A DNA stretch of 64,000 nt from Candidatus Fermentithermobacillaceae bacterium (GTDB lineage: Bacteria > Bacillota > Sulfobacillia > Fermentithermobacillales > Fermentithermobacillaceae). Positions 1 through 64,000 of the stretch are shown here, one piece after another. Position numbers and translations under genes: made by a program. The stretch covers positions 1-64,000 of the forward strand of contig DUSI01000022.1 in NCBI GenBank assembly GCA_012842685.1, in the 5' to 3' direction. Each line of letters opens with the position of its first letter. Positions within the stretch are counted from its first letter, which is position 1. The notes below the pieces were generated by a model. It did no database searches and was not told the DNA's origin. It worked only from the letters and a program-made list of their open reading frames with translations.

Positions 1-1
1 G

Positions 2-457
2 ACCGGAGTCCAGACGTTCAAGAGCCAGGCCTGGTCTCCCCTGGTGAGCGGCCAGTGGGCTCTCATCTTCCCCATGATCCTGGGGCTGCTCCTTTACACC
101 AGGTACGTGCCCCAGTACTCCTACCTCAACCGCCTTCCCCTCTCACTCATGATGGGTGCAGGCGCGGGCGTGGCGATGCGCGGGGCAGTCGAGAGCCAGA
201 TAGTAGGCCAGCTCACGGCGACCATGGTTGAGCTCACTACGTTAGATGCCTGGATTATCTTCCTGGGCACCGTCCTTTCCCTGAGCTACTTCTTCCTGAC
301 GTACAAGCTCGATGGGAAAGCAGCCTGGGCGCCCAAGCTGGGACGCTACTTCATGATGGCCGCCTTTGGCGCGGCTTTCGGGAACACCGTCATGGGCCGC
401 GTCTCCGCAGCCATCGGCCGCTTCCAGTTCATCTTGATTGAATGGCTGGGACTCTAG
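2..457 (+). CDS. Unknown membrane protein, 5' end outside window
   Basis: The frame is open to the left edge without a stop, so only the last 151 residues are visible. A GTG at 44 could serve as a start, but the residues before it (TGVQTFKSQAWSPLV) read smoothly into the rest, so I treat the gene as cut by the window. There are about four hydrophobic segments (around IFPMILGLLLY, LPLSLMMGAGAGVAM, AWIIFLGTVLSLSYFF and FMMAAFGAAFGNTVM), so it is probably an integral membrane protein. I do not recognise the family. It converges on coaX with a strong hairpin between them. Confidence 0.65.
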   Translation, partial: TGVQTFKSQAWSPLVSGQWALIFPMILGLLLYTRYVPQYSYLNRLPLSLMMGAGAGVAMRGAVESQIVGQLTATMVELTTLDAWIIFLGTVLSLSYFFLTYKLDGKAAWAPKLGRYFMMAAFGAAFGNTVMGRVSAAIGRFQFILIEWLGL

Positions 458-494
458 GCAAGAAAGCAGAGGAAGCAAACCCAAGCTGACGAGA

Positions 495-521
495 AAGAGG
501 GACCGCGACGCGGTCCCTCTT
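495..521. terminator. Bidirectional terminator-like hairpin
   Basis: Perfect 12-bp stem AAGAGGGACCGC / GCGGTCCCTCTT with a 3-nt loop, midway between the membrane-protein gene (+) and coaX (-). The A/T ends of the stem give a short U tract in either direction, so it can end transcription from both sides. Confidence 0.75.
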
Positions 522-558
522 AACATCCGGCAATCCGGAGCCTAGCAAAGCCAGAACC

Positions 559-1344
559 TCAGGAGTCTCCAGGTCCGGGGTTCGCGTTCATCTCGTAGAT
601 GAGGCGTAGCCCTTCCAGGGCCAGGAAGGGTTCCACCGCTTTTATCGACTCAGTCTCCCTGGCTACCATGTCTGCAGAATCGCCCGTGGCCACGACGAAA
701 GGCTGGCTGCCCATCTCCCGGGAGAGCCTCCTGACCAAGCCATCGACCATCCCTGCAAACCCGTAGATCATACCCGACTGCATGCTCTCGGCGCTCGTCT
801 TGCCTATAGCCCGGCGGGGTCGTGACAGCTCTATCCTGGGAAGCCGGGCCGCCTTCTCAAACAGGGCTTCGAGAGCCGTCTGGATCCCTGGGGCGATGAC
901 GCCTCCGAGGTACTCTCCTTTAGCGGAGATGGCGTCAAACGTCGTCGCGGTACCGAAATCGATGATGATAAGGGGTGGCCCGTATTTCTTGACGGCCGCC
1001 ACCGCGTGGGCGATCCGGTCGGGCCCCACTTCTTTGGGGTTTTCGTACTTTATGTTGATGCCGGTCTTGACGCCCGGGCCAACCACCAGGGGGTCCAGGC
1101 CTAGATATTTCGAAATTGTCTTCTCCAGGACCGGAGTCACCGGGGGAACGACGCAGGCGATGACCGCCCCGTTTATCTCCGCCACCTCCACCCCCGAGCC
1201 TTCGAGGAGCGACAGGAGAACCATGCCGTATTCGTCTTCGGTCTTATCCCTTCCGGTGGACACGCGCCACGTATGGACCAGAGAATCCTCTGAGTAAACA
1301 CCTATGGAGATCCTCGTGTTGCCCACATCTACGGCAAGGAGCAA
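559..1344 (-). CDS. coaX: Type III pantothenate kinase
   Basis: Phosphorylates pantothenate to 4'-phosphopantothenate, the first step of coenzyme A synthesis, in the cytoplasm. The 261 residues match the usual CoaX length. The N-terminal phosphate loop is DVGNTRISIG; later motifs are GPDRIAHAVAA, the DFGTATTFDAI loop and GGVIAPGIQ. The start is TTG with AGGGGGTA about 8 nt upstream. Its stop faces the hairpin at 495-521. The gene directly upstream on the same strand, 35 bp away, is an ECF transporter S component, so the pair probably imports and traps pantothenate. A second, unrelated pantothenate kinase lies at 27627. Confidence 0.95.
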   Translation of the reverse strand: MLLAVDVGNTRISIGVYSEDSLVHTWRVSTGRDKTEDEYGMVLLSLLEGSGVEVAEINGAVIACVVPPVTPVLEKTISKYLGLDPLVVGPGVKTGINIKYENPKEVGPDRIAHAVAAVKKYGPPLIIIDFGTATTFDAISAKGEYLGGVIAPGIQTALEALFEKAARLPRIELSRPRRAIGKTSAESMQSGMIYGFAGMVDGLVRRLSREMGSQPFVVATGDSADMVARETESIKAVEPFLALEGLRLIYEMNANPGPGDS

Positions 1345-1379
1345 GGCGCCTACCCCCTCTGGGGCCGGGAATGGATTAC

Positions 1380-2120
1380 CTAGCCCTCCACATATCTGGC
1401 TACCGCCCGGTACACCAGCCCCGTCAAGATGATGGCCACGACGGCTTCGGGGATCCCGTTCATCACGCCGACGGCGAGGGCGAGTTCTGCCGGCATAAAG
1501 CCGAACGCCACTATGAGGCCGAGTACGAGCGCCGTGTTGGTAAGGCTCCCGGCGGCGGCCGCCAGCGCAGGCCCGTGGCCAAGACGCTCTTCGGTCCGGT
1601 GCACGATAAACCCTGCAAGGAGCGCCAGCGCGAGGGCGAGGACGATGCGGATAGGACTCGTTTCAACCGGGTTTCCGAAGGTGCTCCAGAGCCCCAGGCG
1701 CGCGGTGGCAGCCGGGACCAAGGCGTAACCCGTGTAACCCACGAGGCCGCTGGATACCAGCACCAGCACTGTCTTGCCGGTCCTCCCCTTAAGCATGTGG
1801 AAAACGTAGTGGGCCACCACGCCGATAAGTACCCGCGGCAAAACCGCGATCAGGGGGTTGGAGAAAATGGCCTTCTCGAGAGGATTCACCGACGTCTGGG
1901 CCTGGTACATGCTGAAAGCGCCAAACATTGCTCCGACAATGCCGCCTATAACGGGCCCCTGAAGCACTCCGGCGATTATCGTGGGTATGTGCATGATGGT
2001 GATGGATATGGGCGGGATCTGGATGAAGCCCATAGGAGTGGAGCCCAGGACCACGGTGACCGCGCCCAAGACTCCGGCGAAAGCGATCTGCCGCGTGGAG
2101 AACAAAGCTCTGCTGCGCAA
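1380..2120 (-). CDS. ECF transporter S component, probably for pantothenate
   Basis: Substrate-binding membrane subunit of an energy-coupling-factor vitamin importer; the shared EcfA/A'/T module is not in the window. Five to six hydrophobic helices are visible, with the typical N-terminal run RQIAFAGVLGAVTVVLG and then the PMGFIQIPPI loop. The frame is open upstream to a TTG at 2195, but the TTG at 2120 has GGAGG exactly 8 nt before it, giving a 246-residue protein. It sits 35 bp upstream of coaX in the same direction. Pantothenate specificity is inferred from that neighbour only; S-component substrates are hard to read from sequence. Confidence 0.8.
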   Translation of the reverse strand: MRSRALFSTRQIAFAGVLGAVTVVLGSTPMGFIQIPPISITIMHIPTIIAGVLQGPVIGGIVGAMFGAFSMYQAQTSVNPLEKAIFSNPLIAVLPRVLIGVVAHYVFHMLKGRTGKTVLVLVSSGLVGYTGYALVPAATARLGLWSTFGNPVETSPIRIVLALALALLAGFIVHRTEERLGHGPALAAAAGSLTNTALVLGLIVAFGFMPAELALAVGVMNGIPEAVVAIILTGLVYRAVARYVEG

Positions 2121-2257
2121 CCTCAGTACCTCCGTTCCGGCTCCTCTCCCCTGAGGATGCCGTTCGATTCTACGCACGTCTCCGGATTGGCTCAAGCCGA
2201 GTCAAGCGGGTTCTCACCCTGCCTGCCCTGATCCGGCACCTCAATATTATATCGCAA

Positions 2258-2289
2258 CGCCGCCGGGCGCTGCAGCGCACCCGGCGGCG
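2258..2289 (-). terminator. GC-rich hairpin between fhs and the ECF gene
   Basis: Stem CGCCGCCGGG / CCCGGCGGCG, 10 bp, enclosing a 12-nt loop that itself holds the palindrome GCTGCAGC. It lies just after the fhs stop. There is no clear U tract on the minus strand, so it may be an mRNA-stabilising or partial terminator structure. Confidence 0.5.
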
Positions 2290-2317
2290 CTTGTAGGCTC
2301 AAAGCGGGATCCGCTTC

Positions 2318-4018
2318 TCAGAACAGGCCTGTGATCCTGCCCTTCTCGTCGATGTCCATGTGGGCACCTGCGGGGTCGCTGGGGAGACCCGGCATGGTCC
2401 TCATCTCGCCGAGGAGCGGGTACAGGAATCCGGCACCCATGGACGCCCTCACTTCGCGGACGTTCACGGTGAAGCCGCGCGGACGCCCCTTGAGATTCGG
2501 GTCTGCCGACAGGGACAGGTGGGTCTTGGCCATGCAGATGGGCAGGTTCCCGAAGCCGAGCCTGGTGTAGCGTCTGATCTGGCGCTCAGCGAGCGGCGTG
2601 TAGGTGACGCCGTCGGCGCCGTAGATCTTGGTGGCTATGGTCTCGATCTTGTCCTTGATCGGGAGATCCAGGTCGTAGAGGAACTTGAAATTGGAAGGCT
2701 CGCTCTCGCAGACCTTGACCACGGCCTTGGCCAGATCGATACCGCCCGCTCCGCCTTCGGCCCAAACCCTCGACACGACCGCCGCGGAAGCTCCGGCCTT
2801 CATGGCCCTGTCGAGCACGAACTGGATTTCCTTGTCGCTGTCGGTCGGGAAGTGGTTGAGGGCCACCACGACGGGCACGCCGTGCAGGAGAACGTTCTCG
2901 ATCTGCTTGTCGAGGTTCTCGCAGCCCTTGTCGAGGGCTTCCATATTCTCTTTCGAGAGAGCCTCTTTGTCGAGAGGCTTGCCGGGCACGACCTTGACGG
3001 CTCCGCCGTGCATCTTGAGAGCCCTGATCGTCGCTACCAAGACCGCGCAGCTGGGCTTGAGGCCGCTGTAACGGGTCTTAATGTTGAAGAACTTCTCGGC
3101 GCCGATGTCAGCACCGAATCCGGCCTCGGTGATGGTGTAGTCGGCGAGCCTCGTGGCCATCATGTCCGCAAGGATCGAAGAGTTGCCGTGAGCTATGTTG
3201 GCAAACGGGCCGGCGTGCACGAATACCGGTGTGTTCTCCAGCGTCTGGATGACGTTCGGCTTGATGGCATCCTTGAGGAGGACGGCCATGGCGCCGGCGC
3301 ACCTGAGATCCTCAGCCGTCACTGCCTTGCCGTCGTGGGTGTACCCGACGACGATCCGGCCGAGTCTCTCCCTGAGGTCCTTAAGTCCGGTGGTAAGGGC
3401 CAGGACCGCCATTACCTCAGAAGCCACCGCTATGTCGAACCCGGTCTCGCGCGGGATGCCGTTCTCGGAACCGCCGAGACCGATTACTACTTTGCGGAGG
3501 GCGCGGTCTGAAACGTCGACTACGCGCGGCCAGGTGATGGTGAGCGGGTCGATATTCAGGGGGTTTCCGTGGAGAAGGCTCGCATCCAGGAAAGCGGCCA
3601 GGAGGTTATGGGCCAGCGCCACCGCATGGGTGTCACCGGTGAAATGGAGGTTGAAATCCTCCATGGGGACGCACTGGGCGTACCCGCCGCCGGCAGCTCC
3701 TCCTTTGATTCCGAATACCGGCCCAAGCGAAGGCTGCCTGATGGTGTTGATCACGCTCATGCCGAGCCTTCCCATGGCCTGTCCCAGACCGATACAGGTA
3801 GTAGTCTTCCCTTCACCCAGGGGCGTCGGCGTAATCGCGGTTACGACGACGTACTTGCCCTGAGGACGGTCCTTTATGTAGTCGAGGAGGTCGAGGGTGA
3901 GTTTGGCCTTGTACTTCCCGTAGTTCTCGACGAAGTCTTCCGGTATGCCGAGCCTGTTCGTGATCTCGTTGATTGGAAGCATTTTCGCTTCCTGGGCTAT
4001 TTCGATATCAGACTTCAA
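2318..4018 (-). CDS. fhs: Formate-tetrahydrofolate ligase
   Basis: ATP-dependent joining of formate to tetrahydrofolate to give 10-formyl-THF; cytoplasmic, feeding purine synthesis or, in acetogens, the methyl branch of the Wood-Ljungdahl pathway. The 566 residues are full length for the family. The ATP-binding loop is TPTPLGEGKTTTCIGLGQ (about residues 65-82), followed by RQPSLGPVFGIKGGAAGGGYAQ split across two conserved blocks and FTGDTHAV. The start is TTG with GGGGAG 7 nt upstream. hutH and hutI lie upstream on the same strand. Histidine breakdown releases a one-carbon unit, which may explain the grouping, but fhs also has its own promoter-like -10 at 4061-4066. Confidence 0.97.
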   Translation of the reverse strand: MKSDIEIAQEAKMLPINEITNRLGIPEDFVENYGKYKAKLTLDLLDYIKDRPQGKYVVVTAITPTPLGEGKTTTCIGLGQAMGRLGMSVINTIRQPSLGPVFGIKGGAAGGGYAQCVPMEDFNLHFTGDTHAVALAHNLLAAFLDASLLHGNPLNIDPLTITWPRVVDVSDRALRKVVIGLGGSENGIPRETGFDIAVASEVMAVLALTTGLKDLRERLGRIVVGYTHDGKAVTAEDLRCAGAMAVLLKDAIKPNVIQTLENTPVFVHAGPFANIAHGNSSILADMMATRLADYTITEAGFGADIGAEKFFNIKTRYSGLKPSCAVLVATIRALKMHGGAVKVVPGKPLDKEALSKENMEALDKGCENLDKQIENVLLHGVPVVVALNHFPTDSDKEIQFVLDRAMKAGASAAVVSRVWAEGGAGGIDLAKAVVKVCESEPSNFKFLYDLDLPIKDKIETIATKIYGADGVTYTPLAERQIRRYTRLGFGNLPICMAKTHLSLSADPNLKGRPRGFTVNVREVRASMGAGFLYPLLGEMRTMPGLPSDPAGAHMDIDEKGRITGLF

Positions 4019-4060
4019 GCAGTGACTCCCCTTTCATGAGCATTTGGAAGGTGGGCGCAC

Positions 4061-4066
4061 ATTATA
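4061..4066 (-). promoter_or_regulatory. Putative -10 element of fhs promoter
   Basis: A consensus TATAAT on the minus strand lies 43 bp before the fhs start. The -35 region at standard spacing is weak (ATAGGC-like). This suggests fhs can be transcribed separately from the hut genes. Confidence 0.5.
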
Positions 4067-4115
4067 GAGAATATCACATTTGCGCCTATTTTCACCTATT
4101 GGTTGTCCCGTGAGT

Positions 4116-4355
4116 TCAGCTGCCCCCCGCCTTGCAGCTCTGGTACAAGAGCCCCAGAAGCAGTCCGAGGGCGATGAAAAGGATATCCAGCTTGCCGAAA
4201 CCTTTCTTCTGTTCTTCCTTCTTCTCCGGCTCCTGGACCGGCGTCTCCCCTACCTGGGCGCTCCGCCAGGCCTCGTACTCTTGGAAAGCCGCCTTAAAAC
4301 CCCGTTCCAGGTCGGTCTCTCTGGGTCGTTCTCTCTGGCTCACATCTCTCACCAC
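4116..4355 (-). CDS. Small protein with C-terminal membrane anchor
   Basis: 79 residues, starting with GTG 6 bp after the hutI stop, so almost certainly cotranscribed with hutH and hutI. The first 50 residues are strongly charged (Arg/Glu, then an EKKEEQKK run). The last 25 form one hydrophobic helix, LDILFIALGLLLGLLY, ending in QSCKAGGS. That layout, soluble head and C-terminal anchor, suggests a small membrane-tethered protein. I do not recognise a family, and the ribosome site is weak, so translational coupling to hutI is likely. Whether it has any role in histidine use is unknown. Confidence 0.6.
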   Translation of the reverse strand: MVRDVSQRERPRETDLERGFKAAFQEYEAWRSAQVGETPVQEPEKKEEQKKGFGKLDILFIALGLLLGLLYQSCKAGGS

Positions 4356-4361
4356 CTAGGG

Positions 4362-5636
4362 CTAGTCTTCCACCGCCGGCCTTCTCTTCCAAACTTCTCG
4401 GCCTTTCTTGTAGACACTTGACACCGTATTCCAGCCGAAACGGTAGGGTATCTCGCGGTAATCGCCGGCGTCGAAAACGACGACGTCTGCCTGGAATCCC
4501 TTCGCCAGGCTTCCTACCCGGCCGCCGAGTCCCACGGCCCATGCTGCATTCCACGTGGCCGCCGTAAATGCCTCCTCAGGGCTCATGTGCAAGACCGAAC
4601 ACGCCAACGTCATGACCAGGGGCATCGAAACGGCGGTGCATGTACCGGGGTTAAAGTCGGTGCCGAGGGCCACAGACGCTCCCCTGTCGATGAGGGCCCT
4701 GGCAGGAGCGCCTTCCGTCTTTCCCAAGAAGACCGACGTAGCCGGAAGGAGCACGGCCACCGTGTCAGAAGTCGAGAGCATGTCTATGCCTTCGCGAGAC
4801 ACTTTGAGGAGGTGTTCGCAAGAAGTCGCGCCCATCCGGCACGCAAGTTCGGTTGCGCCCGTCCACTCGAGCTCGTCTGCATGGACCTTGAGGCCGAAAC
4901 CGAGCCGCTTCGCCGCCTCGAGGATCCTTTCCGTCTCGTCGATCGTAAACGCACCCGCATCGCAGAAAACGTCCACGAACTCGGCAAGATCGAGCCTCTT
5001 CACCTCGGAAAGCATCTCTATGACCAAGTCTACGTATTCTTCTCTCCGCTCCTTGTACTCCGCGGGTACGGCGTGGGCCCCGAGGAACGTGGGTACAAGG
5101 TCGACCGGAGATCGCTCGCTGAGCTTCCGGACCACTCGAAGCTGCTTGAGCTCGTCTTCGAGCGTCAGCCCGTAGCCGCTCTTGGCTTCGACGGTGGTCG
5201 TGCCCGAAGCGAGCATGAGGTCCAGGACCTTCCTGGCTCTCTCTTCCAGCTCTTCCGGCGTTGCGTCCCTCGTCGCCCGCACGGTGGAGAGAATTCCGCC
5301 GCCCTTCTCGGCGATCTCCAGGTAGGACTTCCCTTCTGCCCTCATGGCGTACTCCTCGTGGCGCCATCCACCGAAGACGAGGTGAGTGTGGGCATCCACG
5401 AAACCGGGTCCGGCGAGCCTGCCACCGGCGTCGACCACTCGGGCGTCAGGAGTCAGGCTGATCTCCCGCATCACTGCGTCCTGCTCTCCGACGGCCACCA
5501 CAATCCCGTCCATGGCCGCGAGGGCGGCATCTTTCACGAGCCCCAGGTCCCGCATCGCCCTCCCCCGTTTAGGGCCGCCCGCGGGCGGGACGGTGACCAG
5601 CTGTCCTATGCCCGTGATGAGAAAGTCGGCTTTCAC
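4362..5636 (-). CDS. hutI: Imidazolonepropionase
   Basis: Hydrolyses imidazolone-5-propionate to N-formimino-L-glutamate, the third step of histidine breakdown. Amidohydrolase fold: the metal-binding DAHTHLVFGG is near residue 80, later ligands are in KVHADE and SCEHL, and the fourth is in LGTDFNPGT. The frame runs upstream to a TTG at 5669, but GTG at 5636 with AAGGAGGGG 6 nt before it is clearly better; this gives 424 residues, close to the family norm. hutH ends 63 bp upstream. No urocanase (hutU) gene, which makes the HutI substrate, is present in the window. Confidence 0.95.
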   Translation of the reverse strand: MKADFLITGIGQLVTVPPAGGPKRGRAMRDLGLVKDAALAAMDGIVVAVGEQDAVMREISLTPDARVVDAGGRLAGPGFVDAHTHLVFGGWRHEEYAMRAEGKSYLEIAEKGGGILSTVRATRDATPEELEERARKVLDLMLASGTTTVEAKSGYGLTLEDELKQLRVVRKLSERSPVDLVPTFLGAHAVPAEYKERREEYVDLVIEMLSEVKRLDLAEFVDVFCDAGAFTIDETERILEAAKRLGFGLKVHADELEWTGATELACRMGATSCEHLLKVSREGIDMLSTSDTVAVLLPATSVFLGKTEGAPARALIDRGASVALGTDFNPGTCTAVSMPLVMTLACSVLHMSPEEAFTAATWNAAWAVGLGGRVGSLAKGFQADVVVFDAGDYREIPYRFGWNTVSSVYKKGREVWKRRPAVED

Positions 5637-5699
5637 CAGTGTCCCCTCCTTCCGAGTAAGCGACGTCAAAAGCCCCGTAGAAGCCGGGTCAGGGAGCTC

Positions 5700-7214
5700 C
5701 TACAAGATCCTGCCTGAGGCTCTCGAAACCGCTTCCACCAGAGCCCCCGACACGATGAGCTCCCTCGCCTTTTCCACGTCTCCCATCATTTCTCGGTCCT
5801 CGAGGACGGGAGAGACCTCTGCCCTGAGAAGGTCGTAAGCGGCCTTGCCCGCGGGCGACAGGAGCGATGGATCCCTGAAATCAACCGCCTGGCAGGCAGA
5901 GACGTACTCGATCGCCAGGACGGTGGCAACGTTTGAGGCTATTTCCCTCGCCTTCCTGGCGGCTATGGTAGACATGCTGACGTGGTCTTCCTGACCCGCC
6001 GACGTGGGGATCGTATCTACGCTGGCGGGATGGGCCAGGACCTTACACTCAGAACAGAGAGCCGCCGCCGTGTACTGGAGCATCATGAGCCCCGAGTTGA
6101 GCCCGCCTTCCCGCGCCAAGAACAGGGGAAGCCCGCTGGATGCCGGGTCGAACAGCCTAAACACCCGCCTTTCGGAGATGTTGCCCAGGGAACAGAGGGA
6201 GAGGCTCAGGTAGTCGGCCGCCACGGCCAGAGGCTGGCCGTGGAAGTTGCCTCCTGACACGACCCGCCCGTCTTCCAATACCAAGGGATTGTCCGTGGCC
6301 GACCCACTTTCGATCTCAACCACCGACCTAGCGTGGGCAAGGGCCTGACGGACGGCCCCGTGGACCTGGGGTATGCACCGGAGGGTGTAGGCATCCTGGA
6401 TGCGCACTTCCCCGGACCTACTTGTCATGCGAGAGCCATCGAGGAGGGCCCTGAGATTTGCAGCGGCCTCCGGGGCTCCCGCATGGGGCCTTAGTCGCAC
6501 TATATCTTCGCAGTAAGCGTCGGTTATGACAGAGAGGGCTTGTCCGGTCAGGGAAGCCACGATATCGGCGGACCTCGCGAGGATCTCTCCGGCGTGGATG
6601 GCGAGGGCCAAGACTGCCGCGGTCATCTGAACCCCGTTAGTGAGCGCCAGTCCTTCCTTAGCCTCCAGATGGAGGGGCTCGATACCCGCCAGTGAGAGAG
6701 CCTTGTCTCCCGGCATTACCTCTCCCCTGAACCGCGCCATCCCCATGCCCAGGAGAACCAGGGCAACGTGAGCCAGGGGAGCCAGGTCTCCGCTGGCGCC
6801 CACGGAACCCTTTTGAGGCACAACGGGAGTAACTCCGCGGTTTAGAAGCGAGACGAGCCTCTCTACTGTCTCTATCCTGACCCCCGAGTTCCCTTTGGCC
6901 AGCGCGTTGGCTCTGAGAAACATCGCGGCCCTTACTTCGGGGACGCTAAACTCGTCGCCGGTGCCCACCGCATGGCTCACGATCAGGTTGTGTTGGAGCT
7001 TCCTCAGGTCGCTTAGGGAGATGGCTGCGTCGGCGAACTTCCCGAAACCCGTGGTAATCCCGTATATCTTCCGTCCCTCGGCCACCATGTCTTCTACTAT
7101 CCGGCGGGAGCTCAGGATGCGCTCACGTGCCTCGGGAGAAACCGCGACTTCCACGCCTTCCGCTACGCGGACTATTTCTTCTATGGTCTTGGGTTTTCCG
7201 TCGACTAGAACCAT
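5700..7214 (-). CDS. hutH: Histidine ammonia-lyase
   Basis: Removes ammonia from L-histidine to form trans-urocanate, the first step of histidine breakdown; cytoplasmic homotetramer. The 504 residues are full length. The self-made MIO cofactor comes from the Ala-Ser-Gly in GSVGASGDLAPLAH (about residue 140). Other family blocks are YGITTGFGKFAD near the N terminus, GNFHGQP and TSAGQEDHVSM. The ATG start has AGGGG 7 nt upstream. It follows the M16 peptidase pair by 12 bp on the same strand, so the hut genes may be read as part of a longer transcript. Confidence 0.96.
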   Translation of the reverse strand: MVLVDGKPKTIEEIVRVAEGVEVAVSPEARERILSSRRIVEDMVAEGRKIYGITTGFGKFADAAISLSDLRKLQHNLIVSHAVGTGDEFSVPEVRAAMFLRANALAKGNSGVRIETVERLVSLLNRGVTPVVPQKGSVGASGDLAPLAHVALVLLGMGMARFRGEVMPGDKALSLAGIEPLHLEAKEGLALTNGVQMTAAVLALAIHAGEILARSADIVASLTGQALSVITDAYCEDIVRLRPHAGAPEAAANLRALLDGSRMTSRSGEVRIQDAYTLRCIPQVHGAVRQALAHARSVVEIESGSATDNPLVLEDGRVVSGGNFHGQPLAVAADYLSLSLCSLGNISERRVFRLFDPASSGLPLFLAREGGLNSGLMMLQYTAAALCSECKVLAHPASVDTIPTSAGQEDHVSMSTIAARKAREIASNVATVLAIEYVSACQAVDFRDPSLLSPAGKAAYDLLRAEVSPVLEDREMMGDVEKARELIVSGALVEAVSRASGRIL

Positions 7215-7226
7215 GGCTCTACCCCT

Positions 7227-8522
7227 TTAGCTGTCTCTCACGATTACGCTCACAGACCTCTGCCTACTAAACGCACGAAGCATTTCTGAGACGTCCAGAA
7301 GCGTAACGCTTCTCAGGATGTGGCCATACCGGAAAATGTCCAGTCCAACATCGAAGAGGTGCATGTGCATCTCGCCGGCCGTGTCGAAGGAGTCAAATAT
7401 GGTTACGTAGCGCCCGACAGCCGCCTTCTTCGCCCTCGCGAAGTCGTCCTCGGGCACCCCTTCTTTGGAAAACCTCTCTACCTCGTCGTGGACGGCCTCG
7501 ATGAGTTCCTCGGGACGCATGCTTTGTGCGGCCACGGCCGAGAAGCAATAGTCAGGCCACGCGTCGTGGGAAGGGGAAAGGTCGTCTATGAGGCCCTCTT
7601 CGTACGCCCTCAGGTAAAACGCCGAGCTCTTCCCGAACATGATGTCGAGCAGGAGGTTTGCGGCGATCTCCCGCCGCACCAAGAGCGCCCCATCGTCTCC
7701 CGCGGGTTCGTGCTTCCAGGCCACTTCCACCAGAGGGACCGGTACCGGCAGCCGTACCACCGTCCCCTCACCGACTTCCATGGGCTCCTCAGGCCTTATC
7801 CGCGCGACAGGCTCGCCCGCGTCGTAGCCTTGAAGCAGGTTCTCAACGGTTTCGAACACTTCTTCTGGCGAGACATCTCCGCCGACGAAAAGGGACATGT
7901 TTGCAGGACGGTAGAAAGCGCCGTGACAGGCGTAGAGTAGGTCCTTGCTGATTCCCTTTATCGATTCCTCGGTGCCCGCTATGTCTATCCTAACGGGGTG
8001 CCTAAGGTACAGCGCCTGGAGGACCTCTCTCTCAAGCCGCGAACCTGGGCTGTCGTTGTACATCCGTATCTCCTGTCCGATTATGTCCTGCTCTTTCAGA
8101 ACGGACTCGTCGGTGAAATAGGGCTCCAGGACCACCCGGAAAAGAAGCTCCAGCGACTCCCGGAAGCCGTCCAGAGTCCAGAAAAGGTAAGAGGTGTAGT
8201 TGTTGGACGTATAGGCGTTGGCCGAAGCCCCGAGCCGCGCGAAAGCCCCAAAAGCCTCGCCCCAGCTCTTCTCAAACATCTTGTGTTCGAGGAAATGGGC
8301 GATCCCGGGAGGGACCTCTATCCTCCCTCTCCCCGGGACGTGAAACGTGTTGTCGTTGGAACCGTAGCGCACCGATATCTCGGCGTACTTGCGTTTGAAA
8401 CCGGGCTTGGGCATCACGAAAACATCCATGCCCTCTACGGCCACATGGTGGATTTCCTCTTGAAGGATCTCATCCCTGAGCAGTTTTCGTCCGGCAAAGC
8501 CCTCAGCCACCCCTGCCATCAT
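7227..8522 (-). CDS. M16 zinc peptidase, YmfH-like active subunit
   Basis: Member of the M16 (insulinase/processing peptidase) family. The inverted zinc motif HFLEH is at residues 76-80 from the chosen start, with the distal glutamate expected in the ESLELLFRVV stretch. A long Asp/Glu-rich middle and C-terminal M16 half follow. The start is ATG at 8522, overlapping the end of the upstream M16 gene by 20 bp; the frame continues further up, but those residues lie inside the neighbour. Paired with a homologue lacking the zinc motif, it matches the YmfF/YmfH arrangement of Gram-positive bacteria. The substrate is unknown. Confidence 0.85.
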   Translation of the reverse strand: MMAGVAEGFAGRKLLRDEILQEEIHHVAVEGMDVFVMPKPGFKRKYAEISVRYGSNDNTFHVPGRGRIEVPPGIAHFLEHKMFEKSWGEAFGAFARLGASANAYTSNNYTSYLFWTLDGFRESLELLFRVVLEPYFTDESVLKEQDIIGQEIRMYNDSPGSRLEREVLQALYLRHPVRIDIAGTEESIKGISKDLLYACHGAFYRPANMSLFVGGDVSPEEVFETVENLLQGYDAGEPVARIRPEEPMEVGEGTVVRLPVPVPLVEVAWKHEPAGDDGALLVRREIAANLLLDIMFGKSSAFYLRAYEEGLIDDLSPSHDAWPDYCFSAVAAQSMRPEELIEAVHDEVERFSKEGVPEDDFARAKKAAVGRYVTIFDSFDTAGEMHMHLFDVGLDIFRYGHILRSVTLLDVSEMLRAFSRQRSVSVIVRDS

Positions 8523-9846
8523 CCTTTGCTCTGAGCATATATACGGCCTTGAGCTGCGCCCTCTGCGCAACCGAAACCACGTCGTCTTTGGTGACCTTGA
8601 GGATGAGCCCTATGAGCTCCTCGGGCGAGTCCACGCCGCCCATCACCTCGCGGACGAGGCGACGCCTCACCAGGGCCGCCTGGGAGTCGCTCTCTGACCT
8701 GAGGCGCCGTATCAAGCCAGCCTTGGTACTCTCTATTTCCTCGTCAGAAATCTCTCCCCTCTTCATGGCTTCGACCTGCTCCACAACCAGGTCTCTCACC
8801 CTGTTCCTCGCGCCGTCGTCCACACCGGCTGACGTGAGGACCATCCCCCTCCAGGAGTTAAAAGAGCTGCTCGCGAAGTACGCAAGGCTGTTTTTCTCTC
8901 TGACATTCACAAACAGTTTCGAGTGGGGGAAACCGCCCAGTATCCCGTCGAAGACCAGCGCCGCCGGAAGGTCCGGATGGTTCTCCGTAATCCCTATGTG
9001 GAAGGCCTGGCACACCTGGGTCTGCTCTCCCGGCATGGATTCCTCCACTTCGATGACGCCATCGGGCGGCTTGGGAGCGGGCGGCTGAGAAACAGCGACC
9101 AGTTCTTCCCTCCTCGGCCTCGGGAAACTGAGGCGCACCCTCTGCAGGATCTCACCCAGCTCCCGGGCTCCCTCGCCGATGGCATAGATGCTCACGGGGC
9201 ACCAAGAGAGGATATCTGCCCACGTCTCCCAGACCTTTCTCCGATCCAGCCCCGGGAGGTCTTCGAGGACTCCCCACGCGGGAAGTCCCGCCGGGCTTCC
9301 CCTGGAAATCTCCTCCACGATCCTCACGATGGCGTATCGAGGCCTGTCATTTCTGAGGCTCAGGATATCTCGACGGTGCTCTTCCCGCTCTGTGTCAAAG
9401 CGGTCTTCCGGGAACCCCCCACCCTCCAGATAAGGCTCGGTGGCCACTTCCCAGATGAAGGCCATCGCCTTGGCGAGGTTTACTCCACCGGCATCGCCCG
9501 CGGCGCCCGCGGGCTGTCCGAAGCCCAGGAAGGCCGGTGAGGGCAGGTCTATACCAAACCTTATGACCTGCTCGGGTCCCACCTTGTTTGGGTCCATCCC
9601 CATCACCGCTCCGTAGAGCCCTTCGAGATACCGGGAGATGTCCCGCATGGTGGGGTAGTTCACCGTTCCCCTCCGCATGAGGCGCGGTATGAGCGCCACT
9701 TGGGTTACGGTCTCCCGCATGATGGGTACCCTGCAGAAGACGTCTATAGAAATGGTCTTCCACTTGCTATGCGGGAGGTACCTGAAGGTTATCCCTTTCT
9801 CCAGCTCGATTGTCTCGAACTCACCTGCGATGTAGGCTGTCTCCAA
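8503..9846 (-). CDS. M16-family protein without zinc motif, YmfF-like partner
   Basis: 447 residues of M16 fold. Where the catalytic HxxEH would lie (after LIPRLMRRGT) there is only NYPTMRDISRYLEGLYGA, so it should be catalytically dead and act as the structural partner of the downstream M16 gene. The C-terminal half keeps typical M16 features such as SKLFVNVREKNSLAYFASSS. The start is TTG at 9846, 6 bp after the M24 peptidase stop, with only a weak ribosome site, so coupling to the gene upstream is likely. Both M16 genes and the M24 gene form one tight cluster. Confidence 0.85.
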   Translation of the reverse strand: METAYIAGEFETIELEKGITFRYLPHSKWKTISIDVFCRVPIMRETVTQVALIPRLMRRGTVNYPTMRDISRYLEGLYGAVMGMDPNKVGPEQVIRFGIDLPSPAFLGFGQPAGAAGDAGGVNLAKAMAFIWEVATEPYLEGGGFPEDRFDTEREEHRRDILSLRNDRPRYAIVRIVEEISRGSPAGLPAWGVLEDLPGLDRRKVWETWADILSWCPVSIYAIGEGARELGEILQRVRLSFPRPRREELVAVSQPPAPKPPDGVIEVEESMPGEQTQVCQAFHIGITENHPDLPAALVFDGILGGFPHSKLFVNVREKNSLAYFASSSFNSWRGMVLTSAGVDDGARNRVRDLVVEQVEAMKRGEISDEEIESTKAGLIRRLRSESDSQAALVRRRLVREVMGGVDSPEELIGLILKVTKDDVVSVAQRAQLKAVYMLRAKDDGRGG

Positions 9847-9852
9847 TCGCTC

Positions 9853-10980
9853 TTACACCACCAGCTTGCGGTCGTCGTCAATCAGGTTCCTGGGATAAGC
9901 CGTGAGGCTCTTTAGGCCGCTTTCCGTCATAACTACGTCATCCTCTATCCTTATACCGCCTTTCCCGGGGATGTAGACGCCGGGCTCTATGGTAAATGTG
10001 CTCCCTATGGCGAGGGGAGATGTGTTGGAAGCGACTATGTAAGGATCTTCGTGGATCTCGAGCCCCAGGCCGTGGCCTGTCCTGTGGATGAAATACTCAC
10101 CGTAACCGTAAGATTCTATGACCTCCCTAGCCAGGGCATCAACCTCCGCCCCGCTCATCCCCGGCCTTGCCTTGGTCCTCGCCGCCTCGTTAGCCTCCAG
10201 CACCGCCCTGTAAGCCCGTTTCATCTCAGGTTCTAATTCCCCCACGGCGTAAGACCTGGTTATGTCCGCCCAGTAGCCGTCCACGCACACCATGAGATCC
10301 AGCCAGGCGAGATCGCCTTCCGCGATCTCGCGGGTAGACGTCCCCGCGTGAGGAAGGGCAGTATCGACTCCCGTCGCCAGCGACATACCGACTGCCTGGG
10401 CCCCTTCAGCCTTGAGCTGCGTTTCGATCTCCCGGGCGATGTCTATCCCGCGCCTACCCGGTGCCAGGAGTTTTCTCGCTATGTCGGCGCCCAAGTCGGC
10501 CAGCCTGGAGGCCTTGCGCATGCTCTCAAGTTCAGACTCATCCTTTATCATGCGCAGCTTTTTCATGATTTCCCCGGCATCCACCCATTCGAGGCCGGGG
10601 ATGCCGGCGAGGATCAGGGAAAGCTCGAGAAGCCTCATGGCGCGGTACTCAAACCCCCACTTCACGCCCGCCCCTGAGAAAACCTTGGAGAACGCTTCCC
10701 CGGGCCCTTCCTCGTCTGAGAAAGCCACGACGTCAAAGTCGGCCTCCACGCCTTCTCCGGCCAGCTCTTTCGCCGCGCTCTCCCCTTTCCGGGCCTCTAG
10801 TTTCGGCATGAGGAACGTGATCTTCCCGCGACCTTCTACCACGCAGAGGGTCGGCCTCTCCGAAAGACCCATCCTTAGGCCCGTCATGTAGAAAAGGTTC
10901 GGACCCGGCATGAGGGCCACGCCCGAAAGGTCCGCTTCGCGGATCTCAGAAAAAAGCTTTTCCCATCTCTCTTTTCGCAT
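9853..10980 (-). CDS. M24 metallopeptidase, Xaa-Pro aminopeptidase-like
   Basis: Cytoplasmic pita-bread aminopeptidase that removes an N-terminal residue preceding proline. N-terminal creatinase-like domain (residues 1-120), then the catalytic domain with metal ligands visible as Asp in DLMVCVDGYWADITR, His in HRTGHGLGLEIHE, Glu in TIEPGVYIPG and Glu in RIEDDVV. An ATG at 10995 exists, but the ATG at 10980 has GGAGGT 7 nt before it, giving 375 residues. It is followed within 6 bp by the M16 pair, so three peptidase-family genes are probably cotranscribed. The methyltransferase gene ends 37 bp upstream. Confidence 0.93.
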   Translation of the reverse strand: MRKERWEKLFSEIREADLSGVALMPGPNLFYMTGLRMGLSERPTLCVVEGRGKITFLMPKLEARKGESAAKELAGEGVEADFDVVAFSDEEGPGEAFSKVFSGAGVKWGFEYRAMRLLELSLILAGIPGLEWVDAGEIMKKLRMIKDESELESMRKASRLADLGADIARKLLAPGRRGIDIAREIETQLKAEGAQAVGMSLATGVDTALPHAGTSTREIAEGDLAWLDLMVCVDGYWADITRSYAVGELEPEMKRAYRAVLEANEAARTKARPGMSGAEVDALAREVIESYGYGEYFIHRTGHGLGLEIHEDPYIVASNTSPLAIGSTFTIEPGVYIPGKGGIRIEDDVVMTESGLKSLTAYPRNLIDDDRKLVV

Positions 10981-11017
10981 CTTCTTTACCTCCATGGATT
11001 TGGTTTCGCTAGAGGAC

Positions 11018-11779
11018 CTACGGCGCTTTTTTGCGCGCGACGAAATACGCCCTCGAGGTCGTCCTGTCTGCAGGCCTGAAATTCAGCGAATCATATATCG
11101 CCAGCACCTCGAAACCCGCCCCACGGAGCCATTCAGCGAGGCTTTCGAGGGGAAAGGCCCGTTCCCTATGGACTTCGTCAAAGCGCCTCCAAACGTCGCC
11201 GTCCTTAAGGAAGCCCGTGAGCTTCACCCGCCATATCTTGCGCCTTGCGTCATAGGAATCGCCCCACACCAGGAAGTACCCGGGACCTTCCATGACGTGG
11301 TTGAGTTCGGGGATGATGGCCAGCCGCTCGGGGGTGTTCACGTCGAACACAAAGACTCCCCCGTCTCTCAAGCACGCGTATACCCTTTGAAAGGCTCGCT
11401 TTAGGTCATCCGGTTCCAGGAGGTAGTTTAGGCTGTCGAACACGCTTATTACGGCATCGACTTGCTTTGGAATGACAAAGTCCCGCATATCGCCTTGGAT
11501 GAACTCAGCGATAAGGCCCTGGGAGCGAAACTTGCGCCTGGCGACTTGCAGCATGGCCTCGGACGAATCCACCCCAATGACTTCGTATCCCCTGAGGGCC
11601 AGCTCCATGGTCATGTTGCCCGTCCCGCAGGCCAGATCGAGCACTGTAGCTGGAGAGAAACCTAAGACGGACCAGATGCTTTGTATGTAGTCCATCCAGC
11701 GGCGATAGGGGACATCCGCCATTACCTGGTCGTATATTTCGGCAAAGTGAACGTATGCTCTCTTGGACCTGGCGCCCAC
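11018..11779 (-). CDS. Class I SAM-dependent methyltransferase
   Basis: 253 residues. Motif I is VLDLACGTGNMTMELA, with the acidic end of strand 2 in VIGVDSSEAML, motif II near VDAVISVFDSLNYLL and motif III DGGVFVFDVNT. The N-terminal FAEIYDQVMADVPYRRW is typical of the broad YqeM/UbiE-like small-molecule methyltransferases. The substrate cannot be read from sequence. The start is GTG with GGGTGA just upstream. It lies upstream of the M24/M16 peptidase cluster on the same strand. Confidence 0.85.
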   Translation of the reverse strand: MGARSKRAYVHFAEIYDQVMADVPYRRWMDYIQSIWSVLGFSPATVLDLACGTGNMTMELALRGYEVIGVDSSEAMLQVARRKFRSQGLIAEFIQGDMRDFVIPKQVDAVISVFDSLNYLLEPDDLKRAFQRVYACLRDGGVFVFDVNTPERLAIIPELNHVMEGPGYFLVWGDSYDARRKIWRVKLTGFLKDGDVWRRFDEVHRERAFPLESLAEWLRGAGFEVLAIYDSLNFRPADRTTSRAYFVARKKAP

Positions 11780-11867
11780 CGGCTCACCCCGCGAATGGCT
11801 CTATTCTCCAGAAAGGTATACGAGTCCTTTCCCCGGAGACGCGGGTAGAAGGCAGGAAGCCAGCGGC

Positions 11868-12350
11868 TCACAGCACGTGCTCTTGTACGAGCCTCGCCAA
11901 GCTGAGGAACCTCTTCACCCTGGGGGCCAGTATCTCTCCTTTAGCATCCCGGTGGAAAGGGACCGCCTGGCGGATAACCGTCCTCCGGCCCGCGGAATCA
12001 TAGATGGCCAGCTTCCCGATCCCGCATCTCCAGTCCATCTTCAGGGCAGCCCTGGAAACACCAGTAAGCCCCAATGTAGATGCGGACAAGATCTCACCCC
12101 GGGGGCTCAGAGCGACCGTTTTCAACCGGGCGTCCTGGACCCACCACTGCCTTATTCTAGGCCTGTGAGAGGCAGGCAAGATCTCGAGATATACCTCATC
12201 CACAGGTTCTTCGGGGCCGCCGAACATCTTGGAATACGCGGAACGGGTCCTCATGATCTCGCCGACCACGTAGTCGACGATTTTCGCGGGAAGCGGAGTA
12301 GGGGGAGCAACCTGTTCGAGAAGCGCCTTAATGACTTGTTCTGCCTGCAC
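11868..12350 (-). CDS. Unknown 160-residue protein
   Basis: Soluble-looking protein with no membrane segment and no signal peptide. The N terminus is helical (MQAEQVIKALLEQVAPP); the middle carries an EVYLEILPASHRPRIRQWW stretch; the C-terminal half is basic. The GTG start has GGGTGG nearby. I do not recognise the family. It lies between the large LuxR-type regulator (upstream, 92 bp) and the methyltransferase, all on the minus strand. No catalytic motif is obvious. Confidence 0.6.
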   Translation of the reverse strand: MQAEQVIKALLEQVAPPTPLPAKIVDYVVGEIMRTRSAYSKMFGGPEEPVDEVYLEILPASHRPRIRQWWVQDARLKTVALSPRGEILSASTLGLTGVSRAALKMDWRCGIGKLAIYDSAGRRTVIRQAVPFHRDAKGEILAPRVKRFLSLARLVQEHVL

Positions 12351-12417
12351 GCGTTACCACCCGGCTTTCACCCAGATTGGAGGCACTCCAAATATAAAGG
12401 GCGGTCTTTCGGCGGAC

Positions 12418-12435
12418 ATCACCCGAAAGGGTGAT
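12418..12435. terminator. Hairpin after the large regulator gene
   Basis: Stem ATCACCC / GGGTGAT, 7 bp, closed by a GAAA tetraloop, 7 bases past the regulator stop. The U-rich tail (TTTTCTCTC) is on the plus-strand side, so on the minus strand it acts at best as a weak or leaky terminator. Confidence 0.4.
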
Positions 12436-12441
12436 TTTCTC

Positions 12442-15400
12442 TCAGATGAGCCGGAGTTCGCGGCCTCTGCGTGCCGCCTGGACCCGCCCGCTTACTCCCA
12501 GCTTCCCGTAGATGCTCTTTATGTGGGTTTTTACCGTGTTGACGGTGAGGCTCAACCGCTCGGCGATCTCCTTGTTGGAAAGCCCGCTGTCTATGAGCGC
12601 AAGGATCTCTACTTCCCGGTCTGTGAGGCTCTCTACAGGCTGCAAACCTACGCCCTCGCCTTCTACTCTCAAGACCTCGGAGAATGCCCTGGCGTAGTAG
12701 GGCTTGCCAGCCAGCCTTTGGAGGGATTCCATCCGCTCGCCGGTAAAAATCCCGGGGATCAGCGCATTTTCAAGGTAGAGGACTCCTGCCGGGATCCCCT
12801 GGGCAAAGAGCGGTACGCAGGCTATGGATTTCGGTCTTTTCTGCCTGAGGTACTTGTCTCTGGCGAATACTCCGGGGTTGTCCCCCCGCACCGTAACCGG
12901 TTCGAGGGTCCTGAACACAAAACGGGCCACCGCCCTTGAGAGCATGTCCGCATCGTCAATATGCACAGGCTCCAGGAGCTCTCGCGCCCTTTGACCGGCT
13001 TCCTTGGTGAAACAGACGTATAGGTCGTCGTCCCGCTCAAGAAGTAGGCAGCCCCTGGTCGCGTAGACCATATCCATTGCGGCTCCGAGGAAGGAAATGA
13101 GCGTGTTTCGTGGTTCCATCTCCTCAGGAGGGTCGCCATTCCCAACCCTCTCTTCCTGAGCACCGTCTCCCTCATCCCCCTGAGCATTTCCTCCGCGGGC
13201 TGAGAGTATGGTCCTTATGAGGTCAGCTGAGATCTGCACCTTCTCCGCATCCTCAGAAGAACCGTCCACCAGATCAGGGTACCGCCTTTTCAGGTGCTGT
13301 GCCTTTGCCCAAGCACCCCACTTCTCGTACAGCCTGCAGGCTTCATTCATGGACGCCCTCGCCTCATCGAGCATCCCCAACCCGAGACAGCAGGCCGCCT
13401 TGAGTTCAGTCGCTATCGCCTGATCCTGCAGGTATCCGTTTTGACGGGCGGACTCTATGGCGCTTTCGTAGAGACTGGCGGCTTCCCGCGCTTTCCCCTT
13501 TACCCTCAAGGCCTCTGCGCTTACCAGGAGGTATTTGTGGCGGAAGTTTTCGGGGCACGACACAGCCCATTTACGCAGTCTCCCCAGGTTTTTCCCGAGA
13601 ATCCTCTCAAGGCCCAAGCGCCTTCCCGGAGATACGTGCCCGTATAGACCCGCAATGGAGAGAGAATGGTAGTAAACACATTCCGCTGTGATTACAAACC
13701 CCATTATGGCGCCCAGGCATCCCTCTATCCTCTCCATGAGGCCCAGGGCTTTTTCGTATTCTCCCTTGAGGTAGCTGAGGTGCATCTCGGCGAAGAACCG
13801 GGTGGCAAGCGCGGCTTTGTCGCCCTCTTCGAGCCCTTCTATGTCCCACCCGCCTGGAGAGAGCCACGTATTCCAGTCGCCGAGGATACACGTCACTTTG
13901 TCGTATATCCTGGCATTTGCCTTGAGGTTCTCGTGTCCCACCTTGTCACCGTACTCGGCGCACCTCTTTACTTCTTCCCGTACTTCCGCAAGGGGCGTAC
14001 CGGCTAAGTACTTGTGCTCCAAGATGGCTACTCGGGCCCACCCGGCGATGAGGACCTCGCCGCCCCTTAAGGCATAATCGAAGGCCTTCTGGAGGTACTC
14101 GAACCCCTCCTTAAGGTGCCTGGTCCAGTGGCTTATGATGGCACCGAATGTGAAGTAGACCACTGATTTCGTGAAGCTAGAGCCGTATTTTTCAACGACA
14201 GAGATCGCCGCTTTTCCGAGCTCGTAACCTTTGTTATAGTTTCCCAGCACGCTGCCTTCGGCGATCCCGAACCCTATGTAGCCTATGCCGGCAGTCTCGG
14301 TAGCCCCGTATTCCAGGGAGTGGTTGCCCGCTCTTATAGAGACAAAAGGGTAAAGATCCGGGTAGTTGATGCTGCTCACCAGGATGAGCTTTACCAGGAG
14401 GTCACTTATGGTTCGCTGCACGCCCGGTGCCATCTCCGGAATCCTGACCAGGTCCTCTACCTTCTTCCCTAGCGTCCGGCACTTGTAGAGGAACATCTCT
14501 CTCAAGTAGTCGAGGAGACCTGGACGCACGGGGATTTTCATCCCTAGATCTCTCAGCGTGCGTATGCCTATCTCCAGAGCCTTCTCCTGTTCTCCGGTAG
14601 CCGTATAGAGCAGCATTTTCATGCTGTTTATGCCAGCTCTCTCTTCATCCGTCCGGGCGTGTTCGATGAGCTCGTCGAAGAGCCTCTCGGCCCGCGCTGT
14701 CCCTCCCAACATGTACTCGCACTGGGCACAGCCCAGGTAGAGGCCGAAAGAGAGCTCGTAGTGCTCTTCCCACGCGTTTGCCGGTAGGAGGGAAATACCT
14801 GCTTGGAAGTAGCTCAAAGCCGAATCATAAGCAACATACTCCCTGGCCTTGCGACCTGCCCTGAGGTTGTAGTCGGCAAACCTGAGTCTCTCTTCTTCCT
14901 TCGAGACAAACTCAAGACCCCGGTTGATGTGGTCCATGATGGAGAGGAGCATATCGTCGAGCTCATCCGGGCTCGCTCTCCCTAGGAGGATCTCGCCGAA
15001 CCTGAAGTGAGTCTCCCGCCTTTCTTCATCGCTAAACAGGGAGTAGGCGGCTCTTTCGATCTCGTCGTGGACGAACTCAAACTTGACCTCTCCGCCTTCT
15101 GACGTTTGGGCCAGTACAAGTCCTTCCCGCATCGCGGGGAGCATCAGCTCTCTTATCTCCGTGGCGCTCTTCCCCAAGAAATCCGACAGCATCTCCGCGC
15201 TGAAAGAGTGCCCCAGGCAAGAGGCGACTTTCATGAGTCCCAGCGTATCTTCGGGGAGCCTGTCAAGCCTCTTCATTATGAGCCCGGACATCTCGCCAGG
15301 AATCTCAAGACGTTCCAAGAGGCGGGTATCCCATTCCCAAGATCCCGTCTCTTCGCTCAGCCTTATAATGTTTTCGTCATAGGCCGCCTTTAGCGCCTGA

Positions 15401-17064
15401 CCGAGGAAGAACGGGTTCCTGTACGTCTTCCGTCCGAGTATGTCTGCGATGGCCTTGGTCTCTTGGGGAGAAGAGGAAAGCGTGTCGGCAACAAACTCGG
15501 CGACGTCTTCCTCGCTCAGCGGGTCGAGGTGTATCTCGGTGATAAGCCCTTCTCCGCGAAGTTCCTGGATGAATGCCCAAAGATGATCCGCCTCGCCCAC
15601 CTCGCTATCACGGTAGGCACCCACGATAAGGAAGTACTTTGGCTTTCGCGCGAGGTACCTTATGAGCTGTAACGAAGCCATATCGGCCCATTGGAGGTCA
15701 TCGAGGAACACTACGAGCGGGATCCTTCTCTTGGCGAAAACGCCGATCAAGTCTCCAAACGTCATAAACAGGCGGTTCTGGGCCTCTCGCGGCGTAAGGG
15801 GCTCTGGCCTCGGCTGGGGACCTATTATGAGCTCCATATCCGGCAGAAGCTCGGCGAGCAGGGCACCGCTCCGGCCTACCGCGCGGAGCATGTCGCTTCG
15901 CCATATCTCCAGATCCCGTTTGGGGCCGGTTATGATCTGCTTAACCACCATCTCCACGGCGCTCACTATGAGCGCATAAGGGGTGTGCTGCTTGATGCGC
16001 CCCGCCTTTCCGTAGCCGTAATAGCCCTTATCCATCGCGGCAGGTCTCAAGACCTCGTTCACCAGCATCGTTTTCCCGATGCCGGCCTCGCCGCTTACGA
16101 GCACGAGTCCCCCGCCCCCTGCGCAGACGTCTTCGAACGCCCTGCGCAGTAGCCGCGCGTGCTCCTCTCTGCCCAGGAGCTTGCGGGAGAGGGCAAAGCG
16201 GGCGTGGGAGGCCAAGGCAGGTTCCATCACGTGCCCGGTATATCCCGGGAAATCCGCGCCGTATACTTGCGACCTTGCCAAGCTTAGGTCCCTTACGACC
16301 TCAAACGCGTTCTGGTACCTTTCTTCAGGAGTCTTGGAGAGCATCTTTTGGACGATCGCGGAGATCTCTCGCGGCACCTTCGGGTTCGAGGCCGTAAGGG
16401 GCACGGGTTCCTGAGTAGTGTGTGCCCAGACCCACTCAGAAGGACTCCTGGCCCGGAAGGGCAGGTGCCCGCTCAAGAGCTCGTAAAACACGACCCCCAG
16501 GGAGTAGAGATCGGCCCTGTGGTCAACGGAGTATGCCTCAAGTCCGGTCTGCTCAGGGGCCATGTACGCCGGGTTCACCGACTGGAGAATGGCCCTGAGG
16601 TCAGTGGGCCGGAATTCGGGGGCAAGCCCTGTGAAAAAAACCTCGCCGGTATCTGGGTGGATGAAGATGTTCTCCAGGCTTACGTTCCTGTGGAATATGC
16701 CCTCCTGGTGTAGCCTGCCCAGTATCTCAGCGAGGCGAACCGCTATGTCAAGAAAGCCGGGGACTTCCAAGGGCCTCTTGCGGGTGTACGTAGAGAGGGG
16801 TACGGCTCCCGTATCTTCGAAAACGAGGGCCAGCGTAAAACCTGCGTCGATCAGTTCGATTACCCTGGCGATCCCCGTCAGTTTCAGGTCTCGAGCGGTT
16901 TCGTATTCGTAGACAAAACCCGTGACATCAGACAGGGAAACCGGCTCGTGCTTCGGGACTTTGATGAAAACCGGCAGGTCTCTTTTCAGAGAAGAGCCAG
17001 AATATACCTTTGTCCTGAAACCATCCAGAACCAGGTCGCGGACTGTGTACCCGGGTAGATCCAA
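12442..17064 (-). CDS. Giant regulator: kinase-like domain, AAA ATPase, helical repeats, LuxR HTH
   Basis: 1540 residues. Residues 5-265 have a Ser/Thr kinase fold: Lys35 in VFIKVPK, a YMAPEQT segment near 167 and DHRADLYSLG. The catalytic loop reads HRNVSLEN (125-132) instead of HRDxKxxN, and the DFG position reads FTG (144-146), so catalysis is probably lost. An AAA ATPase follows, with Walker A GEAGIGKT (325-332) and Walker B VVFLDD (451-456). The long middle is TPR-like helical repeats, then a GAF-like stretch around 1320-1450, then a LuxR-type HTH (about 1480-1540, LTDREVEILALI ... VNTVKTH). A soluble signal-integrating transcription regulator is likely. It starts with TTG and diverges from the XRE gene at 17293. 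The ligand is unknown. Confidence 0.85.
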   Translation of the reverse strand: MDLPGYTVRDLVLDGFRTKVYSGSSLKRDLPVFIKVPKHEPVSLSDVTGFVYEYETARDLKLTGIARVIELIDAGFTLALVFEDTGAVPLSTYTRKRPLEVPGFLDIAVRLAEILGRLHQEGIFHRNVSLENIFIHPDTGEVFFTGLAPEFRPTDLRAILQSVNPAYMAPEQTGLEAYSVDHRADLYSLGVVFYELLSGHLPFRARSPSEWVWAHTTQEPVPLTASNPKVPREISAIVQKMLSKTPEERYQNAFEVVRDLSLARSQVYGADFPGYTGHVMEPALASHARFALSRKLLGREEHARLLRRAFEDVCAGGGGLVLVSGEAGIGKTMLVNEVLRPAAMDKGYYGYGKAGRIKQHTPYALIVSAVEMVVKQIITGPKRDLEIWRSDMLRAVGRSGALLAELLPDMELIIGPQPRPEPLTPREAQNRLFMTFGDLIGVFAKRRIPLVVFLDDLQWADMASLQLIRYLARKPKYFLIVGAYRDSEVGEADHLWAFIQELRGEGLITEIHLDPLSEEDVAEFVADTLSSSPQETKAIADILGRKTYRNPFFLGQALKAAYDENIIRLSEETGSWEWDTRLLERLEIPGEMSGLIMKRLDRLPEDTLGLMKVASCLGHSFSAEMLSDFLGKSATEIRELMLPAMREGLVLAQTSEGGEVKFEFVHDEIERAAYSLFSDEERRETHFRFGEILLGRASPDELDDMLLSIMDHINRGLEFVSKEEERLRFADYNLRAGRKAREYVAYDSALSYFQAGISLLPANAWEEHYELSFGLYLGCAQCEYMLGGTARAERLFDELIEHARTDEERAGINSMKMLLYTATGEQEKALEIGIRTLRDLGMKIPVRPGLLDYLREMFLYKCRTLGKKVEDLVRIPEMAPGVQRTISDLLVKLILVSSINYPDLYPFVSIRAGNHSLEYGATETAGIGYIGFGIAEGSVLGNYNKGYELGKAAISVVEKYGSSFTKSVVYFTFGAIISHWTRHLKEGFEYLQKAFDYALRGGEVLIAGWARVAILEHKYLAGTPLAEVREEVKRCAEYGDKVGHENLKANARIYDKVTCILGDWNTWLSPGGWDIEGLEEGDKAALATRFFAEMHLSYLKGEYEKALGLMERIEGCLGAIMGFVITAECVYYHSLSIAGLYGHVSPGRRLGLERILGKNLGRLRKWAVSCPENFRHKYLLVSAEALRVKGKAREAASLYESAIESARQNGYLQDQAIATELKAACCLGLGMLDEARASMNEACRLYEKWGAWAKAQHLKRRYPDLVDGSSEDAEKVQISADLIRTILSARGGNAQGDEGDGAQEERVGNGDPPEEMEPRNTLISFLGAAMDMVYATRGCLLLERDDDLYVCFTKEAGQRARELLEPVHIDDADMLSRAVARFVFRTLEPVTVRGDNPGVFARDKYLRQKRPKSIACVPLFAQGIPAGVLYLENALIPGIFTGERMESLQRLAGKPYYARAFSEVLRVEGEGVGLQPVESLTDREVEILALIDSGLSNKEIAERLSLTVNTVKTHIKSIYGKLGVSGRVQAARRGRELRLI

Positions 17065-17083
17065 GATCCTCTTCCTCGCCGGT

Positions 17084-17108
17084 GAATATTTTCAGTCACG
17101 AATATTTT
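17084..17108. repeat. Paired GAATATTTT repeat upstream of the giant regulator
   Basis: Two copies of GAATATTTT at 17084-17092 and 17100-17108, 16 bp start to start, in the AT-rich patch 20-44 bp before the regulator start. They may be part of its promoter or a binding site for the adjacent XRE protein; nothing more can be said from sequence. Confidence 0.4.
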
Positions 17109-17292
17109 ACCATCAGTCCCACGATTACGCTTTAACCACCATCTCCAGCACCCGGACCAGATTCGCAGCAGGGTCCGCAAGAGAGCGATCTCGTCTCCCA
17201 CGCGCGCGAATTATGATATTGTCCCCTTGGCTCAAAAGATGCGGATATCGTCCGATACAGTAACTGCGTGCCGCCCATCGGAGGTGTATGTG

Positions 17293-17712
17293 TTGGCTAA
17301 CGGCGGAAAGGTCTCCGGATACGGAAGTCGGGACAGGAAAGCCGTGGCAGAAAGCTTCTCGAGATTTCTCAGGGAAACCCGCCAGGCGAGAGGACTATCC
17401 ATCAGGCAGCTGGCCAGGATAGCCGGCGTATCCAACGCCTACCTTTCTCAAGTTGAGACGGGAGCCAGGGGTGTGCCTTCTCCCAGGATCCTCAGGCGCC
17501 TCGCCAGGCCGCTGGCCGTAACTCCAACCAGGCTTCTTGAGATGGCAGGTTACATGAATGCAGGACAGGTTGAGGAGGACCGCCGCACCTGCGATCTGGA
17601 GACACTCCTCAGGCAAGAAACAGCCCGGTGGACCTTGGATGGTGATCCCCTCAGCCCTGAAGATATCGAGGCGATGCTTGAGTTCCTCCGCGGGCGTCGC
17701 AGAGGGGAGTAA
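17293..17712 (+). CDS. XRE-family HTH regulator
   Basis: About 140 residues. An N-terminal helix-turn-helix of the Cro/CI type is clear: FLRETRQARGLSIRQLARIAGVSNAYLSQVE in two adjoining blocks, with recognition-helix residues NAYLSQVETG. The C-terminal half is acidic and helical and probably dimerises. I chose TTG at 17293 because GGAGGT lies 7 nt upstream; GTG at 17290 is close behind, and the frame itself runs on to 17227. It diverges from the large LuxR-type regulator and is followed 124 bp later by a response regulator on the same strand. Its target is unknown. Confidence 0.85.
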   Translation: MANGGKVSGYGSRDRKAVAESFSRFLRETRQARGLSIRQLARIAGVSNAYLSQVETGARGVPSPRILRRLARPLAVTPTRLLEMAGYMNAGQVEEDRRTCDLETLLRQETARWTLDGDPLSPEDIEAMLEFLRGRRRGE

Positions 17713-17836
17713 CGGAGCTGCAAGCACAAAATGCCCGTTAACCTCGCGGGTTGCCGCGGAAGTGGTTGCTATTTGCGCGATCAGGCAGGATCTTCCTTGC
17801 CCGGCATCGAAACTACCGGGCGAGGAGTGTTGATGG

Positions 17837-18550
17837 TTGCCGGGTACGAGGATTCTGGTAGTTGACGATGAGCCTGAAATAGGCCAGGTCCTGAACCTAT
17901 ATTTGACAAGAGAAGGATACGAAGTAGTCACCGCTTCGGACGGGAGAGAAGCGCTGGAGGTCGTGGCGAGAGAACGAGTCGCTCTCGTCATACTCGACGT
18001 GCTGCTCCCGGACCTAGACGGGATTGAGGTTTGCGCAGAGATGCGCAAAACGACCGATGTCCCTATAGTGTTTCTCAGCTGCAAGAGCGACGAGATGGAC
18101 AAGATCATGGGGCTCGCCGCCGGCGGCGACGACTACATAACGAAGCCTTTCAGCCCCCGCGAGGTCGTGGCCCGGGTCAAGGCCCACCTCCGCCGTTACC
18201 GGATGACTCAGGCGGCCAACGCAAGCCCGCGAAAAATCCTCAGGTACAAGGGCCTCGAGATCGACCTCGAAGGCTGCACGGTAAGGGTGAACGGCAAGGA
18301 AGTATATCTCTCCCACAGAGAATTCGAGGTGCTTTCCCTCTTGGCGCAAAACCCCGACAAGGTTTTCAGCGCGGACAGTCTTTTCGAACGCCTCTGGCAC
18401 ATGCAGAGTCTGGGCGATATACGCACGGTGATGGTGCACATATCGAACATAAGAAAGAAGATAGAGAGAAACCCGGCTACCCCCGAGTACATCCTCACTG
18501 TCAGGGGGGCCGGGTACAAGTTCAACGGAAGAATGGCGTTCGAAGCCTAG
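17837..18550 (+). CDS. OmpR-family response regulator, no adjacent sensor kinase
   Basis: 237 residues. The receiver domain (5-120) has the acidic pair in VVDDEPE, phospho-acceptor Asp54 in VILDVLLPD, Ser81 at the Thr/Ser switch position and Lys103 in ITKPF. The C-terminal winged helix (about 135-232) ends RTVMVHISNIRKKIE ... VRGAGYKF. The start is TTG with GAGGAG 9 nt before it; an ATG at 17833 is in another frame. No histidine kinase gene lies beside it, so its partner is elsewhere or it is unpaired. Its last 4 bases overlap the end of ftsH on the other strand. Confidence 0.93.
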   Translation: MPGTRILVVDDEPEIGQVLNLYLTREGYEVVTASDGREALEVVARERVALVILDVLLPDLDGIEVCAEMRKTTDVPIVFLSCKSDEMDKIMGLAAGGDDYITKPFSPREVVARVKAHLRRYRMTQAANASPRKILRYKGLEIDLEGCTVRVNGKEVYLSHREFEVLSLLAQNPDKVFSADSLFERLWHMQSLGDIRTVMVHISNIRKKIERNPATPEYILTVRGAGYKFNGRMAFEA

Positions 18551-20451
18551 TTGCTCTCAGGTACGGGAGCCACCCTCTTCGGTTCCGGGACGATCTTGGG
18601 TTTTTCCCCGGCTTGGGCGGTTTCCGGCACCGGATCCTTGTCGAGCTTAAGCGGCGGGAGCGGCTTGCCTTCCAGAAGCATATCCAGCTCGCTGCCCTTC
18701 AGGGTCTCGCGCTCCAAGAGGGTCTCGGCCACCAGTATCAAGGTATCGCGGTTTTCCTGGAGCAGAGTCTTGGCCCTCTCGTAGCACATATTGATGATCT
18801 CCCGCCCTTCCTTGTCGATGGCGGCCGCTACCTCTTCCGAGTAGTCCCTCTCCCTGCCCAGGTCTCTTCCCAAGAACACCTGGCCTTCCTTTCGGCCGAA
18901 GGTCAGGGGTCCGAGCTTCTCGGACATTCCGAACTCCATGATCATCCTTCTTACCAGGTTGGTCGCCATCTCAAGGTCGTTGGCGGCCCCACTGTAGACC
19001 TCGTCGAACATGATCTCTTCGGCCGCGCGTCCAGCAAGGGCCGCCGTTACGCGGTCGAGGATCTGGGATTTGGTGACCAGGTACCTGTCTTCCTCAGGCA
19101 CAGTTGACACATGGCCGAGGACCGCGCCTCTGGACACGATGGTCACTTCCCTGACGGGGTCGGTATTTGGCAGCAGCTTCGCCGCAAGGGCGTGTCCGGC
19201 CTCGTGGAAGGCGATGACCCGCTTTTCCTTTTCGCTTATGACCCGCGACTTCTTCCTGGGACCGGCTATGACCCTCTGGGTCGCTTCCTCGATCTCTTCC
19301 ATGGTTATCTTGCGCTTTCGCCGTCTGGCAGCCAGAAGAGCCGCCTCGTTGACGAGGTTCTCGAGGTCCGCCGGCGTGAAACCGGCGGTGCTCTTGGCGA
19401 TAACCTCAAGATCTACATCCTTTGAAAGAGGCTTGCCTCGAGTGTGAACCTTAAGGATCTCCACCCTCGCCCTCAGGTCTGGTTTGTCGAGGACCACGTG
19501 CCTGTCGAAGCGCCCCGGCCTGAGGAGCGCCGGATCCAGGATGTCAGGCCTGTTGGTGGCAGCCATAACGATGATCCCTTGATTGGTGCTGAACCCATCC
19601 ATCTCGACGAGAAGCTGGTTCAGGGTCTGCTCGCGCTCATCGTGGCCTCCACCCATACCCGCGCCGCGCATCCTGCCTACGGCGTCGATTTCGTCTATGA
19701 ACACGATGGCGGGAGCCCGCTTCTTGGCTTGCTCAAAGAGGTCCCTCACGCGGGCGGCACCCACGCCTACGAACATCTCCACAAAGTCAGACCCGCTTAT
19801 AGAGAGGAAAGGTACCCCTGCCTCTCCCGCGACCGCCCGTGCGATATACGTCTTCCCAGTGCCAGGAGGCCCGAAAAGCAGGACGCCCTTGGGGATCCTG
19901 GCGCCCATCTCCACATACTTCTTGGAGTTCTTCAGGAAGTCCACTATCTCCTGAAGCTCTTCCTTGGCCTCCTCGCATCCCGCGACATCGGCAAAGGTCA
20001 CTTTCTCGTGGATATCCGACTGTAGCCGGGCCCTAGAACGACCAAACTGCATGACCTGCCTCCCGCCGCCCTGGCTCTGCTGGACCATGTAGAAGAACAG
20101 GGCAACCATGATGAGGACGGGCAGCATGTTGGAAAGCAGCGAAATCCACCACGAGGGTTCCGGCGGAGTCTCGAATTTCACCGTAGCTCCCGATTCAACC
20201 AGCTTTCTGTAAAGCTCCGGGTCTCCCGGAATTATCGTACGGAAGTTCGTGCCGTCATCCAGAGTCCCTGTCACGTCGCGCTCATCCACAATGGTCACGG
20301 ACGAAACCTTACCGGCTTCGATCTGGGCAAGGAAGCGGTTGTAGTCAAGCTCGACGTACTGGTCCCTCGGAGCGAACAGGTCGACCAGAGAGATCGCCAC
20401 AAATATCAGAAGAGCGTATACTGCTAGGCTTCGCCATATCCTGTTGTTCAA
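18547..20451 (-). CDS. ftsH: ATP-dependent zinc metalloprotease FtsH
   Basis: Membrane-bound AAA protease that degrades misfolded membrane proteins and regulators. 634 residues: N-terminal membrane segment ([19 protein letters not shown]), extracytoplasmic domain to about residue 105, second membrane segment ([16 protein letters not shown]), then AAA with Walker A GPPGTGKT, Walker [12 protein letters not shown] and the second region of homology. Zinc site HEAGH ([13 protein letters not shown]). The C-terminal tail is rich in Pro/Glu/Lys. The TTG start has GAGGAGG 7 nt upstream. It follows tilS, with a terminator between them, as in many Firmicutes. Confidence 0.97.
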
Positions 20452-20474
20452 CCTAACGCCTCCTCTCCCTTAGC

Positions 20475-20496
20475 AAAAAAGCCGACCAGAGGTCGG
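20475..20496 (-). terminator. Rho-independent terminator after tilS
   Basis: On the minus strand CCGACC-TCT-GGTCGG is followed by C and six U residues. It sits 10 bases after the tilS stop and 24 before the ftsH start, so ftsH should have its own promoter or depend on readthrough. Confidence 0.75.
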
Positions 20497-20505
20497 GCGC
20501 GACCT

Positions 20506-21969
20506 TCAAATATTAACACAATTCCGGCTACACCGCAATGAACGCTTGACCTCAATACGCAGCACCTTCTGTGAACCTTTTGTTACCTTGAACCTCTCGT
20601 CGAGGCGGAAGCCTCCTACCCATGCTATTTTGTCTCCGCGAGAGATAATAGGCACAAAATCCCTGTAAAATTTAGGCACCCGCCGCTGAGTGAAGTAATC
20701 TTTAAGCTTTTGTTCTTTGCCGCCCATACCCAGTGGCTGGAACCTGTCACCCGGTCTCCGGATCCTGACACAGAACGGCACTTCACCGGCGTTTTCGCTT
20801 CCTCTCACTTCGTAGTGTAAGAAGGCCACGTCCTCTCGCTCAAGCCAGGGCACCGAATTTGCGCACTTGGACTTGTCCGGGAGAAGACGGATTTCCTCTA
20901 CATCAGGAGGATCCAAGATCTGCGCCGAAAGGATGACCCCCAGTTCCGGGACAAAGGTCTCGCCGGGGACATCGAGGCGCCGCTCGAAGTATCTGGGAGC
21001 CTCAGGATAGAATACGACAAAATCCCCCTGAAGTACCGCCGTAGCCCTCTCAGGGAGGGACACGGCTTCGGCGCCTCCCTCAAAGATCTTCCTGGCGTGT
21101 CCGAGACCTAGGTTGCCGTCACCGCCTGAGACCTCTTTCCAAGCCATGTCCAAGACACGCAAGGCTATCGCCGGATGAAGTGTCTTTAGTCCGTCTGTTT
21201 TCACGAGAGTTATCCGCCCATGGCGACATGTATATTTATCGAAGGCCTCGCGGGCCTTATTGTCCAAAAAATCCGAATCCAGCCTCAAGGATTCCGCCAC
21301 GGAGGCAAGTGTTTCCACAATCGACGGGTTATATAACGCGGCGAGCTCGGGCAGGGTCTTATATCTCACCGAATTTCGGGTGTACTTGAGATCCAAGTTA
21401 TAGCTGTCGACCATCGTAGGGATGCCATGCTCCCGGCAGTAATCCTCGATCCACTCTCTGGGGACATTGATGAGGGGACGCACGATGTCGCCGTTCACGG
21501 GAGAGATGCCGGCAAGGCCCCTGGCGCCGCTCCCGCGCATGAGCCTCATGAGGACCGTCTCCGCCTGGTCGTTCTGGTTGTGCCCGAGGGCGATCCACCT
21601 GGCGCCCGTCTTGTCCCGGAGTTCCCTGAAGAAGCGGTACCTGGCTTCCCTCCCCGCCTCTTCGACTCCGGTCCCCATCTCACGGGCGAGCGCAAGTACG
21701 TCGGCGTGCCCTACGGTGGTTGGAATGCCCAGGCTCCTCGCGAATTCCTCGACCATCTCTGCGTCCCGGTCGGCTTCCCGGCGCATGTGGTGGTGGAGGT
21801 GGGCCACTCTGAGTTCGATCGAAAGCTCCCGGCGCAACCGGCTCAAGACGTGCAAGAGGCACATGGAATCGGGACCGCCGGATACGGCCACAAGCACCAG
21901 CCCGCCACCGGAAAACATCCGGTAGCGTCTTACCGTCTCGCGGACCCTATCCAGGACCTTACCGGTCAT
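20506..21969 (-). CDS. tilS: tRNA(Ile)-lysidine synthase
   Basis: Attaches lysine to C34 of tRNA-Ile(CAU), changing it to read AUA; essential in most bacteria. 487 residues: the N-terminal PP-loop ATPase has VAVSGGPDS (about 27-35), then the lysidine-family block LGHNQNDQAETVLMRL. The middle TilS substrate-binding part follows. The C-terminal domain contains RIRRPGDRFQPLGM and KLKDYFTQRRVP, both typical. The ATG start has GGAGG 7 nt before it. It lies between spoIIE (61 bp upstream) and ftsH, the usual Firmicutes order. Confidence 0.96.
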   Translation of the reverse strand: MTGKVLDRVRETVRRYRMFSGGGLVLVAVSGGPDSMCLLHVLSRLRRELSIELRVAHLHHHMRREADRDAEMVEEFARSLGIPTTVGHADVLALAREMGTGVEEAGREARYRFFRELRDKTGARWIALGHNQNDQAETVLMRLMRGSGARGLAGISPVNGDIVRPLINVPREWIEDYCREHGIPTMVDSYNLDLKYTRNSVRYKTLPELAALYNPSIVETLASVAESLRLDSDFLDNKAREAFDKYTCRHGRITLVKTDGLKTLHPAIALRVLDMAWKEVSGGDGNLGLGHARKIFEGGAEAVSLPERATAVLQGDFVVFYPEAPRYFERRLDVPGETFVPELGVILSAQILDPPDVEEIRLLPDKSKCANSVPWLEREDVAFLHYEVRGSENAGEVPFCVRIRRPGDRFQPLGMGGKEQKLKDYFTQRRVPKFYRDFVPIISRGDKIAWVGGFRLDERFKVTKGSQKVLRIEVKRSLRCSRNCVNI

Positions 21970-22030
21970 GTGGTTTCCTCCGGAGATTTCCCTTCAGATA
22001 CACCTCGCAAAGCTAGGATACCAAAATGGG

Positions 22031-24166
22031 TCACACGCGGTCTATTCTCACGCCCACCACGGTCACGTCGTCGGGAGGTTTGGCTCCTTCCAGCCTGCTC
22101 CCGCGGCCCGCCAGGGATTTCACCAGGGCGTCGAGGGTTTCTTCTCTAGATCTCCTGAGCCTCGCGACGATGTATTGCTCCGCCCTGGCGGGGATGGGGC
22201 TCGCCCTAAACACTCCGTCCGATACCATGAGGATGAAGTCTCCCGGGGAGACCGGCTCGCTGGTAGACACGGGGCTAATCCGGGAAAAGGCTCCGGCGGG
22301 GGGCTTCTGGCCCCGGACGACCAGCACGTTCCCGTCTTTCTTTCTTATGAAGGACGGCGGCGCTCCGAGCTTGTGGAAATAGGCCCGCTCGGTCTCCTGG
22401 TCTATAAGGAGGCAATCGACGGCCACAAAACTGTCGGGACTTCCCGCCAGAAAGAGCGCTGAATTAAGGAACGAGATGGAAGAGTCGTAGTCGAGCCCAC
22501 AGTCTAGAAGCGCCTTCAGTATCTCCAGGGTATCCCTGCTCTGTTTGGCCGCCCTGTCGCCTTTTCCCATGCCGTCTACCAGGGCAAGGAGTACCCGTCG
22601 CTTGTCAAGGTCGTATTTCACCCAGCTGTCTCCCGCGCTGGCGCCGGGGCCCGCGGGCACCGTCTCCCCTTTGACGGTCACTCTGAGGCCGGGGCGGTGA
22701 GGGCGGCGCCTCTCCTCTGCCGCGGGTCTCGACATAAGGAGGCGGCCCAGGGACTTGTACTGAAAAGCTATGCTTTCTTTGGTCTCCCTTTCCATGAGGG
22801 CAATGCGCATGGTGAGCCTCTCTATCTCTCTGTGGTGGTTCATCTCGGCTACAACTTCGGAAAACCTGACGCAGCGGTCCGCCAGTGCGGAAGAGTCGCT
22901 TGCAGAGGATACGTGCCCGGATACTGCAACTTGCCTCAGAAACCCGGTAAACGCTTCATACGTGTCCCCGAACTCGTCTTCCCAGCACACGGGCCGTCTC
23001 TCGCAAGAGCGGCATACTCTTTCGGCAATCTGCTTGAGGGGCATTACCATCCTCGCTCCTAGGAGACCTTCCTCGTCCGAAGAGAGCGCATCCTGGACTG
23101 CCGTACCCGCGGCCTGATTGAGCATCTCGCCCATCTCATTGAGAGCGTGGGCTACTGCGGCCATCCTCATCTTGAGAGGCTCGAGTTCTGCCTTGGGCTT
23201 GTCCGGGCGCCGCTGCTCATAGAGACCCGGAAACCTCTGGGAGATCTTCTTGACCGCGTTAGTATCGAGGAAAAACACGGGGAGCGCCGCAACTCCCTGC
23301 ATCAGGAGCCTTTGAGCGGAAAGGAGGGGCCTGCCAGGGTCGGTATAGAGGGACATGAGGAGCCCGCCGGAAAGGTAGCCGAGCACGGCTTCAAACTTCC
23401 CGAACCACCCACCGATCCCCGTCAGCATACCCGAGATCCCGAGCATACCGATAATACTTGAGTCCTGAGCGCCCGTCAGGGACAAGACGAGCCCTCCCGC
23501 CATGCCGGATATCGCGCCTGCCCCGGGACCCGCGGCATACCCGGCGATCAAGGTACAAGCCATTACCGATACCGTCGCCGCGTCTACTCCACCGGCCCCG
23601 ATCCCCGAAAGCCCGCCGACCGACAGGAGGACCAGGACCATGAGGGACTCGGAGCTCCTGGTCTTCTGAGACGGAGACATGTCAGAAGCGTAAGAAAAGG
23701 CCGTCTTGCCCATATAGGCGATGATCACGGCGCACAAACCTTCAAGGAGTGCCACGAGGTAAGCGTAGAATGTGGGCGACTCTATCGTCGACACGAATCC
23801 TTTGGATATGGCTATGGCCGCTCCAGCCACGATGAAGTCGAGGATGCCGGGATAGCTTCCGGCCTTGTTCGGCCTTATGAAGATGGATGTAAGGACGATC
23901 GCCAAAGCGTGGTAACCGAGGAGCATCCAGTCGCCCCGCGTCGCGCTTCCGGCCAAGACCCCGATCCCGGCGAATGCCCCGATAGAGCCCGCCAAAGTAC
24001 GCACACCGGCGTACAGGGCAGGCCCAAAAGGGGACATGCTTCCTGCGAAGGCGGTCCTTCCCAGAAGGAAACTCAAGACGAAAACCGGGATGGAGCCACG
24101 ACTTATCTGTACCCCAGACGCCGGGCGCGAACCAAGCCACTTCTTCAGTTTTCCGAGAACGTCCAA
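22031..24166 (-). CDS. spoIIE: Stage II sporulation protein E, PP2C-type phosphatase
   Basis: In endospore formers SpoIIE sits at the polar septum and dephosphorylates SpoIIAA to activate sigma-F in the forespore. The N-terminal half has about ten membrane segments (from PVFVLSFLLGRTAF to RPLLSAQRLLMQGVAALPVFF). A central region with several cysteines (ERVCRSCERRPVCWE) precedes the phosphatase domain: VDGMGKGDRAAKQS, then PGDFILMVSDGVF near the end. The frame runs to 24322, but TTG at 24166 has GGGGGAGGG 7 nt upstream, giving 711 residues. This gene is the best evidence that the host sporulates. Confidence 0.95.
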   Translation of the reverse strand: MDVLGKLKKWLGSRPASGVQISRGSIPVFVLSFLLGRTAFAGSMSPFGPALYAGVRTLAGSIGAFAGIGVLAGSATRGDWMLLGYHALAIVLTSIFIRPNKAGSYPGILDFIVAGAAIAISKGFVSTIESPTFYAYLVALLEGLCAVIIAYMGKTAFSYASDMSPSQKTRSSESLMVLVLLSVGGLSGIGAGGVDAATVSVMACTLIAGYAAGPGAGAISGMAGGLVLSLTGAQDSSIIGMLGISGMLTGIGGWFGKFEAVLGYLSGGLLMSLYTDPGRPLLSAQRLLMQGVAALPVFFLDTNAVKKISQRFPGLYEQRRPDKPKAELEPLKMRMAAVAHALNEMGEMLNQAAGTAVQDALSSDEEGLLGARMVMPLKQIAERVCRSCERRPVCWEDEFGDTYEAFTGFLRQVAVSGHVSSASDSSALADRCVRFSEVVAEMNHHREIERLTMRIALMERETKESIAFQYKSLGRLLMSRPAAEERRRPHRPGLRVTVKGETVPAGPGASAGDSWVKYDLDKRRVLLALVDGMGKGDRAAKQSRDTLEILKALLDCGLDYDSSISFLNSALFLAGSPDSFVAVDCLLIDQETERAYFHKLGAPPSFIRKKDGNVLVVRGQKPPAGAFSRISPVSTSEPVSPGDFILMVSDGVFRASPIPARAEQYIVARLRRSREETLDALVKSLAGRGSRLEGAKPPDDVTVVGVRIDRV

Positions 24167-24344
24167 TGCTCGACCCTCCCCCTGCGCGCTCTGTTTCCAT
24201 TTTATTCCTGCAGACATGCAGGAGTTGTCATGGCTTGTCTCCGGCAAGGGAAAAGACCGTGCATCTAGGTGTCGAAGGAGGCTGAATCGGGGAAGGAGGT
24301 GTCTCCGGGTCTGAGAACACACGGGGTAAGTGCATGAAATCAGA

Positions 24345-24379
24345 AAGGCGACAGGTCGTCTTATCTACCCTGTCGCCTT
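24345..24379 (-). terminator. Terminator after the GerMN-SLH gene
   Basis: Stem AAGGCGACAGG / CCTGTCGCCTT, 11 bp, with a 13-nt loop. On the minus strand it is followed by TTTCTGATTTC. It lies about 150 bp past the stop of the SLH gene; the bases between (24380-24527) show no coding sequence. Confidence 0.65.
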
Positions 24380-24527
24380 ATTGGTACGCTATCTTGGCAC
24401 CGGCTTCGGTTCGCTATGCTAAGGTGCCGCTGCCCAACTGCGCTCCGCTCCGCCGCATCAGATCTTATTCCTCATCCGGCTCGGGTGTCAACCTCGCCGG
24501 CCAAGCCGGTGCTCTTGTCACTCGATG

Positions 24528-25949
24528 CTATTCGGCGGAAGTCCCAAGTCCCAAGGGTACCTCGGTCCGCCTGAACTCAGATCCGTCTTCCATGCTGATG
24601 AGGTACAATTCCAGGCTTGCCGGGCTCCGGCTCAAGAGGGACGTGTCTACGCACATACCGATGGCGCCGAACCCCATGCCTTCGGTGGACGTAGTGTAGG
24701 CGTCGAAGACTATCTCGCCGTTTTCATCGCGGAAGCGGAAGTTCGTTGTCCCCTCAAATGCCGCCGCTGAACCCAGCACGAAAATGGACCCCTTTTCGAC
24801 ACCAGCCCCTGGCCTCGGGAGCGTCACCACCAGAGCGGTGCCCGAACCGCTCATGCCCATGAGCCTCGTTAGGACCGTCGCGGCTTCACCGCGGGTAAGA
24901 CCCCGCTTCGGGCGGAAATAACCTTCGGGATACCCTTTCAGGAGCCCTAGGGAAGCGCTTTCCTTTACCCTCGAGACGTACTTCTGACCGATCTCGGTTT
25001 CATCGGAGAAAGCGCCCGCTTCTTCCGGTTCGGGATAGACGATCTCCGGATGGGCTGCCCTGTAGGCTTCCCACGCAGGGACCAGGAGGTATGCCATCTC
25101 TTCTCTCGGGATCACCTCATCCGGGCGGAACTCCTCCCCGTAATCCGCCGCGTCTATGAGCCCCGCCGCAAGGGCCCTCTGCACGTACGGACGCGCCCAG
25201 TGACCGTCAAGGTCCCCAAAGGGCATCTCTTGTCCGTGCGCGTCAGGGAGAGCAAGCACTTCCGCGAGGAGCTTCACGAACTGGGCCCTCGTGAGCTGTT
25301 CGTCGGCCCTTACCGTCCAGTCCTCAAAACCTATCATGATATCCATGCACTGCAGGACCATTATGGATCCACCCGCCCAGTGCCCGTGGGAATCTTCGAA
25401 CCCGCGGTAGACCCGGTCCCAATGGGGCTCCAAGAGCCCGGTGATGTCCACGTGACCGGCCAGGGTTTCGGCTGGCTCCCCTTCGATTAGGATCCGTACC
25501 TTATCCACTTCAGCGCTCCGGGCCAAGGTACACACGATCGCCTCCAGCAAGGCTGCCTCTCCAGGCGCTCCTACGTTGGCCTCAAGGATGTCCCTGGAGA
25601 AGTCGACGGTGCAGATCTTGTCCTCTATCGTGACGCCAAGAACCTTGGTGGCCTTCGGGAAGGACACAAACCGGTATCCGCTCCCTTCAGGCATGCCCCT
25701 GATCAGCGCTTCAAGGGCCTCGATCTCCACAGAACCCGTCTGAGGCACGTAGTACTCTACCGGATAGACATAGATATCGCTCACAAGGTACAGGGGGTGG
25801 TAGACCCAGAAGCGGGTCATCCCTTGCGTTTCCGCCGCGGACGGCTCCGCCGATGCGCGGGGCGAGACCATCCCTCCGTACACCAGCAAAACGGCAAGCA
25901 GGACGGCGAAGACCGGCCCACATTTCCGGAATCTCGAACCAAGCCGCAT
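24528..25949 (-). CDS. Exported protein with GerMN, three SLH and Gmad2-like domains
   Basis: Signal peptide at residues 1-35 (FAVLLAVLLVYGGMVSPRASA). A GerMN-like domain follows (about 40-165; ALEALIRGMPEGSGYRFV, VDFSRDILEAN). Three SLH repeats then cover about 185-360, each with the GHWA or GYFRP type signature (FEDSHGHWAGG, FGDLDGHWARP, GYPEGYFRPKRGLTRGEAA). The C-terminal ~95 residues (ALVVTLPRPGAG ... GTTNFRFRDENGEIV) resemble a Gmad2 immunoglobulin-like domain. SLH repeats anchor proteins to cell-wall polymers, so it is probably a wall-bound protein with a spore/germination link. The ATG at 25949 has GAGGT 8 nt upstream; the frame runs to 26036. Confidence 0.85.
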   Translation of the reverse strand: MRLGSRFRKCGPVFAVLLAVLLVYGGMVSPRASAEPSAAETQGMTRFWVYHPLYLVSDIYVYPVEYYVPQTGSVEIEALEALIRGMPEGSGYRFVSFPKATKVLGVTIEDKICTVDFSRDILEANVGAPGEAALLEAIVCTLARSAEVDKVRILIEGEPAETLAGHVDITGLLEPHWDRVYRGFEDSHGHWAGGSIMVLQCMDIMIGFEDWTVRADEQLTRAQFVKLLAEVLALPDAHGQEMPFGDLDGHWARPYVQRALAAGLIDAADYGEEFRPDEVIPREEMAYLLVPAWEAYRAAHPEIVYPEPEEAGAFSDETEIGQKYVSRVKESASLGLLKGYPEGYFRPKRGLTRGEAATVLTRLMGMSGSGTALVVTLPRPGAGVEKGSIFVLGSAAAFEGTTNFRFRDENGEIVFDAYTTSTEGMGFGAIGMCVDTSLLSRSPASLELYLISMEDGSEFRRTEVPLGLGTSAE

Positions 25950-26061
25950 ATTACCAACCTCTTCCCGGAACAGATTAAGGAGTCGCCGCTTCTCGCGGCT
26001 ATGTTCCGTAACACTAAGACGTTCCCGGGGATACACCGGTTCCTCTCCAGATTTATCCAGA

Positions 26062-27024
26062 TCACAGAAGGGGCGGCTCCAAGAACCTTATGGCCGGAGT
26101 TACGGCGTCTATCTCTACTTCTGTTCCGAGAGGAAGCATGGCCCGGTACTTCCCGTGTCCCGCGGGCACCCCTGAGATGCACGGTATCCCGGTACCCTTG
26201 AAGTACTGCTCAAGGACTTCCCATACCGTGAAAGACGGCGACGGGCCGGTCGCTTCACAGTCGGTGAAGTCGCCCAAGAGGACACCCGAAAGGCCCTCAA
26301 GCTTGCCCGCCAATCTGAGCTGGCTGAGCATCCTGTCCACCCGGTAAGGCTTCTCGCCTATCTCTTCGAGGAACAGGATCTTGCCCTTCGTGTCCAGATC
26401 GTAGGGGGTCCCACACAGGGTAGCGATGAGGGAAAGGTTTCCTCCCACCAGCTCACCCCGACCGCGCCCTTCTTCCACAGCGCGAAGCCCCCCTTGGACC
26501 GTAGTCCCCTCTTCTTCCGGTTCTGAAGGCAACGTAATCTCCCCGCCGGTCCAGGAGCCGTCAAGGACTTTCCTGAACCATTCGAGGTTGTACGGGACTG
26601 AGAGGCTCGACGCTTCTCCAGACTCCACCATGGGGCCGTGGAAAGTCACCAGCCTCATCTCCCGCCAGAAGGCGAGATGAAGCGCGGTAACATCTGAAAA
26701 GCCGACGAGGATCTTTGTGTGATCTCTCAGCACGTCGAAGTCCAGGTAAGGAAGCATTCGAGTGGCCCCGTACCCTCCGCGGGCACACACCACGGCCTTG
26801 ACCTCGGGATCTACCCACGCTGAAGTGAAGTCGCGGGCCCTGTCTGCGTCGTCACCCGCGAGGTAACCATAACGTTTCAGGACCGATTTGCCCGTCTTAA
26901 CCCTGTACCCGAGAGACTTAAGGATCTCAATGCCCCTTTCCAGGGACTCTTCGTGGACCGCTCCAGATGGGGCCACGACCGCTACTACATCTCCTTGCCG
27001 GAGAGAAGGAGCCTTTCTCTTCAA
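26062..27024 (-). CDS. S66 LD-carboxypeptidase (LdcA-like)
   Basis: Removes the terminal D-alanine from tetrapeptide stems of peptidoglycan fragments; cytoplasmic recycling enzyme or a microcin-resistance-type relative. 320 residues. N-terminal DVVAVVAPSGAV, then CARGGYGATRMLPYLD, nucleophile Ser in VGFSDVTALH, catalytic Glu in LFLEEIGEKPYRVDRML, and His in VPAGHGKYRAMLPLG. The frame runs far upstream to 27285, but TTG at 27024 has AGGAGGG 6 nt before it and matches the normal N terminus. A terminator-like hairpin separates it from the small gene upstream. Confidence 0.93.
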   Translation of the reverse strand: MKRKAPSLRQGDVVAVVAPSGAVHEESLERGIEILKSLGYRVKTGKSVLKRYGYLAGDDADRARDFTSAWVDPEVKAVVCARGGYGATRMLPYLDFDVLRDHTKILVGFSDVTALHLAFWREMRLVTFHGPMVESGEASSLSVPYNLEWFRKVLDGSWTGGEITLPSEPEEEGTTVQGGLRAVEEGRGRGELVGGNLSLIATLCGTPYDLDTKGKILFLEEIGEKPYRVDRMLSQLRLAGKLEGLSGVLLGDFTDCEATGPSPSFTVWEVLEQYFKGTGIPCISGVPAGHGKYRAMLPLGTEVEIDAVTPAIRFLEPPLL

Positions 27025-27099
27025 CCGAAACCCTCCTACCTTTTTTCCAAGGCGAATTCGCCAAGGAGGCCTGGAGCACCTGTTTCCGGGAAAATGAAA

Positions 27100-27124
27100 G
27101 GAGGTCTCTTGAGCTGAGACCTCC
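27100..27124 (-). terminator. Terminator between the small 81-residue gene and the S66 gene
   Basis: Perfect 9-bp stem GGAGGTCTC / GAGACCTCC with a 7-nt loop, followed on the minus strand by TTTCATTTT. It lies 28 bases past the stop of the small gene. Confidence 0.7.
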
Positions 27125-27152
27125 ATGGAGAGACTCTCGTTGCCGCGCCTCC

Positions 27153-27398
27153 TCACCGGTCCTGCGCCGGCTCCAACGTCCCGCACTTTTTCCTGTACTG
27201 CTCTGACAGCTCGACCAGCCTGTCCAACAGGTCCGTTACCTCCGGAGACCTGAAAAACTCCTTGAGCCTCTGCGCTCCGGGGCACCCGTCTTCAATGCCC
27301 CCGCAAAAACCTGAAATCTCTTCGTAATCGAGTCCAAGGACAGACGCCAGCTCGCTCAGGGTTTCCTCGTAGCTCCTCCGGAGAATATCCTGCGGCAC
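27153..27398 (-). CDS. Unknown small acidic protein, 81 residues
   Basis: GTG start with GGTGAG 5-6 nt upstream. The sequence is helical and acidic (SYEETLSELASVLGLDYEEI ... EVTDLLDRLVELSEQYRKK) with three cysteines (GFCGG, DGCPG, KKCGT). No signal or membrane segment. I do not recognise a family. It diverges from the type II pantothenate kinase across a 228-bp gap and is followed by a terminator, so it is probably a one-gene transcript. Confidence 0.6.
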   Translation of the reverse strand: MPQDILRRSYEETLSELASVLGLDYEEISGFCGGIEDGCPGAQRLKEFFRSPEVTDLLDRLVELSEQYRKKCGTLEPAQDR

Positions 27399-27626
27399 CG
27401 CAACTCACCTCACGGCCCAGTTGGCAGACTCTCTCAAAATGATTATCCATGCGTTCTGGCCTCGTACAAGTCGCTTTGGCTAAAGATGTTCTAAAATCTC
27501 GACAATTTCCTTCGTTGACTAACAATTCGTGTCAGTTTCCATCGAAAATGAGGCCGGGGCTTCGCTGCGCAAGGAAGGGGTCTGGTGTAAAATGTGCTGG
27601 GACTTACCGATTGGAGATGATCCGCT

Positions 27627-28439
27627 TTGGAGATAGGGATAGACGCCGGCGGTTCCCTCACGAAGATAGTGGTAATTCGTGACGGGCAGAAGGAATACAC
27701 TATGACGGACTTGGACGGCGCTTTGGATCTCTTGGGAACCGTGCCCCACTGCGACCGGATCTGCCTCACGGGATGCAGGGCAAATGCGATCGAACTCCGG
27801 ATGCCCGGCACTCTGAGAAGCCGCGTCTACCGGGCAGACGAGCTGGAGTCTTTCTGGGCAGGAGCTCACGAGATGCTTTCTGAGGAAGGTAGGCCCAGAC
27901 ATTCCTTCGTCCTCGCCTCCTTCGGCACCGGGACTTCGGTTTTCACAGTGTCAGGCGGAAAAGGTACCCGCACCGCGGGAACCGGAGTAGGCGGTGGTAC
28001 TCTCACGGGCCTCTCGCGCCTCCTACTCGGGACGGGCGATTTCGACACGATAATGGACATGGCGTCCCGGGGCAACCGTCAAACGGTCGATCTGATGGTT
28101 TCAGATCTCTACCCCGACGCCGAGACATCCCCTGTCCTGAACAAACTCACGGCAGCCAACTTCGGGGCATTAGGAGCAACTGCGGCCTCCAGAGAAGACC
28201 TGGCCTCCGCCATACTCCAGATGGTGGTCGAAACGATCGCGGTCATATCCATACAGGTGGCCAGGACGCACCAGGTCGACACCATCGTGGTTGCAGGTTC
28301 GCCCACGAAACACCCTCTGGTTAGACAAAGGTTCCAGGAGCTGGGAGACCTTCTCGGGCACGACTTCTTCACGTTCCTCGAGCACGGTCCGTACTGCGGA
28401 GCTCTCGGGGCCATAATCACCGGGGAACGGAAAGGCTGA
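27627..28439 (+). CDS. coaW: Type II pantothenate kinase (CoaW/fumble family)
   Basis: ASKHA-fold kinase phosphorylating pantothenate, distinct in family from the type III enzyme at 559. 270 residues: phosphate-1 loop GIDAGGSLTKIVVI (4-17), glycine-rich FGTGTSVFTV, GTGVGGGTLTGLSRLLLG, the C-terminal VVAGSPTKHP and GPYCGALGAII. The length fits bacterial CoaW. The TTG start has GGAGATGAT about 8 nt before it; a nearby ATG is out of frame. In S. aureus this family is not feedback-inhibited by CoA. The lipoprotein gene follows 77 bp downstream. Confidence 0.9.
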   Translation: MEIGIDAGGSLTKIVVIRDGQKEYTMTDLDGALDLLGTVPHCDRICLTGCRANAIELRMPGTLRSRVYRADELESFWAGAHEMLSEEGRPRHSFVLASFGTGTSVFTVSGGKGTRTAGTGVGGGTLTGLSRLLLGTGDFDTIMDMASRGNRQTVDLMVSDLYPDAETSPVLNKLTAANFGALGATAASREDLASAILQMVVETIAVISIQVARTHQVDTIVVAGSPTKHPLVRQRFQELGDLLGHDFFTFLEHGPYCGALGAIITGERKG

Positions 28440-28516
28440 CGCTCTCTCGCAAGATTTTCCTCTGCCGGGAACCAACGAGTGAGCCCATCGTCTTTGGATG
28501 GTGGGAGGAATGACAA

Positions 28517-29590
28517 ATGAGGAAAGAACGCACGACCCGGAAGTGGATATTGGGGGCGGCCTTGCTTCTATCTCTGCTACTCCTCGCGGGGCTCCTTACG
28601 GCATGCAAAGGGAAGGACATAGTGTCCCTGGCCCGGCTAGACAAAGGAGACCTGTATGTAACGGACAAGTACGGCAACTCGGTGATGGTGGCGGATGCCG
28701 GCCGTTTCCTCTCCGTCTTAAAGAAGGCCGAGAGGATAAAGGCGGGCACAGGGGATTCGGTTGACCTAACCCGGGCGACGCACTATCTGTGGACGGGCCA
28801 GGAAAGGGTCTATTACGACTGGGAGAACAAGCAGGCCATTGTCGTAGACGCCAAGGGCAACAAGACGGTATTCTCGGTAGATCTCCGCGACCTTCTGCTC
28901 GCCATACCCGGGCTGCCTCCGGTGATCACCGAAGGTACCGCCAGCGATCCGGCCATAGCTTCCGGTTTCGACGAGATATCGAAGGTAGACAGCCCTTCTG
29001 CGGCCGTGTTTAAGACAGGCGATGGGGCCATAGTCATGGTCGCAGCGGGTAAGAAGCCTTCCGGCGGCTATACCATGTCCCTGGAAAACGCCAAGGTGGG
29101 CCTGGGCGGCGTAGTGGAACTCACTGTGCGCCTGAACCCTCCGGCAGGTCCGGCGACCGCGCAGATTTCCTATCCGTATCTGGAGCTCTCCCTTGAAAAA
29201 TACGCCGACCTCGAGGTCACGCTCGTCTACACCGAAGACGGCAGCGAAAGATACGAGAAGGTGAATCTCGCGGTGGTAGAACCCGGCCAGGAGATCGTGG
29301 TGTTTAAGCCTTACCGGGGCGCCCTCCTCACGGAAAGGGTCCAAATGTACGGTTTCGCCAGGTGGGATCTGGGTGCTTTCATGGTAACCGTCCACGACGG
29401 CCACAGCGTCCTGGGTTCCAAAGAAGTGAAAGTGACCCATTCCCTGCCCGCGGGAGCGCCGGAACCTACGTGGAGCGCCTTCAACTTCATGATGGATCTA
29501 CATCAGGCGGGAAGCCCCAGCGGGATGGTCGAGTTCGCAAAGGGCGGCAACATCTTGGTGCGAATCCCCGTCTCTTTCGGTGGAAAGTGA
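28517..29590 (+). CDS. Lipoprotein with PrcB-like domain
   Basis: 357 residues, exported and lipid-anchored: signal RKWILGAALLLSLLLLAG with lipobox LTAC (Cys30). Residues 40-125 are an unidentified beta-rich part (LYVTDKYGNSVMVADAGR, YDWENKQAIVVDAKGNKTVF). Residues about 155-225 read like a PrcB-type domain (VMVAAGKKPSGGYTMSLENAKVG in two blocks). The last ~100 (FMVTVHDGHSVLGSKEVKV) resemble a Gmad2-like beta sandwich. It ends just before a strong terminator, in the same direction as coaW. The function is unknown; a cell-envelope or spore-wall role is a guess. Confidence 0.75.
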   Translation: MRKERTTRKWILGAALLLSLLLLAGLLTACKGKDIVSLARLDKGDLYVTDKYGNSVMVADAGRFLSVLKKAERIKAGTGDSVDLTRATHYLWTGQERVYYDWENKQAIVVDAKGNKTVFSVDLRDLLLAIPGLPPVITEGTASDPAIASGFDEISKVDSPSAAVFKTGDGAIVMVAAGKKPSGGYTMSLENAKVGLGGVVELTVRLNPPAGPATAQISYPYLELSLEKYADLEVTLVYTEDGSERYEKVNLAVVEPGQEIVVFKPYRGALLTERVQMYGFARWDLGAFMVTVHDGHSVLGSKEVKVTHSLPAGAPEPTWSAFNFMMDLHQAGSPSGMVEFAKGGNILVRIPVSFGGK

Positions 29591-29618
29591 TTCTGTAGAG
29601 CCTGAGCTCCTTGGAAGA

Positions 29619-29646
29619 CCCCGCGGCACGGTCGCCGCGGGGTTTT
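29619..29646 (+). terminator. Rho-independent terminator after the lipoprotein gene
   Basis: Perfect 9-bp stem CCCCGCGGC / GCCGCGGGG, 6-nt loop, then TTTTCTGTT, 29 bases past the lipoprotein stop. Confidence 0.9.
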
Positions 29647-29683
29647 CTGTTGTGCGCGCGGGGTCCCGCAGATCTGAGGTTCG

Positions 29684-29702
29684 CTACTAACCATTGTAGT
29701 AG
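29684..29702. promoter_or_regulatory. Palindrome upstream of copA, possible operator
   Basis: CTACTA-N7-TAGTAG, about 110 bp before the copA start, followed 8 bp later by TACAAT, a possible -10. It does not match known CopY, CueR or CsoR sites that I can recall, so this is only a candidate. Confidence 0.35.
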
Positions 29703-29813
29703 TTATGCGGTACAATAGGACTGACAACCGGTATTACTAGTTGAGGCATAATTGGCTTAGCGAAAGGGCAGGTGCGTACCTAGGCCGGTCTGCCCGGAGC
29801 GGAGGCGGAAGAT

Positions 29814-32285
29814 ATGCGCGAGAAGACGACGCTCGAGATAGAAGGCATGAGTTGCGCTGCGTGCGCAAACGCAGTCGAATCGGCACTTAAGAAAACCGGC
29901 GGCGTCCTAAGCGCCTCGGTCAACTTGGCCGCGGAAAAGGCCTACGTAGAATATGACCCCGAAACGGTGGATAGAGACGCGCTCATCGAGGCCGTCCGGA
30001 AAGCGGGCTACGATGTCAAACAGCGAAGAGAACGGATCGTCCTTAGGATTGGGGGCATGAGCTGCGCCGCTTGCGCCGCGGCGGTAGAAAACTCCCTCAA
30101 GAAGTCGGACGGGATCTTTTTCGCCGGCGTTAACCTTGCGACCGAAAGGGCTACGGTCGAATTCGATCCTGCAAAGGTGGATAGGGATGCCCTATACCGC
30201 ATCGTCGGTGAAGCCGGATACGAGGTCGTAGGAGTCCAAGACGAAGAAACCGCCTCCTCAGAAGACGACGAAGATGTCCGCAAGATGGATGAAGCCCGGA
30301 GGCGTATGCTTGGCACCTGGGCGTTCACCATCCCCATCATGCTCTGGATGGTCCCTGAGATGTTCTTCGGCATCATGTGGCCAAGCCACACCGTCATGAA
30401 CTTGGGCGTCATCCTCCTGGCAATACCACCCCTCGCCGTCTTCGGGAGAAACACTTTCCTTTCGGCATACAGGGCCGTCCGCCACGGAAGCGCCAACATG
30501 GACGTCCTCATCGCGATGGGCACAGGGGCGGCTTTTCTCACGGGTCCGGCCATGTTCTTCCTCCCCGTCGCCAACTACGCAGGCGTATCGGCGATGATCA
30601 TGGCCTTCCACCTGACCGGCCGCTACATCGAGGCAACTGCCAAAGGCAGAGCGTCCCAGGCCATCAAGAAGCTCCTGGAGCTGGGCGCGAAGACGGCCCG
30701 GGTTATCCGCGGGGACGAAGAAGTCGAGATCCCCATCGACGAAGTGGTCCCCGGAGACATCATGGCGATAAGGCCCGGAGAGAAGATCCCCACCGACGGA
30801 GAGGTAGTGGAAGGATCGACGACCGTCGACGAGTCCATGGCTACGGGCGAGTCCATGCCCGTCAAGAAACTGCCAGGAGACCAGGTCATCGGCGCCACCA
30901 TCAACCAAACCGGGTTTATCAAAGTAAAGGCCTCCAGGGTCGGAAAGGACACGTTCCTCGCCCAGGTAATCAGGCTCGTCGAGGAGGCACAGGGCACCAA
31001 GGTCCCCATCCAGGAATTCGCCGACAGGGTTACGGGCGTGTTTGTCCCGGTGGTGGTCGCCATCGCCCTGGGGACGCTGGCCCTCTGGCTCATCTTCCCG
31101 GGCCCCATGGCGTCGCTGCTCGAAAGAGTCGCCCCCGCCCTACCCTGGATCCATCCCCACGAAAGCCGGATTACCCTCGCGCTCTCCGCGACCATCGCCG
31201 TGCTCGTCATAGCTTGCCCGTGCGCCCTGGGTCTCGCCACCCCGACGGCGCTCCTCGTGGGAAGCGGCATGGGAGCCGAAAATGGTGTGCTCATCCGCCG
31301 GGGCGAGGCCATTCAGGCTATGAAAGACGTAAGATGCGTGGTTTTCGACAAGACCGGCACCATCACCAAGGGCAAACCGGAGGTTACGGACATCGTCCTC
31401 GTCAAACCGGGCGGAGGATCGCTGTCGGAAAAGGACCTCTTGGCAGTCGCCGCCAGCGTGGAAAGCCGGTCGGAGCATCCGCTGGCCCTCGCCGTGGTCA
31501 GAAGCGCTCAGGACCGCGGCATAGCAGCTCAGGCACCTGAAGACTTCCAGTCCATCACCGGAAAGGGGGTCACGGCGACGGTCGGCGGAAAACGGGTCTT
31601 GGTGGGCAGCCGCCGGCTCATGCATGACGAGGGCATCGATATATCGGAGCTGGAAGGCGAGCTCCAGAGAATTGAAGACGAGGCGAAGACCGGGATGATA
31701 GTGGCCGTGGACGGAGTCGCCTGGGGCCTCATAGCGGTGGCAGACCCGTTGAAGGACGATTCGGTGGCGGCCATCCGCCAGCTCAGAGAAATGGGGCTGG
31801 ACACCGCGATGGTCACCGGAGATAACCGGCGGACGGCCCACGCCATAGCGAAAAAGGTGGGGATTACCCACGTCGTGGCGGAAGTGCTGCCCGACGGCAA
31901 AGTGCAGGCTATCACCGGGCTTAAAGAGCGCTTCGGGACGATCGCCATGGTCGGAGACGGCATAAACGACGCTCCGGCGCTGGCCCAGGCCGACGTAGGG
32001 ATAGCCATAGGCACCGGGACCGACATAGCCATCGAATCTTCCGATATCACTCTGGTCAGGGGCGATCTCTCAGGGGTGGTGACGGCTGTGAAGCTCTCGC
32101 GGGCGACGTTCCGCAAGATCCGCCAGAACCTTTTCTGGGCTTTCTTCTACAACGTCATAGCCATCCCCGTAGCCATACTGGGCCTGCTCCATCCGGTTAT
32201 GGCGGAGATCGCCATGGCAACCAGCTCCATCACCGTCGTGACCAACGCAAACCTCCTGAGGAGAGCGAAAGTCACTCCCGACTGA
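29814..32285 (+). CDS. copA: Copper-exporting P-type ATPase
   Basis: P1B-type ATPase that pumps Cu(I) out of the cytoplasm. 823 residues. Two N-terminal HMA domains each carry GMSCAAC (11-17 and 81-87). Eight membrane segments follow, with the transport motif CPC in [14 protein letters not shown], the phosphorylation site [21 protein letters not shown], the ATP-binding [13 protein letters not shown] and the hinge [14 protein letters not shown]. Full length and intact. It stands alone after a terminator, with a palindrome in its leader. Its stop is 8 bp from the converging livF stop. No CsoR or CopZ gene is nearby. Confidence 0.97.
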
Positions 32286-32293
32286 GCTGCCCC

Positions 32294-33013
32294 TCAGACG
32301 GCGATCTCGCCCTCCCCGAGGTATATCCGCCTTACGTCGTCGTTAACCAGGAGCTCCGCGCCTGTCCCTTCCATGACTATCCGTCCCGTTTCGAGGACGT
32401 AGGCGTAGTGGGCAAGGGTAAGGGCCGCCCTCGCGTTCTGCTCGATGAGGAGCAGGGTCTTGCCCTGTTCGTGGATCCGCTTTATGAGGGAGAAGATCTC
32501 CTGGACGAGGACCGGAGCCAGACCCAGGGAAGGCTCGTCCATGAGAAGTACTTTTGGGTCGGCCATTAGAGCCCTGCCCAGGGCAAGCATCTGCTGCTCG
32601 CCGCCAGAGAGCGTCCCTGCGAGCTGGCTCTTGCGCTCCCTAAGGCGCGGGAAAAGATTGTAGACTTCCTCAAGCTGCGCTTCTACTTCCTGGCGATTCG
32701 TCCGTATGTACGCCCCCAGCATGAGGTTTTCGTACACGGTGAGGTCGGGGAACACGTGCCGCCCTTCGGGCACCATGCTGATGCCACGTTTTACGATGTC
32801 TTTGGCAGGTAGCCCGGTTATGTCCTCTCCGTCCAGGAGTATCCGTCCGGCTTCTGGTTTCAGGAGCCCGGATATGGTGCGCAGCGTCGTACTCTTGCCC
32901 GCGCCGTTGGTTCCGATCAAAGCGATGATTTTCCCATCGGGCACCTTCAGGCTTATCCCCTGGACAGCTCTTATGGCGCCATAGGAAACGTGTAGGTCGA
33001 TTATCTCAAGCAT
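32294..33013 (-). CDS. livF: Branched-chain amino acid ABC transporter, ATP-binding protein
   Basis: Second ATPase of the liv high-affinity leucine/isoleucine/valine importer. 239 residues: Walker A GTNGAGKST, signature LSGGEQQMLALGRAL, Walker B LLMDEPSLGL. It overlaps livG by 8 bp. It is the last gene of livK-H-M-G-F. Confidence 0.95.
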   Translation of the reverse strand: MLEIIDLHVSYGAIRAVQGISLKVPDGKIIALIGTNGAGKSTTLRTISGLLKPEAGRILLDGEDITGLPAKDIVKRGISMVPEGRHVFPDLTVYENLMLGAYIRTNRQEVEAQLEEVYNLFPRLRERKSQLAGTLSGGEQQMLALGRALMADPKVLLMDEPSLGLAPVLVQEIFSLIKRIHEQGKTLLLIEQNARAALTLAHYAYVLETGRIVMEGTGAELLVNDDVRRIYLGEGEIAV

Positions 33014-33773
33014 GCTGCTCCACTCCCAAGTAGGCCTCTATGACCCGCGGGTTCCGCGAGACTTCCCGGGGGGTACCCTCGGCTATCACGACGCCGTGAT
33101 CGAGCACCACGATCCTTTCGGATATGCCCATGACGACCCTCATCTGGTGCTCGATAAGCAGGATGGTGAGGCCGAACTCGTCGCGGATCTTCTGTATGAA
33201 CTTCATGAGTTCGATAGATTCGGCAGGGTTCATACCCGCAGCCGGCTCATCCAGGAGAAGGACCTTGGGTTCGGTGGCCAGGGCCCTGCATATCTCGAGC
33301 CTCCTCTGGGAGCCGTAGGGGAGGCTTCCGGCCGGGAGATCTGCCACGCTGTCCAGGTTCACCCTGGCGAGGAGGTCCATGGCCTTCGCCCTCATCTCGG
33401 CCTCCTCGTCCCTGTACTTGCGGGTCTGGAGGATGGCGTCGAACACGCCGCTTCTGAGGCGCCAGTGCAAAGACACGAGGACGTTCTCGATCACCGACAT
33501 GCGGGAGAACAGGCGGATGTTTTGGAACGTCCGGGCGATACCCATCCTCGTTATGAGGTCGGGCCTCATCCCCGTTATGTCCTTGCCCTCCAGGGTAATG
33601 GTACCTCGGGTCGGGGCATACACCCCGGTTATCACGTTGAAGACGGTCGTCTTCCCGGCTCCGTTGGGACCTATGAGACCAACCAGCTCTCCTTGTTTGA
33701 GCGCAAGGTTAAGTCTATCGACGGCAAGTAGGCCTCCAAACTGCATCCTCATTTCGCGTACTTCCAGTATCAT
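33006..33773 (-). CDS. livG: Branched-chain amino acid ABC transporter, ATP-binding protein
   Basis: First ATPase of the liv importer, 255 residues. Walker A GPNGAGKTT; the helical insert typical of LivG around residues 100-130 (LRSGVFDAILQTRKYRDEE); a degenerate signature, SLPYGSQRRLEICRAL; Walker B LLLDEPAAGMN. It overlaps livM by 4 bp and livF by 8 bp, so translation is coupled. Confidence 0.95.
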   Translation of the reverse strand: MILEVREMRMQFGGLLAVDRLNLALKQGELVGLIGPNGAGKTTVFNVITGVYAPTRGTITLEGKDITGMRPDLITRMGIARTFQNIRLFSRMSVIENVLVSLHWRLRSGVFDAILQTRKYRDEEAEMRAKAMDLLARVNLDSVADLPAGSLPYGSQRRLEICRALATEPKVLLLDEPAAGMNPAESIELMKFIQKIRDEFGLTILLIEHQMRVVMGISERIVVLDHGVVIAEGTPREVSRNPRVIEAYLGVEQHA

Positions 33774-34867
33774 GAGGAACTCTCCCCTTTCAGGCGGATC
33801 GCCTTCCGGAAGCGGGCAAGGAGCTGCTTTAGGCCTTCGGCCGAAAGCTCCCGGTCACCCATGAGCCCTTTCGGGTACCAGACGACCACCAGCACTAGCG
33901 TCAGGGAGAAGATGACCATCCTGAGCCCAGGGACGCCCGGTATGGTAATCGAGCCCAAGTAATGGGTCTCTTCGACAACGCGCAGGAACTCCATGAGGTA
34001 GGTCACTATCGTAGCCGATATGACCGACCCCGAGAGGGATCCCATGCCCCCCAGGACTACCATGAGCAGCACCTGGAACGTGAGGGGGAACTTGAACTGC
34101 ACGGGGTCGATGGTCGTGAGGAGAGAAGCCAGGAGCCCTCCACCCACGCCCGCCCAGAAAGACGAAATGAAGAAGGCAAGGAGCTTATGTTTGAAGAGGT
34201 CGATCCCCATGGCCTGGGCCGCGATCTCGTTTTCCCTTATGGACTTAAAGGCCCTGCCGTAACTGGAGGATATGAGATTCTTGAGCATGAGATAGCACAA
34301 GACGGCTGCGCCAAGGGTCCACCAGAGGTTCACGACCGGAGGGATCCCCTTGAGCCCCAAGGCACCATTGGTGACGCTGCGGGCGTTCTGAATCACGAGG
34401 CGGATTATCTCCGCAAACCCTAAGGTTGCTATGCCAAGGTAGTCACCCCTGAGCCGCAGGGCAGGCACTCCCACGACCAGCGAGAAAACCCCCGCGACAA
34501 GACCTGCCAGGATGAGAGACGGCAGGAACGGAAGGGTGAGCTTCCGCAGAGGTTCCACCAGGGGAGTCATGAAGAACACCCTGTCTTTCGCGGCCGCGCT
34601 CATGGTGAGCAAGGCAGTCGTGTAAGCTCCGAGAGCCATGAACCCGGCGTGCCCCAGGGAAAACTGCCCTGTGAAGCCGTTTACCAGGTTGAGGCTTAAA
34701 GCCAGCACCGTGTTTATGGCGCACATGTTGATGATGCGCACCGTATATGACTGCCACCCGGGTATCCCGAGTAGCCCCTCGAGGTCCCCGTTGGCCCACG
34801 CGACCACGAAGGCTGCGACAAGGAGTATAACAATGTCCCTTTTCCAGTAGCGTGACAACTGCATCAC
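33770..34867 (-). CDS. livM: Branched-chain amino acid ABC transporter permease
   Basis: 365 residues with about nine membrane segments. Family blocks include LSLNLVNGFTGQFSLGHAGFMALGAY in two parts, PALRLRGDYLGIATLGFAEI and LGGMGSLSGSVISA. It overlaps livH by 4 bp (ATGA type). The C-terminal tail is basic and cytoplasmic (RELSAEGLKQLLARFRK). Confidence 0.95.
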   Translation of the reverse strand: MMQLSRYWKRDIVILLVAAFVVAWANGDLEGLLGIPGWQSYTVRIINMCAINTVLALSLNLVNGFTGQFSLGHAGFMALGAYTTALLTMSAAAKDRVFFMTPLVEPLRKLTLPFLPSLILAGLVAGVFSLVVGVPALRLRGDYLGIATLGFAEIIRLVIQNARSVTNGALGLKGIPPVVNLWWTLGAAVLCYLMLKNLISSSYGRAFKSIRENEIAAQAMGIDLFKHKLLAFFISSFWAGVGGGLLASLLTTIDPVQFKFPLTFQVLLMVVLGGMGSLSGSVISATIVTYLMEFLRVVEETHYLGSITIPGVPGLRMVIFSLTLVLVVVWYPKGLMGDRELSAEGLKQLLARFRKAIRLKGESSS

Positions 34868-35763
34868 ACCTTCTCAGCAACCTTCTCCCCGAGGAGACCG
34901 GTAGGCCTCAGGAGGAGCGTGCCTATGAGGATGACGAAAGCAAAGGCATCCCTGTAGCCGGAGATGGACGGCAGGAACGCGACGATCATGATCTCGGCTA
35001 CGCCGAGAAGAAACCCTCCGATCACCGCGCCCAGGATGTTGCCTATTCCACCGAACACCGCCGCAATGAAGCACTTCATCCCCGGCATCATGCCCATAAG
35101 GGGATTTATCTGAGGAAACTTCATGGCCCACATGATACCGCCCACTGCGGCAAGGGCCGATCCGATGGCGAAGGTAACGGCAATAATCCTGTTCACGTCG
35201 ATCCCCATGAGCCCGGCCGTATCGAAGTCCCTGGCGACCGCCCTCATGGCCATCCCGACCTTGGTCCTGTGGACTATGTGGAGGAGAGCGAGCAGGAGCA
35301 GCAGCGTGACAGCGGGGATGACGAAGGTGATGTTCTCCACCCGCACGCCGGCTATTTCTTTCGCGCTGCCCGAGTCAAACATGGCGGGCAGCGGGAACGA
35401 TTGAGGACGACCTCCGAACACGACGAGCCCCAGGTTTTCCACGAGGAACGAGACGCCTATGGCCGAGATGAGGATGGTGGTACGAGGCGAATTCCTGAGC
35501 GGCCGGTAAGCCGCCCGCTCTACGATGATACCGGTTCCCGACGTCAGCGCGACAGCCAGGACGATAGAAACCGGCCAGGGCAGGTGGAACATCCCCCGCC
35601 CGTAGTAGACGATGTAGGCGGCAACCATCAGCAGATCGCCGTGGGCGAAGTTTATGAGCCTCAGGATGCCGTACACCATGGTGTACCCGATGGCGACCAG
35701 AGCGTAGAGGCTCCCCAGCGAAACCGCGTTCGCTAGGTGCTGGAAGAACATGCTGAGCTGCAT
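34864..35763 (-). CDS. livH: Branched-chain amino acid ABC transporter permease
   Basis: 299 residues, about eight membrane segments; typical LivH blocks are GSLYALVAIGYTMVYGILRLINFAHGD (in two parts) and AAVFGGIGNILGAVIGG. A strong hairpin (35783-35810) lies between the binding-protein gene and its start. It overlaps livM by 4 bp. Confidence 0.95.
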   Translation of the reverse strand: MQLSMFFQHLANAVSLGSLYALVAIGYTMVYGILRLINFAHGDLLMVAAYIVYYGRGMFHLPWPVSIVLAVALTSGTGIIVERAAYRPLRNSPRTTILISAIGVSFLVENLGLVVFGGRPQSFPLPAMFDSGSAKEIAGVRVENITFVIPAVTLLLLLALLHIVHRTKVGMAMRAVARDFDTAGLMGIDVNRIIAVTFAIGSALAAVGGIMWAMKFPQINPLMGMMPGMKCFIAAVFGGIGNILGAVIGGFLLGVAEIMIVAFLPSISGYRDAFAFVILIGTLLLRPTGLLGEKVAEKV

Positions 35764-35782
35764 CTTACTGCCCCCATAAGCT

Positions 35783-35810
35783 GCCCTCCCGCCGGTTGAG
35801 GCGGGAGGGC
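35783..35810 (-). terminator. Hairpin between binding-protein and permease genes of the liv operon
   Basis: Perfect 11-bp stem GCCCTCCCGCC / GGCGGGAGGGC with a 6-nt loop, in the 65-bp gap between livK and livH. There is no U tract on the minus strand, so it more likely stabilises or partly separates the binding-protein transcript than ends it fully. Confidence 0.65.
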
Positions 35811-35828
35811 TCGGGTTTTGGGTATCTG

Positions 35829-37004
35829 CTAGAACGGCTCCACCGTGGTTAGGTACTCGAACTTGCCGTTTTTCACCTGAAGGATAACGGCGCTCTTGTT
35901 GGCGTCGCCGTTCTCATCCATGGTGATCGTGCCGGTTACGCCCTTGAAGTCTCTGGTCTCGGCGAGGGCATCCCTTATATCCTCAGGATTTATGGAGTTG
36001 GCCCTCTTTATGGCGTCCAGGATCATGAGGTAAGCGTCGTATCCGAGAGCCGCGAAAGCGTTGGGCTCCTTGCCGTACTTGGCCCTGTAGGCATCGACGA
36101 ACTCCTTGCTGACATCGGTCCCCGTGGCCTGCACCGAATAGTGGGTGGACAGGGTAGCGCCTTCCACGTCTGCGCCGCCTATCTCGATGAACTCAGGAGC
36201 TTCCCACGTGTCGCCGCCGAGGAACGGAGCGGTGATCTTGAGGGACCTGGCCTGGCGGATCATGAGGGCCGAATCACCGTAGTTGCCGGGCGCAAATATG
36301 ACGTCAGGAGCCAGGCTTGCGGTCTGGGTGAGCTGGGCGGTGAAGTCCTGGTCGCCCGTGTTGTACTCGAGCTCTGCCAGGATGCTCTTGCTATCCCCGG
36401 TCAGCTCTATGAATGCCTGTTTGAAGTAGTTGGCAAGACCGACGGCGTAGTCGTCCTGGACGTTCCTGATGATCACAGCCGTCCTGGCGCCCAGGTTGTC
36501 GTAGGCGTACTTGGCCATGACCTTGCCCTGGAAGGGATCTATGAAGCAGACCCTGAAGTAGTAGGGGTTATCCTGCGTGACCAGCGGGTTTGTGGGAGAA
36601 CATCCGACAACCGGGATCTTCTTGTTCTTGGCCACCTCGCCGCCGGCTATGGACAGGCTGGAACCGTAGCTTCCGATGATGGCCACGACCTTCTTCTGGT
36701 CGATGAGGCGGGTGACTGCGTTGGCCGCCTCAGTCTTGTCGGTCTTGTTGTCCTCGAGGTGGAGTTTCACCGGCATGCCGAGGACCTCAGGGTACATTTC
36801 GTTGGCCAGCTGGATACCTTCCCAGGTCATCTGGCCGCCGGAAGCCGACGGACCGGTCATCGGCTCATACACGCCGATGTGCACCTCGGTGGGTTTTTGC
36901 TCCTCCTCTTGGGCCTGGCCCTGGGGCTGGCCTCCGCAGCCCTGGAGAAGCGGGACAAAAAGCGCCAGGAGAAGCACGATCGCCACGAGTCTTGTCTTCC
37001 TCAC
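35829..37004 (-). CDS. livK: Branched-chain amino acid ABC transporter, substrate-binding lipoprotein
   Basis: 391 residues, lipid-anchored: VAIVLLLALFVPLLQGC is the signal and lipobox (Cys23), followed by a Gln/Glu-rich linker. Type I periplasmic-binding fold: VHIGVYEPMTGPSASGGQ, VVAIIGSYGSS, VVGCSPTNPLVT, GYDAYLMILDAIKRA. It is the first gene of the operon, separated from livH by a GC-rich hairpin, as often seen where more binding protein than permease is needed. Ligand choice among leucine, isoleucine, valine or amides cannot be fixed from sequence. Confidence 0.93.
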   Translation of the reverse strand: MRKTRLVAIVLLLALFVPLLQGCGGQPQGQAQEEEQKPTEVHIGVYEPMTGPSASGGQMTWEGIQLANEMYPEVLGMPVKLHLEDNKTDKTEAANAVTRLIDQKKVVAIIGSYGSSLSIAGGEVAKNKKIPVVGCSPTNPLVTQDNPYYFRVCFIDPFQGKVMAKYAYDNLGARTAVIIRNVQDDYAVGLANYFKQAFIELTGDSKSILAELEYNTGDQDFTAQLTQTASLAPDVIFAPGNYGDSALMIRQARSLKITAPFLGGDTWEAPEFIEIGGADVEGATLSTHYSVQATGTDVSKEFVDAYRAKYGKEPNAFAALGYDAYLMILDAIKRANSINPEDIRDALAETRDFKGVTGTITMDENGDANKSAVILQVKNGKFEYLTTVEPF

Positions 37005-37373
37005 AGTTATCCCCCCATAGCGTGATTGGTTCTAGGAAATGAGAGAAGCAAGAGGAAACAGGTGAACCAAGAGATACTGCTCTACGTCGTAGCCTTCGCC
37101 TCCCTTCTCAAGGAAACAAAGACTGTTACGACTGGGGAGGATCTCCTATTGCAGCGTACTCTGATCTGCTCTTGCCCTAATTGCTCTGGATCGATCTCAG
37201 GTTTTTTCCTACGCGCATCCGATTCCTGCCGAACATGCGTTCTCAATTGCCTATCTAGCACGTGGGAAATAGATGAGGAAATGAGCGCGCGGCACCCAGA
37301 AGTAAGATGCTTGCGGGACATAACCACAACGCTCGATCTCTACGGCCACATCACGGAAAGCATGCGCGTCACA
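37005..37373. other. Gene-poor stretch with an integrase tail fragment
   Basis: Between livK and the small membrane gene. No complete gene is visible. Base composition is visibly more AT-rich than the surroundings. The only recognisable coding trace is the integrase-like fragment at 37311-37370 on the plus strand. The livK promoter should lie within the first 100 bp, but I could not assign -35/-10 boxes with confidence. Confidence 0.5.
37311..37370 (+). pseudogene. Tyrosine recombinase C-terminal fragment
   Basis: The translated stretch RDITTTLDLYGHITESM matches the conserved end of phage-type tyrosine integrases, where a TTLDxYGH segment holds the catalytic Tyr (here LDLYGH). The residues before it do not continue the family, and there is no room for the catalytic Arg and His boxes in one frame. 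It is a remnant, about 0.5 kb from two tRNA genes, which are the usual integration targets of such enzymes. Confidence 0.6.
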
Positions 37374-37760
37374 TCACACGAAGCTGGTCATCACGCTGGC
37401 CAGGATATACAGGAGACCTCCGATTAGGTACTCGTAATGAACCGGACGACCCGCTCTCGATAAGTTGTACTCCGCCAGGCTGCTAAGTTCCGGAGGGATG
37501 GACCCTTGGTTACGAGCCGACTTCTGGAGCGCTCGAAGGCGCTGAAAACTGTACGTGACCACATTGAAGAAGCCCATAGACCTGACAATTCTCCATAGCC
37601 CTACGAGAAAGCAAGGCATTCCGACAAGAAACAGGGCATTAGGCAATGCATTCGGGTCCCCCGAAGACCTCAGGTACACCGTGAGAAAAGCAGCTGCAGT
37701 TGCCTGAACTAGGGTTATTCTCCCCAGCAGTTTCCAACGCAAGTAGATCGCCTGCCTCAC
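37374..37760 (-). CDS. Small membrane protein, DUF3899-like
   Basis: 128 residues, three hydrophobic segments: near the N terminus (LVQATAAAFLTVYL), ALFLVGMPCFLVGLWRIV, and a C-terminal EYLIGGLLYILASVMTSFV. The middle block GMPCFLVGLWRIVRSMGFFNVVTYSF fits the DUF3899 pattern of Firmicutes, in which an NAL-F--G segment is followed by a GFFD/N--SYSF segment; here NALFLVG and GFFNVVTYSF. Function unknown. It lies beside the tRNA pair and the integrase fragment. Confidence 0.65.
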   Translation of the reverse strand: MRQAIYLRWKLLGRITLVQATAAAFLTVYLRSSGDPNALPNALFLVGMPCFLVGLWRIVRSMGFFNVVTYSFQRLRALQKSARNQGSIPPELSSLAEYNLSRAGRPVHYEYLIGGLLYILASVMTSFV

Positions 37761-37857
37761 TTATGTATGATCATAGCACCATCATCCTATGTACAAGCAT
37801 ACACGTACAGGATGGGAATAGGTGGTGACTCAAGCGGGCCTTTAGCAGGAAATAAAA

Positions 37858-37933
37858 TGGTGGACCATGGAGGACTCGAACCTCCAACCGCCCGATTAAG
37901 AGTCGGATGCTCTACCGATTGAGCTAATGGTCC
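37858..37933 (-). tRNA. tRNA-Lys, anticodon CTT
   Basis: 76 nt with encoded CCA. Acceptor GGACCAT / ATGGTCC, discriminator A, D arm GCTC...GAGC, anticodon loop CTCTTAA (anticodon CTT), T arm GGAGG-TTCGAGT-CCTCC. All stems pair. Confidence 0.97.
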
Positions 37934-37940
37934 ACTGTTT

Positions 37941-38016
37941 TGGTAGCGGCGACTGGACTCGAACCAGTGACACTACGGGTATGAACCGTATGCTCTACCA
38001 ACTGAGCTACGCCGCC
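37941..38016 (-). tRNA. tRNA-Met, anticodon CAT
   Basis: 76 nt with encoded CCA. Acceptor GGCGGCG / CGCCGCT (first pair G-U), D arm GCTC...GAGC, anticodon stem TACGG / CCGTA with loop TTCATAC, T arm ACTGG-TTCGAGT-CCAGT. The paired 1-72 end and lack of three G-C pairs beside the anticodon loop indicate elongator rather than initiator. It is transcribed just ahead of tRNA-Lys, 7 bp apart, so both come from one precursor. Confidence 0.96.
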
Positions 38017-38391
38017 ACCGACAAGCAAAGTTCATTATACCAGAGCAACTTGCGTAGTCAACACATAGAGCGCGGTTCAAGAAGGGCTTATCCAGGCTCC
38101 ATCCCTTGCCCGGAAGGCAGCGTCTCATTTCCGTTCGGGCGACCGCCTCACCTGCCCAGCATCGCATACCGGCCTTTGTGTCGTCAATTGACGAATTGGG
38201 TCGAAGGATCAAAGGAATTCACAATTCGCTCTCGAATCAAGACTTAAGGCAAGTAGACAGATATTAACCTCACTCACTGGCTGTAGCATCGTACTCTGGG
38301 CTTATCTTGGCCTCGGGCTCCTATTCTCCGGCATCCTTGCCGCCCCTTGCCTTCGAGGCTCATGTGTCATTCTTCTTGTCGGAGGTGCGTT
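38017..38391. other. Intergenic region upstream of the tRNA pair
   Basis: 375 bp between the tRNA-Met 5' end and the TIM-barrel gene, which are transcribed away from each other. It must hold both promoters. I see no gene, no clear hairpin and no consensus -10/-35 pair strong enough to report. Confidence 0.5.
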
Positions 38392-39252
38392 ATGGCCTTC
38401 ATATTCTCCATTTCCGGCAGCACGGTCGCATCAGAATCCGAGCGACTCAGGGAGCTTTTCAAGTGGCACCCACAGGCCATTGAAATCGGAGACATAAGAG
38501 TCCCGGGAGACTTCGATGCCTTAGTGGAAGCCTGCAGGCGCCAAGGGGTAAAACTCGGGATCCACTCACCCCTCTACGGGGTAGACGACCGGTACGGTCT
38601 CCTGCGCGATGAACCTGCCGCGTGGCAGGAGCTCCAGCGAAACCTCGAGATCGCCAGACGCGAGGGAGTCGCCTACGTGACGGTCCACTTCCCCTACTTG
38701 TGGGACGAAACAGGGAGAAACCTGGGTTTCGGACGGGTGAGGGAGTGCATACCCTGCATCAAGCGGCTGGAGAGGGCATATGGAGTGCCGATAGTCTGCG
38801 AGCCCAAACTCGGACCCAAGAAGGACCCGGCCGCGTTCCTCATGTTTCTCTCGGTGAGCAAGCAAGAGCTCCTGCAGTGGGACCTCTCCCTCTGCCTCGA
38901 TGTAGGCGACATCTACCTCGCGGCCAAAGTTCTTAGGATCTCGTACGAGGAAATAGTCACGCACCTGGCTCCTTGGTGCTACGTCGTCCACCTCCACCAC
39001 GTGTGGGCCGGCGGGACCAAATACTACTGGATGCCCGTGGCAGAACACGGGAACGTCCCGATCCTCAGAACCCTCGAGATCCTCGGAGGAACAGGTTCGG
39101 ACATCTTCGCCGTGTTCCAGCACAGTCCTCACCGTGTAAGAAGCGATGAGCAGGTGGCAGACGGCATAAACTGGCTCCTGTCCAAGGCCGGTCCCTGGAA
39201 GCACCGTGAAGGGATTTGCACCTACGACGGCAGATACCGGTGTGTGAAATGA
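38392..39252 (+). CDS. TIM-barrel protein, sugar phosphate isomerase/epimerase-like
   Basis: 286 residues. The pattern of AP-endonuclease-2/xylose-isomerase-like TIM barrels is seen: HPQAIEIGDIRVPGD (strand 2), GVKLGIHSPLYG, VAYVTVHFPYLWDE, IVCEPKLG, LSLCLDVGDIYLAA, CYVVHLHHVWAG. The candidate metal ligands are the Glu, Asp and His in EPK, LDVGD and HLHH. The start is ATG at 38392 with GGAGGTG 4-5 nt upstream; the open frame begins earlier. The substrate is unknown. A terminator follows at 39352. Confidence 0.75.
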   Translation: MAFIFSISGSTVASESERLRELFKWHPQAIEIGDIRVPGDFDALVEACRRQGVKLGIHSPLYGVDDRYGLLRDEPAAWQELQRNLEIARREGVAYVTVHFPYLWDETGRNLGFGRVRECIPCIKRLERAYGVPIVCEPKLGPKKDPAAFLMFLSVSKQELLQWDLSLCLDVGDIYLAAKVLRISYEEIVTHLAPWCYVVHLHHVWAGGTKYYWMPVAEHGNVPILRTLEILGGTGSDIFAVFQHSPHRVRSDEQVADGINWLLSKAGPWKHREGICTYDGRYRCVK

Positions 39253-39351
39253 GCGGCCAACCTCCTGGAGAGACGACGATCCAGGTATCGAAGACATACG
39301 CGGCGTGAATTCTTAGCGCCCACCCGCCTCATCCTCACAAATCTCTAGGCT

Positions 39352-39376
39352 AGAACCCGGGCAGCACCCGGGTTCT
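39352..39376. terminator. Bidirectional terminator between converging genes
   Basis: Perfect 10-bp stem AGAACCCGGG / CCCGGGTTCT with a 5-nt loop between the TIM-barrel gene (+) and the six-cysteine gene (-); TCGTCTGTT follows on the plus strand. Confidence 0.85.
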
Positions 39377-39384
39377 TCGTCTGT

Positions 39385-39900
39385 TCACCGTGGGTTTTCG
39401 GGCCAGTCGGAATCCACTGGATACCAGGACTGCCAGGGACCGAGCAACGAGTCGAAGCGCCAGCACCCCCTTCTCACAGGGATTAGGCCCGCTTCCCCCT
39501 GGGAAAGCCCCAGGACTTCCCGCACCAGCTCCCTGAGAACCTCCCGTTCGCCAATCGACCTGCCGTAGAGGAGGAGGAGCCCATCCACCGGCAATCCGGA
39601 GTAACCCTCAAGAGGCACACCTGTCCTTACGACCTGTATGAGGCCCCGGGAAGCTTTGGCTATGATGGGAAACCCTGCTCTAAGGTGCAACTCATCCATC
39701 AGCCGGTCGAAGTCCACGCGGGGATATGCCTTCCCGTGTTCCCAGACCTCGATTTTCCAGCAGTTCACACACTCCGGACAAGGCGCCCGCGTCTCGGATA
39801 TCTTTCGCCTGCACACAGAGCACTTCTCGGACCAGTATGGGTCCGGGCAATTGAAGTAGCGCCACACAGGGCCTTCGACTATCGTGATTGACGGCAGCAC
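39385..39900 (-). CDS. Unknown protein with six-cysteine N-terminal cluster
   Basis: 171 residues. Cys18, 27, 30, 41, 44 and 47 lie in a 30-residue stretch (CSVC ... CPECVNC), a likely metal-binding zinc ribbon or pair of knuckles. The rest looks like a small alpha/beta domain (YPRVDFDRLMDELHLRAGF, LPVDGLLLLYGRSIGEREVLRELVRE) with a Trp-rich end (RFDSLLGPWQSWYP). No membrane segment. The start is GTG with GGTGAT close upstream. I do not recognise a family; a nucleic-acid or redox role is possible but not shown. Confidence 0.65.
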   Translation of the reverse strand: MLPSITIVEGPVWRYFNCPDPYWSEKCSVCRRKISETRAPCPECVNCWKIEVWEHGKAYPRVDFDRLMDELHLRAGFPIIAKASRGLIQVVRTGVPLEGYSGLPVDGLLLLYGRSIGEREVLRELVREVLGLSQGEAGLIPVRRGCWRFDSLLGPWQSWYPVDSDWPENPR

Positions 39901-40239
39901 AATATCACCCGGTAGACCGTATGTGTGTTATACTGCGGACGTGACCACAAACACACGCGAAAGGAAGTGACCAGACATGAGAAGAGCGCTTTACGTGACC
40001 GGCGTGGAGTTTGGGGCAGGGGTGAAGATGGAGTAGCCCCCTGAAGGGTCACAGACAGAAGCCAAAAGCTTACATCGACTTCTTTCAGAGGATTCCCTCT
40101 GTTTCCCCTCTTCTTACTCCCTCCGGGTAGCCCTTCTTCGTAGTCCGAAGCTGGCCTATTGAGAAGTTCCTTGTTGTTCTCTATCCAACTAGGGATTCGC
40201 AGTATCAAGCAAACCATGGATAACGAAGGGAGAATCCTT
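39901..40239. other. Intergenic region with one possible 19-residue ORF
   Basis: A TATACT -10-like box (39929-39934, +), AAGGAAG (39962-39968) and ATG at 39977 lead into a short frame of 19 codons ending at 40036 (MRRALYVTGVEFGAGVKME). It may be a leader peptide or a remnant. The rest (40037-40239) shows nothing I can name. The promoter of the ABC-2 trio should lie here. Confidence 0.3.
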
Positions 40240-41139
40240 GTGCCTGTCTCTCATCTTGAGATGGATGCTACTCCCCATTCTTCCCGGGCGGCGGACGTTT
40301 CGTGTCCCCGCAGCTCCACAGGGGCCAAAGGGGAACCCATCATCGTAGCCACCGAGCTTACCAGGGAATTCCGGGTAAGGCTCGACGGTGACTCTTTCAC
40401 CGAACGCGTAAGACGCTTCTTCAAGCCTGACTACAGGATAGTCAAAGCGCTCAACAGAGTTAGCTTTTCCATATGGCCCGGCGAAGCCGTAGGATACATC
40501 GGGCTCAACGGGGCCGGGAAGTCCACGACCATCAAGCTCCTCTGCGGAGTGCTCGTCCCATCCTACGGCAAAGTGACCGTGATGGGGCTTGAACCTCACC
40601 GGCACAGGACCGAAAACGCAAGGCGTATTGGGTTAATGATGGGCCAGAGGACCCAGCTCTTGTGGGATCTCCCCGTCAAGGAGAGTTTCCGGCTCCTCGG
40701 CAAGATCTACGACCTTGACCGGAACACCTATAAGAACAACCTGGAAAGGCTCGTAGAGGCCTTGGATATCGGTTCCCTCATGGACACGCCCGCCCGGATG
40801 CTCTCCCTGGGACAGAAAACCCGCTGCGACCTCGCGCTTACTTTCCTTCACGATCCCAAAATCGTCTACCTCGACGAACCGACCATAGGCCTGGACGTGC
40901 TCGCCAGAGAGCGCATCAGGGATTTCATCCGGGGCGAAAAGGAACGGGGCGTGACCATATTCCTCGCGAGCCACGACCTCGACGACCTGGACATCGTAAC
41001 GGAGCGGGTAATGCTGATCCACCGGGGTGAGATCCTTTTTGATGGGCCAAAAGCCGAGCTCCAGAAGCTCGCCGGAGGCCCCTTGGGCACTCTGGAAGAC
41101 ACGGTGAAACGGTTCTACAAGGAGGCCCGGCTCGGATGA
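40240..41139 (+). CDS. ABC-2 type exporter, ATP-binding protein
   Basis: About 299 residues. Walker A GLNGAGKST, Q-loop in MMGQRTQLLWDLPV, signature LSLGQKTRCDLAL (LSLGQ instead of LSGGQ), Walker B IVYLDEPTIGLD, switch His in LASHDLDDLD. The N-terminal REFRVRLDG ... FFKPDYRIVKALNRVSF extension is typical of the ATPase of uncharacterised ABC-2 trios (COG4586 group). GTG at 40240 has GGGAG 7 nt upstream; ATG at 40216 has no ribosome site. Its stop overlaps the first permease start by 4 bp. Confidence 0.88.
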   Translation: MPVSHLEMDATPHSSRAADVSCPRSSTGAKGEPIIVATELTREFRVRLDGDSFTERVRRFFKPDYRIVKALNRVSFSIWPGEAVGYIGLNGAGKSTTIKLLCGVLVPSYGKVTVMGLEPHRHRTENARRIGLMMGQRTQLLWDLPVKESFRLLGKIYDLDRNTYKNNLERLVEALDIGSLMDTPARMLSLGQKTRCDLALTFLHDPKIVYLDEPTIGLDVLARERIRDFIRGEKERGVTIFLASHDLDDLDIVTERVMLIHRGEILFDGPKAELQKLAGGPLGTLEDTVKRFYKEARLG

Positions 41140-41918
41140 AGTACCTGCTCTATACCAGAGCCGAGTTTCTAAGGGGGATACGCTACCGCGCGAGCTTCTG
41201 GGCCCAAATGGCGAGCGGCCTCATAATGACCGCCATACAGTGGTACCTCTGGACGGCGGTGTACAGGCACACCGGCTCCATAGCCGGAGTAAGCCTGCAA
41301 GAAATGCTCTCTTACACCCTCATGGGTAGGGTGGCGGCGGGGTTCCTAGCCGAGCCATCGAACCTGAGGCTCGCGCCCCGGGTGAGGCAGGGGACAATCG
41401 TCCACGACCTGGTCAAGCCAGCCGACCTACACTTCCAGCTCCTTTTCCAGAACCTCGGCTCGGCGGCCTTCAGGCTGGTATCGACGGGTCTCCCGCTGTA
41501 CGTGGCCCTCTCTGTCATGGGGATCCTGCACCTCCCAGACGCGAGAACCCTCATCGCTTTCGTCATTTCCCTGCTCATGGGCTACGTGGCCGTGTTCTCT
41601 ACGTCTTTTGTCTCGGGGGTGCTCACTTTCTACACGAAGAGCGGTGTCGGGGTCGACCACCTATACACCGTCGTCGAGCTCCTGGCGGGCATGTACGTAC
41701 CTCTCCAGTTCTTCCCCGGATGGCTCAGATGGGTGGCTGAGAACCTGCCTTTCAAGGCGATCCACTATATCCCGATGGCAATATGGAGCGGGATGACAGA
41801 GCCGGGAGAGGTTGTTTCCGCGGTGCTTTCCCAGCTCCTTTGGACCGGCCTGATGGTGCTCCTGTGCCGGATTGTGTGGAAAGGCGCGATTAAGCATCTC
41901 ACGGTGCAAGGAGGTTAA
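41136..41918 (+). CDS. ABC-2 type exporter permease
   Basis: 260 residues, six membrane segments (from FWAQMASGLIMTAIQWYLW to LLWTGLMVLLCRIVW). The block LRLAPRVRQGTIVHDLVKPADLHFQLLF, seen in parts, is typical of the COG4587-like permease that pairs with a COG3694 (DUF990) permease. Its start overlaps the ATPase stop (ATGA). The substrate is unknown. Confidence 0.82.
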   Translation: MKYLLYTRAEFLRGIRYRASFWAQMASGLIMTAIQWYLWTAVYRHTGSIAGVSLQEMLSYTLMGRVAAGFLAEPSNLRLAPRVRQGTIVHDLVKPADLHFQLLFQNLGSAAFRLVSTGLPLYVALSVMGILHLPDARTLIAFVISLLMGYVAVFSTSFVSGVLTFYTKSGVGVDHLYTVVELLAGMYVPLQFFPGWLRWVAENLPFKAIHYIPMAIWSGMTEPGEVVSAVLSQLLWTGLMVLLCRIVWKGAIKHLTVQGG

Positions 41919-41922
41919 CCGG

Positions 41923-42795
41923 GTGATTAGAAGCAGCTCAGGTTCCAGCGCAGATATGGGAAGACCTAACCCGCCGGCCGGAGGTTTCCCCGGGAAGACG
42001 GCCAAGACGCTCATCCGGTACATCTCGGTGTACTTCTGGTACCTGAGGGCCAACTGGCTTTCCCTCATGGCCTACCCGGTGGAGTTCATCGTGACAAACA
42101 TCGCCGGGATGGTTTACTCCTTCGGCTCAGTAGCCCTCGTATGGGTCCTCTTCACCCAGATAAAGTCCATAGGCGACTGGAGCTACCCGCAGGTCCTTCT
42201 GATCTACGGCCTCAGCATCTTCTCGCGCTCGCTCTTCCACCTGTTCTGGGTAGACCTCATGAATATCTCCGGAATGGTCCGCATGGGAGATATAGACAGG
42301 CTCCTGGTAAGGCCCCTTAACCCACTGTTTCAGGTGGTTGCGGGCTATCTCGACAACGATGACTACGGAGAGCTGGTAACCGCGGTGATACTCGTATGGA
42401 CATCCCTGGGCATGCTCGGACAGCGGACGGTGGCCAACCTTCTTTGGGTTCTGGTGAGCGTCCTCTCAGGCATGGTGATTTTCGCGTCAGTCCACATAGT
42501 AGCCAACGCAATGGCCTTCTTTACGGTCGAAAGCAGCGGTTTCACGAGGCTGGCTTGGACGGTAGACGAGTTCACGAGGTACCCTGCGGACATCTACGGG
42601 AAAGACCTCAGGAGGCTCTTGACCTGGGTCATACCCGTTTCTTTCGCAAGCTTCTACCCTGCCCAGCTTATCTTCCGTAACGGCGACCTCATGCCCCTCG
42701 CGGCGATAACTCCGGTAGTCGCAGCGGCCACTTTCACCGCGGCCTACCTCTTCTGGTGCAAGGCACTGGACAGGTACCAGGGGGTTGGCAACTGA
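41923..42795 (+). CDS. ABC-2 type exporter permease, DUF990-like
   Basis: 290 residues, about six membrane segments. Blocks MAYPVEFIVTNIAGMVYSF, GDIDRLLVRPLNPLFQV and WVIPVSFASFYPAQLI fit the DUF990/COG3694 permeases. GTG at 41923 has AAGGAGG 8 nt upstream; the frame is open from 41872 inside the neighbouring gene. It is the last of the three export genes, followed by a strong terminator. Such trios export unknown compounds; no peptide or biosynthetic gene lies beside it to suggest cargo. Confidence 0.82.
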   Translation: MIRSSSGSSADMGRPNPPAGGFPGKTAKTLIRYISVYFWYLRANWLSLMAYPVEFIVTNIAGMVYSFGSVALVWVLFTQIKSIGDWSYPQVLLIYGLSIFSRSLFHLFWVDLMNISGMVRMGDIDRLLVRPLNPLFQVVAGYLDNDDYGELVTAVILVWTSLGMLGQRTVANLLWVLVSVLSGMVIFASVHIVANAMAFFTVESSGFTRLAWTVDEFTRYPADIYGKDLRRLLTWVIPVSFASFYPAQLIFRNGDLMPLAAITPVVAAATFTAAYLFWCKALDRYQGVGN

Positions 42796-42855
42796 TGACG
42801 GGTCCAGCCATAGATGACCAAGGGAAGCCGGCACTATTGGCCCTCCCTTGAGACA

Positions 42856-42885
42856 AAGCCCGGCAAGAGCCGGGCTTACGTTTTT
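42856..42885 (+). terminator. Rho-independent terminator after the ABC-2 trio
   Basis: Stem AAGCCCGGC / GCCGGGCTT, 9 bp, 4-nt loop, then ACGTTTTT. It ends 66 bp before the next gene. Confidence 0.9.
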
Positions 42886-42947
42886 CTCGACTGGCGCCAG
42901 TGGCTGACAGGATTTGCCAGACGCCCGTCGAATCCTGTTATTAGGAG

Positions 42948-43535
42948 GTGTTGCATATCGCTACCAATCGACATCCTTTCGACATCGAGGTCAGGCTCAT
43001 AAGAGCCAAAGAGTACAAGCCGAAGGACGGTTCCGAGCCTGGCCCGAGGCTGCGCGTGTTTTTCAGCGACATCCGGGAACTCCACCTTTTTCTCGCCAAA
43101 GGTTGGGCGCGTCACGTGCCTCCCGAACTCTGGGCCATGTACATTGTCGTAGCCACCCAGTGGCATAGCAGGATAGCAGGGGACCTCATGTGGTTTAACA
43201 TCAAGGACCTATATCCGAAGGCACTGAAGAACATGTTTGCCCGCTACCCTCCCGAAAAGAAGGTGGAAGTGACCAAGAGGTTCGCCCGGGAATACGGTAA
43301 GCCTTACAGGACCACGGTTAGGGGGCTTATCCGGGTCTTGGTAGACCTTGGGCTGGTGGAGCGCTATTGGGATGAGCGCGGCGAAGGCCTCAAGATCCCC
43401 GGCGACCTCCCTTCCCCCGCCGACGTCCTTCTCCTAGATGAGCAAGAACTGGCCATACTCGAGGCGAGAAAGCGACTTACCCATACCTCGATGGCATGGC
43501 TGGATCCCGAAATACAGGAGAGAGGATACTTGTAA
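42948..43535 (+). CDS. Unknown 190-residue protein with winged-helix-like C-terminal half
   Basis: No signal or membrane segment. Residues about 60-90 are helical and aromatic (PPELWAMYIVVATQWHSRIAGD); residues 115-155 (RTTVRGLIRVLVDLGLVERYWDE) look like a small winged helix. The start is unclear: GTG (42948) and TTG (42951) are in frame but overlap or abut the AGGAGG at 42943-42948. The codon at the normal 8-nt spacing is ATC at 42957, which would be a rare start. The gene is isolated between a terminator and the converging NitT/TauT operon. Family not recognised. Confidence 0.6.
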   Translation: MLHIATNRHPFDIEVRLIRAKEYKPKDGSEPGPRLRVFFSDIRELHLFLAKGWARHVPPELWAMYIVVATQWHSRIAGDLMWFNIKDLYPKALKNMFARYPPEKKVEVTKRFAREYGKPYRTTVRGLIRVLVDLGLVERYWDERGEGLKIPGDLPSPADVLLLDEQELAILEARKRLTHTSMAWLDPEIQERGYL

Positions 43536-43550
43536 GGAAATCACTTGATT

Positions 43551-44453
43551 TTAGCGGCGGGCTGCCTCTTGGGCTCTCGACCGCAAGACTTCCTCAGACA
43601 GGAGCTCCCAGACTCTCTTGTAGAGGGAGATAAACCTGGGGTCGCCCCTGAGACTTATGAGGTCTCTCGGCCTGGGGATGTCTATTTCGATTATCTCCTT
43701 GACCCTGCCGGGATGGGCGGTCATAACCAGTATCCTGTCGCCGAGGAGGATGGCCTCATCCACGCTGTGGGTTATGAACAGCGTGGTCTTCCGCCTTTCC
43801 CGCCAGATCTCCATGAGCTCCCGCTGGAGGATCATCCTGTTCTGCTCATCAAGAAGGCCGAAGGGCTCATCCATGAGGAGGATCTCCGGATCTGCCGCAA
43901 ACGCCCGGGCCACGTTCACCCTCTGGCGCATGCCTCCCGAGAGCTGGTGGGGGTAGCTCTCGCCGAATCTCTCAAGACCCGTGACCTTAAGGAGCGACCT
44001 GACGACGGCGTCCCGGCGCTCTCTAGGAACACCCTGCATCTTGAGGCCGTAGGCCACGTTGTCCTCCACCGTCATCCACGGAAATATGGAGTCCGTCTGG
44101 AATACCATCGCGGTAAGCGGGCGCCCGTTTGAAGGCTGCTTGACCCATATTGTGCCGGAGGTCTGCGTCTCAAGGCCCGCGATCGTGCGGATGAGGGTTG
44201 TTTTTCCACACCCGGAAGGTCCTACGATGCACAGGAATTCGCCGTCTCTAACTTCCAGATCCAATCCGGCGATCGCGGTAATCGTCCTGTCGCCCATCTT
44301 GAACTCTTTCGTGAGGCCAGCGATCTTGACGCAGACCCCGGGAGGTAGCTCGGCCGGGCGCGATAGATCCTTGGCATAGCGTTCGTCTTGGGACACGTCT
44401 GTGAAAGCTCCGTATGGCCTACGCCTTATGGCCGCGTCTACTTTTCCTTCCAT
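43551..44453 (-). CDS. NitT/TauT-type ABC transporter, ATP-binding protein
   Basis: 300 residues. Walker A GPSGCGKTT, Q-loop VFQTDSIFPW, signature LSGGMRQRVNVARAF, Walker B LLMDEPFGLLD, switch His in FITHSVDEAI. This is the SsuB/TauB/NrtD pattern. An N-terminal extension of about 40 residues precedes the core. It overlaps the permease gene by 16 bp and is the last gene of the operon. Confidence 0.9.
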   Translation of the reverse strand: MEGKVDAAIRRRPYGAFTDVSQDERYAKDLSRPAELPPGVCVKIAGLTKEFKMGDRTITAIAGLDLEVRDGEFLCIVGPSGCGKTTLIRTIAGLETQTSGTIWVKQPSNGRPLTAMVFQTDSIFPWMTVEDNVAYGLKMQGVPRERRDAVVRSLLKVTGLERFGESYPHQLSGGMRQRVNVARAFAADPEILLMDEPFGLLDEQNRMILQRELMEIWRERRKTTLFITHSVDEAILLGDRILVMTAHPGRVKEIIEIDIPRPRDLISLRGDPRFISLYKRVWELLSEEVLRSRAQEAARR

Positions 44454-45340
44454 GGGATGACCTTCCTCTCAATGATCTCGAGAAGAGTAGCGAGCAGGTA
44501 TCCTAACACTGCCAGGGTAAGGAGCGCCGAGAACATGCGCTCGATGTCAAACATGTCGTATGCCCTCCACACCATCCAACCGACGCCTGCCTGAGCGGCC
44601 GACATCTCCGCGGCGACGATGAGGAGGAGGGCTGTGCCCATCCCGAGTTTCAGCCCAGCGAAGATCATGGGTAGAGATCCGGGGATGGCGACGGTCAGGT
44701 AGAAGTCCTTCTTGGAAGCACCAAAAGCCTTGGCCACATCCAAGTAAATGGGTTCTATGGTGAGCACTCCCGTCATCGAGTTTATGAGCACCAGATAGAA
44801 GACGCCGATCCCGATCGTGAACACCTTCGAGGCCTCGCCGAGCCCGAAGACGATGAGGATAAGGGGCATGATGGCCAGTTTGGGTATGGGGAACGTGCTC
44901 GATACAAGCGGCATAAGCCACGCCCTCAAGGGCTCAAAGAGCCCCATGGAAAGCCCCAGGATGATCCCGGGCACGGCACCCGCCATAAATCCCAGCACGA
45001 TCCTCTGAAGACTGATGGCGACGTGCGAGAGGAGTTCGCCGCTTCTGAGGAGCGGCAGGAAGGTCTTCAGGATGAGAGAGGGGCTAGAGAACAACCTGGA
45101 ATCGATAAGACCCCATCTGGAAAGAACCTCCCACAGGACGAGGAGCATAGACGGGGAAAGAAAAGCAACGGTGCGGCTCAAGAACCTGATGCCCCGCACG
45201 GCACCGTCTTGTGCAGGCGGCGCTTCGATCACGATGGCTTCCGTGCCTCTCCTTATTGATATTCGCTGGTACCCGGTTTCGGTCTCTGGCCCTTCTCTGG
45301 GCGGTCTCATGTCTTGCGCCTTCGTAGCTGCGTTTTTCAT
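44438..45340 (-). CDS. NitT/TauT-type ABC transporter permease
   Basis: 300 residues, six membrane segments; the BPD-type loop is IYLDVAKAFGASKKDFYLTVAIPGSLPMIFAG in two adjacent blocks, as in SsuC/TauC. ATG with GAGGAGG about 10 nt upstream. A 16-bp hairpin lies in the 99-bp gap separating it from the binding-protein gene. Residues 1-60 are a long, charged cytoplasmic extension. Confidence 0.88.
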   Translation of the reverse strand: MKNAATKAQDMRPPREGPETETGYQRISIRRGTEAIVIEAPPAQDGAVRGIRFLSRTVAFLSPSMLLVLWEVLSRWGLIDSRLFSSPSLILKTFLPLLRSGELLSHVAISLQRIVLGFMAGAVPGIILGLSMGLFEPLRAWLMPLVSSTFPIPKLAIMPLILIVFGLGEASKVFTIGIGVFYLVLINSMTGVLTIEPIYLDVAKAFGASKKDFYLTVAIPGSLPMIFAGLKLGMGTALLLIVAAEMSAAQAGVGWMVWRAYDMFDIERMFSALLTLAVLGYLLATLLEIIERKVIPWKEK

Positions 45341-45389
45341 AAGCGGTCGGCCTCCTCATCGCTTCGAACTTAGTGTGGGTCCCACCCAG

Positions 45390-45430
45390 CCTTCTCCGGC
45401 GGGCGAAAGCGCAGCGCCCGCCGGAGAAGG
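45390..45430 (-). terminator. Hairpin between binding-protein and permease genes of the NitT/TauT operon
   Basis: Perfect 16-bp stem CCTTCTCCGGCGGGCG / CGCCCGCCGGAGAAGG with a 9-nt loop, 9 bases past the binding-protein stop. There is no U tract on the minus strand. Same position in the operon as the hairpin at 35783. Confidence 0.7.
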
Positions 45431-45439
45431 AGCAGGTGA

Positions 45440-46558
45440 CTACTCTCCGTACTTACCGAGGACGCTTAGGGCGAAATCGACGTATGAATTGTCGACCGCC
45501 TGCTCCGCCGTGAGGTCTCCCATGAGAAGACCGCGGGCCTTGTACCAGTCGAGGTCCATCTGGACGCCCTTCATCCTCACATAACCGTCGGGATTGAGGC
45601 CGGTGGGATACATCTTGTCGTAGAGAGCCTTGTCGGTCACCGTGGAGTATTTGACCAGGATGTCTATTATTTCATCCTTGCCTTTGTCGTGGAAGAAAGC
45701 GTCGTTATAGTCCCTCAGGGCCTGGATGTAAGCCACCATGAACCGCTTGGCTACCTCGGGCCTCTCCAGGATGCTCTTCCCGTAAACAAGGAGGGCGGTC
45801 TGGGCATCCGGGTCGTATTCTTTGGGATCCTTCCAGGGATCGGCTATACCCAGCTCGATGGCCTGCGTTACGAAGGGCTCTATCACCATACCGCCGTCGA
45901 TGCTCCCGTTGGACATAGCCGCGATGATGTCGGGGAACGATCTTATGACCTGTACGTCCACGTCTTCGAGAGTAAGGCCTCCTGCGTTAAGGCAGCGGTC
46001 GAGGGCGATCTCATCGAGAGACGCGGTGCCTACGATCGCCAGCTTCCTGCCCTTTAGGTCCGTGAAATCTTTGATGGTGTCCTTGAGGTCGGAGCGGATG
46101 ACCAGGCGGTAGTACCCCATGTCGGGTACGTTGATTCCTTTGTCGGCCACCACTTTCACCGGAAGCCCGCGGATCATGGCGTTAAAGAGTCCGGAAGCGG
46201 TGACCGTGCATCCAACATCGAGCTGGCCTGCCGCGAGGGCATTGATCATGTCTTGCCCCGTGGCAAACTGGGTCATCTCGATCTCGATGCCCAGGTCTTT
46301 GTAGTAGTTCTTGGCGACTCCGATAAGCACGCCCGAATCCGATATTACCTGTTTGAGACCCACGGTAACTTTCACCGGCGGGTCAAGCGGTTCGATGAAG
46401 TCGCTGAGTTTCTTTCCCGTGGCAGGCGCCGACGGTCCGGGCTCACCTATCGATGTCTCCGGAGGTTTTTGTGCCTCCTTCCGGCCGCATCCCGAGATCG
46501 CGAGTACCATCGACAGTACCAGTGCAAGGACGGTTAGTAAGAGCGACAGTCGTTTCAA
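45440..46558 (-). CDS. NitT/TauT-type substrate-binding lipoprotein
   Basis: 372 residues, lipid-anchored: LLTVLALVLSMVLAISGC (Cys24). SsuA/THI5-like fold: VTVGLKQVISDSGVLIGVAKNYYKDLGIEIEM, then FATGQDMINALAAGQLDVGCT and ALDRCLNAGGLTLEDVDVQVI. TTG start with GGGGGAGGG 8 nt upstream. Sulfonate, taurine, nitrate or pyrimidine precursors are all possible; no monooxygenase, sulfatase or nitrate reductase gene nearby narrows the choice. Confidence 0.88.
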   Translation of the reverse strand: MKRLSLLLTVLALVLSMVLAISGCGRKEAQKPPETSIGEPGPSAPATGKKLSDFIEPLDPPVKVTVGLKQVISDSGVLIGVAKNYYKDLGIEIEMTQFATGQDMINALAAGQLDVGCTVTASGLFNAMIRGLPVKVVADKGINVPDMGYYRLVIRSDLKDTIKDFTDLKGRKLAIVGTASLDEIALDRCLNAGGLTLEDVDVQVIRSFPDIIAAMSNGSIDGGMVIEPFVTQAIELGIADPWKDPKEYDPDAQTALLVYGKSILERPEVAKRFMVAYIQALRDYNDAFFHDKGKDEIIDILVKYSTVTDKALYDKMYPTGLNPDGYVRMKGVQMDLDWYKARGLLMGDLTAEQAVDNSYVDFALSVLGKYGE

Positions 46559-46690
46559 GAAGGACCCTCCCCCAATTCATGCTGACGCATATTACGTGAA
46601 CACGAGGCAAGGTGTGATTGTTATACCTACATCGCGTTCTACTGATGAGGAACCGGTTGCCTGTACGGGGGAAGGCTACGTGAAAAACCT

Positions 46691-47893
46691 CTAGGAGGGT
46701 TTACCGGTTTTCCGGAATGGCAACCGGATAGGAAGCCTGATCTTTTTCCCGGGTCTGGCTTCCGCTTTGGAAGCCAGGACTTCTCTATATACCTGAACGG
46801 TCTTTTCGGCGGCTACCTTTGCGTCGTGGAGACGTTCCACCTTTTCTCTGCCCGAAGCACCCATGGAACGGGCGAGATCCGGATCCACCAGCAGCCTGAC
46901 GATGGCTTGTGCAAGGGCTTTGGGCTGCCTCGGAGGGACCAAGAGCCCGGTCACGCCATCTGCCACCACTTCGGGTACGCCGCCCACCGCGCTTGCCACG
47001 ACCGGGAGCCCCGCCGCCATGGCCTCTATTATCGCGAGTCCTATCCCCTCCGAGTAAGAGGGCAGCACGAAGAGGTCAAGATCCCCGAGAAAACCCGGGA
47101 CATCGTCAACAAACCCGGCCAGCCTCACGTAAGGCTCAAGCCTTAAGTCACGTATTTTCTTGGTAAGGTCCGCCTCGAGAGGCCCAGTACCACCGATCAC
47201 GAACCTCGCAGAGGGATACGACGCCACCACGATCTTGGCGGCATCGATGAGCGTATCAAGGCCTTTCTCGGGACTAAGCCGGGCCAGAGTACCTATGAGG
47301 AAAGCGCGCCTACCGGTATCGTCCAAAGCGGCTGCCTGCGCCTTGGCTAGCCTCCTCACGCTCCGCCTGTAGGGGCGCAGGTCTATCCCGTTCGGGATAA
47401 CCGCGATCATCCGGGGACTTATCCCCGAGGCCTCTAGCTCCCGTCGCACCCCGTCGGACACGGCGATCACCCTGTCCGCCAGGAGACGGGCCGCCGTCCC
47501 GCCTACGAACCGCGGAAGCGCTCCGGGAGAATGAAGAGCCGCGCCCGTCCGGTTGGCTGGCTTTACCTGGCCGTGCTTCGTGTAGACTACGGGGACCTTC
47601 CGCAAGCGGGCCGCAATCCGGCCCGAAAGGCTCCCGTGGGTGTGGACGATATCGGGCCTCTCCTCCCTGAGGAGCCTAGCGAGCTCCACAGTCAGGCGCG
47701 GGGAGAAGGATACATCCCTGCCGGATATGGGGATCCTCCGGATGCCCGCCGCTTCCAGCCGAACCGCAAGTTCGCCATCGGGACATGCCACTGCCACATC
47801 CAGTTCTCTGAACGCCGGCTGCGGGAGAAGGTACAGTAGGTAACGCCCTGCCCCGCCCACATTCGTGTCGGTGATGACGTGCAAGACCTTCAC
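46691..47893 (-). CDS. GT4-family glycosyltransferase
   Basis: 400 residues, GT-B fold. N-terminal HVITDTNVGGAGRYLLYLL, then HTHGSLSGRIAARL; the sugar-nucleotide part has LARLSPEKGLDTLIDAAKIV, GGTGPLEADL and the EX7E motif in PSYSEGIGLAIIEAMAAGLPVVA. The C-terminal tail is basic (RPGKKIRLPIRLPFRKTGK). GTG start, overlapping the O-antigen-ligase-like gene by 4 bp. Together they suggest assembly of a surface polysaccharide. Confidence 0.9.
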   Translation of the reverse strand: MKVLHVITDTNVGGAGRYLLYLLPQPAFRELDVAVACPDGELAVRLEAAGIRRIPISGRDVSFSPRLTVELARLLREERPDIVHTHGSLSGRIAARLRKVPVVYTKHGQVKPANRTGAALHSPGALPRFVGGTAARLLADRVIAVSDGVRRELEASGISPRMIAVIPNGIDLRPYRRSVRRLAKAQAAALDDTGRRAFLIGTLARLSPEKGLDTLIDAAKIVVASYPSARFVIGGTGPLEADLTKKIRDLRLEPYVRLAGFVDDVPGFLGDLDLFVLPSYSEGIGLAIIEAMAAGLPVVASAVGGVPEVVADGVTGLLVPPRQPKALAQAIVRLLVDPDLARSMGASGREKVERLHDAKVAAEKTVQVYREVLASKAEARPGKKIRLPIRLPFRKTGKPS

Positions 47894-49458
47894 GAAGGCT
47901 CACCCTCCCCGCGAGATCCGTCGCCTTCCGACAATGCGGCGCCCATCCCACACGAGAAAGGCCTGGAGCGTATAAGTCTCAAGGACGTAATCCCTGCGCC
48001 CATCCCCATGATCGCCCAAAACACGGCCGCAATCCGTGGGCTGTACCAGGTGTAATCGATAACTCCATGAAGCAGGTGACCTGAGACGGCCGCCACCGAG
48101 CCGGCCAGTACGCCTACCTTCTCCCAGCGGACCTTCGTAGAACGCTCCGGCGCGAGGATGGCATCAAAAGCATCCCTCAGCCACAGCCAGAAGAGGCACA
48201 CCATCGCCAGAAAGCCGAGCGCCCCCACTTCGATCAGGAACTCCAGGAAGGTGCTGTGGGCGTGCGGCGTCGGAGTCTGGATGATCTGGTATTCGGGATA
48301 GACTTTCCTGAAAACCTCAGCGCCGAGCCCGATCCCCCTGAAGAGGTGGTCCCGCACAATCGCCAGTGAGCCTCTCCAGATGGAGATACGATACGCGTTC
48401 GAGCTGTCGGCAAGGCTGAATGCGGACATAAGTCTCTTGACCAAAACCGGCGGGGCCGCGGCAAAGCCCAGCGCACCACATGCAATACCGAGGGGGAGCA
48501 TCTTCCAGTTGTACAATACCGCCAGCACGCAAAAGGAAACCGCGAAGCCCAGCCACGCCCCCCTGGTTGAGCTCAAGAGGAGCCCCAAAGCTTGAAGACC
48601 CGCAAAACCCATGAGGGCCAGGCGGTCACGCCAGTCAGTCCTGAGTAGAAACATCGTGAGGGATAGCGGGAGCGCCAGCGCCATCATCTCGCCGAAGAAG
48701 ATAGGGTTGGTGAAGGGACCGGTGACGCGCACCAGGTCTCCTTCAAATGCCTGGTCAATCCAGTGTGAGGGCATGATGACGCCGCCTGTAAGCCTCTGAT
48801 ATAAGCCTAGTAGCCCTGCGAAAGCCGCCCCGGTCAGAAAAGGCCATATAAGGTGCACGCTGCGGCCTCTATGCGAGGCATCTCCGGCCATGAGGAACAT
48901 GGCGAAGTAGAAAAACCAGAGGACCATGTTGAACACGCTGAGGGATGGCTCTGCCGAGGTGACCGTTGCCCCAACGACGAAGACGAGGACTACCCCCACC
49001 GATGCCATGATGCCAAACCCAGGGAAGTGCCATAGTCTTACCCGGCTATCACCCGTGCGGGACGCCCTGCACCTCTCCCACAGCATGAGCGCCAATACAC
49101 CCGCCGAAGCCACCATAACGATCTCGGTGGGCGCCACACAGGTGAGCGCCAGGACAATGCCCAGCGCGGTTTCCACCGTCATCTTCTCACCATAGGGGAC
49201 CACGGCCATCCTGGCATAGGGCCATAACCATCTGACGAGAAGGCTTCCTGAAACGATGCCGCCGATCCGGCTCGCAGCTCCCCGAGCGGCCCTGTACAGG
49301 GAGCTTCCCTCCAGGCACCGGTCTGCCCACGCAAAGAGATGCTCTACACCTACCGCGAGTCTTCGCCCCAAGCCTGCGGCAAAGCGGTAGGTGAGGCTCG
49401 CCTCGTGCGGAGCGCCGTGAGGATCATCCGCCCCCCGGACCATGGTCGAGGCCATCAC
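47890..49458 (-). CDS. O-antigen ligase/polymerase-like membrane protein
   Basis: 522 residues with about ten to twelve membrane segments. The Wzy_C (O-antigen ligase) block is near 230-420: LVRVTGPFTNPIFFGEMMALALPLSL, LLLSSTRGAWLGFAVSFCVLAVL, a large outer loop with RISIWRGSLAIVRDHLFRGIGLGAEVF and then PHAHSTFLEFLIEVGALGFLAM (each seen as shorter conserved pieces). It joins or polymerises glycans outside the membrane. It overlaps both neighbours by 4 bp. Confidence 0.85.
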   Translation of the reverse strand: MMASTMVRGADDPHGAPHEASLTYRFAAGLGRRLAVGVEHLFAWADRCLEGSSLYRAARGAASRIGGIVSGSLLVRWLWPYARMAVVPYGEKMTVETALGIVLALTCVAPTEIVMVASAGVLALMLWERCRASRTGDSRVRLWHFPGFGIMASVGVVLVFVVGATVTSAEPSLSVFNMVLWFFYFAMFLMAGDASHRGRSVHLIWPFLTGAAFAGLLGLYQRLTGGVIMPSHWIDQAFEGDLVRVTGPFTNPIFFGEMMALALPLSLTMFLLRTDWRDRLALMGFAGLQALGLLLSSTRGAWLGFAVSFCVLAVLYNWKMLPLGIACGALGFAAAPPVLVKRLMSAFSLADSSNAYRISIWRGSLAIVRDHLFRGIGLGAEVFRKVYPEYQIIQTPTPHAHSTFLEFLIEVGALGFLAMVCLFWLWLRDAFDAILAPERSTKVRWEKVGVLAGSVAAVSGHLLHGVIDYTWYSPRIAAVFWAIMGMGAGITSLRLIRSRPFSCGMGAALSEGDGSRGEGEPS

Positions 49459-49964
49459 TCGCCTCCGCCCCCCGGGAGTTCCATCGTCATCACGTAGCCG
49501 TTAACTTGGGCCCACTTGGTCGTGAACCCAATACTGGCCCCGACTCTTATCTCCACACCGTTTACGGTTATGACGTTCTCCCCGACTCGCGCAGTTGCGT
49601 CCAGGTAAACGTAGGCGTCCACCCGATCGCCGGTCTTCATGCGGACCCAGCTGCCCTGGTCAAGGACCGTCCAGACATCTGCCGGCTCAACTCGTACTTC
49701 CCTGATGGTGCCGATCTCGGCTCCAGTCTTGAACTCAAACGCCTTGCCGCCCTTCTTGAGCGCATCCGCTGTACTAGGTCTTATCCCCATGACCACGATG
49801 CAGTAATCGAGGGGCTGCTCTCTCGCGGCGATCTCGTTCTTCAGGTCTCGTCCGAACTTGGCATAGAGAAACCACGCTCCGGCAGAGATGAGGACCAGCA
49901 CGATCACAAGGTCCACGATGTTAACCTTTCCGAAGATCCGGCCTCTTTCGTCGAGAAGACGCAC
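49455..49964 (-). CDS. DUF4330-like single-pass membrane protein
   Basis: 169 residues. N-terminal RLLDERGRIFGKVNIVDLVIVLVLISAGAWFLY: a short charged start, then one membrane helix, as in DUF4330 proteins next to polysaccharide genes. The rest is extracytoplasmic and beta-rich. The GTG start has GGAGAGGG upstream. It is first in the three-gene operon with the polymerase-like and glycosyltransferase genes. Function unknown. Confidence 0.75.
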   Translation of the reverse strand: MRLLDERGRIFGKVNIVDLVIVLVLISAGAWFLYAKFGRDLKNEIAAREQPLDYCIVVMGIRPSTADALKKGGKAFEFKTGAEIGTIREVRVEPADVWTVLDQGSWVRMKTGDRVDAYVYLDATARVGENVITVNGVEIRVGASIGFTTKWAQVNGYVMTMELPGGGGE

Positions 49965-50206
49965 CCAAACCCTCTCCTTCCGGGAAAAACACGCTGTAAG
50001 TATTCTACCCTATAGTGGACCGGCCTTGTCCACGCCTGGTTCTCTGCAGCTTCAGCCGGTCCGGCAAGCTCGCATCCTACGCCCGGAGATGTCTGTCACC
50101 ATGTTCGGACGCCCCAGACACCCGTGAAGTTAGCTGTGACAAAACTGATAGGCGCCTCATACAATGCTCCGGTGGCTGCAGACGACATAACACGGGAGGA
50201 CTACTC

Positions 50207-50596
50207 ATGCGAGACGACTCGACCTCGTTCACATCCTCACTGTGGGACCGGCCAGCTCCCATACGGCCGCCGCGACATGCCGCCGCAAACGCCATCCCGG
50301 ATGAAGTTCTATCGGACGCACAGGTACCTGCGCATCTCACTCCTCTCCCGGACGCGCCGGAGCATCTCACGATGTACCTCGTATCCAACGGCACGGGAGG
50401 GCTTCTCAAGCAAAGGCTCGTGGATCTTGGTTTCACCCCAGGAACGCCGATCCGGCTCGTGAGAAAAGGACCTAGAGGGAGCCTCATCGCTGTCAGGCTG
50501 AGAGATACGGTCATCGCTCTGAGGAGCGATGAAGCCCGTCTGATACTCGTCACCCCGGAAGCCCCCTCGCCATCAGCTTTCGAGCACCCGGGTTAG
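50207..50596 (+). CDS. feoA: Ferrous iron transport protein A, FeoA-domain
   Basis: 129 residues. The C-terminal ~75 (LTMYLVSNGTGGLLKQRLVDLGFTPG ... VIALRSDEARLILV) form the SH3-like FeoA domain. The first 50 residues (Ser/Pro/Ala-rich) are not typical. ATG at 50207 has GGGAGGA 6 nt upstream; the frame is open further up. feoB follows after 112 bp. It is thought to help FeoB's transport of Fe(II). Confidence 0.88.
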   Translation: MRDDSTSFTSSLWDRPAPIRPPRHAAANAIPDEVLSDAQVPAHLTPLPDAPEHLTMYLVSNGTGGLLKQRLVDLGFTPGTPIRLVRKGPRGSLIAVRLRDTVIALRSDEARLILVTPEAPSPSAFEHPG

Positions 50597-50708
50597 CCGA
50601 CGGCGGAGTCAAGGCGCCCCGCTAGTTGGGCCGGCGGCTAGGTAGGCAGGTTATCGTTCGAGCAGGCACACAAGCCAATATCCAGAGGATCGGTGAACCG
50701 AGAGGCAG

Positions 50709-52592
50709 ATGAGCACGACGACCCGTCCCTTGCTGATAGCTCTCGCTGGGAACCCGAACGTGGGAAAGAGCACGGTGTTTAACGCTCTAACCGGGCTCAG
50801 GCAGCACACCGGAAACTGGACAGGCAAGACCGTGGCGCTCCTCGAAGGGACCGTACCCTACGCCGGAGACGAGATCCGCTTGGTTGACCTCCCGGGCACC
50901 TATTCCCTGCGCGCGGCATCCCGGGAAGAAGAGATCGCCAGAGACTTCATCTTAAGCGAGAAGCCAGACGTCACCGTGTGCGTGGTGGACGCCACGTGCC
51001 TGGAGCGAAACCTGAGTTTCGTCCTCCAGGTACTGAGGCTCACGAAGAAGTGCGTCGTCTGCCTGAACCTCATGGATGAGGCCAGGGCAAGGCGGTTGCA
51101 GATCGACGTAGACCTCTTGTCAAGGGAGCTGGGCGTACCCGTCGTCCCGACGGCCGCAAGAAGGGGAGAGGGTTTGGCTCAGCTCCTGGACACCGTGTAC
51201 AGGACGGCTATGGCCTTCAGGGAATCCGGGGAGCCCCAGCCCACATCCGGCCCTCACGTCCGGCTGGAAAACATGAGGGATGATGAGGTATCGGCCCTCT
51301 ACCGCGAAGCCGAGAAGATAGCCGAAAGAGTAGTCGGTAGAGCTCCGGAAACAGGAAAAGCGCTGACAGATTGGCTCGACGACATTGTGACATCGCGGCG
51401 GTTCGGGATCCCGATCATGCTCCTCCTCTTGGGCGTAGCGCTCCTCATAACCATCTCACTTGCCAATTACCCGTCTGCCGCTCTGGCCTGGGTCTTCTCC
51501 CAGGTCGAGACCGCCCTGAGCGCGCTGGCATGGAGCACCGGCCTACCCGAGTGGCTCCACGGTATCCTCGTCCATGGCTGTTTCCGGACGGTGGCGTGGG
51601 TCGTGGCGGTCATGCTGCCGCCCATGGCCATCTTCTTCCCTCTCTTTACCCTGCTCGAGGACTTCGGGTACCTGCCGAGGGTAGCTTTCAACCTAGACCA
51701 CCTATTCCGCCGAAACGGAGGTCACGGCAAGCAGGCCCTCACCATGAGCATGGGTTTCGGCTGCAATGCCGCAGGCGTGGTCGCGGCGCGCATCATTGAG
51801 TCTCCGAGAGAGCGCCTCATCGCCATCCTCACCAACTGTTTCGTCCCGTGTAACGGCAGGTTCCCCACCCTCATCCTCTTATCCGGCATCTTTTTCCGCG
51901 GCGAAGGGCCTCTGGGCGCCGCTCTCCCCGGCCTCGCCGTTTTCTTAATCGTGCTGGCCGGCATAGGAATAACCTTCCTGGTTTCCCGAGTCCTCGCTTC
52001 CACTGTCCTAAGAGGCGTACCGTCCTCCTTCGTGCTCGAACTGCCGCCTTACCGCAAGCCCGAGCTCTGGAAAACCATCGCCCGTTCCTGGAGAGACAGG
52101 ACGGTATGGGTCCTAAGGCGGGCTGTGACGGTCGCCCTGCCCTGCGGGGCGATCACTTGGCTTGCCGCAAACGTAACTGTTTCCGGAAAAACGGTCATCG
52201 CCCACACAGCGAGCATCCTGGACCCGCTTGCATCCCTCCTCGGGATGGACGGAGTCATCCTAACAGCCTTTATCCTTGGGTTTCCGGCAAACGAAATCGT
52301 CCTGCCCATAGCGCTCATGGCCTACCTCGCTCAGGGAACCATGATGGACATCGAGGCAGCCGGAACCGCCATCGCGGCGATCCTCCGCTCAAACGGCTGG
52401 ACGTGGACCACAGGTCTTTCAGTCCTCCTTTTCTCGCTCCTCCACTTCCCATGCGGCACTACCGTCTACACCGTGTACCAGGAAACGGGCAGTAAGAAGT
52501 GGGCGGCACTGTCGTTCCTCATCCCCACGGGCGTCGCGTGCCTGATGCTGATTGCGCTGAACGGGATATTCCGGGTCCTGGGGATCAGGTAG
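50709..52592 (+). CDS. feoB: Ferrous iron transporter FeoB
   Basis: 627 residues. The N-terminal G domain has G1 GNPNVGKST (14-22), G3 VDLPGTYSL, G4 NLMDEA and the helical insertion domain to about 210. The membrane part has two Gate motifs, each around a conserved Cys: GFGCNAAGVVAARI and NCFVPCNGRFPTLILL. Typical C-terminal LHFPCGTTVYTVYQETGS. Imports Fe(II) under anoxic conditions. No FeoC/Fur gene is adjacent. Confidence 0.96.
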   Translation: MSTTTRPLLIALAGNPNVGKSTVFNALTGLRQHTGNWTGKTVALLEGTVPYAGDEIRLVDLPGTYSLRAASREEEIARDFILSEKPDVTVCVVDATCLERNLSFVLQVLRLTKKCVVCLNLMDEARARRLQIDVDLLSRELGVPVVPTAARRGEGLAQLLDTVYRTAMAFRESGEPQPTSGPHVRLENMRDDEVSALYREAEKIAERVVGRAPETGKALTDWLDDIVTSRRFGIPIMLLLLGVALLITISLANYPSAALAWVFSQVETALSALAWSTGLPEWLHGILVHGCFRTVAWVVAVMLPPMAIFFPLFTLLEDFGYLPRVAFNLDHLFRRNGGHGKQALTMSMGFGCNAAGVVAARIIESPRERLIAILTNCFVPCNGRFPTLILLSGIFFRGEGPLGAALPGLAVFLIVLAGIGITFLVSRVLASTVLRGVPSSFVLELPPYRKPELWKTIARSWRDRTVWVLRRAVTVALPCGAITWLAANVTVSGKTVIAHTASILDPLASLLGMDGVILTAFILGFPANEIVLPIALMAYLAQGTMMDIEAAGTAIAAILRSNGWTWTTGLSVLLFSLLHFPCGTTVYTVYQETGSKKWAALSFLIPTGVACLMLIALNGIFRVLGIR

Positions 52593-52695
52593 TCTTCCAG
52601 CGACATCCAAGCGGGCGGCAGGAGAGATGTCGCGCACCCGTCGAACATTTCAGACAACCAAAGGGGTTTTCTAAGGAATTGCGCAAGGGGGGCCT

Positions 52696-54006
52696 ATGAA
52701 ATTGCGGGAAGATCTCGCCAAAGCCATCGAGGAGGCGCACCGCCTCGCATCTACCGGGACCCTGTGGCCCGGATGGGACATCGCCGTGACGCCCGTCATC
52801 CTCCACGGCCGCGAGATATCTTACATCCTGGGGCATCCGAGACCGCCTGAGGGGTACGTAGAGGTGGCCCCCGTCGCAGGAAGACGCACATACATGGGGC
52901 CAACATTTCCCGAGATGGCCGCGAATACGGTGCGCGTGATCGCGGGCGCAGTGAGCGCGCTCGTGGCCTACCCGGAAGAAACGCTCATAGATACCGATGT
53001 ATTCGCCAGGCTTATCCTTCACGAGTGCTTCCACGTTCACCAGCTCGTGGCCCTGTCTTCCGTGAGCCGTCCCGATTTTCGCGTGATGGAGAGGTATCCC
53101 GAGGATGATCCCCTGAACAACGCCATGAGCATAGTAGAAAACAAGATACTCTGCTCGGCCTTAAGGGAGTGGCCCCCGAGTAAGGCCTCAGACAAGGTAA
53201 AGGCTTTGGCAGGGGAGTTCATCGCCGTCAGGATGGCCAGGCACGACTATCTGGCGTCCAAGGATCTTGGGAACGTCTGCACCTACGAAGAGCTTTCCGA
53301 GTTCAACGAAGGCACCCCGACGTATATTGAGGTCAAGGCGGGGAAGCCGGTCTCGGAGATAATCGACACACTCCAGGAGGCCAATGTCGCAGGCAAGTGG
53401 GCCTCCTACCGCCGCTTCTACGCCACCGGTGCAGCTACGGGGCTGCTGCTCGACTTCTTACTGCCTGATTGGCATCTCCGTCTCGCGCAAGGCGGGTGCA
53501 CCCTCCAGTCTCTCATCCGAGAAGCCGTGTGCTCACAGTGGAGCGGAGTGTCAGGGGCAGACGTTTCGGCGATCCTCCGCGCCTACGACTACGACGCGAT
53601 CCTCGCGTCGGAAGAGAAAAGCGCAAGGGAGCGCCAGGCGCAGATAGAGGCCATGCTCCGGGAGCTTTCGGACGGACCCGGGGTGCGGGTGGAAATCGAA
53701 ATACCGGAAGGAGCCTTCACCCTCTTTAACCCGAGCAGAGTAATCGTAGTACGGCCGGGCGTTAAGCTTCATCCGACCCTGTCGGGCCTCAGAGGCGAAG
53801 GCGAGTTGGCGGTGGATATAACCCGTCTTTGCTTGGAAGACGGTCCCGCGCGTAGGATGGTTGTCCGGGTACCGGAACTTCAGGTGCCTCAGGACCAGGG
53901 GTCGCGCCTCACATCCCTGTCTGCGGAAGGTTTGGCGATCTCCGCCCCAAAGGGGCTTGAGGTTACAAAGGGGCCAGACGGCACGTACCGCATACGACCG
54001 AAATGA
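52696..54006 (+). CDS. Putative zincin metallopeptidase of unknown family
   Basis: 436 residues, no signal peptide or membrane segment. Zinc motif HECFH at 109-113 (HExxH), inside FARLILHECFHVHQL; 92 residues on, FNEGTPTYIE gives Glu205, the expected third ligand of a gluzincin. The C-terminal ~110 residues are beta-rich (VEIEIPEGAFTLFNPSRVIVVRPG) and may bind substrate. ATG with GGGGGGCC about 5 nt before it. Downstream of feoB by 103 bp on the same strand, but not clearly linked. The substrate is unknown. Confidence 0.7.
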   Translation: MKLREDLAKAIEEAHRLASTGTLWPGWDIAVTPVILHGREISYILGHPRPPEGYVEVAPVAGRRTYMGPTFPEMAANTVRVIAGAVSALVAYPEETLIDTDVFARLILHECFHVHQLVALSSVSRPDFRVMERYPEDDPLNNAMSIVENKILCSALREWPPSKASDKVKALAGEFIAVRMARHDYLASKDLGNVCTYEELSEFNEGTPTYIEVKAGKPVSEIIDTLQEANVAGKWASYRRFYATGAATGLLLDFLLPDWHLRLAQGGCTLQSLIREAVCSQWSGVSGADVSAILRAYDYDAILASEEKSARERQAQIEAMLRELSDGPGVRVEIEIPEGAFTLFNPSRVIVVRPGVKLHPTLSGLRGEGELAVDITRLCLEDGPARRMVVRVPELQVPQDQGSRLTSLSAEGLAISAPKGLEVTKGPDGTYRIRPK

Positions 54007-54056
54007 TGTGCCTCAGAGGAACACATCTTCCGAAACGATGTGATTCGGAGGCACAT
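54005..54056. repeat. Array of four GATGTG/CACATC half-sites, competing hairpins
   Basis: Half-sites alternate: GATGTG (54005), CACATC (54022), GATGTG (54037), CACAT (54052). They allow an outer stem ATGTGCCTC / GAGGCACAT (54006-54014 with 54048-54056), an inner TCCGAA / TTCGGA (54029-54034 with 54044-54049), or GATGTG / CACATC. It begins at the metallopeptidase stop; a moderately U-rich ATCTTTCTG follows, so a terminator is possible, as is an operator for the next gene. Confidence 0.55.
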
Positions 54057-54141
54057 ATCTTTCTGTCGCGCCCCCTGCAGGGTCGCCCTAGTTTACATAA
54101 TTGCATATCATATCGGGACGGCACTTGAGGAGGTGAAGACA

Positions 54142-54435
54142 GTGAACCAGAGGCCCGTATCTGCACAGAGCTACTACAGGCCGGGCGTGCCTCTTCCCGC
54201 GCCGGGCGCTGAGTCTCAACAGTTCGTCTCTTTTCCGCCCTTCATCTTCATCCCGTTCATATTCCGCATCCCGCCCAGGCGTTTCATCTTCATCCCGAGA
54301 AGGCGCCGGCGGCGCTATGGGGTAGACACTCAAGGCGCAGAATTCGACGGTTGCATCTACACTCTCAGCGAGGCGGAATGGGAGTGCATGCAGAGGCTCG
54401 GTATCCCCGAGTGCCCCGTGGTGGTTGACAGGTAG
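54142..54435 (+). CDS. Small Phe/Ile/Pro- and Arg-rich protein of unknown function
   Basis: 97 residues from GTG at 54142, which has GAGGAGG 8 nt upstream. Residues 29-56 are built almost only of Phe, Ile, Pro and Arg (FPPFIFIPFIFRIPP, then RRFIFIPRRRRRR). That is too proline-rich for a standard membrane helix and too hydrophobic for a disordered tail. The C-terminal 35 residues are acidic with Cys in DGCIY, EWECM and PECPV. Base composition matches a real gene. A spore-coat or surface protein is one guess; I do not recognise a family. Confidence 0.6.
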   Translation: MNQRPVSAQSYYRPGVPLPAPGAESQQFVSFPPFIFIPFIFRIPPRRFIFIPRRRRRRYGVDTQGAEFDGCIYTLSEAEWECMQRLGIPECPVVVDR

Positions 54436-54480
54436 GGATGCTGCCCGAATAGGGTCACAGGCAAACAGTCCCAGTACGCC

Positions 54481-54533
54481 GGGCCCTGGCGTCCCGTCCG
54501 TCCCGGCGGCACAAGAGACGGATGCCAGGGCCC
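54481..54533. terminator. Long hairpin between converging genes
   Basis: Stem GGGCCCTGGC / GCCAGGGCCC with an inner CCGTC / GACGG, between the small Arg-rich gene and the P-type ATPase gene, whose ends face each other. It lacks a U tract in either direction. Confidence 0.5.
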
Positions 54534-54584
54534 ACCTTGCCGGAAGCCAGGTACTATGCTCCGTCAAGCCATCTGCTGGGTTAT

Positions 54585-56642
54585 TCACGTTCTTTCGGCT
54601 TGTGCTTCGGGTCTTTGACTATGACCCGCTTTCCTCCCTCTATCGTCCCTGAGGAGCCGCATGCCGTTCAGTATGACGAGCATTACGCTGGCTTCGTGGA
54701 TGAGCATGCCTCCGGCCAGAAAGACCACCCTGCCTATGACTCCGGCCAGGAGGAGGAAAACTACGGCCACCGCAAACACGACATTCTGGCGGACAACTTT
54801 CAAGATGCGCCTGCTCAGGCTTATGGCCTCCGGGACTCGAGTGAGGCTATCTGTCATGAGGGCGATGTCCGAGGTCTCGATGGCCACTTCCGTGCCCGAG
54901 CCGCCCATGGCGATGCTCACGTCGGCCGCCGCCAGGGCGGGGGCATCGTTCACTCCGTCCCCTACCATGGCCACCACGTGGCCGGCAGACTGGAGCTCGC
55001 GAATGGCCCGGACCTTTTCTTCCGGCAGGAGCCCGGCCCTCACCTCGTCGATGCCCAAGAGGGATGCCACGCGCCGCGCCGCTTTTTCGTTGTCGCCCGT
55101 GAGCATGACCGTCTTTCTGACTCCCGAGCTCTTGAGGTCAGAAACCAGTCCCTCGACTCCGGGACGCAAGGGATCGGCGATCCCTATGAGCCCCACAGGG
55201 ACACCGCCCAAGGCCACGAACGCCACGGTCTGGCCCGCGGCTTCCCGGCGAGAAGCAGCTTCTTCTTGTTCGGGTGTGAGACTCACACTTCTGGACCTAA
55301 GGAGTCTCCTGTTTCCTACGAGCACAGTACCGTAATCCGTCTCGGCCGCCGCGCCGAGCCCGGGAAGGAGCGACCACTCGCGGGCTTCCACGGGCGCGAT
55401 TTCCTGCTCCCTGGCGTAATCCAAGATGGCTTTGGCCAGGTGGTGCTCGGAGCGCAGCTCCGCGGCAGCAGCCAGGGCGGTAACCCAGCGTTCGGCTAGT
55501 CCCTCTCTTGCCGGTTCACCTGCGCGCTCACCCGCCGGTTGGGATTCTCTCTCACCGGCCCGCCCGTCCGCCCGGCTGTCACCAATGGCACCGGTGCGAT
55601 CTACTTTGGAAAACCAGGCCGGAGCTTTCGAGAAAGCTTCCACGCCACTCACCTTGGGCCGCCCAAGCGTGAGCGTACCGGTCTTGTCGAATGCCACCAC
55701 GTCAACTCTGCCGATACGCTCCAGCCGCTCACCGCCCTTTATGAGGATGCCTTTCCCGGCAGCATGCCCGAGCCCCGCGACAACGGCGACGGGAGACGCC
55801 ACGACCAGGGCTCCTGGGCATCCGATGACCAGGAAGGTCAGGGAGAGCTCTACATCGCGGGTGAGGAGATATAGGCCTGCCGAAAGACCGATGATCAGGG
55901 GCGTATACCATGCGGCAAACCTATCGAGCATCCTCTGGACTCTGGGCTTCTGGTCCTGGGCCTCGGCCACCAGGTACAAGATGCGGCTGAACGTCGTATC
56001 CGCACCGACCTTCTGCGCCCGGACTTCGAGATATCCGACCTGGCTCACACTGCCGCCGAGGACCTGATCTCCAGGGCCGACTTCCTGAGGTAAGGGCTCG
56101 CCCGTCAGGGCCGATGTGTCCAAGGATGCCCTTCCCTCGAGCACGACTCCGTCTACAGGGACCCTGTCGCCCGGAAGGACCACAACCACGTCTCCCGGCG
56201 ATATCTCGTACGCTTCAACGACTTGGATGCCGTCCTCTCTCTTTACCCTGCCCATCCTGGGGGCGAGGTCGATGAGCGTCTTGAGGGCGGCACGCGTCTT
56301 GGCCAGGGTCAGGCTCTCGAGATATCCCCCGAGCACGTAGAGGAAGGTGACGGCGGCGGCCTCCCAGACCTCACCGATCCACAGGGCCCCGGCTGCGGCT
56401 ATAGTCACCAACAACGGGATGCTCAGCTGCCTCGCGAGGAGCCTGCCGATTGCCTCACGCGCAACCCTGAGGCCTGCCACTACAGCGGCAGCCGTCATGA
56501 GTCCCCGGAACGCAGCTTCAGTGCCCAGGCCAAGGCCCCTCAGGCCCCACGCCGCGACAATGAAAGCCCCGGACATTGAGACGGTCAGGATCTCAGCGTG
56601 ACGAGAAGCCCAGCCGTACATCCTTCGGATGGCAGAATCCAT
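54585..56642 (-). CDS. Heavy-metal P-type ATPase with CPG motif
   Basis: 685 residues. No HMA domain at the N terminus. Membrane helices follow, then the transport motif CPG at 275-277 (LVIGCPGALVV) where CPC is usual, the phosphorylation site DKTGTLTLGRP (319-323), an unusual Gly/Ala/Glu/Arg-rich insert at about 340-386 (GERESQPAGERAGEP), then SEHHL (398-402) where SEHPL is usual, GDNEKAARRVASLLG and GDGVNDAPALAAAD. ATG at 56642 has GGGGGG 6 nt upstream. It follows a free HMA-protein gene (50 bp) and a Crp/Fnr gene. The metal is uncertain: Zn/Cd/Co type or another. Confidence 0.87.
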   Translation of the reverse strand: MDSAIRRMYGWASRHAEILTVSMSGAFIVAAWGLRGLGLGTEAAFRGLMTAAAVVAGLRVAREAIGRLLARQLSIPLLVTIAAAGALWIGEVWEAAAVTFLYVLGGYLESLTLAKTRAALKTLIDLAPRMGRVKREDGIQVVEAYEISPGDVVVVLPGDRVPVDGVVLEGRASLDTSALTGEPLPQEVGPGDQVLGGSVSQVGYLEVRAQKVGADTTFSRILYLVAEAQDQKPRVQRMLDRFAAWYTPLIIGLSAGLYLLTRDVELSLTFLVIGCPGALVVASPVAVVAGLGHAAGKGILIKGGERLERIGRVDVVAFDKTGTLTLGRPKVSGVEAFSKAPAWFSKVDRTGAIGDSRADGRAGERESQPAGERAGEPAREGLAERWVTALAAAAELRSEHHLAKAILDYAREQEIAPVEAREWSLLPGLGAAAETDYGTVLVGNRRLLRSRSVSLTPEQEEAASRREAAGQTVAFVALGGVPVGLIGIADPLRPGVEGLVSDLKSSGVRKTVMLTGDNEKAARRVASLLGIDEVRAGLLPEEKVRAIRELQSAGHVVAMVGDGVNDAPALAAADVSIAMGGSGTEVAIETSDIALMTDSLTRVPEAISLSRRILKVVRQNVVFAVAVVFLLLAGVIGRVVFLAGGMLIHEASVMLVILNGMRLLRDDRGRKAGHSQRPEAQAERT

Positions 56643-56692
56643 GGTCAACCCCCCTTCTCCGGGAGCAAGGGACAGTCTGTGCAGACTTCTTC

Positions 56693-56920
56693 CTAGACCT
56701 TTGCTGGAAGCACCGAAGTAAGTTCGAGGCTAAACTGGTGGAATAGGTTCCTCAGTTTTTCTTCGTCCAGGACGGCCTCGTCGTACCGCAGGTTCAACGC
56801 GCCTGCCGCGTAACTCACTCTGGCCTCATGGACGCCCGGGAGCTGGGATGCCGCCTTCTCGAGCTTCGCCGCGCAGTTCGGACAGGATAGGTTCGCAAAA
56901 ATGTACATCTTTGTCTTCAT
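56693..56920 (-). CDS. Free-standing HMA-domain protein
   Basis: 75 residues with one ferredoxin-like HMA fold. Metal site CPNC (SCPNCAAKLEKAASQLPG), the pattern CxxC shared with copper chaperones and P1B ATPase N-terminal domains. ATG with GGGGGG about 7 nt upstream. It is directly before the ATPase gene, which lacks its own HMA domain, so it may act as a detached N-terminal domain. An FNR-type palindrome lies 88 bp upstream. Confidence 0.9.
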   Translation of the reverse strand: MKTKMYIFANLSCPNCAAKLEKAASQLPGVHEARVSYAAGALNLRYDEAVLDEEKLRNLFHQFSLELTSVLPAKV

Positions 56921-57007
56921 AGCCGGACCCCCCTTGAGTTCCTCACTTTGAGAACCTTCTTGATTACATCTCCAAAGACATCATTCCACGGGGAGGCCGG
57001 CGGGAGC

Positions 57008-57023
57008 ATTGACGTAGGTCAAT
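57008..57023. promoter_or_regulatory. Crp/Fnr-type operator upstream of the metal-transport pair
   Basis: Perfect palindrome ATTGAC-N4-GTCAAT (core TTGAC-GTAG-GTCAA), 88 bp before the HMA start and 34 bp past the stop of the Crp/Fnr regulator gene. The spacing and half-sites match the FNR-superfamily pattern TTGAx-N4-xTCAA, so the neighbouring regulator is the obvious candidate to bind here. Confidence 0.7.
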
Positions 57024-57056
57024 CTCGAGGAGAAACGCGTGAGGAAGATCAAGTGG

Positions 57057-57743
57057 TCACGGGCGCGCTACGGACCTCAGCCGGTCAATATCGAGGATCA
57101 GCACAGTTCGCGGGCTAGTCTGACGGATGATGCCTTGGTCGGCCAGATTCCCGAGCCGCCTGCTCAGGGTTTCAGGAGTAGTCCCCAACCTAACCGCCAT
57201 CTCGGCCCACGAGGAGGAGATATTCACAACGGTGCCTTCAGGAGTTTCGTGCCCCGAGGCGGCCAACCTCAATATCTCGGCCGCCAGGCGCTGACCCACT
57301 TCCCTGAGCCCCAGGTCGGCTATGAGCTGCTCGGCAGCGGAAAGACGCTTTGCAAGCTCCTCCACCAATCGAAGGGCCGCATCGGGATTCCTGATGACCT
57401 CCGAAACCGCATTGCGCGGCAATACACATGTCTCGGTATCTTCAGCAGCCACCACATCCCCTTCCATGACAGTTTCATGAAAGAGGGCCAGTTCCCCGAG
57501 AAACTCTCCCGGCCCGAGGGTACGCACGATCTGCTCTCTTCCGCTTAAGGACGTGTAGACCACATTGAGCCTTCCGCGGTGCACGACGTAGAGGGAATCG
57601 AGGACCGACCCTGCGGGTACGACTACTTCTCCCTTCTTGTAGACCTTGTGGCGCATCTCCTTGCCGATTCTCTCGAGTTCGCCGGGTGAAAGCACCCTGA
57701 ACACCGGAACCCCTGCAGCGCAAGAAGGAATATGCATGGACAA
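57057..57743 (-). CDS. Crp/Fnr-family transcription regulator
   Basis: 228 residues. Cyclic-nucleotide-binding-type beta barrel (about 15-125: PVFRVLSPGELERIG, GEVVVPAGSVLDSLYVVHRGRLNVV), dimer helix, then the HTH (WAEMAVRLGTTPETLSRRLGNLADQGII). Cysteines lie at the N terminus (PSCAAG) and in the barrel (ETCVLP); too few and too spaced for an FNR iron-sulfur cluster. TTG at 57743 has GAGGGGG 7 nt upstream. It controls genes by DNA binding; the palindrome at 57008 lies just downstream of it. Confidence 0.92.
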   Translation of the reverse strand: MSMHIPSCAAGVPVFRVLSPGELERIGKEMRHKVYKKGEVVVPAGSVLDSLYVVHRGRLNVVYTSLSGREQIVRTLGPGEFLGELALFHETVMEGDVVAAEDTETCVLPRNAVSEVIRNPDAALRLVEELAKRLSAAEQLIADLGLREVGQRLAAEILRLAASGHETPEGTVVNISSSWAEMAVRLGTTPETLSRRLGNLADQGIIRQTSPRTVLILDIDRLRSVARP

Positions 57744-58080
57744 GACGGATCCCCCTCTCTACGTGCGAATCTAGAATTGAGCTTCTCAAACCTGCCCTTC
57801 TCGTCCACTGTATAGCACAAATAGTGATTCCGCTAGGCAGAGTACGGCGACATCGCCTATCCTTAACTCACCAGCCCCTCTCCGGGGCGAATGGTTCTAG
57901 GTCGGCAGAAGCACCTCCTTCCAGTCACTACCGAATATTCGGAACACTCAGAGCAACCGCCCTTTGATATAATGGTGAAGCACGTGCTGGCTCCTGAAGA
58001 CGCCACTCGATGCCGCGGATAAAGAAGTACCGCTGGATGTCGAGACAGAAGTGGCGCTTGGACGAGAGAGGCAAGAAAAC
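57744..58080. other. Divergent intergenic region with palindrome and extended -10 promoter
   Basis: Between the Crp/Fnr gene (-) and the acetyltransferase gene (+). A 12-bp perfect palindrome, CCGAATATTCGG, is at 57931-57942. An extended -10 box, TGATATAAT, is at 57965-57973 on the plus strand. A short CCCC-type hairpin is near 57876. No gene is seen. Confidence 0.5.
57965..57973 (+). promoter_or_regulatory. Extended -10 promoter of the acetyltransferase gene
   Basis: TGATATAAT, a TGn-TATAAT box, 107 bp before the acetyltransferase ATG. The -35 region at standard distance is weak, as usual for extended -10 promoters. The palindrome CCGAATATTCGG sits just before the -35 position, so a repressor could act there. 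Confidence 0.55.
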
Positions 58081-58680
58081 ATGAGCATCATCAAGACACA
58101 CGATCTTACCCTTCGCGGAGGCCCGGAAGGGAATATCGTCCTTCGCCCACTGAGCGACGAGCATCTTCCCTATCTCTACAAGTGGTGCGCCGATCCCGAA
58201 GTGCTCTACTGGACCGAGGGAGGCCCAGCCGACAAGATGTACTCCTACGGTTCGGAGACTGTTCATCAGATATACGGGACAGTCTCGCAGAACGCTATTT
58301 GCTTCCTGATCGAGTTCGAAGGAGTTCCTATAGGCGAGTGCTGGCTGCAAGAGATGAACCTTCCCGAAGTGAGGGCAATGTACCCCGAAGGCACTGACGT
58401 CAGGCGCATAGATATATGCATCGGGGAAAAGGCTTATTGGGGCCTCGGCATCGGAACCCAGTGCGTCAAAATGCTCGTGGACCTCGCGTTCTATCGAGAG
58501 AACGTTGACGTGCTCCACTGCATATGCGAGGACTACAACGTACGCAGCGTACGCATGTGGGAGAAGCTCGGGTTTTCTCGGGCGCTGGCCAAGCCTCTGC
58601 CCCCTAACTACAAGGGTAAGTACGAGTGCCACTACAGGCTTACAAGACAGGAATTCATGGACCGTAACAGAGTAACCTAG
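58081..58680 (+). CDS. GNAT acetyltransferase
   Basis: About 199 residues. N-terminal VLRPLSDEHLPYLYKWCADPEV, then the acetyl-CoA site (IDICIGEKAYWGLGIGTQCVKMLVDLAF) and C-terminal NVRSVRMWEKLGF. The pattern resembles the RimJ/RimL and AAC(6')-Ib/streptothricin-type small-molecule acetyltransferases; the exact substrate is unknown. ATG at 58081 with GAGAGG about 10 nt upstream. It is the first gene of the accessory stretch running to the end of the window. Confidence 0.8.
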   Translation: MSIIKTHDLTLRGGPEGNIVLRPLSDEHLPYLYKWCADPEVLYWTEGGPADKMYSYGSETVHQIYGTVSQNAICFLIEFEGVPIGECWLQEMNLPEVRAMYPEGTDVRRIDICIGEKAYWGLGIGTQCVKMLVDLAFYRENVDVLHCICEDYNVRSVRMWEKLGFSRALAKPLPPNYKGKYECHYRLTRQEFMDRNRVT

Positions 58681-58717
58681 CGCTGCAGCCATCAGTGGGA
58701 AACAGGAGGGTTAGACT

Positions 58718-59234
58718 TTGTTTTGTGTCGCGACATCTGCGCCTGTGATTCACTTCGTCCGGCATGGTCACCACCCAGAGCGCTTCCGCGGCGGATGGTC
58801 TCACCATCCGCTGAGCCGCATGGGAGTGATTCAGGCCTCCCTTCTTGCGGAGCACCTGCGTCGAGAGAACGTTTGTAGTTGACACCCTGATCTCCAGCGA
58901 CTTGCCTCGGGCAGCGCAGACTGCGGAGATCCTATCCAAGACGCTTAACACCGGTGTAACACCTGCCATGGAGTGGCGTGAGGTGAACAACGGCGTCCTC
59001 GCCGGGATGCCGGAAGACCAGGCGAGTGCCATGTATCCAGGGTTGTACTGGTCCTCGCTAGAAATGGACGAGTCCTATCCCGGAGGAGAAAGCCCGGCTG
59101 CGTTTCAAGAGCGGATCGAGGAAGCTTTCCGTAGTCTCTGTGACCGCGTGTTCAAAGGTCAAATCGGTCCGAGAGTGATGGTAGTGACTCACGGCGGGCC
59201 CATCACAGTGGTCCTGTCCCTCATAGAGGGCCGG
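58718..59234 (+). pseudogene. Histidine phosphatase family gene, frameshifted and truncated
   Basis: TTG at 58718 (AGGAGGG 7 nt before it) starts a frame reading PVIHFVRHGHHPERFRGGW: the RHG catalytic motif of the phosphoglycerate-mutase-like family. That frame hits a stop near 58880, while the rest (VDTLISSDLPRAAQTAEILS, then VMVVTHGGPITVVLSL) continues in another frame, so a frameshift lies around 58866-58878. After THGGPITVVLSLIEG the family match stops at 59229; the next sequence belongs to an acetyltransferase in yet another frame. Both breaks point to a dead gene. Confidence 0.75.
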
Positions 59235-59235
59235 C

Positions 59236-59613
59236 GTGGTCCAACAAGGGACCTGCGGCGTCAGAGAGGACTTCAGAAGGCGCGGTCTGGGCACTTGGCT
59301 CATTGAGTCCGTTGAGCGCTTGGCACTGGAGCGGGGGTTCAAGCGCCTTACGCTGATGGTCGAGCCAGATAACCATCCTGCCATATCACTATACCTAAAG
59401 CTTGGCCTAAGGTTCTTCAAGCAAACTACCGAGTTCTGGAGGGGTAGGCCCCGCAAGCGGCTTTGCATGGAGAAGTTGGCAGAAACTGCAGCACTAGTTG
59501 ATCTCCGAAAGCGCGAGCGTGAGACACGTTCGAAGCTGTGTATCGAAGGAAGGATCCGGCCGAAGTTCACCAGAGGAATCGCGTGTGGCCAGATACTCAA
59601 GTATGTCTTCTAG
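59236..59613 (+). pseudogene. GNAT acetyltransferase remnant, N-terminal part missing
   Basis: Only the acetyl-CoA binding half is present: EDFRRRGLGTWLIESVERLALE (RRRGLG is the Q/RxxGxG/A motif), then NHPAISLYLKLGLRFFKQTTEF. It joins directly on to the phosphatase remnant, so a deletion probably fused two genes. Its tail overlaps the 3' end of the S41 peptidase gene on the other strand by 120 bp, another sign of rearrangement. Not likely to be functional. Confidence 0.7.
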
Positions 59614-61138
59614 GCTTGGTTCAACCATCACGTCAGGGGATGTGTGGGCTTCTTCGCTGGCGGAGAAGTCAGGGTTCAGGCCGAAGACTGACGGGAATCT
59701 GACGACCATTCCACTGTTTGGCAGGGTGACGATGGCGGGAGTGAACGCGATCCCGTCGCCCCGCGTCCAGGTCCCGACGACGGTTGCGAAACCCGATCCT
59801 TTGCAGAAAGCTGCGAAACCGTCCGCGGCAGAGAAACAGAGGTCATCAACCAGGACGAAGATCCTGCCCTGGTAGTTGATCGAATCACGCGGGGTAACCA
59901 CGTACCGATACACTCGAGGCTCGGCGTATTCGGAGGTTAGGATCTCCGGCGGGATATTTCCGGCGAGTTGGGGTCCCGCTCTCTCTACGAAGGCTGATTT
60001 AGAGAGTTCCTGAAGACGCATGCTCGACAGTTTGGCTTGGACAAAGGGCTGGACGTATTCGCCAGATCTCCACGTGAGGTAGAAGTTGCATTCAACCGGA
60101 CCAGTTGCTAAGCGGGCGACAATGTTCTGTTCCCAGTAGATGCTCTTTCCCCCACCATTGCCTCTGATGTCGATTATGAGGGCAGGCAGATCGCGAATCG
60201 ATTCGAAGAACCTGTGAAGAGCTGAAGCGTCCTGTTCCACGGAGAGGAAACTAGAGATCCGGACGTAGCCGACTTTACCGTCTCCCAGAACGTCGGTGTA
60301 GAGGTTCTGGTTGGGAGAGCCGGGGTTTCCGGCGTACTTAGGCGGCCAAGGGAAGACCCAGTCCCAGGCGGACTTGGCGTAAGGGACAGTGACTTCTGTG
60401 GATCGTCCAGCCTCGTCGGCCAGCGTCACGCGAAGGAATTCGCCTTCGAGCGGCAGGGTCAATTGACGCTGGTAGAGCTGCTTGCGGACAGGGTCGTATA
60501 ACAGGCGGGATGTTCCTAGGCCCCGCTGGCCGTCTACATAATCCTGAATAGGTACTCCCTCGATCTCCAGCACAACCATGCCTGGCCGGACGCACTGTCG
60601 GATTGCTTCCTCCGGAGCCGTGGCTACGACCACATACCGGCCGTCGTTGTAAATGGCAGCATCTATTCTGCTTCTCACCGTCCGAAGCTTGGTAGGCGAG
60701 CCGGTACCAATAGTCTGCGCGTGCTGCTGAGGTCTGCTTCGCTGCAGTTTTCCATGGTCCCTTGTTCCAGTCTGCCATGTCTCTGATGCCGCCCGCACCA
60801 GTCCACGGCACAACGTTCGTGTGCCCGTTGTTGATCTGCTTTAGGATTCCTGCGATGGCCTGGGCAAAGCTCTTGTCATCTGACGAGTCTCTTACGGCTT
60901 GCTCGAACTCCTCTCTGTGGGAAAGCCAGTCATATCCTTCGACTCTAGTCTTGAGAGCCAGGTAGGGATGGTTATCCTCGAGCACACTGAAGAGGTAGTG
61001 GAAGTCTTCCAGCTTTTGTTCTGGCGTCAGGTTCTTCCACTCGGGATCGCATCCGGAGAGCAGGCCTCCGGCAACAAGTACCATGAGGAGGAGTGAGAGA
61101 GCGTAGATTAGCTTTATTCTGGACAGGCAAACTCCCAT
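59494..61138 (-). pseudogene. S41-family peptidase lipoprotein, frameshifted
   Basis: The N-terminal frame starts at ATG 61138 (GGAGG 6 nt before it) with signal and lipobox AGGLLSGC and the S41 N-terminal part (FHYLFSVLEDNHPYLALK, INNGHTNV). It loses the family match near 60690. The rest of the enzyme, PGMVVLEIEGVPIQDYVDG (PDZ-like), GKVGYVRISSF, LIIDIRGNGGG, then the catalytic-serine block DDLCFSAADGFAAF, is in a second frame reading to 59494. One frameshift around 60690 therefore splits it. It could also be a sequencing error. Confidence 0.75.
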
Positions 61139-61213
61139 CTGAGCCCTCCACTTCACAATGCGCTCAATGGCGCTGCCCTCTTCCCAGAGTCCGGCTCACA
61201 GCAAGACGCCCAG

Positions 61214-62044
61214 GTGCGCGAAGTTGCCTATTACGTGGAGGCCCTAACATACGGTCTTGAACAGCTCGAGAAACTGCCAGTTAGCCTACGTCTTCTCCGG
61301 GAAATCCATAGGCGGCTCATGAAAGGAGTCCGCGGAGAGAAGGCCTATCCGGGCGAGTTCAGGCGTAGCCAGAACTGGATTGGCCCACCCGGGTGTACCC
61401 TCGCTGAGGCCCGTTTTGTCCCGCCACCGGTACCTGAAATGCATGAAGCCCTGGATGCGCTGGAGAAGTACCTGCACGAAGGCGATTCTTATCCGCCACT
61501 CGTACGACTGGCCTTCGTCCACTACCAATTCGAGGCAATCCATCCTTTCGTGGATGGAAACGGCCGAATGGGCAGGCTTCTAGTCGCCCTCCTTTTGGCA
61601 GACTGGAAAATGCTATCCCAACCCTTACTCTACCTGAGTGCCTATTTTGAGCGACACCGTTCAACCTACTACGACCTTCTGCTGGCAGTCAGTGAAGAAG
61701 GTGCCTGGAGGGATTGGGTAATGTTCTTCCTCCGAGGTGTGTTAGAACAGTCCCGAGAAGCGGGAACCAAGATCAAGATGCTGCAGGATCTACACCGGTC
61801 TTGGCACGAGGCGCTCACCGCATCTCGTGCACCGGCCTCAGCCATTCGCCTCTTGGAGTACCTGTTCGTACAGCCAGTCATCACTATTCGCTCCGTCGAG
61901 CGACTACTTGATGTGGCTTACCACACCGCCAAGGGAGCAGTTGAGCGACTGGCTCGTGAGGGGATACTCTTCCCCATGGGCAACAAACACCGCAACACAG
62001 TGTATCTAGCTCGGGGAGTTCTGGAAGTCATATCGTCGCGCTGA
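61214..62044 (+). CDS. Fic-domain protein, N-terminal part missing
   Basis: Fic proteins attach AMP or related groups to target proteins. The core motif is intact: HPFVDGNGRMGR (His110 from the GTG at 61214), preceded by the flap RFVPPPVPEM. The C-terminal ~70 residues form a winged helix (ITIRSVERLLDVAYHTAKGAVERLAREGILFP). The normal ~90-residue Fic_N part with the inhibitory helix motif (S/T)xxxE(G/N) is missing; the frame is open upstream but reads into the start of the S41 gene. The start is uncertain and activity unclear. Confidence 0.75.
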   Translation: MREVAYYVEALTYGLEQLEKLPVSLRLLREIHRRLMKGVRGEKAYPGEFRRSQNWIGPPGCTLAEARFVPPPVPEMHEALDALEKYLHEGDSYPPLVRLAFVHYQFEAIHPFVDGNGRMGRLLVALLLADWKMLSQPLLYLSAYFERHRSTYYDLLLAVSEEGAWRDWVMFFLRGVLEQSREAGTKIKMLQDLHRSWHEALTASRAPASAIRLLEYLFVQPVITIRSVERLLDVAYHTAKGAVERLAREGILFPMGNKHRNTVYLARGVLEVISSR

Positions 62045-62053
62045 GCAGCGCTA

Positions 62054-62109
62054 TTGCAGTTTTTGACCAGAACTGCAACTGTCCGAAGAGAAGTTGCAGT
62101 CCTCTGCAA
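62054..62109. repeat. Cluster of four TTGCAG/CTGCAA half-sites
   Basis: Just past the Fic stop: TTGCAGTT-N9-AACTGCAA (62054-62078), ACTGCAACT-N11-AGTTGCAGT (62072-62100) and TTGCAG-N4-CTGCAA (62094-62109) overlap one another. The half-sites can pair in different ways as RNA hairpins or serve as tandem operator sites. The rest of the gap to 62316 shows no gene. Confidence 0.65.
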
Positions 62110-62316
62110 TTAGAGGAGTTCCTCCATCCAATAAGTCGACTCCATCCCACGCCAAAACGATCAGGGTGGTTGACTTGTGAGTCCAACCGCTCAGACTGCT
62201 GAATGGGTTTTCCCTCACAGCCTGCTGGCAGCCGCTGTCGGCGGCCTTCCGGCTGTGCTGGAAGGAAAAACCTGGCCACCGTGGTACATGAGGAGTAAAT
62301 GCCCGGAGGTGGAACC

Positions 62317-63138
62317 ATGTCTGACGAGGTCATGGACTTTTACAACCGCTACGGTGAGAGGGAGTGGCGTAGGCTAGAGGTTGATCCTTACAGCTGGATC
62401 ACGTTTGTGCTGCACATGGACTTCATCAGGCCCCACCTTCGAGAGGGCATCAAGATATTGGATGCCGGGTGCGGCGCCGGCCGGTATTCGGTGGAGTTCG
62501 CACAGATGGGGTGCGACGTCACGCTCTTCGACATATCCGAAGTGCAGCTCAGCATAGCCAAAGCAAAACTTGAGGAAAGAAGACTGGAGAAGCATGTCTC
62601 CGGATACATCCAAGGGGATATCAGGGACCTGTCCGTGTTCCCCGACGAGTCTTTCGACGTCGTCGTGTGTTACGGCGCTCCCTTGTCTTACGTGATAGAT
62701 GGTCGCGAGAAAGCGATTCTTGAGTTCCACCGCGTGCTTAAAGCCGGCGGGGTCCTCGCAGTGAGCGTCAACAGCAAGTGGGGCGTGTTCAAGAGCATTC
62801 TGGGAAGGAACACTCAGGGCTTCTTCAACCGGCCTGAGTACTGGTATATTGACCGCGTTCTCGCTTCGGGGGACTTGCCCAAACACCCGGAGGTTCACCA
62901 CCCTCCCAGGCACTTCTTCGAGGCCGCTGAACTCCGTGAGCTGCTGGAGTCGGCCTCGTTTAAGGACATCGTCCTTGCTTCAAGTCCCTGCATACTCTCG
63001 GGAAGCTGGCAACAGGCAAACGAGGTATTGAAGGACGAGGCGGCGTACAAGACGCTTCTGGACATTGAGCTCCGGGTTTACCAGAAGCCGAGCATGGTTG
63101 ATAGCGGGGAGTTCCTTATGGCCAAGGGCAGAAAGTGA
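62317..63138 (+). CDS. Class I SAM-dependent methyltransferase
   Basis: 273 residues. Motif I ILDAGCGAGRYSVEFAQMG, acidic loop VTLFDISEVQL, motif II SFDVVVCYGAPLSYVI, motif III LKAGGVLAVSVNS. ATG at 62317 has GGAGGT 6 nt upstream. The C-terminal half (HHPPRHFFEAAELRELLESASF) is typical of small-molecule methyltransferases. Not closely like the one at 11018. Substrate unknown. Confidence 0.85.
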   Translation: MSDEVMDFYNRYGEREWRRLEVDPYSWITFVLHMDFIRPHLREGIKILDAGCGAGRYSVEFAQMGCDVTLFDISEVQLSIAKAKLEERRLEKHVSGYIQGDIRDLSVFPDESFDVVVCYGAPLSYVIDGREKAILEFHRVLKAGGVLAVSVNSKWGVFKSILGRNTQGFFNRPEYWYIDRVLASGDLPKHPEVHHPPRHFFEAAELRELLESASFKDIVLASSPCILSGSWQQANEVLKDEAAYKTLLDIELRVYQKPSMVDSGEFLMAKGRK

Positions 63139-63231
63139 GGTTGTGCGACCCGAGGGATGAACACATACGTAGGACAAAGCAGTTCAGAGAAGCGCGCAGG
63201 TAACGCAGTCTAGCGAGAAAAGGGGATTGAG

Positions 63232-63687
63232 ATGCCAAACATAGAGCTCACCAACATGTGCATGATCTATGACCGGGTAAATAACAAAGTCCTGGTACAG
63301 GAACGTATGAAGAGCTGGCCGGGGATCTCCTTTCCAGGCGGACACGTCCGTGACGGAGAGAGCATTGTCGAGTCAACCATACGGGAGGTCAAAGAGGAGA
63401 CAGGACTCATTGTCTCAAACCTGCGCCTCTGTGGGGTGATTTACTGGTACAACGATGAAACCAAGGATAGATACTTCGTGTTCAACTTCAAGACAGATAC
63501 ATACAGCGGTGAGCTCATCAAGGAGACGGATGAGGGAAGAGTGTTTTGGGTAGATGTTGATGTATTGCCCACACTAAACCTTTCGCGTGGACTCCTAGAG
63601 CGCTTGCCGATGTTCTTGGAAGACAAGTATAGCGAGGGTTTCGGCACATGGAATCACAAGGGAGATAGCAGGCTGAGATTTTTCTAA
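63232..63687 (+). CDS. NUDIX hydrolase
   Basis: 151 residues. The NUDIX box GGHVRDGESIVESTIREVKEETGL matches GX5EX7REUXEEXGU exactly, so it should cleave nucleoside-diphosphate-linked substrates. It resembles MutT-like 8-oxo-dGTPase proteins, with LVQERMKSWPGISFPGG before the box. ATG with AAGGGG 6 nt upstream. The sequence is more AT-rich than the core region, in keeping with a transferred segment. Confidence 0.88.
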   Translation: MPNIELTNMCMIYDRVNNKVLVQERMKSWPGISFPGGHVRDGESIVESTIREVKEETGLIVSNLRLCGVIYWYNDETKDRYFVFNFKTDTYSGELIKETDEGRVFWVDVDVLPTLNLSRGLLERLPMFLEDKYSEGFGTWNHKGDSRLRFF

Positions 63688-63750
63688 GGTATCGCAGCAA
63701 CTGGACAGGATATACGCAGGACATCCAGGTTTCTCAGGATGAAGGCTATT

Positions 63751-64000
63751 TTATCCCTTACCTTGTCCCGGTCTATCACGGACGTATGCCTCCCTCAAGA
63801 ATCTGTCGTACTCCCTGCTTACTTCCCGGTAAAAGGGCGCAAAGTCCCCATAAACCTTGAAGACGTACTCGCGGAAGTCTGACAGCGCAACGGGATCTCT
63901 TTCGAAGATTACCTTCGCGGTCTCAAGGACCCTAAACTGAAAGATAACGTCGGCATCATTCAGGCACAGCACATTGATATCATCTTCTCGGCAAATACCT
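63751..64000 (-). CDS. MntA-like nucleotidyltransferase, 5' end outside window
   Basis: The frame is open to the right edge; only the C-terminal ~82 residues are seen (EDDINVLCLNDADVIFQFRVLETAKVIFERDP ... YGDFAPFYREVSREYDRFL). The DDINVLCLNDA block, GK-like AKVIFERDP and final helices fit small MNT-type nucleotidyltransferases, many of which are antitoxins to HEPN toxins. Whether a HEPN partner exists lies outside the window. Confidence 0.6.
   Translation of the reverse strand, partial: GICREDDINVLCLNDADVIFQFRVLETAKVIFERDPVALSDFREYVFKVYGDFAPFYREVSREYDRFLREAYVRDRPGQGKG

Follow-up and report, generated by a model that had tools for sequence, protein, structure and literature searches.

The small coat and exosporium proteins of Bacillus and Clostridioides are the closest described systems to the gene analysed here, and share with its family a patchy distribution and a promoter of the sigma-K/sigma-E type (excerpts of PMC3789822). 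According to the same excerpts (PMC3789822), sigma-E and sigma-K of C. difficile have -10 sequences in common and differ in the -35 element, where sigma-K promoters have AC and sigma-E promoters ATA; they also give CATATAAT as a sigma-K -10. In B. subtilis the sigma-K motif consists of two blocks 14-16 nt apart (excerpt of PMC517825). Unlike those coat proteins, the family described here has no Pfam or NCBIfam model and forms a small domain of its own. Small size and biased composition are, we presume, further points of likeness. SpoVM, a short amphipathic helix, offers a second comparison, which we assume would extend to a possible role in a surface layer of the forespore, whereas the domain modelled for our protein is rich in beta strands. 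We propose, with a probability of roughly 0.6, that the gene product is a small structural component of the spore envelope, in its coat or outer layer, which the mother cell makes late in sporulation. The grounds for this reading are the promoter class, the composition and size of the protein, its patchy distribution and the context of one relative beside YmaF and BsuPI domains. The protein family is new and unnamed, of a kind already known.

The window is the whole 64,000-nt stretch of DNA that was analysed, part of a contig (C11) of a 1.89-Mb draft genome that is 97.5% complete. Its features at this locus are as follows:

54086-54112, + strand: conserved promoter block, ending in a sigma-E/sigma-K-type -10 element, CATATCATA (54104-54112)
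54127-54135, + strand: Shine-Dalgarno sequence GAGGAGGTG
54142-54435, + strand: small-protein gene, a 97-aa open reading frame (ORF) with a GTG start, A-type member of the family
54232-54315, + strand: stretch of only F, I, P and R, residues 31-58, holding strands 1 and 2 and R53-R58
54256-54300, + strand: predicted beta hairpin FIFRI-PP-RRFIFIPR, residues 39-53, at the site of the family motif F.IFRI.P.GFFV
54346-54432, + strand: conserved C-terminal half with strand 69-75, helix 77-86 and the last strand; I..(L/I)SE.E(W/Y)..(M/L).R.GIPE..V

All 28 residues from 31 to 58 (FPPFIFIPFIFRIPPRRFIFIPRRRRRR) are F, I, P or R. The initial annotation had recognized this oddly composed middle at residues 29-56, where the count is 26 of 28, and had it end in six arginines, which are R53-R58; the runner-up 28-residue stretch reaches 16 of 28 among 58 predicted window ORFs (20,020 residues; at least 100 aa, picked longest first, some probably not genes). 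The tail (residues 59-97) is mildly acidic, with eight D/E against two R and no K, and has cysteines at 71, 82 and 91, as that annotation had also noted. Within the Shine-Dalgarno sequence, GGAGGTG is invariant in four aligned rows. An alternative start, GTG 54040, would give 131 aa; the 20 bases 5' of it hold no purine-rich ribosome site, and the 34 extra codons would sit on the conserved promoter block.

Three of the four genomes of the window's genus, its own included, carry the gene, the fourth genome being 83% complete, and a genome of another genus (G009) has a copy at about 40% identity. Copies in two sister species are 67% and 68% identical, the second value coming from a partial copy, and changes relative to these congeners fall on codon positions 1, 2 and 3 as 20/15/45 (97 codons) and 18/12/40 (78 codons). 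Because relatives exist at these identities and the changes lie mostly at third positions, the ORF is not a chance frame. The -10 element and the ribosome site are both conserved among relatives. Judged from sequence, 54142-54435 is a real gene, in line with what had been argued from its good ribosome site.

The family falls outside curated models: the window protein and the relatives scanned fail to match Pfam-A or NCBIfam. For the window protein there is no Pfam match at E up to 1 and no NCBIfam match at E up to 10, and five relatives give none in Pfam and a single NCBIfam match at E 0.2, far under the cut-off. An improved profile finds homologues in 18 of 396 genomes of a phylum sample, the window's own included; one of the 18 (G295; E 0.0018, one stop) is counted as doubtful, and the match in G434 covers just 18 profile positions. 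Such a search for homologues and their neighbourhoods had been the check proposed initially, and it reveals no neighbour gene kept across the families inspected. A first, four-sequence profile, with a limit of E 0.01, had picked out 19 of 398 genomes, of which four or more were chance matches; its matches in G270, G274, G444 and G485 were lost with the better profile. Members occur in the genome families f1, f5, f60, f68, f79, f89, f96, f136 and f158 (our numbering). Of 154 genomes in the class, 33 were matched by a single sequence with an E of 0.1 or less, and 5 by the better profile with an E of 0.01 or less; eight weak class loci, two of them the same place, were set aside after their frames were read and the family motif was found to be absent. 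Contigs of close relatives yielded no match to the single window sequence and two records, DUUV01000007 and DULO01000081, to the alignment. There was no family match in viral contigs, none in plasmids by tblastn with the window protein, none in phages with a compact relative (G225) and none in PHROGs with the window protein, while G225 gives a chance PHROGs row at E 0.21; the best PDB match by sequence has E 0.39. In G210 (L071/L095) and G016 (L088/L100), gene copies carry an in-frame stop or a frame change, which we read as decay or assembly errors; the damaged G210 copy keeps a -10 element, CATACAATG.

Family members have a common core: first F.IFRI.P.GFFV, then a loop that varies in length, then I.R.SE.EY.FLRR.GIPE..V. 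Around this core the composition varies: among aligned members the run of six arginines occurs only in the window's genus, f68 members and G009 have three to five arginines ahead of the first strand, and members from f96, f79, f89 and f158 have no such run. Cysteines are absent from the domain of G009 and of three f68 members and are placed elsewhere in G340. The odd composition of the window protein is an extreme form of a conserved small domain. A second, B type has the pattern VFHCVFR...YFLVVQDE...TIVRLS.EEFAFLRR.GIPECRV and has the C-terminal half in common with the A type (hhalign probability 97.9 over 33 columns). The A gene is second in a tandem pair, after its B-type paralogue, in G201, G273, G328 and G524 (all f96), A and B genes are divergent in G466 (f158), and only the B type was found in G352 and G239. 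Against the class, the B-type profile has four matches, three of which, in the window genome G000 and its congeners G001 and G002, fall on the C-terminal part of the A-type protein itself; the fourth, in G110, has E 0.0029.

An AlphaFold2 model of the window protein has a mean pLDDT of 61.5, with best blocks reaching 86 and residues 1-32 and 60-66 below 50, and places strands at 39-43, 46-53 and 69-75 and a helix at 77-86. The model of G225, built from 23 sequences, has a mean of 75.4 with 30 residues at 90 or above, and shows strands 13-21, 25-33 and 46-50, helix 52-60 and strand 64-67. Both models show strands there; the modelled domain is small, with beta-beta-beta-alpha-beta order, and so the F/I stretch probably supplies its first hairpin. 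The initial view that the composition resembles neither membrane helices nor usual disorder thus holds partly: in the models the F/I stretches form beta strands and residues 1-32 are disordered. Compared with solved structures, the G225 model has no significant match (best Foldseek E 0.47, best VIA-align Z 3.8); complex I subunits, SPT16 and PlyCB were rejected as fold matches, their rows being weak and tied. This absence does not show the fold to be new.

The -10 element of the window gene, CATATCATA, lies 29 nt 5' of the start and is of the form found in sigma-E/sigma-K regulons. Together with its counterparts CATATCATG, CATATGATG and CATATTATG, it occupies a position 29-33 nt 5' of the start in G000, G001, G002 and G009. 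At the expected distance there is no recognizable -35 element, AC or ATA, before the window gene (block 54086-54112), and AC is likewise absent in the congeners G001 and G002; the window gene therefore lacks the -35 expected for sigma-K. Directly 5' of the -10 element, the window gene and its congeners share a conserved GTTTACATAATTG, which may be an activator site. The 20-base pattern of the promoter block, allowing up to three mismatches, occurs at one site in the window's own genome, and it is therefore not a repeated operator.

Read by eye, CATANNNTR recurs within 130 nt 5' of family genes. At 16 of 20 heads of family transcription units it lies 15-80 nt 5' of the start. Of 188 control ORFs, 9 have it there; these controls, each of 150 aa or more, were predicted longest first in the window and 17 loci, and some may not be genes. 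The Fisher p-value of 2.5e-14, like those that follow, is too good, because the rule (R as last base, 15-80 nt) was fixed after the upstream sequences had been read and a single genus (f96) supplies six of the 20 heads. Shuffled upstream sequences yield a mean of 0.69 of 20 heads, and controls with an intergenic upstream (80-nt gap) match in 5 of 83 cases (3.5e-11). Counted per bacterial family, six of nine have the element (p = 3e-6). Widening the distance to 0-121 nt gives 17 of 20 heads against 12 of 188 controls, and a strict CATANNNTA, which we take to be the -10 consensus form and which was not found in the literature searched, gives 10 of 20 against 5 of 188 (1.3e-8). The excess of -10 elements at family heads holds in every form tried. 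Not among the 20 heads are A genes located behind a B gene, the domain gene of G194, which comes after YmaF, and G340, whose upstream ends at 27 nt; the YmaF head of G194 is counted, as a miss. The other misses are G520, G466A, with a -10 only at about 120 nt, and G016; G520, G016 and G194 represent the three of nine member-holding bacterial families without the element. Matching control ORFs include a YtxC gene.

NACN followed after 15-17 nt by the -10, which is the sigma-K arrangement, stands at 12 of 20 heads against 3 of 188 controls (5e-12). The tandem B/A pairs of L097, L098 and L101 (G328, G201 and G273; f96) have one sigma-K-like promoter, before the B gene. From these upstream sequences, expression of the family in the mother cell late in sporulation appears highly probable. 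The same expression is likely for the window gene, where our confidence is somewhat lower than for the family because the -35 element is missing.

In the window, the small gene lies among genes for FeoA, FeoB, a P-type ATPase and an HMA protein. G001 has the same order, and so does G002, apart from one inserted gene and a split of the locus over two contigs; G009 and the more distant stretches inspected do not. Elsewhere, speE/speB-like genes (named by eye) are neighbours in G173 and G216, and G201 and G520 have YtxC, listed among sporulation genes in an excerpt of PMC3533761, at about 2 kb or less from their family genes; in G201 the tandem pair is flanked by an mreB-like gene on one side and ytxC/thrS on the other, where mreB and thrS were identified by eye. 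No YtxC was seen by eye in the stretches of G273 and G328.

A context with YmaF and BsuPI domains is seen in G194:

L070:463-2078, - strand: family domain-BsuPI fusion gene (463-1722) and His-rich YmaF gene (1752-2078)

Here the family domain is the N-terminal part of a 419-aa protein, which continues with a BsuPI domain (PF12690; E 9e-17) and a C-terminal region without a Pfam match, and the fusion gene follows 29 nt behind the YmaF gene (PF12788; E 2.9e-18). YmaF and BsuPI are thus neighbour and fusion partner of this relative, and the window protein matches neither model. In C. difficile, CD3620, 'similar to YmaF', appears in the sigma-K regulon table with no promoter in its row, and we read the '+' there as found in spores by proteomics (table as excerpted from PMC3789822).

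The window's genome has the coat-foundation gene spoIVA, matched by SpoIVA_ATPase at E 2.5e-108. Of 14 genomes from the window's family 11 carry SpoIVA, counting G002, whose match is partial and falls below the cut-off, and a relative by name, Ca. Fermentithermobacillus carboniphilus, is predicted to sporulate (excerpt of PMC10215811). Across the phylum sample SpoIVA is present in 335 of 396 genomes, so common that finding it in 17 of the 18 genomes with a family member proves nothing (318 of the 378 without one have it too; p = 0.33). In the window's family, seven of 14 genomes (G003-G008 and G010) have SpoIVA but yielded no member of the protein family; the protein is therefore not needed for sporulation in general. 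The literature searched contains no report of a family member in spores, a search that is weak for a family without a name, and no proteome or microscopy of the window organism.

We infer a spore location, which the initial annotation had put forward just as a point to check and which is backed indirectly by the family promoters and by the YmaF/BsuPI context of G194. In the proposed mechanism, RNA polymerase with sigma-E or sigma-K would transcribe the gene in the mother cell, and the F-rich beta hairpin would let the protein pack on the surface of the forespore, with sheet-to-sheet assembly as the probable mode. Arginine patches, in the window's genus and f68, could bind acidic partners, whether coat proteins, polysaccharide or membrane; the cysteines of the window's genus could cross-link the protein. 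The BsuPI fusion suggests that the domain can also serve as an attachment module. Generalized from this one fusion, the domain would be a coat block when alone, a two-component layer as an A/B pair and a display for cargo on the spore when fused to BsuPI, an idea that we consider rather unlikely.

Promoters tell when and where a protein may be made, not its final location, and the product could instead be a mother-cell protein that is expressed in sporulation and forms no part of the spore, for example a small protein that assists or regulates an enzyme, with the short C-terminal SE.EY.FLRR.GIPE motif as a possible binding surface. We consider this unlikely, since none of the neighbour genes recurs throughout the families inspected and the variable F- and R-rich composition would better fit a structural role. 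The hydrophobic, Arg-flanked F/I stretch of the window's genus and f68, behind a mother-cell-type promoter, would also suit a small protein that coats the outer forespore membrane in an anchoring role like that of SpoVM. Such a protein seems a good deal less probable: the models give strands and no helix in that stretch, a transmembrane helix at residues 31-50 is unlikely because they include five prolines and three arginines, and the relatives in f96, f79, f89 and f158 do without the Arg run.

Position between feoAB and a heavy-metal P-type ATPase, in an order kept in G001 and partly in G002, and three cysteines would point to metal homeostasis. The absence of that order from G009 and the more distant stretches inspected and the lack of conservation of the cysteines make this very improbable. 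Still further down the scale, with a negligible probability, comes a low-complexity open frame that is no gene; its extreme composition and a 166-aa antisense ORF that spans it would fit, against which stand homologues with conserved motifs, third-position bias, a conserved promoter element and a ribosome site. The small structural protein of the spore envelope is our preferred reading. Firmicutes outside the Bacillaceae may lack known coat-building proteins, and the attachment module, if true, would be an unrecognized way to build and decorate spores there. Sequence, modelled fold and promoter together define a family that supplies concrete candidates, and comparison of upstream promoters can suggest a sporulation stage for small proteins that are absent from family libraries.

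Other observations concern the surrounding window. At 50158-50166 (+ strand), CATACAATG with GACA 16 nt upstream lies 40 nt before the proposed feoA start, ATG 50207, and the equivalent place in G002 has CATAAGATG, without AC; feoAB may be under sigma-E/sigma-K control. A table excerpted from PMC8745062 gives exosporium as the putative location of a Moorella FeoB. Upstream of the small gene, 52696-54006 (+ strand) encodes a 436-aa protein with no Pfam or NCBIfam match, in which a LILHECFHVHQ stretch resembles an HExxH metallopeptidase site; its relative in G002 has 473 aa, and that in G001 is truncated or frame-changed. Downstream, 54585-57743 (- strand) encodes a probable heavy-metal P-type ATPase, a small HMA protein (56693-56920) and a CRP-type regulator (57057-57743), which also occur together in G002. 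Farther away, 12442-17064 (- strand) encodes a 1539-aa fusion of a Ser/Thr protein kinase, an AAA_16 ATPase, TPR, GAF and a LuxR-type DNA-binding domain.
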